A stretch of 40,121 bases of DNA from positions 1 through 40,121 of the forward strand of contig DUKS01000061.1 of NCBI GenBank assembly GCA_013329215.1, read 5' to 3'. Position 1 is the first letter of the stretch. The number at the start of each line of letters is the position of its first letter. The translations under genes and the position numbers were made by a program. Below the pieces are notes generated by a model that saw only the letters and a program-made list of their open reading frames with translations, did no database searches and had not been told where the DNA came from. The DNA is from Nanobdellota archaeon. Its GTDB lineage: Archaea; Nanobdellota; Nanobdellia; SCGC-AAA011-G17; GW2011-AR17. This document shows positions 1 to 40,121 of the stretch, piece by piece.

Positions 1-504
1 TGCAATGACAATCCCGTTCGGGAATTTTGTTAAAAAAGAAATGCCTGCAACAGCGCCTGCCCAAAACGGCTTTTTCGAAATGAACAGGTACACAGCCAGC
101 AATGCAAAAAACACAGACGGAAGCTCTGTCATGTTGCGGAAAACAGACTCAAAAAATACAGGGGTAAACGCCAAAATCAGTGCGGCAATAAATCCGGCTT
201 CCTCGCCATGCATTTTTTTGCAAATCAGGTAAGCCATTGCAACAGAGCCCAAGCTGAAAAGAATCCCAAGCAGATAGCCGGCAGCCGCATCATTAAGCCC
301 AATCTTCCAGAAGAACCCAAGAAGAATAGGCCAAACCAGCGGCCTTATCGGCTCCCATATTCCTATAGCTCCAAGCGAATAGATGTAATGCCCCATGCCG
401 AGATAAACAGAAGCGTCCCACCACATTGCATGCGGCTTAAGCAGGTAGGCAATGTCAATTACAAGCGCAATCAGCAATACAAGATACAGCTTTAAGTGTT
501 TCAT
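1..504 (-). CDS. Polytopic membrane protein, likely GT39/ArnT/PMT-like glycosyltransferase (N-terminal part, runs off left edge)
   Basis: Reverse-strand translation from ATG at 504 is open to the edge: MKHLKLYLVLLIALVIDIAYLLKPHAMWWDASVYLGMGHYIYSLGAIGIWEPIRPLVWPILLGFFWKIGLNDAAAGYLLG...; WWDASVYLGMGHYI resembles the first loop of GT39-type enzymes. Not in the ORF track because it is truncated. ATGA overlap with the upstream CDS. Confidence 0.75.
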   Translation of the reverse strand, partial: MKHLKLYLVLLIALVIDIAYLLKPHAMWWDASVYLGMGHYIYSLGAIGIWEPIRPLVWPILLGFFWKIGLNDAAAGYLLGILFSLGSVAMAYLICKKMHGEEAGFIAALILAFTPVFFESVFRNMTELPSVFFALLAVYLFISKKPFWAGAVAGISFLTKFPNGIVIA

Positions 505-1964
505 TCTATCACCGGGTTGGGGTCGTCAAATGAGGTTTGGCTTTTGAACTCGCGGGACAGCTTGTAGCCGTAAGGGGATGTTTCAGAGCCGAACAATACA
601 GCCTGCCTGCCGCTTTTTTCCTCAAGCCATGCCTTTACTATGGCATAATCATCAGAACTGAGGACTCTTACTGCTATCACATTAGCCTTTTTGTCTTTGG
701 CTTTTTTTATGATTTTGCCTGTCTGGTTCATGCCGTCAATGCCAACAGGGTACACATTAAGCTTTACGCCGCGCTTTTCAAGTTCTGAGAAGTATTTTGC
801 AGGCGTGCCATAGCCCAGCATATTTTCTTTTTTTCCTGCATAATCCCCTGCAACCACGGGCTCATTTCTGCTTATTGCAACGCGCCTGTCTCCGATAACA
901 GCTGTATCTCCTTCAAGCCTGAACGGTGCAGAGCCTGCTGCGGTTATGTTGGAGCCGATAAGCATTGGCGCACTGAGGTCTGTGCTGCATATTACCTTTA
1001 TTCCTTTGCCGCCTAAATATAATGCGGCTTTCACGTCTCCGGCGGAATCGCAGCTGCCGAGCACTGCTGTCGCATTCTTTGCTATGGCCCGTGAAACAAT
1101 CATGCCAATCCCTCTGGTGTCTATGATTACTGCTATGTCCTTTCTTAGAAGCCTTGTTGTCGGATATAACACATTTTCAAAAGGCACTTCAAACATATAA
1201 ACCCCTTTTTCATCCGGCGCATACCATTTTCCGTCAATTTCCTTTACAATAGTGCCTGCTGCAATATAATGCCTGAACCCCGCAGCAGCCTTGAGCTCGC
1301 TTAAAACCATTCCCGCATTCTCATCCAGGATGTTTCCGGAAAACGGGGACTGGAGCTGCATTGCCCTGAAATCCCTTGTAACCCCGTCTGCCTGCGATAC
1401 AACCACGTCATTGCTGTTAAGGGCTATCCTGGTGCTGCCGATTATCACATTTGAGAATGCGCTGCTAATCCCTGCATTATTCTCAAACGGCTTTGTGTCA
1501 GACTGCCATTCTGTCTCCCTTCCCACTGCAAGATTGAAGTTGAGCAGCGCCCTTTCTTTTTCTCCAGCCCTTCTCCACGCTTCCGCAGCCTTCAGGCGGT
1601 TGTATTTCGTGTCGTCAAGGCTTGCAATGCTTTCATACAGCAGCGCTTTTTCAAAAGGCCTGTCAGCCTCTTCTGCCTGCTCCTCTACTTTATGGAAAAA
1701 GTCCAGCGCAAACGAGAGCATTGCCTGGTCATTGTTCAGCCTTCCAAGCACGAATACAAGCTCTGCCCTTGCAAACGGGTCGTTCCCTTGCTTTAGTGCA
1801 GTGTCAATTTGTTTTTTGAAATCATCCGCATTGAAGCCCGCTTCAGAAACAGCATAGCTGAAGTTGTATCCTTTGCCGTGCGGGTCCAGGCCCCAGTCAG
1901 TGCACCCTGCAAGAAGAAAAGATGCAAGCACAAGCGCGGCTACAGGAAAAAGCCAGTGTTTCAT
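501..1964 (-). CDS. Predicted lipoprotein of unknown function
   Basis: 487 aa ORF; N-terminal signal peptide with lipobox-like LLAGC; stop overlaps the start of the next CDS (ATGA). Confidence 0.8.
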   Translation of the reverse strand: MKHWLFPVAALVLASFLLAGCTDWGLDPHGKGYNFSYAVSEAGFNADDFKKQIDTALKQGNDPFARAELVFVLGRLNNDQAMLSFALDFFHKVEEQAEEADRPFEKALLYESIASLDDTKYNRLKAAEAWRRAGEKERALLNFNLAVGRETEWQSDTKPFENNAGISSAFSNVIIGSTRIALNSNDVVVSQADGVTRDFRAMQLQSPFSGNILDENAGMVLSELKAAAGFRHYIAAGTIVKEIDGKWYAPDEKGVYMFEVPFENVLYPTTRLLRKDIAVIIDTRGIGMIVSRAIAKNATAVLGSCDSAGDVKAALYLGGKGIKVICSTDLSAPMLIGSNITAAGSAPFRLEGDTAVIGDRRVAISRNEPVVAGDYAGKKENMLGYGTPAKYFSELEKRGVKLNVYPVGIDGMNQTGKIIKKAKDKKANVIAVRVLSSDDYAIVKAWLEEKSGRQAVLFGSETSPYGYKLSREFKSQTSFDDPNPVIE

Positions 1965-2012
1965 GCATTATCATAATTGGCTTATTCTTAAAAACTTATC
2001 TTTTGGAAAGGA

Positions 2013-2393
2013 TTACTGCAGCAGCACGGCATTGACAGTGCCTTCCTGGCCCGGCCTTGACGTTACTCTTGCCTTGCCAAGATCTGTCTCTATGATTGCG
2101 CCTTTTGTGAGAATGTTTCGCCTTACGAAGTGCCTGTTTGCCGCATTGTCTGTTATTGTCTTTATTTTTGCAACAACATACTTCTTCTCTTTAGGATTGT
2201 ACACATTTGCGACATTGCACTGCAGCAATAAAGCCTTCCTTGCGCCGCCGAGCTTTCTTACGCTTATTTTCTTCTTTTCACCCAGCTTTGTAAGCGTTGC
2301 AAGCCTTCTTCCCTGGTTTGCCCTTTTCTTCTGGTACTCGTGGTATCTTCCGCCGCTTACTTTCCTTTTCGGCCTTCTGCTTGTTTGTGCCAT
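2013..2393 (-). CDS. rps8e: 30S ribosomal protein S8e
   Basis: 126 aa; MAQTSRRPKRKVSGGRYHEYQKKR...LGGARKALL...ILTKGAIIETDLGKARVTSRPGQEGTVNAVLL is characteristic of archaeal S8e. Confidence 0.97.
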   Translation of the reverse strand: MAQTSRRPKRKVSGGRYHEYQKKRANQGRRLATLTKLGEKKKISVRKLGGARKALLLQCNVANVYNPKEKKYVVAKIKTITDNAANRHFVRRNILTKGAIIETDLGKARVTSRPGQEGTVNAVLLQ

Positions 2394-2544
2394 TTTACTG
2401 AACTGAGTAGGGGGGTATTTAAATACTTTTCTGTAAGCCAGCCTGCGCCCACCAACTGCCTTCCCAGCCCGCCCGTCGAAAGGTTTTTAAAGGAATACCT
2501 TCTCCTTTCAAGAAGTTTAATTTGTTTATTTGGAGGTTATTAAC

Positions 2545-2778
2545 ATGGAAACAGACAGGCCGTTGGACGCGTTAAACATTGCGAGAAACAAGAGAGTTAT
2601 TGTTGAACTGAAGAACAAGGTTCAGATTACAGGCAATCTTAAGGCATTTGACATACACATCAACACAGTGCTTGCAGATGCGGAAGAGCATGATGAAAGC
2701 GGGGCATTGAAGAGGAAGCTCGGCACAGTCTTCATAAGGGGAGACATGATAGTGCTTATATCGCCTTCGCCTGCTTAA
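2545..2778 (+). CDS. Sm-like (Lsm) RNA-binding protein
   Basis: METDRPLDALNIARNKRVIVELKNKVQITGNLKAFDIHINTVLADAEE...FIRGDMIVLISP matches Sm1/Sm2 motifs. ATG at 2545 follows a GGAGGT Shine-Dalgarno, so it is preferred over the TTG at 2530. Confidence 0.95.
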   Translation: METDRPLDALNIARNKRVIVELKNKVQITGNLKAFDIHINTVLADAEEHDESGALKRKLGTVFIRGDMIVLISPSPA

Positions 2779-2804
2779 GGGCTTTTGATAAGGAGACCTA
2801 AAAA

Positions 2805-3002
2805 ATGACTAAAGGCGCAAGCTCAATGGGCAAGAAGTCCGGAAAGGACGTTCACATAAGGTGCAGAAGGTGCGGGCGCTACTCCTACCACAAGATAAAG
2901 GGAGTCTGCGCAGACTGCGGCTATGGAAAGACTGCAAAGATGAGAAAGTATGGCTGGCAGAAGTGGGAAAAAAGGCCCAACCACAGAAAGGCGAAAAAGT
3001 AA
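2805..3002 (+). CDS. rpl37e: 50S ribosomal protein L37e
   Basis: 65 aa; CRRCGRYSYHKIKGVCADCGYGKTAKMRKYGWQKW zinc ribbon of L37e. Confidence 0.96.
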   Translation: MTKGASSMGKKSGKDVHIRCRRCGRYSYHKIKGVCADCGYGKTAKMRKYGWQKWEKRPNHRKAKK

Positions 3003-3125
3003 AGCCCCGCGAGCAGAGTTAAGTGGGGCTTGGAACGCCAGTGTCAATGCCTTATTTTTATATTCTATTCGTTTTATTCTTATTACAAACCTTTTTATAC
3101 AATGGTTATTTGTCTTTAGCTGTTT

Positions 3126-3209
3126 GCAGGGGTGCCGGAGTGGTCAAACGGGATGGGCTTAGGACCCATTGGCTTAGTGCCTCCGCAGGTTCGAACCCTG
3201 TCCCCTGCA
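3126..3209 (+). tRNA. tRNA-Leu (UAG)
   Basis: GCAGGGG...CCCCTGC acceptor; anticodon arm ATGGG-CTTAGGA-CCCAT; long variable arm; GGTTCGAACCC T-arm. Confidence 0.95.
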
Positions 3210-3211
3210 TA
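3193..3211 (+). repeat. tRNA-Leu 3'-end direct repeat, copy 1 (19 bp GAACCCTGTCCCCTGCATA)
   Basis: Exact match to 3339-3357. Confidence 0.95.
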
Positions 3212-3294
3212 AGGGACTTCGTCCCTTATCAACCCTCTGCGGGTTGCTCATTGCATTCGCAACCCACATAGCGCCATCCGCATAGCGATGGCGC
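3209..3294. repeat. Cluster of three short palindromes
   Basis: ATAAGGGAC(3209-3217)/GTCCCTTAT(3221-3229); CAACCC(3230-3235)/GGGTTG(3241-3246); GCGCCATC(3271-3278)/GATGGCGC(3287-3294). Confidence 0.85.
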
Positions 3295-3338
3295 AGGCAT
3301 TTCAAGGGGGCAGGCTCGAATGGAGCGCAGCGGAATGA

Positions 3339-3357
3339 GAACCCTGTCCCCTGCATA
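3339..3357 (+). repeat. tRNA-Leu 3'-end direct repeat, copy 2
   Basis: Exact 19-bp match to the tRNA-Leu 3' end; preceded at 3310-3320 by GCAGGCTCGAA, a 10/11 match to the 5' half of the T-arm. Confidence 0.95.
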
Positions 3358-3368
3358 GAATCCTTTGC

Positions 3369-5603
3369 TTAAGAATTGTAATTCTCTATAATCCTCTGCA
3401 CCCATGCCTTGCTCGGGGTGTTGAACACATCGCCCCCTGCTTCATAGGGATAACGCATAATGGAGTTGAAGCTTGGCCTTAAATTGTTTACATACCAGTT
3501 CCCACAGTCCCCGCCGCATCCCCGCCAGTTGTTTGAAACAGCTTCTGCAGCATTTTCATCGCTCCATCCATACGTGCTGGCAGCCGCTGATGCAGTAACG
3601 CAGTTTGGCGGCCCTGCATTGCATCCGCTCAATTCTTTTCCTTTGCTTTGGTTGTATTCATCATTTAGGCTGCCAAAGCTGTGCCCAAACTCATGGACAG
3701 TTATTGCTGTAAACCATTCTCCATCGTTGCTTCTTGAGATATATGCATTGCCTCCGAAATTGGCGAATGACCTGAATCCTAACCCTGAAAGCGTTATAAT
3801 CCTGTCCCCGGCCGGGCAGTTCATTCCCAATGAGTTAATATATCTTCCCGCGGGCACATTGCCGCCAAGCCAGTCGGAAAATTCCATAGGCACCATCGTC
3901 TCGCCGCTGTAAATTGCCCATATGTTGAACTTGCTCCTGCTGTTATTGAAAGGGTCCACAGTCAGAATGCCGATATGCGCCCCGTCTCCGTTTACTGCAT
4001 AGCCCACATCGCGCACAAAATCGCTTTCTTTCATATACCTGTCAGATATAAAAACAATGTCAACTGCGCTTGCAGAATCCCCACCGGCATTTACATCTGT
4101 AAGCTGCTGGCATCCCGCCTGCCTCACGCAAAGCTTCTGCATACATTCCCTTCCCTCGCCGCAGTCGCTGTTTTCCCTGCATCTTTCCAGGCTGCCGCTC
4201 ATTCTTCTGAACTCCCCTGAAACAAGAGTTCCGTCAAAATAGCATTCCCTTGTGTCAAGCATGCATTCAAACAGGCTGTAAAACTTTCCTCCTGCATCGT
4301 ATATCAGCGATTTAAACCCCGTCCCGAAATCATACCAGTTTGCGCCTTCCTGCATCGCCACGTCATCCCTGCTGAATATCATTGAGCCGCGGGCGCCTTC
4401 CTTTTTCACTGCAATCCTGCTTTCTACGTCGTTTGCCTCAAACTCCTTTATGTAAAGATTATTATAAGCTGAGGACGCAGGATAAGTGAGTGCAAGAGAG
4501 AATGGCTTTCCCCTTGTTCTTTCGTGTATTGTTTCGCCTTCTGGTGTTTGCACTGTTGTTGTTATCTTTGTTCTCCATGGCTTAAGCCTTATGAGCCCTT
4601 CTGATTTGCTGAAAAAAGAGCAAACGCCGCTGTCCAGCTTGAGGTCTTCTTCCTGCCCTACAGCGCATGCCTCATACAGCGAATTGTCGCTGAATGCCAT
4701 CATTGCGCCTTTGCTCAGGTCTATAATCCCCTCGCTCCCAACAGAGAGCTTTAATGAAGCGGGCTCTCTTTCATTCTCAACTGCCATGCCTATGTTAAGC
4801 CCCTCATCACCGAAGACATCCGCATTGTTTGCAAATACAACGTCCATGTATCCCTGGTAGCCGACGCCTTCTTCGGAATGGTTCAGCTGCCTGTGGTAAT
4901 ACCTCCTCAGCTTTATGTTTTCATCAGAATAAACCTCAATATCGCCAAACCCGCTCCTGCCTTTTGTGAACGCCTGCATTTCCAGATAGGTCACATTTGC
5001 CAGATAAATATTATTAAGGTTTGAAACCCTGTTAAGGAACCTTTCATTCAGCTCTCCTGTTTTGTATTGCTCATATCCCAAGTTAAATATTGCAAGTCCT
5101 TCACCTGTCATATTCAGGTAAGCTGAAGACGGCGTAAGGGAAGCGGAAATTCTGCATTCGTCTTCCTTGCACACAAAAAAGTAATAATGCTGGAAATATG
5201 CTGCTTTGCTTGCGTCGAATACCAGGTTTTCCCTGTTTTCGGCATTTATCGCAAACTGCCCGCCTGTGACATTAACCATTGCCTTGTTTTCTGGCGCAGA
5301 CATGAAGCTTCCGCTGTTTACAACAATATTCTTTGAGCCTTCCTGTGTTTCCACATCCCCATACAAATACCCTATATTCCATTCCCTTGCCCTTCTGCCT
5401 TCGCCTGTCGCTGCCTTTATGTGCAGAATCCCGTTTTCGCATGCGGGTGCAGCCCCCAATATTGCTTCAAGGTGCGCGGGATTATACAGGGTCATCCGCA
5501 TCCCATCGGAAGATGCGCACTCGCTTATGCCTGCTTCCTGTGCCGCAGCATAAGCCGTAAGTATTACAATAGCACATGCATAAATAAAAATCTTTAATTT
5601 CAT
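3369..5603 (-). CDS. Secreted M64-like zinc metallopeptidase
   Basis: 744 aa; signal peptide; HEFGHSFGSLNDEY metal-binding motif; VFISDRYMKESDF resembles the start of an M64 catalytic domain; Cys-rich CRENSDCGEGRECMQKLCV spacer. Confidence 0.75.
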   Translation of the reverse strand: MKLKIFIYACAIVILTAYAAAQEAGISECASSDGMRMTLYNPAHLEAILGAAPACENGILHIKAATGEGRRAREWNIGYLYGDVETQEGSKNIVVNSGSFMSAPENKAMVNVTGGQFAINAENRENLVFDASKAAYFQHYYFFVCKEDECRISASLTPSSAYLNMTGEGLAIFNLGYEQYKTGELNERFLNRVSNLNNIYLANVTYLEMQAFTKGRSGFGDIEVYSDENIKLRRYYHRQLNHSEEGVGYQGYMDVVFANNADVFGDEGLNIGMAVENEREPASLKLSVGSEGIIDLSKGAMMAFSDNSLYEACAVGQEEDLKLDSGVCSFFSKSEGLIRLKPWRTKITTTVQTPEGETIHERTRGKPFSLALTYPASSAYNNLYIKEFEANDVESRIAVKKEGARGSMIFSRDDVAMQEGANWYDFGTGFKSLIYDAGGKFYSLFECMLDTRECYFDGTLVSGEFRRMSGSLERCRENSDCGEGRECMQKLCVRQAGCQQLTDVNAGGDSASAVDIVFISDRYMKESDFVRDVGYAVNGDGAHIGILTVDPFNNSRSKFNIWAIYSGETMVPMEFSDWLGGNVPAGRYINSLGMNCPAGDRIITLSGLGFRSFANFGGNAYISRSNDGEWFTAITVHEFGHSFGSLNDEYNQSKGKELSGCNAGPPNCVTASAAASTYGWSDENAAEAVSNNWRGCGGDCGNWYVNNLRPSFNSIMRYPYEAGGDVFNTPSKAWVQRIIENYNS

Positions 5604-5642
5604 GCCCTAAAGAAAGCTTATTTGATTAATAAAACTATTCCC

Positions 5643-7928
5643 TCAACTGTAAGCGGCAAGCTTATCTTCAATCCATTTTTCTGATATGCTGTTAAATGTT
5701 TTACTGTCAATCTGGTTGCTCATTAAGGATAACTCGCTGGGTCTTATGAAACCAGTGCAGGCTGTGCAGTCTCCGCCGCAGTTCTCTCCAGCTTCTTCAG
5801 CCAGGATCCGCTCTGCTTCAGCGCGGTCGCCGAGAATATTTGTCCATGCCTGCAGTGCATCTTCCCTTGTGGGCAGGCAGTTTGGTGCGCCGAAATATTT
5901 TGTATGCGGGCCTTGGTGCCAATATTCGTCCCAGACTTTGGCGAAACCGTGCGCAAACTCATGTACAAGAAGCAGGCCTTTGCCCAGCCCTGCATAAGTT
6001 GGGCCGGATGTTATAACCACGCCTTCGGGCTCTGAGAACGACCTGAATTCCATTTTTGAAACAAAAACAGCTTTGTCTGCATCAGCGCATCTTTTCATAA
6101 GCGAATTTATGTACCTGACAACCATATCCGGGTTTGCACGCGGTTCAAGGGCCATCCTTTCTTCCGCCAGCACATACCAAAAGCGCATCTTTGGTTTTTG
6201 CTCTGCCTTGCTGAACGGGCTGACTGATAAAAGCCCGTCAAACCCGTTATCCCCCTCTTTGTCAATCAATAGCTTAACTCCTGGGCTGTTTTCATCACTG
6301 TTTTCCAGAAAATCCTCTTCATTTGCATATCCTTCGCCTATGAACAGGATATCCAGCTTGTTTCCGATTGCATTTTCCCCCGGGTATGCCTCCCTGCACT
6401 CTTTTTTAATAACACAGACGCTTTCTACGCACTTAAGCCCTTCCCCGCAGCTGTTGCTTGCCGAGCATTTCCTGAGGATTTTCGGGTGCTCACCCAAAAC
6501 CCTGCTCCTCTCGAGCATGCAGGACCTTGTATTTACATTGCATTCAAGCAGCTGGAATTTGCCTCCTTCATAAACATATGCATTAAAGCTCACACCGAAA
6601 TCAAACCAGTTGCCGAGCATTCCTTCAGGCATATAAACATCCCCCCTGTAAAAAAGAAGCTGCCTGTTTGGCAGGCCCTGCCTTTCAAGGGTTACTGAGC
6701 TTGGTATGCCAAAAGTGTCAAATTTTCCTATAGACACCAGCCTGAAACTGCCGTCAGCAGGAAGCATAATTTTCAATGTAAAAGGGTACTCTATGCCCTC
6801 TTCAACATAGGTCCTGGGCCTGAATTTCATAATGCCCCTTACAGGGTCCACAAACCCGCTTCCCCTTATTAAAAAGAAGTCCAAGATATCCTTCAGCCCC
6901 GGCGGGACTTCATCAAACCGTCCCATCTCCTGCTGTATATGGTCTTCTCCTGACCACTTATAGATATCGTTGCTTGGAACGAGCACCATCGAGCCGCGGG
7001 AAAGGCGAAGAAGCTCAAAGTTATTATAAACAACAGTTATCCCTTCTGCATTTTCCTCGATGTTTTTTGCAAATACCTCAACAACCGCGCCCCCAAGCGG
7101 CGTTGCCTGCGCTTCTTTTGCAATGACTGAATAATAATTGTCAACATACGGGCCGATGAACCGCCTTGCCTGCGGGTCTGAATCCACTTTCATATGCTTT
7201 AGCATAATCTTTTCGTCTGATTTTACTGCAACTCCTCCGAATATGCTGTCTGGCGCATATGCAGTTATAGTAAGATTTATTGAATCCTGCACAACGATAT
7301 TCTTAAGGTCTGTGAGATTGGTAATATATTTTTCTTCGATTTCTCTGCCCGCAATATAATTGCCCACTTTTGAAGAATCAACAGCAGCGCCTTTTCCTGT
7401 TATATTAAGGTATGAATAGGGCTTTTCTCCTGCAGGCAGCACTATTGCGCCTATGGCGCATCTTTCATTCTTTTGGCATATGAAATCATAGCCGTATTGC
7501 GTGTATATTGCATTCGTGAGCCTAAATCCCAGAAAAGGGAGATTCTCATTAGATGCATAAAACTCGGTTCCTGTGATATTTATCCCCAAGCCTGATGTTT
7601 CAGTTGCGGTGTAAGCCCCGCTTGTTACCTTAAGGCTTTTCCCGTCTTCGCCCAAAGCAATTATACCGGACAGGTAGCCAAGAACTGTGCTTGTTTCAGA
7701 ACCCGGAAGAGCATAGTTTAAGGCCAAAGTGCCATCCGACTCTTCGTAATCATCAAAAACCGCGCTTATCTGCCCCGGATTATATACAGTAACACCCCTG
7801 CTGCCCTCAATGCATTTGTAGCCTTCTGGCATGGCCTGGCCGGCGCACCCGCTTTCTTCCTGCGCAGCCGCTGCACTGCATAATATTATAATCGCAAAAC
7901 ATATTGCAAGAACAGTTTTTATGGCCAT
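5643..7928 (-). CDS. Secreted M64-like zinc metallopeptidase (paralogue)
   Basis: 761 aa; signal peptide; HEFAHGFAKVWDEY; LFIGEGYANEEDF; CSASNSCGEGLKCVESVCV spacer; same order of elements as 3369-5603. Confidence 0.75.
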   Translation of the reverse strand: MAIKTVLAICFAIIILCSAAAAQEESGCAGQAMPEGYKCIEGSRGVTVYNPGQISAVFDDYEESDGTLALNYALPGSETSTVLGYLSGIIALGEDGKSLKVTSGAYTATETSGLGINITGTEFYASNENLPFLGFRLTNAIYTQYGYDFICQKNERCAIGAIVLPAGEKPYSYLNITGKGAAVDSSKVGNYIAGREIEEKYITNLTDLKNIVVQDSINLTITAYAPDSIFGGVAVKSDEKIMLKHMKVDSDPQARRFIGPYVDNYYSVIAKEAQATPLGGAVVEVFAKNIEENAEGITVVYNNFELLRLSRGSMVLVPSNDIYKWSGEDHIQQEMGRFDEVPPGLKDILDFFLIRGSGFVDPVRGIMKFRPRTYVEEGIEYPFTLKIMLPADGSFRLVSIGKFDTFGIPSSVTLERQGLPNRQLLFYRGDVYMPEGMLGNWFDFGVSFNAYVYEGGKFQLLECNVNTRSCMLERSRVLGEHPKILRKCSASNSCGEGLKCVESVCVIKKECREAYPGENAIGNKLDILFIGEGYANEEDFLENSDENSPGVKLLIDKEGDNGFDGLLSVSPFSKAEQKPKMRFWYVLAEERMALEPRANPDMVVRYINSLMKRCADADKAVFVSKMEFRSFSEPEGVVITSGPTYAGLGKGLLLVHEFAHGFAKVWDEYWHQGPHTKYFGAPNCLPTREDALQAWTNILGDRAEAERILAEEAGENCGGDCTACTGFIRPSELSLMSNQIDSKTFNSISEKWIEDKLAAYS

Positions 7929-7963
7929 GCTTCAGTGTATGATTTATTAATATATAAACCTGA

Positions 7964-8785
7964 TTATAACGAACTGCATTTTATCGCTTTTAATGCAAAC
8001 AATGCCCTGGACCAGCCTATCCCAAGAAGGGGTATTATAACATACACTACTGCCAACGCTATGGCTGCATTATTGCCCGCAATCCATTTTAAAAACAGGT
8101 TGACCATTGCGCCAAGCACGATGACTGTGAAAAACCAGTAAAGAATAAACGCGGGAAGCATTTTGTGCGTTTTTTTCAGTACACAGGACATGCTCGACAT
8201 CATCTGCCTGTATTTTTCCTGCATTGTAAATGAATAAAGTATCTGCGTTATGTAAAATACCGCCAGCAGGCAAACCAGCAGGATGTTGAACTCCAGTGTT
8301 TTCACGGCAGCCAGCGAGAAAGTGTAAAGCTGGTCAAACATCTTGTTAAGGATAAAAAGGCCCAGCGCATAAAGAGGCACGCTGAACACAATAAACCGGA
8401 TATAGTTTGTTGCGGACAAAAGCCTGTTCCTTGTTATAAGGCTGTAGTTCGGCGCCTCAAACAGGCACCACAGCACAATTATCACGACAGGCACTATGAA
8501 GAATGCAAAAAAATAAACCTGCTTCGCAAGCGGATTGAGTATGCCCAGCAAATCCCCTATCTGCGCCATGCTTTCTGCGCTGTTCTGCTGGACCAGCGCC
8601 TGCGCGCCGGCAATCTGCCCCGCATACTGGCTTATAATCGCAAAATACATCTTGATCCTTTCCCTTGCATAAACGAAAAAAAAGAAAGCTGCTGCAAGGA
8701 AAATTGTGTCAAGGGCAAGGAATTTCCACCAGTGCCTTTTAAAAATAAGGTTTGTTTCTGAAAATATATTCTGTTTTTGTTTCAT
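7964..8785 (-). CDS. Polytopic membrane protein, unknown function
   Basis: 273 aa with several hydrophobic segments (FLALDTIFLAAAFFFFVYA, VYFFAFFIVPVVIIVLWCLF, FIVFSVPLYALGLFIL, LLVCLLAVFYIT, FILYWFFTVIVLGAMV). Confidence 0.8.
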   Translation of the reverse strand: MKQKQNIFSETNLIFKRHWWKFLALDTIFLAAAFFFFVYARERIKMYFAIISQYAGQIAGAQALVQQNSAESMAQIGDLLGILNPLAKQVYFFAFFIVPVVIIVLWCLFEAPNYSLITRNRLLSATNYIRFIVFSVPLYALGLFILNKMFDQLYTFSLAAVKTLEFNILLVCLLAVFYITQILYSFTMQEKYRQMMSSMSCVLKKTHKMLPAFILYWFFTVIVLGAMVNLFLKWIAGNNAAIALAVVYVIIPLLGIGWSRALFALKAIKCSSL

Positions 8786-8805
8786 TTTATTTCTTTATTG
8801 CTGTT

Positions 8806-11800
8806 TCATCTGCTGCACCCGGCATATGCTGCATCAAACACCGCCGTTCCGATAGCTTCCTGCCCTGCCCTGTTCGGGTGCAGCTTGTCCGGGTTTGCGT
8901 ATTCATCTTTCATTGCATCTGGGTTTGCAGGGTCTTCAAGCGCGCTGTATACGTCAGCCCTTATGTCAACATCCTTTGCGCCGTTTACAGTATCCATTAT
9001 CCAGCTGTTTACTGCATCGTTCCTGTTCTGCAGCGGCGGCGTCCATTCCCTATAGCCCTTATACGGCGTTATTGTCAGGGCTATCACTCTCATTCCCGCC
9101 TGCTTTGCCATTGTATACATATCCTGCAGGTCTGCCTCAACAGCGTTTGCATTGTTGCCGTTATTGATGCCTCCCATTATTATCACTTCATCGAAACGAT
9201 GGCTGATTATGTCAGCCTGGAACCTGCTTTTAATCCTTGACGTTGTTTCACCGTTGACGCCGTAATTGTAAAAATCAAACTCTGTATTGCACTGCCTGTT
9301 TAAGTAGCATGCATAGCTGTTTGTGCCGTTTGTTATTGAGTCGCCGATTACCCCGACTTTCTTTGCGCTCGTATATGTAACGCCGCTGCAGCTTGCGCAT
9401 CTTGTGTTTGAAGTGCACATGCTGGCCGGAGATTGTGCATCTGCGCCTGGAGTTGCGGCTGCCGGAGCGTCTGTCCTTTCCGCGCATGCCCCGTCTTTCC
9501 ATTCGCAGTATAATCCTGCCCTTGCTGTGCATGCAACTGCCTTGCACATTGCTTCATCATTATTGAAGTCGCTGCATCTTTCTGTGCTTGCGCATGTGTA
9601 GCAACTATCTACGAATGTCCTTACCTGATAGTCTGTTCCAGGCACGCCTGCCGCGCCTTCCTTGTAATAGCATGGGCCAATCCCGTGGCATTCTGCGCTG
9701 TCGCAGCTATTAAATAAGCCTCCCCATGTGCCGCTTCCGCCGCACCCACGGCATCCTGTTGCTTCGGCAGCTTCCGCGCTTTGTGTAGCTGCCTGCGATG
9801 CTGCCCCTTCAGTGTCCCTTGGCGGATATACCCATATTTCAGGCTGCCACTTCCTGCTTTGCTTGTTGTTGGAATCACGGAACACTCCCATTTCGCTCTC
9901 TCCAACTCCGCCGTACATGTCAATCTTGCATCTTTCGTGGAAGCCCCCGCCTGTATCTTCTGCATAATACCAGCCGTTAAGGGGATTCCCATCATTGAAC
10001 TTTATGTACAGCAGCGAGCCGTAGGGTATGAAGCATTGTGACCCGTCATTAGGGTTTACTGCAATTGTCCTGTGGACATCAGGTTTTACGCCTGTTTTTG
10101 TATAACCGTGCTCATTTGCCGGTGTTTTTGGGGTGCCGCCCTCTCCCTTTCGTATCCCTATACCCTCCGCAGAATAAATTAAATTCTCGCACGCGCCGCT
10201 GCCCTCGCATTTAATCTCTTCGTAATATCCCCTGTCTGCAAGGGGCATTTTGCAGGGGGTTTCCCACCAGCACGCTTTCTTTTCGCCTAGGGCTGTGCAT
10301 TTTGTTTTACAGTATTTGTTGCTGCCTACTACTTTGCATAAATCAGCCCCGGTGCAATCGGTGTTGCTTGTGCATTCTTTGGGGTTTGTTGCCAGTATTG
10401 TTTCTGCGTTGTTCCAAAGCCCTGTATACCATTTTGTGCCGTCTGCCCATCCCGGCTTGTCTTTGCAGTCTGCTGTATAATAAACAGTAGCCGCAACCGC
10501 GCCTTCTGCAAATGTTGAAACCCCTTCCGGGGTGTTGCTTGGCGTGTCCTTTAAAACAATCTGCTTCATAATCCGCGTTTTAATAACATTATCAGCTGTT
10601 CCCGGTATGCTGCCCGGGTCAAAGTCCACATAATACCCATAATTTACCACATTGCCTGTTGTCCTCGCGCCGGGATTATCATAACCAATGCTCATTCCGG
10701 TTACAGGAGTGACTTTCGTGCCTGATGAGCTTGTCGGGTTGGCAACTGCCTGTGTTGCTCCTGCGCCAGCACTCGGCCTCTGTTCCATGCTTGCCTGGCA
10801 TGTCCCGCTTCTCCATTCGCAGTTCAGGCCTGCTTTTGATGTGCACTGCTGTGATTGGCATTTGTCGGGGTCGTCATTATAATCAGAGCACTTTGCGGCT
10901 ATTGCGCATGCATGGCATTCGTTTGCCACGTCTTCACTGGACCATATACCCGAAAGGGCCCCTTCTGTGAAAAAGCATGAAGAGCTTAATGCGCCGCACT
11001 CTTCCCTGTCGCACTGGTTGGTCGTGCCGTCGCCGCACCTTTGGCATCTTAATTCAACAACCCTGGAATCAGTCGCATCTTCACTTGCCTGGCCCTCGAA
11101 CCCTTCTGCTTCAAACGGCACTTCAAGGTTGTAATATCTTAAATAAATTGGGTCAAGCACTGTGCCGTATTTTGCCTGCGCAGCAGGCGAGTCCATTCCC
11201 TTAAGCGCGGTCAGGTTTGTTTTTGCAATGGAATATGTTTTGTTTAACTCCGCCCTGAACTCCCTGAAGAAGTCAGGCAGTGTTGCAGGGGTTATTTCAC
11301 TGCCCCGGAATGTTGGTATAATCTCATCCTGCAGCCTGATTGAGAAGTCTGCATGCACGCCCTCAAGTTCATATTCAAGCTGCTCCTTCAGCATCCTGAT
11401 TTCCCGTCTCAGGTCATATTTAGCGCATTTTTCAGCTGATGTTTCCATTAGCGTGCTGTACATATATTGCGATTCGGCCGCAACAGCAGGTGTTATTGTC
11501 CTAAGCTCAAGTATATGGTAAAGAGCCATTGCTTCTGTGATCTGGCCGCATTCTGTTTTCTCAAGCGCGTTAATCCTGTTAAGGTCTGACATGCTTGCAT
11601 TGTAGTCAAGAAGGCCTGTTATGCCAAGCTCTTCTTTCTGCTCCCTGAATCCGGCTTCATCAAGCGCCCTTGACACTTCTTCCATTCTCTCAGTGTCCCT
11701 TATGCTCACTGTAGTCATGTCAATCCAGCACTTGCCCAGGCTTCTTCCTGAGGAATCCTTTCCGCACGTGCCCACTTCTTTCCAGTCCAGCGAGTTTGTT

Positions 11801-14800
11801 CCCTGGCCGGGGTTCTGCGCAGAGCATACTCTCTGTATGCCTGACGATAATATCCCGCCGCTGCTCGGCATGGGCAGGCTGCCCAGCGAGGGGCTTGTTG
11901 TAGGGGCTGACGGGACGCATTCTTCCTCTGAGTTTATCTGCCTCTGCGCTTCATCTGAGACAATCAAGTCATTAAGGTAATTCAGGCCGAAGGATGTGGT
12001 CACTTTTCCAAATCCGCACTCTGTATTCCCGTTCAGGGTTATGCAGACCTGGTCAAACCCTTTTGGCGCGATGCAGTCAATGTTGTATGATGCAATGCCT
12101 CCCTTGTCTATGTGGCCCTGCCTGCCCTCGCACCTTTCTGTCACATATCTCGGGCTTTCGCCTGTGACTGAGTTTTTCAGGAACACCGAATATGTTGCTT
12201 CATTGTCTTCGCCTGCATATATATGGTAAAACACTTCATACCTTGATGTGCCCGTTGTTTCTGAGAATGATGTTTCTGTAAGCAATGCAGTGTACTGCGG
12301 CGGGCTTTCAGGCTGCGCAAGCTGGTCAAAGAATTCGCCGAGCGCAGGCACTTTCCCGAATATAGCCTGCTTGCACACTGTCGTCCCTATCTCTTCCATC
12401 GACCTGGACTGGTATGACGCAAACGCAGTCTGCGCATACTGGGTTGTGAAGAATGAAACAGAGTCTGCCACGTTCTGCAGGCTTGACTCAAAAGTCATGT
12501 ATTCTCCGCCTCCTTCCTGCTGGCCGAAGAATGTCTGTGAAATCCAGTTGAATATTCCTCCCCTGATATTGAATATTGCTATTGCCTCTTTCCAGAGCAG
12601 TTCGCATATAAATACAGACCTGATTTTATCGCAGATGCCAACCGACTGGCCGCTTATCTGGGCTGTCTTCAGGCATTCCACATACCCGCGCAGCACTGAT
12701 TTAATGTTCTGCAGCCCTGCAAGCACGCCTGTAAGGCATATCGGCACCGGCTCATACGGTATGTCAAAGTTCGGAAGACCAAGCACCATTGAGCCGATAA
12801 GGCCTGTCTGCACAACATCGTTAACCTGCCATGTCCCGCCAAGGTTGAACCTTGACGCAGGGCACATCACCGGGTCGCAAACGCCAAACAGCAGCCTGCA
12901 GTCGTCCGGGTCCATTGTGTCGTAGCAGTTTGGCTGGCTTCTTGAGTTGTCTGACTGCGCCCTTGAAGTGCTTACTGCAAACTGCCTGCCGGATGCGCTT
13001 ATCATCTGCCCTTCTGAGCGCGTCCCTACCCTGCTTGCTGTTTCAATCAGGCTCCTCTGTATGGATTCTGAGTCAGACCGTTCAAGCATGCTCTGGTGCC
13101 TCACAAGCACGTCATCCGCAGTGCACAGCAGGCCGTCAGTCCCGACATTCCATTCCTGTATTACGCTCGGGCTTCCGTCCATGTAGAAGTCAAGCACTTT
13201 AACATAATTGCCGTTTGTTGTCGGTATGCAGTAAGGCTTTCCGTCCGGATAGAATTCAGCTGTTGCTGATTGCGCATAATTATCATTTGTCTGGCCTGTT
13301 GCGTATGCAGCTGTCATCGCGACAAAGAAGTTGTTGCTTCCGTCCACAAACACCTGTCCCTGGTTTGTGCTTAGCGGCGCCGCGGGATTTTCCTGGTAAA
13401 CAACCCTTACTCTTTCCAGCTCAGCCGCAATTTCCTTTTGCCTTTCTGCATCATTGCTTGCAGCCGCGGTTGCATTTTCCAATGTTAAGCGCGCCACATA
13501 ATTCTCAACAGTTGCTTCGGCCAGCCCGACCCTCCCGATAGGGGTGTTTGAGTAAAACTCATTGTTTTCTCTCCTGACTGTTGCAAGCGGCACCAGGCCT
13601 ATTGATTCTATCAATGGGAAGTCATTTGAGTTTGTATCCGGATTCGCGAGGCTTGATTGATAAAGGTCAGAGAATACCTGCCTCTTTTCGTCTTCAGGCA
13701 GCTTGTCGAAGTCCGGGTAAGTTGCCTGTATTGCGCCTACAGCCTCGTTGTAAGCAGTTGTCCTGCCGCTGTTTTCAAGGTTGAATGAACCCAGGTTTCT
13801 GTCAACTTCGCGCCTTAAGTCATAGCCTGTTTCATCGCTTCCCCCGTTTAGCTGCGTGTATGCACTTGACTGCCTCATAAGCTGCCAATACCTATAGTCC
13901 CTGAGCTGCTGCTCGTCGAACAGGTCTTCGCCTATATAATCCCCGTATTTGCTTATGTTGCTGTAGTTTGATGCAAGCTGCCTGTACCATGCCTGGCCCC
14001 TGTAATTTTCCATGTCGTCATTTGCTTTTTCCACTGCTTTCTGCGAAGCGTCTATAGTGGTGTCAATGGATGCGGAGTTTTCTGCTATGCATTTATCATA
14101 ACTGCCATACTGCCTGTCATCCCCGCTGTTAGCCCTGCAGTATGCGTCCCATCCGCTTCTGCCGTCAATGCCGTGCATTGCAAACTGCCTTGCCTGCGTC
14201 CTTGACAGCCCCATGAAAAACGAGTTCTTTATTGTAAGGAAAAGGAATGTGCCGAGGCACACTTTTTTCCAGACAGTCACGACATCTGTAAGCTCGTTTA
14301 TTACATCATCAAGGTCCTTGATTATTTCCTGCGTGTCATTTATCTGGCTTCCTATTTCGTCAGGCGTAAGGCTTATCAGCCTTTTTTCTATCGGGATATG
14401 GACTGTGAAGTTTGTTTCGCTTACGAGGGGCGCGCCCGTGCCGGGTATAATTGTCACGATTGCGTATTTTTTCAGGTCCACTGATTTCAGCATTACTGTG
14501 TGCCCGTCCAGGGTGATGCTTTCCCTTATTGAAAGCACTCTTGTTGTCCTGTATGCCTCCGGAGGTGTTGCCCTGTATGTTTTTTCTATTACGACTGAAT
14601 CAGCGCTCATGCTTTTGACATTCCAGTTGTAGTTTCTTGCAACGCCGTCAGGCCCTGTTTCCACAAAGTCGTTTGCGAATATGCTTTTTCCTGCCGGTAT
14701 GCTTTTTGTCCCTTCCTGCTCGACCTGCAGTGTGGCTGTCGGCCTGCTTGCCTGGTCCTGCCACAGGATGTTCATCAGCTTAACCCTTACTGCTGCGCCG

Positions 14801-17800
14801 TTCTCCTCAAACTCGCCTATTGTGAACCTTGCGTGGTCCAGCGCATCAGCCTCAAGCTCGTCTATCCTCGCCCTTGCTTCAGGTATGAAGCTGCCCTTGT
14901 TATTTCTTATCGATTTCTTGTAGTATTCAAGCGCTTTCTCAGAATCTCCGAGCCAATAATATATATTGCCCAGCTTGAAATAGGCCTTGTCTTCGTACAA
15001 AATGCCCTGGCTGTCTTCTATGCCGAAATACTGCTGCGCAAGCCTTTCGTACTCTTTTGCGGCTGTACAGTATACCATTTCCTGCGTTGCGCTCTTTATT
15101 GTTGCAAGCCACTGCTCCGGGCTGTCTGATTCCCTGAGTATTATTTCCTTGCCTTCGCATATGCTGCTGGCTGTCCTTATTTCTGTGCAGCTTGTCCTGC
15201 AGGCCCCGCCTGCCTGTGAACATGTCTTTTGCGCTGGGGCAGCGGCCTGTTGTGCAGGTACAGCCTGTGTTACTTCGGCAGCTGCTGCCACAGGCTCAGG
15301 CTCTTTTGGCTTGCAGCAGAATGTAGGCACGAATCCGCCCAGTGCGGTTACATCCATCGGCACACATTGCGCGGACTGCTGGAGCATGTATGTTTCGCCT
15401 GCGCCTGTATTGCAGGCTGTTTTGCACTGCCATGCATCATCCGGCCCGCACTTGTTTTGTTCCTGCAGCTTCAGCGTTGACACCATCCTGTCTCTCAATC
15501 CTTCAGGGTAGCAGAACTTGTTTCCGTTATATGCCCCCCCGCTTGCGCTGCCGCATTCAAACGCCCCCTGCCTTGATGTTTGGGTGATTGAAACCTGTGC
15601 ACCAGCTGCCGGGGTTATGCAGCACTGCTGTGATGCTCCGCACTCAGTGGCAGGCAGCAGCGCATCTGTACCGCATTCAGCTGCGCAATTTCCTTCAAAT
15701 CCGTATGCTGTGCAGCTTTCCTTTTGGCAGCACTTGTTTCCTGCGCCACACTCTGAGTCATAGCGTGTTAGCGCACTATATCCTGCGCCGCAACTCCCTG
15801 CCTTGCAGGACCCCATATCCTCAGGCCCGCAGTTTCCAGGCGGCGTGCAGCACTTCTTGCCCGGCCCGCACACCACATTATTTTCAGCAACCTCTGTGTA
15901 TCCGCCTGGGCAGCTGCCTTCAACGCACACATTGCCTCCATGAGCGCTTGAGCCGCAGGTTTCTGCCGGCTCGCAGCACGAGAACCTGGATTCTCCGGAG
16001 CTGCTTGTTATAGTGCATTCGCTTTCGTGCTCGAAATCAGGGATAGGGAAAGTATATGAGCATACTGACCTGCATATGCCTTTGCCTGAATCGCATGTTT
16101 TTTCCCTTGCGCAGCATTTTCTGTTTCCGCACTCAATGTTGAAAAGCGGAAGCTCAATCTCTTCGGGGCCGCAGCTGTCCCTGCAGTCATAAGTGTTTCC
16201 TGCGCATTTTTCAGGCCTGCAGCACTTTGACAGCAGACCGCATTCGCTGTCATACCTGCCCTGGCTGCTGTATGAGGGAGCAGTGCATGATGTAAGGCAG
16301 CTGTATGCATCATTCGGCCCGCAGGTCTTTGTTTTGCAGCATATGTTCTTGCTGTTTAATTCGCTGCACACATCATTATTTGCAGAAACTGCTTCTTTTG
16401 AGGCGTCGTCACAGCTTGCAGAACACATTGCCCCGCTTCCTGCATCGCAAATAATGCTTTGGGCAGTCCCCTTGCAGCATTTCCACCATGAAGCTGGATT
16501 TGAGAGGCATTTTCCGGCAGTGAATGATATTTCTGTCCTGCCCAACCCTGACACTGACATGCAGGCATTTACCCTCGTATCGGCGCATGTGCCGCCCATG
16601 GCTGCGCACGGCGTGTCATCCCGCGGCGCTGCTGTAACCAGGGCTTCGGTGCTTACTGCGCTTTCTCTTTCCTGTGCAGCTGCTACTTCCCCGTCTGTTT
16701 CAAGCAGCGCTGTTTTTCCGCAGCATGATTTTCCTCCATCGCATGTGCCTTCAAGCGCAGGATAGTTTACTTCATATTGGAATGCGCCCGTTGTCGCTTC
16801 CGCGGTTCCGGCCTGCCTTTCATCCTGCGTAGCTCCCCTTATCGCGCCAGCGGCGGAATCGCTTACAAGCCCGACTGCCGATGCGATTGTTTCGCCTGCC
16901 CTTTCAATGAAGCTCTTTGAAACTTTTGTCTGGTCCCTTGGCCCCCTTATGACCAGCTCATATGTGATTTTTTTGCCCTGCCTTATTGTGTTTATTTCCT
17001 GGACAACAAGCTCAGAACCAGGGTAAAGCTTTGAGCCTTCTGTGACAACATACTCCCTTTCCTCTCCATTAACATTAACCCTTATCCTTGCCCTGTGCTG
17101 TGACGGCTCTATTATGTCGCTGAGCTTGACACGGAATGCATTTGTCATCAGGTCTGTTGCAGTGCTGAGCCTGATGGGATCTGAAGTTTCGCCTTTCGCC
17201 AGCTCAATGTCTTCAAGGGGCCTTGGAGTTCCTGTAAAAGGCCACTGCAGGTCCTGCCCTCCGTATACGGTAAGCTTTGCACTGTCTTCTGTGATTTCGC
17301 TTGCCCTGACCGCGCCCCTGCCTGAGAAGAATTTGTACTCATCAAGCGGCTTGCTTCGCCATGCAGACTCATCGCGGTCCTCCGGGATGACAAGGTCCTG
17401 CTCTATCATGCTGTAAAGCCTGTCTGCATTTTCAAAAGTTATCTCGGCTTTCATGTTCAGGTTAATCTCATCAGGCACATCCGCTTCCTTCTCAATCTGC
17501 TTCAGCGTGATGATAAGATAGCCAAGGTTGTCCATTGAATACTCTCTTGGCTCGACAACATTGGGGTTGCCCCTGACATAGCTCATTGTCTCTTCGTCAA
17601 GCGGCCTTGTGTAGAACCGCTTTATCTTAACCCCTGTGCCGTACAGCGGCTCTGCAGTTGAACTGCTTCCGATAATGCTTCCCGGGCTTGTGCCTGTAAG
17701 GAAAACATAGACAGGCACGTCGCCGTCTTCTATTACGCCTGCAGGCAGAATGGCAGGCTCGTATCCCTTTACATTAACAAGTATTGATTCTCCTGTGGCC

Positions 17801-17922
17801 TCTTCCTTTGCTTCCTGCTCCCAGTCAAAGATTGCCGCGGAAAACGGCGTTGTTATTATAATCATTGAAAGAACCAGCCCAATCACCGCGTTCCATTTCA
17901 TGATTCTCTTCTTGCTTGCCAT
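8806..17922 (-). CDS. Giant (3038 aa) exported cysteine-rich multidomain protein with 3D-like and C-terminal SGNH/GDSL hydrolase-like domains
   Basis: Uninterrupted 9.1-kb ORF; N-terminal hydrophobic signal/anchor; repeated CGPxDxxxC...CGxxxxCC modules; TPR-like YFKLGNIYYWLGDSEKALEYYKKSI; TIAVNP...IPYGSLLYI...YYAEDTGGGF...CKIDMYGG; GVIGDSITNG...VNGETT...IIMGGINNG...DKLHPN. Confidence 0.85.
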   Translation of the reverse strand: MASKKRIMKWNAVIGLVLSMIIITTPFSAAIFDWEQEAKEEATGESILVNVKGYEPAILPAGVIEDGDVPVYVFLTGTSPGSIIGSSSTAEPLYGTGVKIKRFYTRPLDEETMSYVRGNPNVVEPREYSMDNLGYLIITLKQIEKEADVPDEINLNMKAEITFENADRLYSMIEQDLVIPEDRDESAWRSKPLDEYKFFSGRGAVRASEITEDSAKLTVYGGQDLQWPFTGTPRPLEDIELAKGETSDPIRLSTATDLMTNAFRVKLSDIIEPSQHRARIRVNVNGEEREYVVTEGSKLYPGSELVVQEINTIRQGKKITYELVIRGPRDQTKVSKSFIERAGETIASAVGLVSDSAAGAIRGATQDERQAGTAEATTGAFQYEVNYPALEGTCDGGKSCCGKTALLETDGEVAAAQERESAVSTEALVTAAPRDDTPCAAMGGTCADTRVNACMSVSGLGRTEISFTAGKCLSNPASWWKCCKGTAQSIICDAGSGAMCSASCDDASKEAVSANNDVCSELNSKNICCKTKTCGPNDAYSCLTSCTAPSYSSQGRYDSECGLLSKCCRPEKCAGNTYDCRDSCGPEEIELPLFNIECGNRKCCAREKTCDSGKGICRSVCSYTFPIPDFEHESECTITSSSGESRFSCCEPAETCGSSAHGGNVCVEGSCPGGYTEVAENNVVCGPGKKCCTPPGNCGPEDMGSCKAGSCGAGYSALTRYDSECGAGNKCCQKESCTAYGFEGNCAAECGTDALLPATECGASQQCCITPAAGAQVSITQTSRQGAFECGSASGGAYNGNKFCYPEGLRDRMVSTLKLQEQNKCGPDDAWQCKTACNTGAGETYMLQQSAQCVPMDVTALGGFVPTFCCKPKEPEPVAAAAEVTQAVPAQQAAAPAQKTCSQAGGACRTSCTEIRTASSICEGKEIILRESDSPEQWLATIKSATQEMVYCTAAKEYERLAQQYFGIEDSQGILYEDKAYFKLGNIYYWLGDSEKALEYYKKSIRNNKGSFIPEARARIDELEADALDHARFTIGEFEENGAAVRVKLMNILWQDQASRPTATLQVEQEGTKSIPAGKSIFANDFVETGPDGVARNYNWNVKSMSADSVVIEKTYRATPPEAYRTTRVLSIRESITLDGHTVMLKSVDLKKYAIVTIIPGTGAPLVSETNFTVHIPIEKRLISLTPDEIGSQINDTQEIIKDLDDVINELTDVVTVWKKVCLGTFLFLTIKNSFFMGLSRTQARQFAMHGIDGRSGWDAYCRANSGDDRQYGSYDKCIAENSASIDTTIDASQKAVEKANDDMENYRGQAWYRQLASNYSNISKYGDYIGEDLFDEQQLRDYRYWQLMRQSSAYTQLNGGSDETGYDLRREVDRNLGSFNLENSGRTTAYNEAVGAIQATYPDFDKLPEDEKRQVFSDLYQSSLANPDTNSNDFPLIESIGLVPLATVRRENNEFYSNTPIGRVGLAEATVENYVARLTLENATAAASNDAERQKEIAAELERVRVVYQENPAAPLSTNQGQVFVDGSNNFFVAMTAAYATGQTNDNYAQSATAEFYPDGKPYCIPTTNGNYVKVLDFYMDGSPSVIQEWNVGTDGLLCTADDVLVRHQSMLERSDSESIQRSLIETASRVGTRSEGQMISASGRQFAVSTSRAQSDNSRSQPNCYDTMDPDDCRLLFGVCDPVMCPASRFNLGGTWQVNDVVQTGLIGSMVLGLPNFDIPYEPVPICLTGVLAGLQNIKSVLRGYVECLKTAQISGQSVGICDKIRSVFICELLWKEAIAIFNIRGGIFNWISQTFFGQQEGGGEYMTFESSLQNVADSVSFFTTQYAQTAFASYQSRSMEEIGTTVCKQAIFGKVPALGEFFDQLAQPESPPQYTALLTETSFSETTGTSRYEVFYHIYAGEDNEATYSVFLKNSVTGESPRYVTERCEGRQGHIDKGGIASYNIDCIAPKGFDQVCITLNGNTECGFGKVTTSFGLNYLNDLIVSDEAQRQINSEEECVPSAPTTSPSLGSLPMPSSGGILSSGIQRVCSAQNPGQGTNSLDWKEVGTCGKDSSGRSLGKCWIDMTTVSIRDTERMEEVSRALDEAGFREQKEELGITGLLDYNASMSDLNRINALEKTECGQITEAMALYHILELRTITPAVAAESQYMYSTLMETSAEKCAKYDLRREIRMLKEQLEYELEGVHADFSIRLQDEIIPTFRGSEITPATLPDFFREFRAELNKTYSIAKTNLTALKGMDSPAAQAKYGTVLDPIYLRYYNLEVPFEAEGFEGQASEDATDSRVVELRCQRCGDGTTNQCDREECGALSSSCFFTEGALSGIWSSEDVANECHACAIAAKCSDYNDDPDKCQSQQCTSKAGLNCEWRSGTCQASMEQRPSAGAGATQAVANPTSSSGTKVTPVTGMSIGYDNPGARTTGNVVNYGYYVDFDPGSIPGTADNVIKTRIMKQIVLKDTPSNTPEGVSTFAEGAVAATVYYTADCKDKPGWADGTKWYTGLWNNAETILATNPKECTSNTDCTGADLCKVVGSNKYCKTKCTALGEKKACWWETPCKMPLADRGYYEEIKCEGSGACENLIYSAEGIGIRKGEGGTPKTPANEHGYTKTGVKPDVHRTIAVNPNDGSQCFIPYGSLLYIKFNDGNPLNGWYYAEDTGGGFHERCKIDMYGGVGESEMGVFRDSNNKQSRKWQPEIWVYPPRDTEGAASQAATQSAEAAEATGCRGCGGSGTWGGLFNSCDSAECHGIGPCYYKEGAAGVPGTDYQVRTFVDSCYTCASTERCSDFNNDEAMCKAVACTARAGLYCEWKDGACAERTDAPAAATPGADAQSPASMCTSNTRCASCSGVTYTSAKKVGVIGDSITNGTNSYACYLNRQCNTEFDFYNYGVNGETTSRIKSRFQADIISHRFDEVIIMGGINNGNNANAVEADLQDMYTMAKQAGMRVIALTITPYKGYREWTPPLQNRNDAVNSWIMDTVNGAKDVDIRADVYSALEDPANPDAMKDEYANPDKLHPNRAGQEAIGTAVFDAAYAGCSR

Positions 17923-17932
17923 ATTTTCTCTT

Positions 17933-19909
17933 TTACTCTATTACCGGCTGCAATGCCTTTGACGGGTCCTGCAGCGAATCATACGCCTCTTCCATATCTT
18001 CAACAGTCCCGGGCACGTCGCCCGCCGGAACGTAAAATATCACCTTGCTGCCTTCATCAAGCGCCTTCCTTGTTACCTGCCATACTGTTGAAGAGCCGCC
18101 GCTGACAACCTGGTTAAGTGCCATGTCCGGCGTTGATGCGGTTGTGCACCGCTCTTCTTCAAACCCGAGCAGCCCGAGTATGTTCCTTGTCGGCGCCTTA
18201 ATGCAGTGTGTTATTTCCTTGCCTTTTATATTTATCTCAAATCCCTGCGTTATGAGGGTTGTGCTTAAGTCGTGGCTGCCTGCGATAAGCCTTATTTTGC
18301 CTTTTGGCTCAACAAGCGAAGTGCCAAAACCCAGCCCCTCGTTTTCTATATTTATGATAACTGTTTCTGAAGATTCCACGCCCCTTTCAAATCCCTTGTC
18401 CATGACTTTTATCTCGTAATCCATTTCCTTGTACGGCTCAAGCTTTACTGAATAGCTGTCCGGCTGTATTGTGCTGGCTGTTTCCCTGCCGTCATGGAAA
18501 CCTTCTTTGCTTGCAGTCAGCAGTGCATTTGCACACGGCGGAATATCCGCCTCAAGCACCGCCTCGCCTGTGCGCCTGTCTGCCTTTGTTCTGCCCAGAT
18601 TGCACACTGTGCTTACGCATTTCAGGCTTATTTCTGCGTCTGCAACAGGGTTGAGATTGCCGTTTGCATCGGGGCTTAGCGCATATATTTTTGCATGCGC
18701 CGCCTTGTTGCCGCATATCTTGTTCTCGGGCTCCGGAATGTCCAGCGTCCCTTCCCTGTTTTCCCTTGGCTGGTTGTTGTCTATAACTACCATTGTTGCA
18801 AACTGAAACAGGTGCCCGTTTGTGTCTGTCAGCGCCACAAGCAGCGGATACTGGATATCGTATATGAAATTATAATCGTTAATACAGAAAATAGACGTGA
18901 GGAATGCCATTGCGCTGTTCCCCATGCCAGCAAGAGGCTCTGCTGTGAGTATCTCCCCCTCCGAAGGGTAAACCTCCATTTTCACAGGCCATTCCTGCGA
19001 GAATTTGAATCCTGAGCTTATGCTTCCATGCCTGTCTTCAAGCGCATCCCATGCAAAGTATTTGCTGCCTGTGCTGAATGCAGTGCCGCCCAGCTTTATG
19101 AACTGCATGTTTGAGTTAAGCGCTTTCTTAAGCTCGCCCATCACTTTTGATTTTGTCCACACTTTTGGCGCGCATGTAATCTCTGTCCCCGAAAATGGTA
19201 TCCCCTTGTAAACAGCGAGTATGTCTATTGTCTTTTCCTCAAGATAAAAATCATTGCTGTCCCTGCTTATTATTTCTTTTCCTATATTGTACATTTCGCC
19301 TATTCTTGCGTCGACTTTTGCATAGAACTTGGGCAGTCTGTAATTGAAATCCTGTATCTCTATTTTGACAGGGTAGTCCACTGTAAACTGGACCTCTGCG
19401 TCTTTTATGTTGACAGTTGACTTTATCCTTCCCTGTGTCAGGTTGTATTTCTCAAACAGCGTGAAATTCTGCGTGCATTCCCCGAGCCTGCTGTTTACAT
19501 ACTCGGCAAGCGAGGCTTCCATTTCCTTTATAGTGGGTATGCTTGTTTTCTGTATACCGTTCGGCTCTGCATAGAACCAGTATGCAGTCTTCATGCCGCT
19601 GCCCGGTATTATCTCAAGCGTTTTTCCAAACGGGTGCGCAGGTGTCGGCGGTATTTCTGTTGCAGGAATATCGATGTATCCGCCCTGCATCCCGAGCAGG
19701 GTTACGCCGTTATCCGCTATTGACTGCACGCAGGACTGGCCGAAACTGTAGACTTCCATAGCCTTTTCAGGCACAGCCATCGCGAGCAGCCTTTCCTGCT
19801 CCCACTGGTCCGCTGCGGCCCTTGCCCTGAAGAAAATTATCAAAACCGCAAGCGCAACAACAATTATTCCAAAGACTACATAAACTGCAACCTGCCCTCT
19901 TTTTTGCAT
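17933..19909 (-). CDS. Exported protein with class III/pilin-like N-terminus (MQKRGQVAVYVVFGIIVVALAVLIIFF)
   Basis: 658 aa; KRGQV followed by one hydrophobic helix; 10 bp upstream of the giant gene. Confidence 0.75.
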   Translation of the reverse strand: MQKRGQVAVYVVFGIIVVALAVLIIFFRARAAADQWEQERLLAMAVPEKAMEVYSFGQSCVQSIADNGVTLLGMQGGYIDIPATEIPPTPAHPFGKTLEIIPGSGMKTAYWFYAEPNGIQKTSIPTIKEMEASLAEYVNSRLGECTQNFTLFEKYNLTQGRIKSTVNIKDAEVQFTVDYPVKIEIQDFNYRLPKFYAKVDARIGEMYNIGKEIISRDSNDFYLEEKTIDILAVYKGIPFSGTEITCAPKVWTKSKVMGELKKALNSNMQFIKLGGTAFSTGSKYFAWDALEDRHGSISSGFKFSQEWPVKMEVYPSEGEILTAEPLAGMGNSAMAFLTSIFCINDYNFIYDIQYPLLVALTDTNGHLFQFATMVVIDNNQPRENREGTLDIPEPENKICGNKAAHAKIYALSPDANGNLNPVADAEISLKCVSTVCNLGRTKADRRTGEAVLEADIPPCANALLTASKEGFHDGRETASTIQPDSYSVKLEPYKEMDYEIKVMDKGFERGVESSETVIINIENEGLGFGTSLVEPKGKIRLIAGSHDLSTTLITQGFEINIKGKEITHCIKAPTRNILGLLGFEEERCTTASTPDMALNQVVSGGSSTVWQVTRKALDEGSKVIFYVPAGDVPGTVEDMEEAYDSLQDPSKALQPVIE

Positions 19910-19985
19910 ACTATTTGGAAGTATTAGGGTTTTATAAATGTTCCGAGGTTTGTCGTCGTGAAAAAGTATTACGGTAAAATAAAAG

Positions 19986-20015
19986 TGAATGGACCCAGCC
20001 AGATTCGAACTGGCG
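19986..20015 (-). repeat. Partial tRNA-Val (T-arm plus 3' acceptor strand) remnant; att-like 30-bp direct repeat
   Basis: TGAATGGACCCAGCCAGATTCGAACTGGCG is identical to 21191-21220 (3' end of tRNA-Val-CAC); no GGACCCA 5' acceptor partner found on the 5' side of the remnant. Confidence 0.9.
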
Positions 20016-20101
20016 GCCTGCCCCGCTGAGGAGCATGCGCTATTTCTGCCAGCGTATCTGCTAAAAACACTTCAATGGTTATAGGAAATCCCAAGCAAAA
20101 C

Positions 20102-21136
20102 TTACCTTGCTATCGCATCCAGCGAATTTTTGCCCCAATCCAAATCAGGGTTTGTATAATCAATCTCCCCGCCTTTGATGTAGGGGAGAATTTCAAATAT
20201 GCCGAAGTGCGCTATCTCCTCAATCTTCGGGCGCCTGCATTTCAGCATATAGCTGCCAAAGGAAACAGCTTCCTTGTCAGTGAGCAGCGAAGTTAGAAAC
20301 ACCGGTTCAACTCCGCCAAAATAGTCGCTGCCTGCAAAGTAATCGCAAATCCCGTGTATTATCTGCTCCTGAAGCGAGGTGTCAATATGCGCATAAACAT
20401 CTTTATACATAAACTGCCTTGCCTTTTCAAACTCTTCAAACATTTCGCCTTCGCTGAAGGAAACAAATCCTTTTCTTTTGCTTTCCTCAACAAGCGCGCT
20501 TACAAGGTTATTGACTCTCTTCCTTTGGTTTCTCCCCAGCTTTTTTGTCTTTTCCAGGACTGTTTCCCTGTCTATGTAGCCGTATCTTACTGCATCATCG
20601 GGGTCCGAAACTGTATAAGCTATTTTATCGGCAAAAAGCACTGCATTGTATTCCTGCGGAAGGCCCGGGTCTATGCTGAGCTCGCCGGAGCCCCTTGAAT
20701 GGTTAATCCCGCCTTCAAGTGTTTCATACGACAGGTTGAGCCCTTTGCCTTTTCTTTCGATGTGCTGCGCAATGACAACGCTGTTGACCTCGTGCCTGAA
20801 TGGCTTGCCTCCGATTTTTGTTAATGTCTGTTCGCCTATATGCCCGAATGGCGTATGCCCTATATCATGCACAGCCGCGATTGCCATGCATAAATAAGGG
20901 TTTAAGCCCAGCTGTGTTGCGATTGCCAGTGCGATTGAAACTACTTCCTCGGTGTGGACTAATCTTGTCCTCATGTGCGGGTTGTCAGGCAGGGAAACTA
21001 CCTGCGTTTTAAACGCAAGCCTCCTGTACGCCTTTGATTGTATTATCTTTGTATAGTCATTAAGAAACGGGTCTGCTATTAATGTGTCCTCTTTTTCTTC
21101 ATACCGCCTTCCCTTTGATATGAGATAAGGTTTCAT
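20102..21136 (-). CDS. HD-domain phosphohydrolase, dGTPase (Dgt)-like
   Basis: 344 aa; YRRLAFKTQV...RTRLVHTEEVVSIA...AAVHDIGHTPFGHIGE HD signature. Confidence 0.92.
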   Translation of the reverse strand: MKPYLISKGRRYEEKEDTLIADPFLNDYTKIIQSKAYRRLAFKTQVVSLPDNPHMRTRLVHTEEVVSIALAIATQLGLNPYLCMAIAAVHDIGHTPFGHIGEQTLTKIGGKPFRHEVNSVVIAQHIERKGKGLNLSYETLEGGINHSRGSGELSIDPGLPQEYNAVLFADKIAYTVSDPDDAVRYGYIDRETVLEKTKKLGRNQRKRVNNLVSALVEESKRKGFVSFSEGEMFEEFEKARQFMYKDVYAHIDTSLQEQIIHGICDYFAGSDYFGGVEPVFLTSLLTDKEAVSFGSYMLKCRRPKIEEIAHFGIFEILPYIKGGEIDYTNPDLDWGKNSLDAIAR

Positions 21137-21190
21137 AAACCGCAGGTAGCATATTGGCTTATATAAGCCTTTTTATTCTTTTCAGAAAAA

Positions 21191-21220
21191 TGAATGGACC
21201 CAGCCAGATTCGAACTGGCG
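21191..21220 (-). repeat. 30-bp direct repeat, copy within and flanking the tRNA-Val(CAC) 3' end
   Basis: Identical to 19986-20015. Confidence 0.95.
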
Positions 21221-21267
21221 ACCTTCTCCCTGTGAAGGAGACGTCATAGCCGCTAGACTATGGGTCC
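21195..21267 (-). tRNA. tRNA-Val (CAC)
   Basis: GGACCCA...TGGGTCCA; anticodon arm TCTCC-TTCACAG-GGAGA; T-arm GCCAG-TTCGAAT-CTGGC. Confidence 0.93.
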
Positions 21268-21291
21268 GTGAAAATTATTTGGGATTATGAA

Positions 21292-21364
21292 TGGACCCGG
21301 AGTGATTCGAACACTCGACCTTCTCCCTGTCAAGGAGACGTCATAGCCGCTAGACTACGGGTCC
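21292..21364 (-). tRNA. tRNA-Val (GAC)
   Basis: GGACCCG...CGGGTCCA; anticodon arm TCTCC-TTGACAG-GGAGA; T-arm GAGTG-TTCGAAT-CACTC. Confidence 0.93.
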
Positions 21365-21394
21365 ATAATATAAAGCCAAGTTCCCTGAAATTCC

Positions 21395-21490
21395 CAGAGG
21401 GGTTGAAATCACTCGCGTGATTAACCCCTCTGCGACTTCGTATTCGAAACGCCTCATGCGTTTCGGATATCCGAGAATCTCTGATTCTCG
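21395..21490. repeat. Three consecutive perfect hairpins 3' of tRNA-Thr
   Basis: CAGAGGGGTT(21395-21404)/AACCCCTCTG(21423-21432) with nested AATCAC/GTGATT; CGAAACGC(21445-21452)/GCGTTTCG(21458-21465); CGAGAATC(21472-21479)/GATTCTCG(21483-21490). Confidence 0.9.
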
Positions 21491-21502
21491 AATACTTCGC
21501 TC

Positions 21503-21574
21503 AGCCCCAGAGGGGAGTTGAACCCCCGACCTGCTGATTACAAGTCAGCCGCGCTACCACTGCGCTACTGGGGC
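21503..21574 (-). tRNA. tRNA-Thr (UGU)
   Basis: GCCCCAG...CTGGGGC; anticodon arm GCTGA-CTTGTAA-TCAGC; GGGTTCAACTCCC T-arm. Confidence 0.94.
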
Positions 21575-21662
21575 GGTTAAGCCGCTACTATGAATTATGG
21601 CTTATTAAAAAGGCTTTCGGTTGCGCCGTGAGCCTTTCGGATGCTGACGAGAAAGGCTTTGG

Positions 21663-21697
21663 GTTTTAAAAAGAAAGAAAAAAATAAAAGAATAAAA
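21663..21697 (-). terminator. T-rich archaeal-type terminator for the 21698-23065 CDS
   Basis: Reverse strand reads TTTTATTCTTTTATTTTTTTCTTTCTTTTTAAAACCC immediately after the stop codon. Confidence 0.5.
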
Positions 21698-23065
21698 TCA
21701 GGCGGATGCTTCGGCAGCATTTGTTTCTGCTTCTATTTCCACATCCTCTGCTTCTGTTGCGGCTGCAAGCTCTGCTATTGCGTTCGCGTCCTTAAGCTTT
21801 AGGAAAATCTGCCTGAGCGCTTCGTTTGCGTCTTTCAGCGCAGCCTTTGCCTCTTCCATGAGGCTTTTCGCTTCTTCCACTTTTGCCGTTTTCTCTTCTT
21901 CCGTAAGCTCTTTTGTCCTTACTTCAAGCAACAGCGAGTGCGCTGACTTGAACTTTTTTTTTGCAGAATCCACCTTTGACTTGAAATCAGCCACAAGCGG
22001 CTCAACGGCTGCCGTGTCTTTGCCGTTTTCAGCCATTCTCTCGAGCACGCGCTCAAGCTTTGCTGAAAGGAATTCAGCTTTCACGATAATGCCTGCAGTT
22101 CTTGCGTTGACAGCATACCAGAGATATGCGTTGACTTTCTGCTTTATTTCTCTCCATGCATCTGCAAGGTTTTTTGCAGCCTCTATTATTTCAGCTTTTG
22201 TCTGCGCGTTTTCAATCTCCTCCTTAATTTCTGTGATCTTTGTGATTTGTGCGTCAAGGAATTCTGCTGCCGCGGCTTCCTCTTTATCACTCACATATTC
22301 GCTTGCGGTGATTTTTTCCTTTGCCTGCTCCAGGTTTGCAAGCACCATCTCTGCCTGCTTTGCAAGCTTTTCTTTTGCAGACGCCCTAATCTCTTCCCTT
22401 GACTTTGCGCAGTCTTCGCTGTCCGGGCTGTCTTTGCATATTCTTTCTGTTTTTGCATTCTCAAGCCTCAGCTTTGCAGCCTCAAGCCCTGCCTTTGCTT
22501 CTGCATATTTCTCTTTTGCAACAACTATCTTTGCCTTTGCAGCTGCTATTTTTGTGCCTTCAATCGCCCTTGCCCTGAAGTTCTTTGCTTTTTCCAGCTT
22601 GCCGAGGATTGTGTCTTTTTTCAGCTCGTTCAGCTCGCCTGCCCTTTCGGCCCTTCTTTCTTCAAACTGTTGCAGCTTTTCCCTGAATTTTGGCGCAAGA
22701 GCTGCGATGTTCTCGAGCCTTTGCTCAAACATTGCCCTGCATTCTTCTTCTGTTTTCCCAGCCTGCCTGCACTTTTCTACTAATTGTGCGACCTGCGCTT
22801 CGTGCCTTGCAAGAAGGCCGTCTTTTGCAGTGATGAGGCGTTCCCTGTTCTCTGCAATATTTTCCCTTGCTTCTTTTATCCGCTCCCTGCCTTCCTTTAT
22901 CCTTTCCCTAAGCGGGGCTGCGCTGCCATCTGCTGTTTCGGCAGCCGTGTCTTCTGTTGGCGCATCTGTGCCGCCATCTGCGCCTGCTGTTTCCTCTGCA
23001 AATGCAGAGGGCACAATGCCGGCGGCAAACAATGCCAGCACAAACAATGCAATTACTTTCTTCAT
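21698..23065 (-). CDS. Exported Ala/Glu/Lys-rich coiled-coil protein
   Basis: 455 aa; signal peptide MKKVIALFVLALFAAGIVPSAFA; extended heptad-like A/E/K-rich sequence; GGAGG Shine-Dalgarno upstream. Confidence 0.85.
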   Translation of the reverse strand: MKKVIALFVLALFAAGIVPSAFAEETAGADGGTDAPTEDTAAETADGSAAPLRERIKEGRERIKEARENIAENRERLITAKDGLLARHEAQVAQLVEKCRQAGKTEEECRAMFEQRLENIAALAPKFREKLQQFEERRAERAGELNELKKDTILGKLEKAKNFRARAIEGTKIAAAKAKIVVAKEKYAEAKAGLEAAKLRLENAKTERICKDSPDSEDCAKSREEIRASAKEKLAKQAEMVLANLEQAKEKITASEYVSDKEEAAAAEFLDAQITKITEIKEEIENAQTKAEIIEAAKNLADAWREIKQKVNAYLWYAVNARTAGIIVKAEFLSAKLERVLERMAENGKDTAAVEPLVADFKSKVDSAKKKFKSAHSLLLEVRTKELTEEEKTAKVEEAKSLMEEAKAALKDANEALRQIFLKLKDANAIAELAAATEAEDVEIEAETNAAEASA

Positions 23066-23166
23066 TTTAGTCCTCCGATGTTTTGGTTTGTAGCTCTTGG
23101 TTATTAGCCGGTTCCTGGTAATGAGTTCTTAGTGCTGCCCTTTGGTTAGCACCCCGGCCTTTAGCT

Positions 23167-23201
23167 AATTGCGCTAATACACTATCGGTGTAGGCGCAAT
23201 T
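23167..23201 (-). promoter_or_regulatory. Palindrome adjacent to TATA box at the start of a long leader
   Basis: Reverse strand GAAAGTATGTATATAAATAATTGCGCCTACACCGATAGTGTATTAGCGCAATT: TATA-like element abutting AATTGCGC...ACAC...GTGT...GCGCAATT. Confidence 0.6.
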
Positions 23202-23358
23202 ATTTATATACATACTTTCACTTCTGTTATTTTAAAACTTTATACAGGCGCTTAATGCTTTACAGGGGGCAATATCTGCGTTTTGCCGGAAAACAAGCTG
23301 ATTTTGGCCTTATTTGCAGAATAAGAATATTTTTATATGCCCCCCTATATATAATAGC

Positions 23359-24048
23359 ATGATGAGGCAAATACTTATGCTGCTTATGCTGCTGCTGTGC
23401 CTGCAGCCAGCATACGCATCTGTGGTGAGCGGCGCCATATATAATTCAGAGCTTGAGCTGCAGAAAGATGTGAAGCTTGAAATAAATACAGAGCCGCGGC
23501 AGGCATTCATTTCAAAAGACGGGCATTATTCTTTCAATGTGCCTAAAGGCGAATACACGCTTAATGCCTTGTATTTTGAGAGCAATGAGGCGGTTATGGA
23601 AGCGGATGAAGAGTTGTCTGTAGTTGATGACGGGCAGTATACGCTTGACATAATACTGTTTGACGTGCTTGAGCAGGGCGCGGTTGAGGATATTGACATA
23701 GGCCTTTCAGGGCTTGAGGAGCAGGACAACATGCCGCTTTACCTTGCCGCGGGATTCCTTGCAGTGCTTGCTATTGCTGTCGTGCTTGCATTAAGGTTTG
23801 TGAAGAAAAAAACAAAAGAGGCGCAGACTGCTGTTGAATCGCACCTTGCAGGCGGGCCTGATGAATCTCTTCAGAAGATAGTGGCTATAATAAAGGCAGA
23901 AGGCGGAAGAACGACGCAGCTTGAGATAAGAAAGCATTTCCCGCTTTCAGAGGCAAAAGTCAGCCTGATGATAGCTGAGCTTGAAGACAAGAAGATTATA
24001 AGAAAAATAAAAAAAGGAAGAGGAAATATTATTATTCTTAACAGTTAA
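23359..24048 (+). CDS. Membrane-anchored winged-helix transcription regulator with extracellular beta-sandwich-like domain
   Basis: From MMRQILMLL: signal peptide, carboxypeptidase-regulatory-like segment (GHYSFNVPKGEYTLNALYF), TM LYLAAGFLAVLAIAVVLALRFV, then wHTH-like IVAIIKAEGGRTTQLEIRKHFPLSEAKVSLMIAELEDKKIIRKIKKGRGNIIIL. Confidence 0.75.
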   Translation: MMRQILMLLMLLLCLQPAYASVVSGAIYNSELELQKDVKLEINTEPRQAFISKDGHYSFNVPKGEYTLNALYFESNEAVMEADEELSVVDDGQYTLDIILFDVLEQGAVEDIDIGLSGLEEQDNMPLYLAAGFLAVLAIAVVLALRFVKKKTKEAQTAVESHLAGGPDESLQKIVAIIKAEGGRTTQLEIRKHFPLSEAKVSLMIAELEDKKIIRKIKKGRGNIIILNS

Positions 24049-24057
24049 ATCCTATCC

Positions 24058-27000
24058 TCATCTGGGCGCACAGCAAATAGTTCCCCTATTATATTTATAA
24101 CTCGGCCCGCTTATTGTGGCAGGATAGGTGATTTCATATAGTGTTCCGCACGATTCTATATTTATTTCCGGGCTGGCTATATATTCGGTATTAGTACCCC
24201 AGAAATCTCCCCAAGTTGAGAAGTCACAATCATCTCCTGCCTTGCAAGTTCCGCCCAATATTTCACAAGCATTCTGGCCTTCCTGTTCTTTCGGAATGCA
24301 GCAGCGCCTTGTTTCAATAGGCTGCCCTGCTATCGGCGTCAAAAAGCATGCATCATTTGCAGCCCCTGATGTTGATCTTTCTTCACTGTCAAAATAGCAT
24401 CTATCCCTGCATCTTCCGCCTGCCGCTGCGCATGCATTGTCTTGTGCGGTTTTTGCGCCCTGCGCTCTTTGTTCCTGTAATACGCACACTCTCTCTCTTA
24501 AGTCGCATTGCTCTGCTGCGCCGCAGTCTTCATCAGTATCGCACTTTTGGCCAAGGGTATCTTCGCTCCCTTCTCCAATAATACCCTTTGCGCCAGCCGC
24601 CCTGGAAACACAGCAGTCTTCATCTGAACGGCATCCTGATGCAAAAACCGAGGTTCTTGATTCCCCACATTGGCCCAATGTTCTGCATTGCCCTCCGAGC
24701 TCCCTGCATGTTTCCTCATTCCTTCTGGCTGCTCCCGCAGGGATGCAAATTCCATATCTCGCTCCAGCACCCTTTTCGCAAGCATATCTGCTGCTGCCGC
24801 AATCATCATCAGTTTCGCATGTGTCTCCAACTCCTTTTGCGCCTTCATCTCCTGCGCCAACTACCTCTTCAAATTCTTCACCTGAAAGCTGCCGTGGCGT
24901 GCTTGAGGTATACGCATGGCATGAGCCGCCAACAGCCCTCTTTTGGAAATAGCATGAGCCGAGTTCATTGCATTCATCTTCATCGCAGATATTGAAAATT
25001 CCTGCGCCGCATCTTCCGCACTGCGCCCGTGTCTCTTCTGCACTCTTTGCGCCTTCATCAAAAGGTGGCAGCTCGGCAGGCAAGGACCTGACGCATAATC
25101 TTTCAATGCACCTTCTTCCTGTTATGCAGTCAGCATCTGTATCACACCCGGGGAAGCAGACGCCTTCTTTGCATACAAGCGACGGGGGGCAGTCCAAATT
25201 ATCAACGCACTTCTTAAAGCACCTTCCACCGGAGCATTTTTCTATCGGCCCGCATTCAGAATCAATTTCGCACTCAGCAAAAGGGGGGATTTCAGAAGCG
25301 GCCTTTAATCCCATTGTCATCGAAATACAGCATATTTCTGGTCTCCCGCAGCCGGTGCCTGCATTATTTGATGATTCACTTATTCCGCAGCTCATTTTGC
25401 AGCGCCCCCCTGCTTCCTGGCATGTTAACGTTTGTTGGCTTCTCCTGTCAGGGGCTGAGCTATACCTACATATGCCGTACCTGTCTGCTGTGCCCGGCCG
25501 TTTATAACACATATAATCTTCGTTGCCGCAGTCTGCATCACTTTCACATCTATCTCCTGTACCTTTTGCGCCCTCTTCAGCAGTTCTTGCCGGCGCACTG
25601 CGCCTTGCATTATCTATCCCCTTTTCCAGCTTCTCCTGCGTAAGCCCGCTCGGAGTTAATCCGACAACCATTGTGTCTCCAAGCCAGCAGATTCCGTCAG
25701 TTGTGCAGCTGAGCATTTCTGATTCATCCGCTGCCGCAGGGTTCAGGTTAATATTGAAATTAAACCCTAAGTCTTTTATTGATTTTCCCTGGGTCCACGT
25801 AAGCTCATCATTTGCATACAGAATCCATGCGCCGTTGGCAGGGTTAGTGACTTTCACAGAGCCCTGCATCAAGCCATTTTCAAGCATGGGAGTGATTGTC
25901 ACGGTTTCATAGCCGGGCAGGAGCCTTATATCCATATTATCATCAAAATTACGTATTTTTATTTCCTTGTTGCCGGATTTCAACATTATGGAACTTAAGA
26001 TAGTCAACTCATAAGCCCTTTCTGCTGTTTCAGGGTATATACTTATTTCATTAAACACGTCAGCGAGCTTACTTTGTGATACGAATATTGAAGCCTTTGC
26101 ATCCCTTGCCAATACCCAAAAGATGGCACCTTCTTTCAGTCTTTCAGGGCTTGCAATAACCTTCACATCTTCTCCGTCGCTTGAGATAGCAACAGAACCA
26201 ACATTTGCAATCAGTTCATTATTTGGCCTATACCCTTCTATAAAGTCAAGTATTGTTACTTCTTTGTCTGATTTAACTTTTATAGAATCAACCGCGCTTG
26301 TCTCTGCCTGCGCCTTTGCCTGCAAATTTAAAGTGTCGGTATTTCTTACTGTCCTCTTTGTAACTTTAACCTCCTCTAAATCCATAAGTGGTATTGCAAC
26401 AAACTCATCTTCAGGCATAAGCCTTGCCTTTTCCTTTAACTCTTTAATATTATTTGGATGCTCTGTAACGTACACCTTTACCATATCATATGCCTCGGCA
26501 AAAACCGATTCGCCAACAAATCCCTGACCTGTGATTGTGAGATATCTTTCAGAATCTCCTTCCTTGTACAGCTGCCCTGACATTGCACAGCTTGTTGACA
26601 TGCCTCTTTCATCTTTTTGAAGGCATCCGAAGAACACACTCTCTGCCAGATAAGCGCCGTCCTTTGACAGCCTGAACATTGGCTTTATTTTTTGCTGTGC
26701 ATCTTTCACAAACTGAAGGGTGATTGCTTTTCCTATCAATCCAACATGGCGCCTGCCTTCTGGCGCTTCAAGCGGTATAAGCCAGCCGTCAGTAATATCA
26801 ATTTTGTTGGTTGCGCTGTTTGCAGCTACAGTGCCATATATCTCTGCAAAGTCTATAAAAGCGCCTTCGTTTGCAAGCGGCCGGTATGACAATCTTATTT
26901 TTCCATCTTCCAGGCATTTGGCAAGCTCTGTGTCTTCGCTTACTATGGAAGAATCGCTCAGCCCGCGCATTATTGCATTAAGCTTTTCAGGATTATATTT

Positions 27001-27126
27001 TGTAGTGTACTGCCCGCTGCACACGACATTGCCCTGAGCGTCAGGCTCGCTTTGCAAAGCAGACACGCAGACAGACAGCATTACGAGCGCGGCTATAAGA
27101 CAGAAAATTGTTTTATTAGTTTTCAT
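24058..27126 (-). CDS. Large exported Cys-rich protein sharing its N-terminal region with the M64-like proteases
   Basis: About 1022 aa from MKTNKTIFCLIAALVMLSVCVSA (ATG 27126; the alternative start at 27144 adds 6 aa); repeated DxDCGxxxxC/CxxxxCV modules; N-terminal motifs YNPEKLNAI, YLTITGQGF shared with 3369-5603 and 5643-7928. Confidence 0.8.
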   Translation of the reverse strand: MKTNKTIFCLIAALVMLSVCVSALQSEPDAQGNVVCSGQYTTKYNPEKLNAIMRGLSDSSIVSEDTELAKCLEDGKIRLSYRPLANEGAFIDFAEIYGTVAANSATNKIDITDGWLIPLEAPEGRRHVGLIGKAITLQFVKDAQQKIKPMFRLSKDGAYLAESVFFGCLQKDERGMSTSCAMSGQLYKEGDSERYLTITGQGFVGESVFAEAYDMVKVYVTEHPNNIKELKEKARLMPEDEFVAIPLMDLEEVKVTKRTVRNTDTLNLQAKAQAETSAVDSIKVKSDKEVTILDFIEGYRPNNELIANVGSVAISSDGEDVKVIASPERLKEGAIFWVLARDAKASIFVSQSKLADVFNEISIYPETAERAYELTILSSIMLKSGNKEIKIRNFDDNMDIRLLPGYETVTITPMLENGLMQGSVKVTNPANGAWILYANDELTWTQGKSIKDLGFNFNINLNPAAADESEMLSCTTDGICWLGDTMVVGLTPSGLTQEKLEKGIDNARRSAPARTAEEGAKGTGDRCESDADCGNEDYMCYKRPGTADRYGICRYSSAPDRRSQQTLTCQEAGGRCKMSCGISESSNNAGTGCGRPEICCISMTMGLKAASEIPPFAECEIDSECGPIEKCSGGRCFKKCVDNLDCPPSLVCKEGVCFPGCDTDADCITGRRCIERLCVRSLPAELPPFDEGAKSAEETRAQCGRCGAGIFNICDEDECNELGSCYFQKRAVGGSCHAYTSSTPRQLSGEEFEEVVGAGDEGAKGVGDTCETDDDCGSSRYACEKGAGARYGICIPAGAARRNEETCRELGGQCRTLGQCGESRTSVFASGCRSDEDCCVSRAAGAKGIIGEGSEDTLGQKCDTDEDCGAAEQCDLRERVCVLQEQRAQGAKTAQDNACAAAGGRCRDRCYFDSEERSTSGAANDACFLTPIAGQPIETRRCCIPKEQEGQNACEILGGTCKAGDDCDFSTWGDFWGTNTEYIASPEINIESCGTLYEITYPATISGPSYKYNRGTICCAPR

Positions 27127-27200
27127 ATGGTGTTCACCTGCCATAGATGTAATTACATTACCTATATATATATTGCTAATAGGCGCTTAGCAGGCGGGGC

Positions 27201-27659
27201 CTATTTCTTTTTCCGTTCCATAACCAGATCGCCGATTGTGAATGATTCGCTCTTCCCCTCTTTTGCAGCGCCTTCAATTTTCATGATTTTTTCTATAAGC
27301 TTTATGCCAAGGAATTTTTCGAGCTTTTCAGCGGTGGCCAGCGTGGGCATCATTGCGCCTGACTCAATCCTGTGTACCACGGACTCTTTTTCAGCTATCG
27401 CCTTTGCAAGCTGCTCCTGCGTCAGCCCTTTCTTTTCCCTCGCATCCTTTACTTTCGCTGAAGCATTGACAATGGCAGGCTCTTCCTCCTCCTGCCGTGC
27501 GGGCGTTTTTGCTGCACCTGCAGCCCTAATTGGGGCATCGGTTCTCATTTCACTGGCTGTGCCGAACCTTGCGCAGTTCCTGCACACAGACATTTCGCAT
27601 CCTTCAATCATGCATCTGGCAAGCTCTGTTGTTTTTCCGCAGATTTCGCATTGGCCCAT
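27201..27659 (-). CDS. mbf1: Multiprotein bridging factor 1 homologue (zinc ribbon plus HTH)
   Basis: CEICGKTTELARCMIEGCEMSVCRNCARFG and KVKDAREKKGLTQEQLAKAIAEKESVVHRIESGAMMPTLATAEKLEKFLGIKL. Confidence 0.93.
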   Translation of the reverse strand: MGQCEICGKTTELARCMIEGCEMSVCRNCARFGTASEMRTDAPIRAAGAAKTPARQEEEEPAIVNASAKVKDAREKKGLTQEQLAKAIAEKESVVHRIESGAMMPTLATAEKLEKFLGIKLIEKIMKIEGAAKEGKSESFTIGDLVMERKKK

Positions 27660-27787
27660 GTAATCATCCCCTTATTTACATATGCAGGATATCATCGGAA
27701 TTATATAAAGATTATTGGCTTTGAGCGCATATTTTGGGCGCAGTTTGCAGCATAACTGCATTTTGGGGTTTCCCCTCGGCGCAATAG

Positions 27788-27802
27788 AAAGGTTTATATA
27801 GT
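27788..27802 (+). promoter_or_regulatory. BRE/TATA element for tfb
   Basis: GAAAGGTTTATATAG, a consensus-like archaeal BRE plus TATA box. Confidence 0.6.
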
Positions 27803-27920
27803 ACTTCAGCAATTATCTTATAAAGTTTATTGTATTGCAAAATACATATCCGAACGCTATGTTTGGAGTTTCATATTTGCCGGCAGGCGGTAAAAATACC
27901 TCTTGCCATGGAGGACCAAA

Positions 27921-28847
27921 ATGAGCTCATCTATAAAGCAATGCCCGGAATGCCATTCTGTGAATCTTACCATTAATCAGGAAAAAGGAGAGGTTATATG
28001 CAGGGACTGCGGCCTTGTCATAGAGGACAGGCTTGTGGACTTCGGCCAGGAATGGAGGGAGTTTGACCACGACCAGGCGTCAAAGAGGAGAAGGACCGGG
28101 GCGCCAATGACTTACACAAAATATGACCGGGGCCTTGGCACTGACGTCGGGCAGAAAGGGGACATTTACAGGCTTGGCATGAAAGGAAAGAACAAATTCT
28201 TCAGGCTGAGGAAATGGCAGTACAGGATAAGCACTGCAATTGAAAGGAACCTGAAGCTGGCGCTTGCAGAGCTGAAAAGAGTCGCATCATTTTTGAAGCT
28301 TCCCAAATCAGTTGAGGAAGAATCAGCGAGGATTTACACTCTTGCTGTCCAGAGGGGATTGGTAAGGGGAAGGAGCATGGAGTCTGTTGTCGCGGGCGCA
28401 TTGTACGCGGCGTGCAGAAGGCATGAAGTGCCAAGGACGCTTGACGAGCTTGAAGAGGCCTCGGGCATTGACAAAAAGGAGATAGGAAGGACTTACAGGT
28501 TTGTCACAAGGGAGCTCGGGATAAGGATACTGCCGAGCAACCCTGTTGACTACATACCGAGATTCGCTTCAGCATTAAAGCTTTCTGCAGAAACACAGAG
28601 CAGGGCTGTTGAGCTGCTTGAGATGGCGCAGCAGTCAGAGCTGACTTCAGGCAGGGGGCCCACAGGAATAGCTGCCGCCTCATTGTATGTTGCTGCTTTG
28701 ATAAACAACGAGAAAAGGACGCAGAGGGAAGTTGCTGACATTGCAGGCGTCACAGAAGTCACAATCAGGAACAGGTACAAGGAGCTCCTGAAGAAATTGA
28801 ACTTCAAGGACAGCATAAAGAAAAAGCTGAGCGAGATGTCGCGTTAG
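27921..28847 (+). CDS. tfb: Transcription initiation factor TFB (TFIIB)
   Basis: CPECHSVNLTINQEKGEVICRDCGLVIEDRLVD zinc ribbon and two cyclin-like repeats; ATG 27921 after GGAGG. Confidence 0.97.
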   Translation: MSSSIKQCPECHSVNLTINQEKGEVICRDCGLVIEDRLVDFGQEWREFDHDQASKRRRTGAPMTYTKYDRGLGTDVGQKGDIYRLGMKGKNKFFRLRKWQYRISTAIERNLKLALAELKRVASFLKLPKSVEEESARIYTLAVQRGLVRGRSMESVVAGALYAACRRHEVPRTLDELEEASGIDKKEIGRTYRFVTRELGIRILPSNPVDYIPRFASALKLSAETQSRAVELLEMAQQSELTSGRGPTGIAAASLYVAALINNEKRTQREVADIAGVTEVTIRNRYKELLKKLNFKDSIKKKLSEMSR

Positions 28848-28914
28848 TTATTAGTAACTTAGTTGCTGTTGGGTAGCTTGTAGCAGGCAGTTGTTGGCGG
28901 GCAGCTCTTTGTTG

Positions 28915-29020
28915 TATAGTATAACACTTTTTTCAATTTCTACCATTCTTTGTTATACTATACACCTTTGTTATACAATATAACAGAAAGGTTTAAAAAT
29001 AAGCTATATGTTATACTATA
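28915..29020. promoter_or_regulatory. Four copies of TGTTATACWATA flanking the TATA box of the HEPN/MNT/histone-fold operon
   Basis: 28915-28926 (inverted), 28951-28962, 28969-28980 (part of palindrome TGTTATACAATATAACA 28969-28985), 29009-29020; TATA-like GAAAGGTTTAAAAATA at 28986-29001. Confidence 0.8.
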
Positions 29021-29023
29021 TAG

Positions 29024-29374
29024 ATGTTAAGCGAATTGAAGGGAATACTGGAGGATAATGCAAGGGAATATTACCGCAATGCACTGCAGGCGGAAATGAG
29101 AGGTGAGTATAACAGCGCCGTTACATTATTTTTTAAGGCCATTTCTGCACTCTGCGATCTTTATATCCTGTCAAAAGAAGGCAAAATCCCTTCAAGCCAT
29201 GCAGACAGGTTCAGAATATTGAAGTCAAACCACCCTTCTGTTTATAATGTTATAGACAAGGACTTTCCTTTCTATCAGGACAGCTACAAGGCAAGGCTGA
29301 ACAAGGAAACGTCGGAGATGCTGAAAGATGATGCAAAAATATTATTTGGGCTTCTTAAAATCCGAATGCAGTAA
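29024..29374 (+). CDS. HEPN-domain protein
   Basis: 116 aa all-helical; AREYYRNALQAEMRGEYNSAVTLFFKAISALCDLYIL and RILKSNH (Rx5H, within the HEPN Rx4-6H consensus); next to a nucleotidyltransferase. Confidence 0.75.
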   Translation: MLSELKGILEDNAREYYRNALQAEMRGEYNSAVTLFFKAISALCDLYILSKEGKIPSSHADRFRILKSNHPSVYNVIDKDFPFYQDSYKARLNKETSEMLKDDAKILFGLLKIRMQ

Positions 29375-29906
29375 GCTTGCAAAAAATAAGGATATCTTTG
29401 ATATTGTGCTATATGGCTCTGCTGTAAAGGGCAAAGAAGAGCCCGGAGATATTGATCTGCTTTTAATATTCAGGGAAATTTCACTTAAGGAAAGGGCAGA
29501 AACAGCGCAGAATTTTAAAGAGCGGCTTGCAAATAAGCTGAACGGAATTGACATAAAGACAATTAACCTGCATGAGCTTTTTGAAAGCGATTTTCTTGCA
29601 AGGCAGGCGGTGCTTGTTGAAGGGTATAGCCTTGTGCACAATCTGCCTTTTTGTGAAAGCATGGGATTCAGAGGGTACGCGCTTTTTACATATACCCTTA
29701 AGGGGCTGGCACACAATGATAAAACAAGGTTTGTATATGCCCTTAGCGGCAGGGTAAAAGAAGGCATAGTTTCTGAATTGAAGGCAGAGCCTCTTGGCAG
29801 GGGGGCTGTTATTGTACCTATATCAAACAGCCTGAAGTTTGAAGCGTTCATGCAGAAATGGAATTTAGATTATAAGAAAAAAAATATTGCGGTGTCATTG
29901 TTATGA
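29328..29906 (+). CDS. Minimal nucleotidyltransferase (MNT) family protein
   Basis: IVLYGSAVKGKEEPGDIDLLLIF matches the GSxxxGxxxxxDxDL signature; overlaps the HEPN ORF by 47 bp. Confidence 0.85.
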   Translation: MMQKYYLGFLKSECSKLAKNKDIFDIVLYGSAVKGKEEPGDIDLLLIFREISLKERAETAQNFKERLANKLNGIDIKTINLHELFESDFLARQAVLVEGYSLVHNLPFCESMGFRGYALFTYTLKGLAHNDKTRFVYALSGRVKEGIVSELKAEPLGRGAVIVPISNSLKFEAFMQKWNLDYKKKNIAVSLL

Positions 29907-30091
29907 GCATTATATCTTTCAAAGGGATAAAGAAAATAGCGGAATCAGAAAACAGGAAAATAGGAAGGAAGGCTGCTGAAAAAATTTCAAAACAGCTTGC
30001 CCGAGAGGCGGCGCTGCTGCTTAAAAAGGCATCTGCAAATGCGGGGCTTTCAGGCAGGGTTACAATCAGGGAAGAAGATATTCCAGACTGA
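29903..30091 (+). CDS. Small archaeal histone-fold protein
   Basis: 62 aa; ISFKGIKKIAESENRKIGRKAAEKISKQLAREAALLLKKASANAGLSGRVTIREEDI aligns by eye with the archaeal histone fold; ATGA overlap with the MNT gene. Confidence 0.7.
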   Translation: MSIISFKGIKKIAESENRKIGRKAAEKISKQLAREAALLLKKASANAGLSGRVTIREEDIPD

Positions 30092-30110
30092 CTTCTTCCA
30101 TATCGTCAAG

Positions 30111-30120
30111 TTTATATATA
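30111..30120 (+). promoter_or_regulatory. TATA-like element upstream of the 30196-35144 pair
   Basis: TTTATATATA. Confidence 0.4.
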
Positions 30121-30134
30121 CTGCAATATTTCTT

Positions 30135-30169
30135 ATTTGCATGCTTCCCGAGCAAATACGAAGGGAAGC
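30135..30169 (+). other. Possible H-type pseudoknot in the 5' leader
   Basis: Interleaved stems ATTTGC(30135-30140)/GCAAAT(30152-30157) and GCTTCCC(30143-30149)/GGGAAGC(30163-30169). Confidence 0.4.
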
Positions 30170-30195
30170 TTTGAACGGAGCGAAGCGAAGTGAAA

Positions 30196-30702
30196 ATGCA
30201 GAAAAGAGGGCAGGTTACAATATTCGTTATTCTCGGGATTATACTTGTTGCGGCGATTATAGTCGGAATTGTTTTGAGGAAGGATATTGTGAGCGCAGTG
30301 AGCAGGTCTGAAACAACCACAGCTGCGTCATTCCAGGAGCAGGCAGAGGAAGTTAAGGCGCATGTGGAAGAGTGCCTGACTGATGCGCTAAAGGAAGCTG
30401 TTTTCCATTCTATTATAGGCTCTTCTACCAGTCTGACGCAGGAAATGTATTATGAGCAGGTTAGTCTTTTCATTAAAGACCAGCTCAATGCATGTATTGA
30501 TTTTACACTGTTCCCGAATTTATATATTACAAGGGGCGGGCAGACAGAGGTAAGGGTCTATGGAGATTCAAAAGAACCTCCTACAAAAATACAGGCTGAT
30601 TTGAAAATGAGGGTTGACATAACACGCGGCGAGGACCATGCTTCATTTGATGAACTAACGGGCACAATACCTTTAAAATCAAGGGCGGAGTTGGCACAAT
30701 GA
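30196..30702 (+). CDS. Exported protein with class III/pilin-like N-terminus (MQKRGQVTIFVILGIILVAAIIVGIVL)
   Basis: Same N-terminal pattern as 17933-19909; ATG 30196 gives the same MQKRGQV start (GTG 30190 is an alternative). Confidence 0.75.
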   Translation: MQKRGQVTIFVILGIILVAAIIVGIVLRKDIVSAVSRSETTTAASFQEQAEEVKAHVEECLTDALKEAVFHSIIGSSTSLTQEMYYEQVSLFIKDQLNACIDFTLFPNLYITRGGQTEVRVYGDSKEPPTKIQADLKMRVDITRGEDHASFDELTGTIPLKSRAELAQ

Positions 30703-33700
30703 GCATAAAACAGACCTTACAGCTTGCTGTGTTTATAATTTTAATTTTGGTTTTTTCTTCAATAGCTTTAGCGGTTGACGGCGTAAGCATTTATGAGGCA
30801 ACATTTATACCTAGCTGTAGCGCAGCAGGATTTGAAGATTGTGAAATCGTACTCGGCGGTTTCGCTTTTAAAATAGACACAATAGAAGGCGAAACAATAA
30901 CTGATGAGTTGCACCTGTTTCCCGGGGATTTTACTTCGGAAATCTCTTCATATGAACGTGAAAGCATACATTGCGATAATCCCCAGCAGATAGCTGTTGC
31001 CAAATATGATGAAACCGAGGACAAATGGGTTCTTCTTGCGCCTGAGAGGCAACAGCCTCCTGAGCCGGATACTGCAAGGCTTGGTGCTTACAAGATAAGG
31101 GCATACATTGGCGAGCCCGGCATTTATGCGGTTGTGCAAAGGACGCAAGAAATTGTTTCAGATATTGATAAAGAGGCGGGGCTTTACTGCAATCGGCGGG
31201 TTTGCGGTATATACAGGGGATTTGAATCAGACCCGGAAAGCGGAAATGTGCAGATTAATGCTCAGATAAATCTTTCTTTCTGCAATATAGTCATGGGCTG
31301 TGATGCCACTGATGATGAAATATGCAGTGAGGCTTGCCTACAGGGTACAGACCCCCAGTGCGGAACATGCTATGCTACTGCCGAAGGCGGTGACTGCTGT
31401 AAACCGTTTGGGGAAGATGGCGCGCCTGACGGAATTTGCGATGGTGACTGTTGGACTGTCACTGATGAAAACGGTATTGTAAAGGACAGCACAGACCCGG
31501 ATTGTGTTGCAGCTGTTGAGCTCTATGAGCAGCCTGAAGATGACAACATGATGTTGTTCGGCCACAAATTTGAGCCGGATCTTGCAGAAGAACGGCTGAT
31601 AATATGGAATATTGAAGAAGATCTTGGTTATCCTGTATTGCTGGAAGGGGGGTTTACTTTAATGGCCTCAGGGGCGTCTGTGCCGGGCACATTATTCTTG
31701 TACGACATGGAAGGCGGAATGCATAGTGTATTGGCAAATAGGCTGAGCCTTCCTTTCCCGCCAATGGGGATTAAAGCTATAGGCGTTAGCACCAAAAAAA
31801 CGGGTTCAGGCGCTGAACATTTTATAAACGTATCATTACGTGTCCATAAGGACAAGGACACTGATGAACCGCAAAACGCAGACCCAGACCTGGACAATTC
31901 TACAAATTATGAAGACTGCCATGACACAAACCCCTATATTCATCCTGGCGCAACAGAAATTGAAAATGGCATTGACGATGACTGTGACTCATACGGGCAT
32001 TATTCACCAGTAACACATGCGTTTGAAACAAACATAGGGGTAAGCAGTTCCGAGGGCTGTTTGGCCTGGCTTGCCTGCGGTTCTGGTGTTGCAATCAGTA
32101 CGCGTATGTATCAAATGCCTTGCACAGGGCATATTGAGTTTACCGCAATAGATTCAACTTCTTATGCTGAGGTTTGGAGGCAGCAACAATGCACGGAGTG
32201 CACAGAGAGTGCCTGTCCTGGCGGATCCAAATTCGTAAACGACCAGTACGGTGTAAAGGCAAGGTATTGCTTGGATAGAATGGACTACGGCCCGTGGCAC
32301 ACATATCAGGCGCTTTTTGCGTATGGCTTTGAAACAGACGGGTTTGACTGCAGCAATAGCTGTGCACCGAAGTCTGTAGCTTCCTGCAGAGCTGAGATTG
32401 GCTCATGTTCAGGAGCTTCGTTTATTGGGTCTGAATCAAGATTCAATGGTTGGGACATGAGCGGCTACAGTTATGCAAAAGACGAGTGCTTTGCAGAAGA
32501 TTCCGATTATGATTGTGATTGGTCATGGAACGATGAGGGCCCTATTTCTGCTTCATGGCTAAGGGATGAGATAAATTCCCCACAAAATCAGGTTCCTTTA
32601 GCAAGGGGGGATGTTGTGTATATAGCAGCGACCGGGCCTAATACATGCACAAGCGACTGTGATTACGGTGTTGTAAGGTTTGATGTTTATTGCAATGAGC
32701 CAATCCCCCCAAAAGATGTTCCTAACACTGTGGATGAAGGTATAACCGTCGGAGAGAAAAAGCCGCTTGTAGTACATCTCTGCAAGACTGATAACTTTAA
32801 TGACTTTGCAAAAGAATGCGTGGACGGTGAATATTGCAGCTTTGAAACCGAAACAGAATCCGGCAGTTGTGATTACACAGAGGAAACAGATATAGGCATT
32901 AAACCATTTTTTGCGTATTCCTGCAGGTCAGATGGGGAATGTTTCTCATTCTACGCAGATAATTTTCATGTCTGCGCCGAAAAAGAGCAATGCTCACGCG
33001 CTGAGGGAGGCGCAAGCGAATTCCAGAACGAGGATTTGGACTGCGACGGCCTAACGCCTTATGAGTTTGTGAAAGATGAAAGCGGCGCAGATACAGGCGT
33101 GATTGATTATACAACGCCGAAAGACCCGGACTGCAGGGACTTCTGCGTGCACGGCCAATGCAGGGTGCAGGACCATACATGGTGCGATACGAGCCAGGGA
33201 ACCCCGAACTGGACCACTTCAAGCTACTGCTCAATGTGCAGCTCGCAGGACTCAACATGCGCAGGAAGCGTCTGCGCTGAAGGAGAGAAATCATGCGGCG
33301 CAGGCTGCAGGCAGGATGCGTGCGACACAGCCGCAAACAAGTGGTGCAATAACGGCGTTTGGGTTGCAAATGAATACTGCGCGAAATGCGGCATGCTTGA
33401 CGCTGACGGGATATGCGTGCAATCATGCACAACCGCGTCATGCGACACAGAATACAATAAGACCTGCAGAAGCATTGGAAGCAGGCTGTTGTGGGTTGAG
33501 AGCTACCGTGACACCCCTTATTGTGAAACAGCTTCCTGCACAGGCAGGGACAGCTCATGCGCAGGAACATGCACTGCAGGAAACTGCGATATTTACAGCA
33601 ACAAATACTGCACTTCATCAGGAACATGGAGCGATGCAAATTACTGCGCTGAATGCGGCGCGATAGACTCAGGCTGCGGCACAGGGCCCTGCGCTGATAC

Positions 33701-35144
33701 TACAGGCGGCAGCCCAACTTGTGACATTTACGCCCACAAAGTCTGCCTCGGCGGGGTATGGAAGGCTTCAACAGAAGGCCCCGACTATTGCACTAACTGC
33801 GCTGACAGGGACCAGACTTTCTGCACAGCCGAGTGCGGTGATGAAGACACCGAAACAAACTGCTCAAACAGCATTGATGACAACTGCGACGGCCTGACAG
33901 ACTGCCAGGACAATGCAGCCTGCGGCTCTTCGCCATATTGCGCAGAACCGCCCTGCCCCCCATTCTCAACAGACAACTGCGGCCTTGACAGCCCGCCTTC
34001 ATGCATTGCAGGCACAAGAACCTGCGGCGTTGACGGCAAATGGGGAGCTTGCAGCACTGCAGACTCAATTGAAACAGAAGTGTGCAATGGGCTTGACGAT
34101 GACTGCGATGGCTCAACAGATGAAGGGTGCGTATGCCGGGATGGCGAATCAAAAGTGTGCGGTGAAGACAGGGGCGCATGCTCGTCAGGGGTCCAGAGGT
34201 GCACAGGCGGCCAGTGGGGCACCTGCTACAGGAGCTCGCGCTCAATTGCAAGAAATGAAATATGCAACGACGGAATTGACAATGACTGCGACGGCAAGAT
34301 AGATGAGAATTGCCCGTGCGTTACAGGCGCAAACCAGTCTTGCGGCGAGGCCGTTGGCATATGCAAGCAGGGAAAGCAGGTATGCACAAATGCCAAGTGG
34401 GGGGAATGCGCAGGGCAGGTTGGCAAGCTGGTTGAAAATTCAAATACAGGCGGCATATGCTCTGACGGGATTGATAATGACTGCGATGGCAATGTAGACG
34501 CTGCTGATGACGGATGCGCTGTCACAAGGGTCGCGGATATGGCTGCATCATGCTTTGACTTTAAGCAGAACGCCGATGAGACAGGCATGGACTGCGGGGG
34601 GTCAAAATGCTCATCATGCGAAGGCGCAACATGCAATGACAAAAAGGTAAACGGCGATGAGACTGGAAAAGACTGCGGAGGCTCTTGCCCGCCGTGCGCT
34701 GATGCAAGGATGAATGTCAGGGAAGGACCGGGGACGGAAGGGGCAGTAGAGGAAACAGAGGCAATAGGGGAATGCGGCGATGGTTCGTGTGATGCTAATG
34801 AGGACTCAGAAACCTGCCCTGACGACTGCGCTGCAGAGCCTGCAACTGTATTCAGCTTTGGCACAATAATGATAATCGTAATCATCCTCGGCGTGATCGG
34901 GGGAGGATATTTGGCTTACAAGAAAGGGTTAATCAAGATAAAAGGAAAAGCGCCTGCAAAAGAAGCATTCCCTGCGCCTAAAGGCGCTTCAGGCGCACAG
35001 CCTTCTTCACAGTTCAGGCAGCCACAGTACAAGCCTGTGCAGCCCTCTGTTGCAGGTAAAGCGCCAAGGAAAGAGCTTAAGACGAAGGAAGAGCTTGAGC
35101 TTGAAAGGTCCATGAAGGAAGAGAAAGAGCTTCTTAAGAAATAA
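30699..35144 (+). CDS. Large (1481 aa) Cys-rich surface protein with MopE-like metal-binding motifs and C-terminal TM
   Basis: Signal peptide; CxxxxCDxxxNKxC repeats; CNGLDDDCDGSTDEGC, CNDGIDNDCDGKIDENC, CSDGIDNDCDGNVDA; TM FGTIMIIVIILGVIGGGYLAY and a basic tail. ATGA overlap with the upstream CDS. Confidence 0.85.
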   Translation: MSIKQTLQLAVFIILILVFSSIALAVDGVSIYEATFIPSCSAAGFEDCEIVLGGFAFKIDTIEGETITDELHLFPGDFTSEISSYERESIHCDNPQQIAVAKYDETEDKWVLLAPERQQPPEPDTARLGAYKIRAYIGEPGIYAVVQRTQEIVSDIDKEAGLYCNRRVCGIYRGFESDPESGNVQINAQINLSFCNIVMGCDATDDEICSEACLQGTDPQCGTCYATAEGGDCCKPFGEDGAPDGICDGDCWTVTDENGIVKDSTDPDCVAAVELYEQPEDDNMMLFGHKFEPDLAEERLIIWNIEEDLGYPVLLEGGFTLMASGASVPGTLFLYDMEGGMHSVLANRLSLPFPPMGIKAIGVSTKKTGSGAEHFINVSLRVHKDKDTDEPQNADPDLDNSTNYEDCHDTNPYIHPGATEIENGIDDDCDSYGHYSPVTHAFETNIGVSSSEGCLAWLACGSGVAISTRMYQMPCTGHIEFTAIDSTSYAEVWRQQQCTECTESACPGGSKFVNDQYGVKARYCLDRMDYGPWHTYQALFAYGFETDGFDCSNSCAPKSVASCRAEIGSCSGASFIGSESRFNGWDMSGYSYAKDECFAEDSDYDCDWSWNDEGPISASWLRDEINSPQNQVPLARGDVVYIAATGPNTCTSDCDYGVVRFDVYCNEPIPPKDVPNTVDEGITVGEKKPLVVHLCKTDNFNDFAKECVDGEYCSFETETESGSCDYTEETDIGIKPFFAYSCRSDGECFSFYADNFHVCAEKEQCSRAEGGASEFQNEDLDCDGLTPYEFVKDESGADTGVIDYTTPKDPDCRDFCVHGQCRVQDHTWCDTSQGTPNWTTSSYCSMCSSQDSTCAGSVCAEGEKSCGAGCRQDACDTAANKWCNNGVWVANEYCAKCGMLDADGICVQSCTTASCDTEYNKTCRSIGSRLLWVESYRDTPYCETASCTGRDSSCAGTCTAGNCDIYSNKYCTSSGTWSDANYCAECGAIDSGCGTGPCADTTGGSPTCDIYAHKVCLGGVWKASTEGPDYCTNCADRDQTFCTAECGDEDTETNCSNSIDDNCDGLTDCQDNAACGSSPYCAEPPCPPFSTDNCGLDSPPSCIAGTRTCGVDGKWGACSTADSIETEVCNGLDDDCDGSTDEGCVCRDGESKVCGEDRGACSSGVQRCTGGQWGTCYRSSRSIARNEICNDGIDNDCDGKIDENCPCVTGANQSCGEAVGICKQGKQVCTNAKWGECAGQVGKLVENSNTGGICSDGIDNDCDGNVDAADDGCAVTRVADMAASCFDFKQNADETGMDCGGSKCSSCEGATCNDKKVNGDETGKDCGGSCPPCADARMNVREGPGTEGAVEETEAIGECGDGSCDANEDSETCPDDCAAEPATVFSFGTIMIIVIILGVIGGGYLAYKKGLIKIKGKAPAKEAFPAPKGASGAQPSSQFRQPQYKPVQPSVAGKAPRKELKTKEELELERSMKEEKELLKK

Positions 35145-35229
35145 TTTCTGAACCGCCTTTATTTCGGGTTGCTACACGTTCTTTACAATATAAAAAAGTT
35201 TATAAAAGAAGCAACATTAAGCTTCCTAT

Positions 35230-35805
35230 ATGAAAACAAAGCCTGCAAAGCTGGAAAAAAAGTCCAGGAAAAAGCTCTATATTGGCCTGCTGGGAATTAT
35301 GATAATAGCCATAATGGTTGGCAGCGCGCTGGACCTGTGGAAAAGCGAAGACGGTGAAGGTGCGTATGAATACAAGGGGCTTACGTTTGCGCAGACAGAT
35401 GCAGGGTGGATTGCTTTCAAGCCTGACGGCACGCAGATACTTATCATGACAAATCCTGCTGAGCTGGCGAACCTTACAGTGCCTTATGTAAACATTGACA
35501 AGCTTAACGCATACAGCAAGGTATACGTGGCATTCAACCCAAAAGAGAGGGTGAGGACTGCTATGAACGAATTTTTCAGGTTTATAGATGTTCAGCCGCT
35601 TACAGTGCCTGCATGCACAGAAGACAATGAGCAGTGCGCGGACATGCCGATAAAGGATTGCAAGGATGCCGGCAGCGGCGTTGGCGTTTTGCTTTTCAGG
35701 GAAGCAAACCAGACGGAAATCAGTTTTAACAATGACTGCCTGGTTATACAAGGCAAAGACCTTACAAAGGTAGTAGATAAGATTGTAATGGAGAGGATAG
35801 CATGA
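35230..35805 (+). CDS. Single-pass membrane protein of unknown function
   Basis: 191 aa; basic N-terminus and TM LYIGLLGIMIIAIMVGSAL. Confidence 0.75.
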   Translation: MKTKPAKLEKKSRKKLYIGLLGIMIIAIMVGSALDLWKSEDGEGAYEYKGLTFAQTDAGWIAFKPDGTQILIMTNPAELANLTVPYVNIDKLNAYSKVYVAFNPKERVRTAMNEFFRFIDVQPLTVPACTEDNEQCADMPIKDCKDAGSGVGVLLFREANQTEISFNNDCLVIQGKDLTKVVDKIVMERIA

Positions 35806-36533
35806 GCAATATTGACTTAAGCGGGGATAAGAGGCCAGGGGATGATGCTGTTGAGGGAAGCGCGCATCACCACCGCCATAACGATGAGGACATGAGAGAT
35901 GATTCAACAGACAGCAGGAAAATGAATATCTTTATCGCGTGCCTGTTAGGAGCTTTGGTAATATTTGCGGCAATTGTCTACATAAACCAGAGAACCGGCT
36001 TCCTGTCAACAAATGACCTTGCTTATTATAAATATTCAAACGGCGCTGATGAATTCAATGTAAGAAAAGTCATAAGGGACCAGTACGTTGGCTGGCAGAT
36101 AGAGATGTTTGTAAAAGATTACCGCTATCTGCTTGAAATATACAACGACCCGGCAAGCCTTGAAGATATTCCTGTCGACCGTGCCGCAAAAAACACCCTA
36201 TTGGACGATAAAAGCATGTTTATCACATGGGACCCGAAGCCGGAACACACAATAACAACTGCTTTTGCGTATGACGACCTGAACAAGGTAATAGACAATC
36301 CTGACCTGTTTAACATCCCGGTGAACCTATCGCAGACAGAGCCTTACAGGAATTTTACTGTAAAAACCTGCGCTGATGCAAAAAGGCAAAGCAGCGTGAT
36401 ATGGCTGAAATACGGCAATGAGACAAGCATAACAACAGCCGGGGACTGCGTTTTAGTGCAGGGCAGGACAGAAAAAGACATATTAAGGGCCGCAGACAGG
36501 CTGTCATTGCTTTTGCTTGGCGTAATGAATTAA
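35802..36533 (+). CDS. Single-pass membrane protein, paralogue of 35230-35805
   Basis: 243 aa; TM IFIACLLGALVIFAAIVYI; ends DCVLVQGRTEKDILRAADRL versus DCLVIQGKDLTKVVDKI in the neighbour; ATGA overlap. Confidence 0.75.
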   Translation: MSNIDLSGDKRPGDDAVEGSAHHHRHNDEDMRDDSTDSRKMNIFIACLLGALVIFAAIVYINQRTGFLSTNDLAYYKYSNGADEFNVRKVIRDQYVGWQIEMFVKDYRYLLEIYNDPASLEDIPVDRAAKNTLLDDKSMFITWDPKPEHTITTAFAYDDLNKVIDNPDLFNIPVNLSQTEPYRNFTVKTCADAKRQSSVIWLKYGNETSITTAGDCVLVQGRTEKDILRAADRLSLLLLGVMN

Positions 36534-36534
36534 G

Positions 36535-37125
36535 ATGGTTGAGCATTATTTTTCCAAAAAGCAGGGTTCTGAGTTGAAGATTAGGGAGATAGTAGCAACT
36601 ATAAGGGGCATTAAAGTTAAGCTTAAGCTCGGCTCGGGGACGTTTTCTTCGAAGCGTGTCGATTCCGGCTCAAGGCTGCTTGCTGAGGCAATGCAAATAG
36701 GAAAGAATGACTCTGTTCTTGATTTAGGCTGCGGCACAGGCATTGTCGGGATTGTTGCTTCGCATTTGACAGGCAATGAAGTTGTGCTTGCCGATGTCAA
36801 TGAAAGGGCGTGCATGCTTGCAAAAGAGAACAGCGGGGGGCTGGCTAACATTACGGTCCTTTGCGGTGATATGTACGAGCCTGTTAGCGGGAAAAATTTT
36901 GACGTCATTGCACTTAATCCGCCTTACACAGCAGGCAGAAGCGTTTGCTTTAAGATGATTGAAGAGGCAAAGGGGCACCTGAACAAGGGGGGCTCGCTGC
37001 AGCTGGTTGCGCGGCACAAGAAGGGCGGGGAAACCCTGAGCAGACGAATGTATGGCGTATTTGGGAATATGCAGGTTATCGTAAAAAAATCAGGATACAG
37101 GGTTTACATGTCGGTAAATAATTAG
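36535..37125 (+). CDS. Class I methyltransferase, small domain (RsmC/COG2813-like)
   Basis: VLDLGCGTGIVGIVAS, ALNPPYTAG, LNKGGSLQLVARHKKG...FGNMQVIVKKSGYRVYMS. Confidence 0.88.
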   Translation: MVEHYFSKKQGSELKIREIVATIRGIKVKLKLGSGTFSSKRVDSGSRLLAEAMQIGKNDSVLDLGCGTGIVGIVASHLTGNEVVLADVNERACMLAKENSGGLANITVLCGDMYEPVSGKNFDVIALNPPYTAGRSVCFKMIEEAKGHLNKGGSLQLVARHKKGGETLSRRMYGVFGNMQVIVKKSGYRVYMSVNN

Positions 37126-37151
37126 GTTTATAAAGTGCATTATTCTCCGAA

Positions 37152-37316
37152 ATGGTAATGGCAGCGAAAGAATTAAGCAAGGAACTGCTGGATGTGCTGG
37201 CTTGCCCTGTTTGCAAATCCGGGCTTGCCTATAGCAAGGCAAAACAGGAGCTTCACTGCAAAAAATGCAGGAAAACCTATAAGGTGAAGGAAGGGATACC
37301 TATACTGCTTCCGTAA
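37152..37316 (+). CDS. Trm112-like zinc ribbon protein
   Basis: 54 aa, below the ORF-track cutoff: MVMAAKELSKELLDVLACPVCKSGLAYSKAKQELHCKKCRKTYKVKEGIPILLP; CPxC...CxxC and the GIPILLP ending are typical of Trm112/YcaR. Confidence 0.9.
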   Translation: MVMAAKELSKELLDVLACPVCKSGLAYSKAKQELHCKKCRKTYKVKEGIPILLP

Positions 37317-37339
37317 TGTTATGGGGCTAAGTCCCTTAT

Positions 37340-37423
37340 GCCGTGGTGGCGCAACCTGGTACCGCGCTAGCCTTGAGAGCTAGTTCCCGCAAGGGTTTCC
37401 CGGTTCAAATCCGGGCCACGGCG
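37340..37423 (+). tRNA. tRNA-Ser (UGA)
   Basis: GCCGTGG...CCACGGC; anticodon arm CTAGC-CTTGAGA-GCTAG; long variable arm; CCCGGTTCAAATCCGGG. Confidence 0.95.
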
Positions 37424-37425
37424 TA
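37411..37425 (+). repeat. tRNA-Ser 3'-end direct repeat, copy 1 (CCGGGCCACGGCGTA)
   Basis: Exact match to 37480-37494. Confidence 0.95.
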
Positions 37426-37479
37426 GTGAGCGTGCGAACGGAGCTGGGGCGCGGCACAAAAATCTCGGATTTTTGGCAG

Positions 37480-37494
37480 CCGGGCCACGGCGTA
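37480..37494 (+). repeat. tRNA-Ser 3'-end direct repeat, copy 2
   Basis: Exact 15-bp match; preceded by hairpin AAAAATC(37458-37464)/GATTTTT(37468-37474). Confidence 0.95.
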
Positions 37495-37607
37495 CAATCT
37501 TCAGAAAGTGCTAGAAACTTGCGTTCAGCACCATGCTGTAGCTTCATTTGGTTGGCCCTATCGTTGGGTGCGCTTCGGTTGGCTTCTAGAACCATTAGGT
37601 GGCAGCC

Positions 37608-38192
37608 TTACTCTTCCTTGTTTTCGGCTGATTTCTTCTTTTTTGAAGTGATTGCTTTTCTATACAGAACTACTGCCACAAGAAGGATTATTGCAAGCCC
37701 TATGCCTTTGTACCAGCTACTGTAATTCAGTGTTTTTTCCACAACGCCCTGGTTGGTCGGCGCTTTGCCTAAGATTTCCGGAGCTTGGCTTGCTGCATAG
37801 TCGGCCACACTTTGGAATATAAGCGTTACCTTGCCGTTCTCAATCTTATAAATGTCTAACAGAAGGTCTTCCTCGTCATCCTGGTCCAGGTCAACTTTAA
37901 CCACGTTGTCAAGCTTAAAAGCAGGTATTGCCTGCGCCATGCTTGCGCCTTCTCCGCTGTAAGGGTACACATTAATTTTGACGCTGGTGTTGGAACGTGA
38001 TATTTCCTTCAGCCTGAGGGAGTGGGTTGCATTTAACAGGTTAAATCTTACTATATCCCCTGTTTCAATTAATATCCCCTGCAGAGGCTGTTCTGAAAAA
38101 TCCTCTAAATCATATGCATTTGCCGCAAACACTGCCGGCACGGCTAACAGGGCAATTATTGCCATTAAAGCGATTATATTGTTTTTTTGCAT
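37608..38192 (-). CDS. Exported protein with C-terminal TM anchor, unknown function
   Basis: 194 aa; signal peptide MQKNNIIALMAIIALLAVPAVFA; C-terminal TM IGLAIILLVAVVLY followed by a charged tail. Confidence 0.8.
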   Translation of the reverse strand: MQKNNIIALMAIIALLAVPAVFAANAYDLEDFSEQPLQGILIETGDIVRFNLLNATHSLRLKEISRSNTSVKINVYPYSGEGASMAQAIPAFKLDNVVKVDLDQDDEEDLLLDIYKIENGKVTLIFQSVADYAASQAPEILGKAPTNQGVVEKTLNYSSWYKGIGLAIILLVAVVLYRKAITSKKKKSAENKEE

Positions 38193-38243
38193 GGGTTGAT
38201 AATAATAGAAACCTATTTATAAACGTTTTGAATCTATCCTTGT

Positions 38244-39302
38244 ATGTTATCACTTTTCACAGAAGGCAGGGCAAAGTTTTATGCTTCGCCGCAGCAGCAG
38301 GCATCTGCAAAGACTCCTGTATTCTATAATCCTGTTATGAAACTGAACAGGGACATTGCGGTGTATGTAGCAGGCAGGCTGAAGCCGAAGCAGATTTGCC
38401 TTGGCATGGAAGCCAGCGGCGTAAGAGCAATACGGTTTGCGCTTGAGGCGAGCTTGTCTGGCATAACTGCAAATGATGCAAGCCCTGTTGCTGTTGAAGC
38501 CATGAAAAAGAATATTGAGCTGAATAATGCCGAAGATGCAATCAGCGTGCAGAACAAGGATATAAAAAAGCTGCTTTCTGAAGGCGAGGCATATGATTAT
38601 ATTGACATTGACCCATTTGGAACCCCTGTGTATTATGCAGAGCCTGCAATACAAGCTTTATCTGAGAATGGCGTGTTGGCAGTAACTGCTACAGATACTT
38701 CCTGCCTGTGCGGAAGGTTTGTAAAAGCCTGCATTAAAAAATATTCTTCCCGCCCACTGGACAATGAGTTTTGCAAGGAAACAGGGCTTAGGATTCTCAT
38801 ATGGAAAATGCAGGAGCTTGGATCAAAGCACGGAAGGGCACTCTTTCCGGTGTTCGGGCACAGCAGCAATCATTATATCCGGGCATATATGCAAGCGTGC
38901 AATAATAAGGGCGCTGTTGAGCAGATGAAAGCGCAGCAGGGTTTTATCCTGTATTGCCACAAATGCCTTGGCAGGCGCGTTTCTGTCGCTCCTGAAGGCC
39001 ACTGCTGCGGCGCAGATATGGATTATGCGGGGCTCCTGTGGCTTGGCAGCATATGGGATGAAAGCCTGGTTGATGGTTTTACGCTTATCAGGCATATTGC
39101 AGAGGAAAGCGCCATAAACGTCCCATGGCACTTTGACACGCATAAGATAGCTAAGATGCTGGCCGTGCCTGCTGTAAGGCACGATGTGCTTATAGATTCC
39201 CTGCACGCTAAAGGGTTCAAAGCTTCAAGAACGCATTTCAAGCCTGAAGGCGTAAAGACAGATGCGATGATTTCTGATTTTGTCCCTATTTTTCGGCAAT
39301 AG
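38244..39302 (+). CDS. trm1: tRNA (guanine26-N2)-dimethyltransferase Trm1
   Basis: FYNPVMKLNRDIAVYVAG, CLGMEASGVRAIRFA, YIDIDPFGTPVYYAEPAIQ, LAVTATDTSCLCG and a zinc-binding CHKCLGRR segment are typical of archaeal Trm1. Confidence 0.95.
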   Translation: MLSLFTEGRAKFYASPQQQASAKTPVFYNPVMKLNRDIAVYVAGRLKPKQICLGMEASGVRAIRFALEASLSGITANDASPVAVEAMKKNIELNNAEDAISVQNKDIKKLLSEGEAYDYIDIDPFGTPVYYAEPAIQALSENGVLAVTATDTSCLCGRFVKACIKKYSSRPLDNEFCKETGLRILIWKMQELGSKHGRALFPVFGHSSNHYIRAYMQACNNKGAVEQMKAQQGFILYCHKCLGRRVSVAPEGHCCGADMDYAGLLWLGSIWDESLVDGFTLIRHIAEESAINVPWHFDTHKIAKMLAVPAVRHDVLIDSLHAKGFKASRTHFKPEGVKTDAMISDFVPIFRQ

Positions 39303-39334
39303 CCTTCTGAATAAGCAAAGAATCAGATAAGAAT

Positions 39335-39377
39335 GAAGTATAAAAATAAAAAAAAGAAAAAAAGGCTTAAAGCCTTT
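39335..39377 (-). terminator. Hairpin plus T-rich terminator of the S-layer-like gene
   Basis: Palindrome AAAGGCTTAAAGCCTTT (39361-39377) overlapping the stop codon, followed on the minus strand by a T-rich run. Confidence 0.55.
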
Positions 39378-40121
39378 AAGCTGTTGCTTCTTCAGCTGCC
39401 GCAGGCGCTGCTACAGAAGGCGCTTCAACGGTAATGTCTGCCATGGTTGTACCCTTGACTAAGACTTCTGTTCCCGCGAATGCGTACTTCTCAGACGCTG
39501 CAACTGCTTTGCCAGCCCTTTGCGTGTCTGTTGCAGTTGTACCCGCAACCAGCATTGCTACTTTCTCGCCGTTTTCAACCAACTTTACGAGTGCTTCTCC
39601 CTCTTTGAGGTCCCAGCCGTCGCAAGTCTTGCTGAACAATGACTCTGCGAGCGGGTTTGCGCACGGACCGCCGACAACGATTAAGTTGTAGCTGGTCGGT
39701 GTTGAAACTGCGCTTGCAGCCATTGACACTGGCGATACCTTTGTAGGCACGTAGCTTGTGCTGCCGCTTGTGACCTTTGCGCTTGCTCCCTTCACTACGA
39801 TGTTCGCAAACACCTGGTCGCTTGGCACGTTTAAGACTACCTTGTCAGAGCCAGAGTTGCTGTCTGGGTTCCTTATGACGATACCATAGGCTGTCCTGTG
39901 GTCTTCGTCTTTAGTTCCCAAGAAAGCAGCTGAAAACCTGCCTGCAGGCGTCCACTTTACTTCCATGGCTTCTGCATCTCCGCTAGACGTGTCTCCTAAT
40001 GCAGTCACGTTACCGCTTGACAAACCCCAGCTTGTTCTGATCTCTTCTCCTGCTGTCGCAGAACCGCCATTCATGTCTGTTGTCGTGTCTGCTGTTACTA
40101 CCCATGTCAGGTTTAGGTCTT
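39376..40121 (-). CDS. S-layer-like surface protein, C-terminal part (runs off right edge)
   Basis: Open to the edge (..DLNLTWVVTADTTTDMNGG..); NLIVVGGPCANPLAESLF...GEALVKLVENGEKVAMLVAGTTATDTQRAGKAVA as in archaeal S-layer C-termini. Confidence 0.75.
   Translation of the reverse strand, partial: DLNLTWVVTADTTTDMNGGSATAGEEIRTSWGLSSGNVTALGDTSSGDAEAMEVKWTPAGRFSAAFLGTKDEDHRTAYGIVIRNPDSNSGSDKVVLNVPSDQVFANIVVKGASAKVTSGSTSYVPTKVSPVSMAASAVSTPTSYNLIVVGGPCANPLAESLFSKTCDGWDLKEGEALVKLVENGEKVAMLVAGTTATDTQRAGKAVAASEKYAFAGTEVLVKGTTMADITVEAPSVAAPAAAEEATA

Follow-up and report, generated by a model that had tools for sequence, protein, structure and literature searches.

Displaced tRNA 3' ends and a probable two-hairpin repeat relic beside an HD phosphohydrolase gene in a Nanobdellota archaeon

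How did the 3' end of a tRNA-Val gene come to stand twice in the same genome, with a single dGTPase-like gene between the two copies? The arrangement occurs in a stretch of 40,121 nucleotides (the window; contig DUKS01000061.1, positions 1 to 40,121) from Nanobdellota archaeon assembly GCA_013329215.1, the source genome (G000), which we compared with three congeners, G001, G002 and G003 (the last being JAHJRD01, 'Nanoarchaeota archaeon'). The original prediction, made from the letters alone, had the form of an integration into a tRNA 3' end by a minimal element carrying the HD gene. We favor, with a probability of about 0.52, the reading that the repeat is the footprint of a genus-wide type of insertion at the 3' end of tRNA-Val(CAC), with the HD gene as its cargo or as a passenger.

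The repeat pair and the gene between its copies

The 30-bp sequence TGAATGGACCCAGCCAGATTCGAACTGGCG is present in two exact copies, at 19,986-20,015 and 21,191-21,220, where shuffled sequences gave an expectation of 0 such pairs, and both copies of the predicted perfect direct repeat were thus recovered. The genome-wide check for other tRNA-Val 3'-end copies, run on the 24-nt core of TGAATGGACCCAGCCAGATTCGAACTGGCG, found no others in the 1.42-Mb, 67-contig genome G000 with up to 3 mismatches allowed. Ungapped extension lengthened the repeat to 44 nt with 91% identity (19,981-20,024 against 21,186-21,229, both on the minus strand), covering tRNA-Val(CAC) from the trailer to the anticodon stem, beyond which homology falls off sharply; an anchored extension into the tRNA body was weakly above shuffles (14/1000). 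The copies are in direct orientation, the proximal one being the 3' part, with trailer, of an intact tRNA-Val(CAC) gene (21,195-21,267, minus strand; Rfam RF00005, 63.7 bits), and the distal one a displaced tRNA end. Two further tRNA genes, tRNA-Val(GAC) at 21,291-21,365 and tRNA-Thr(TGT) at 21,503-21,574, lie on the same strand. A direct repeat of a tRNA 3' end beside an intact proximal tRNA is the configuration of tRNA-targeted islands.

Inspection of the open reading frames bore out that the HD gene (20,102-21,136, minus strand, 344 aa) is the sole credible gene between the copies and that no integrase lies there; no Cas1-type casposase gene was found in this segment, six-frame translations of the junctions held nothing convincing by eye as SSV-type integrase remnants, and the repeat core, the HD protein and the motif of the dispersed element described below had no match in viral contigs. 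The proposed search for a tyrosine recombinase succeeded at the level of the genome, with three in G000, but none on this contig; two of the three are XerA-like, one above the curated cut-off and one slightly under it, and one XerA-like recombinase adjoins the EF-2 gene. A tyrosine recombinase of 578 aa with a C-terminal zinc-ribbon is encoded on contig C1 of G000 (L128:7457-9193).

The HD gene is predicted to encode a complete dGTPase-like dNTP triphosphohydrolase. The protein matches PF01966 (40.8 bits, cut-off 22), the PADLOC dGTPase model (136 bits, residues 13-146) and PDB 2dqb (3e-29), and the catalytic H, HD and D motifs are conserved in the alignment. It shares the HD domain, these motifs and its PDB and NCBIfam similarity with known enzymes of the type (2dqb, PRK01286 and anti-phage dGTPase), from which it differs as a short form that falls under the NCBIfam cut-offs, its best match being NF002327 (the PRK01286 model; 210.9 bits, cut-off 393), with TIGR01353 at 123.8 bits (cut-off 152.35); an antiviral role is putative. 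Its promoter region (21,137-21,185, minus strand), with the TATA-like TTATATAA at 21,159-21,166, has a homologous counterpart in G003. Among 60 near relatives, the gene was found, besides its own genome, only in the congener G003 (80% identity), and across the phylum in 19 of 371 genomes, with about nine close homologues scattered over distant families and none of the homologues elsewhere flanked by tRNA repeats. The gene has the distribution of one that spreads horizontally. The suggested gene tree resolved only the pair from G000 and G003 and the distant f42 pair, but no donor branch.

The locus in congeneric genomes

The flanking genes are common to all four congeneric genomes. In the proposed comparison with empty sites, both the HD gene and a stray tRNA end were absent from G001 and G002, but there the Thr-Val-Val tRNA cluster has the opposite orientation to its neighbors (L089 and L090 against window 21,195-21,574), and G003 has the HD gene without the distal copy. 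In G007, another member of the family, tRNA-Val(GAC) and tRNA-Thr are oriented as in G000. The order of the flanking gene, HD gene and tRNA-Val in G003 is that of G000, and the HD gene is at the orthologous position.

In place of the distal copy, G003 has a different copy of the tRNA-Val 3' end, beginning ATGGGCCCAGCC, between the HD promoter and the tRNA. The DNA alignment of the two genomes is unbroken through the HD gene, its promoter and the tRNA 3' end (76.6% over 1084 nt), and because of this continuity the tRNA remnant in G003 occupies the place of the intact tRNA in G000. There, the HD promoter joins tRNA-Val directly, whereas the layout in G003 is a tRNA 3'-end copy, a structured element, 45 nt and the tRNA. 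By this alignment, an insertion has displaced the tRNA of G003, and G000 represents the empty site for it. The tRNA-Thr(TGT) gene of G003 (L091:2601-2696) has a 24-nt intron in the anticodon loop, which is missing in G000-G002.

The two-hairpin element and its flanking duplications

The stretch inserted in G003 is one copy of a dispersed repeat, the two-hairpin (TH) element, whose copies fold as two hairpins (e.g. AAACTG-CAGA-CAGTTT, followed by GATCATCA and then by GCGGGC..GCCCAC). When 21 copies were aligned by fitting to a model, 96.6% of the cells paired and 11 of the 15 pairs changed on both sides, with 36 cells showing both-side changes against 8.0 in shuffles; the picture from nine copies aligned with MAFFT agreed with this. 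Covariance searches found 9, 5, 3 and 13 copies in G000, G001, G002 and G003, respectively, and none in 12 other genomes of the family and order. As 0.8 Mb from outgroups likewise gave no significant match, the element is restricted to the genus. Examples are C65:18029-18094, C7:3003-3067 and C60:7272-7336 in G000, C5:21431-21495 in G003, C132:12019-12077 in G002 and C30:60406-60456 in G001. Rfam had no matching family, and a literature search of open-access papers returned no description of a repeat of this type.

Comparison of the left and right flanks of 27 usable copies revealed direct repeats (score of at least 12, 12-45 nt) around 14 of them, as against 1.2% of permuted pairings. The left repeat copy usually abuts the TH element or a nested hairpin insert, while the right copy starts 1-110 nt past the element, usually at an ORF or tRNA terminus. 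In G002, for instance, a 485-aa ORF has 42 exact bp of its 3' end repeated, and in G000 tRNA-Pro has 17 bp of its 5' end duplicated. A symmetrical insertion model does not account for this left/right polarity. A second dispersed repeat, TATTCGAAAnnnTTTCGGATATCCGAnnnTCGAATA, seen in the window at 21,431-21,502, has two inner hairpins with variable arms and many copies in the four congeners, some of them nested in TH elements.

A TH-like stretch beside the distal copy

The tRNA-Val(CAC) locus shares with TH insertions a flanking repeat at the end of a gene and an intact gene on the right. Immediately beyond the distal copy, the stretch at 20,026-20,075 (plus strand), running from GGAGCATGCGC to GCGTATCTGCTAAAAACACTTCAA, aligns to the right half of the TH copy G002:C132. 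Among 2964 random window segments, 6 reached its top score and 1 the sum of its top five scores, and the similarity has a p of about 0.0003-0.002 over a short stretch. Neither TH covariance model matched it, and because it is not recognized by these models it is probably a TH relic at best, the degraded right half of an element. Its orientation and position fit other TH insertions, but the distance from it to the right repeat copy is about 1.1 kb, with the HD gene inside, against 1-110 nt at the other repeat-flanked TH loci. Other candidates for the region between distal copy and HD gene were discarded: as another dispersed repeat, it gave weak BLAST matches only; an exact 15-mer in G002 falls in histone-like coding sequence and was ascribed to chance; and similarity to the tRNA-tail elements considered next was weaker, with 213 of 1943 random segments reaching the top score.

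Displaced 3' ends at other tRNA genes

Displaced tRNA ends are not peculiar to this locus. In G000, 14 of 36 tRNA genes have a copy of their own 3' end (score of at least 11) within 250 nt downstream, against 0.66% of permuted pairs in the same test. Such tails were also found at 3 of 11 sampled tRNAs of G001 and at 6 of 13 loci of G002 and G003 (a biased sample), and at none of 24 in two outgroup genomes. The duplicates in G000 measure 11-21 nt, many of them 13-18 nt, and many begin at the 3' strand of the T-stem, forming the 3' arm of a hairpin with a complementary 5' arm; a stem score of at least 9 was reached in 8 of 13 tails when paired with their own arm and in 6 of 156 pairings with other arms. 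Structured tails occur in G000 at the tRNA loci L008, L012, L013, L015, L017, L020, L022, L024, L030, L033, L035 and L211, and tRNA-Met has two in tandem. The window holds a second direct repeat of a tRNA end, in which the 3' end of tRNA-Leu(TAG) (3,193-3,211, plus strand) recurs as a displaced 19-nt copy (3,339-3,357, plus strand), with TH-like hairpins between the copies that scored weakly, at 12.7-16.4 bits (3,218-3,268). The displaced copy is missing in the G003 orthologue, which is an empty site for this tail.

Alternative explanations

Neither ARAGORN nor Rfam detected a tRNA at the distal copy. The T-arm is intact in this copy, as would suit a functional half of a split tRNA, a tRNA with an intron or some other functional RNA resembling a tRNA, and in intron mode ARAGORN called a 'tRNA-Ala(ggc)' across it; that call was regarded as spurious because its model runs into HD codons, its variable loop is abnormally long and a normal tRNA-Ala(GGC) is present on contig C26. 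The copy is on a par with shuffles in its folding (z -0.14 to -0.24), is absent from G003 and has no 5' acceptor partner nearby. A split tRNA, which the original prediction had already ranked as the less likely alternative, was rejected on the lack of a nearby 5' half and on the complete set of Val isoacceptors (CAC, GAC and TAC) in G000, and a functional RNA of any of these kinds is most improbable.

The main rival is a decayed classical island, in which tyrosine recombination would have brought a virus or plasmid into the tRNA-Val(CAC) 3' end and everything but the HD gene and the displaced att copy would since have been lost. The extent of the 44-nt repeat, from anticodon stem to trailer, is that of known archaeal tRNA islands (PMC9897764), and the reconstituted tRNA beside the element, the horizontal distribution of the HD gene and the presence of tyrosine recombinases in G000 would all suit such an origin. 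We nevertheless consider it rather unlikely, given that the 1.2 kb contain no integrase, att partner or other mobile gene, that the three recombinases, two of them XerA-like, are on other contigs, that tRNA and gene ends are found displaced throughout the genus where there is no island, and that both repeat core and HD protein are missing from viral contigs. More doubtful still is a local rearrangement, in which the stray tRNA 3' end would be a leftover of a partial tRNA duplication, of slippage or of the cluster inversion that separates G001/G002 from G000/G003, and the HD gene would have arrived independently. The inverted three-tRNA cluster in G001 and G002 and the two near-identical tRNA-Val genes side by side speak for it; against it, the repeat is direct rather than inverted, its homology ends sharply after 44 nt, the scores for continuing into the tRNA body exceed those of shuffles only slightly, and many tRNAs with structured inserts show this architecture too.

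Proposed origin of the repeat

In the favored reading, an insertion at the 3' end of tRNA-Val(CAC) would have spared the tRNA itself, with 44 bp of the tRNA end left as a copy 1.2 kb away. This insertion would belong to a genus-wide class in which a small structured element adjoins a directly repeated gene or tRNA end and has the intact gene to its right. The structured element at this locus would probably be the degraded TH at about 20,026-20,075, and the HD gene, acquired horizontally, would lie between it and the intact tRNA, either as cargo that entered with the relic or as a later passenger. In G003, the distal copy would afterwards have been lost and a separate TH insertion gained at this tRNA end. 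Counting against a TH-type insertion are the position of the HD gene outside the duplicated boundaries in G003 and the fact that tRNA repeats of 44 bp are typical of classical integrase islands of archaea as well (PMC9897764). What survives of the original prediction is the form of a tRNA 3'-end integration, with tRNA-end direct repeats, an insertion-like segment and a sporadic gene; the repeat and HD gene as a discrete mobile unit do not, as the gene of G003 stands in this position with no distal copy, and displaced gene and tRNA ends recur genus-wide without the gene.

The duplications may represent target-site duplications of a mobile element. That they lie at gene ends and range from 12 to 45 bp speaks against a fixed-stagger transposase and suggests a widely staggered cut or target-primed copying, the latter of which would explain the variable lengths. 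We propose, as a tentative generalization that may well prove wrong, that the genus is host to a class of very small, structured and non-autonomous mobile elements not described before, comprising TH and tRNA tails, which insert into tRNA and protein genes at their ends, preserve the gene by duplicating 12-45 bp of its end and are able to carry a gene such as HD, with the terminal hairpin of the tails matching the acceptor/T-stem of the preceding tRNA. If the genus-wide pattern holds, an insertion process in small-genome archaea targets gene ends, above all tRNA 3' ends, and would be harmless to its target because the gene end is duplicated. It would then bear on the origin of tRNA 3' ends as integration hot-spots (for integrases, casposons and the roots of CRISPR adaptation) and on how reduced DPANN genomes acquire single genes when no integrase is involved. 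With stems that follow the neighboring tRNA, the tRNA tails pose a directly testable question of RNA processing.

Comparison with known elements

Classical integrase islands leave the same kind of tRNA fragments, as in the tRNA-integrated island PYG1 of Pyrococcus yayanosii, which has 44-bp tRNA-Gln repeats (PMC9897764). As here, such islands have an intact tRNA on one side, a displaced 3' fragment on the other and horizontal content (PMC9897764), but they span about 9-23 kb against 1.2 kb with no integrase at tRNA-Val(CAC), which is moreover one of many displaced ends in the genus, most of them around small hairpin elements. The nearest working analogy for the tRNA tails is provided by the casposons, whose Cas1-type casposase gives 14-15-bp target duplications at tRNA 3' termini or at the 3' ends of protein genes, for example at tRNA-Pro in A. 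boonei and tRNA-Leu in M. mazei (PMC6977970, PMC6614799). The 13-18 nt of many tails and the frequent position of TH duplications over ORF 3' ends resemble casposon targets; the inserts here are 30-160 bp, however, without genes or recognized terminal inverted repeats, and the duplications depart from 14-15 bp, with 44 bp at tRNA-Val, 11-21 nt at the other tails and up to 45 bp around TH elements. TH elements are also like MITE or REP-type non-autonomous repeats in being short, dispersed, hairpin-forming and non-coding, with nested copies, but differ from these in their variable duplications of up to 45 bp and in their conserved unpaired strands, the stems varying by covariation.

Other open reading frames in the window

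Two giant ORFs were noted in the window. One (8,806-17,922) encodes 3038 aa with a C-terminal GDSL lipase domain and a TPR motif, and the other (30,699-35,144) encodes 1481 aa with MopE-type metal-binding motifs.
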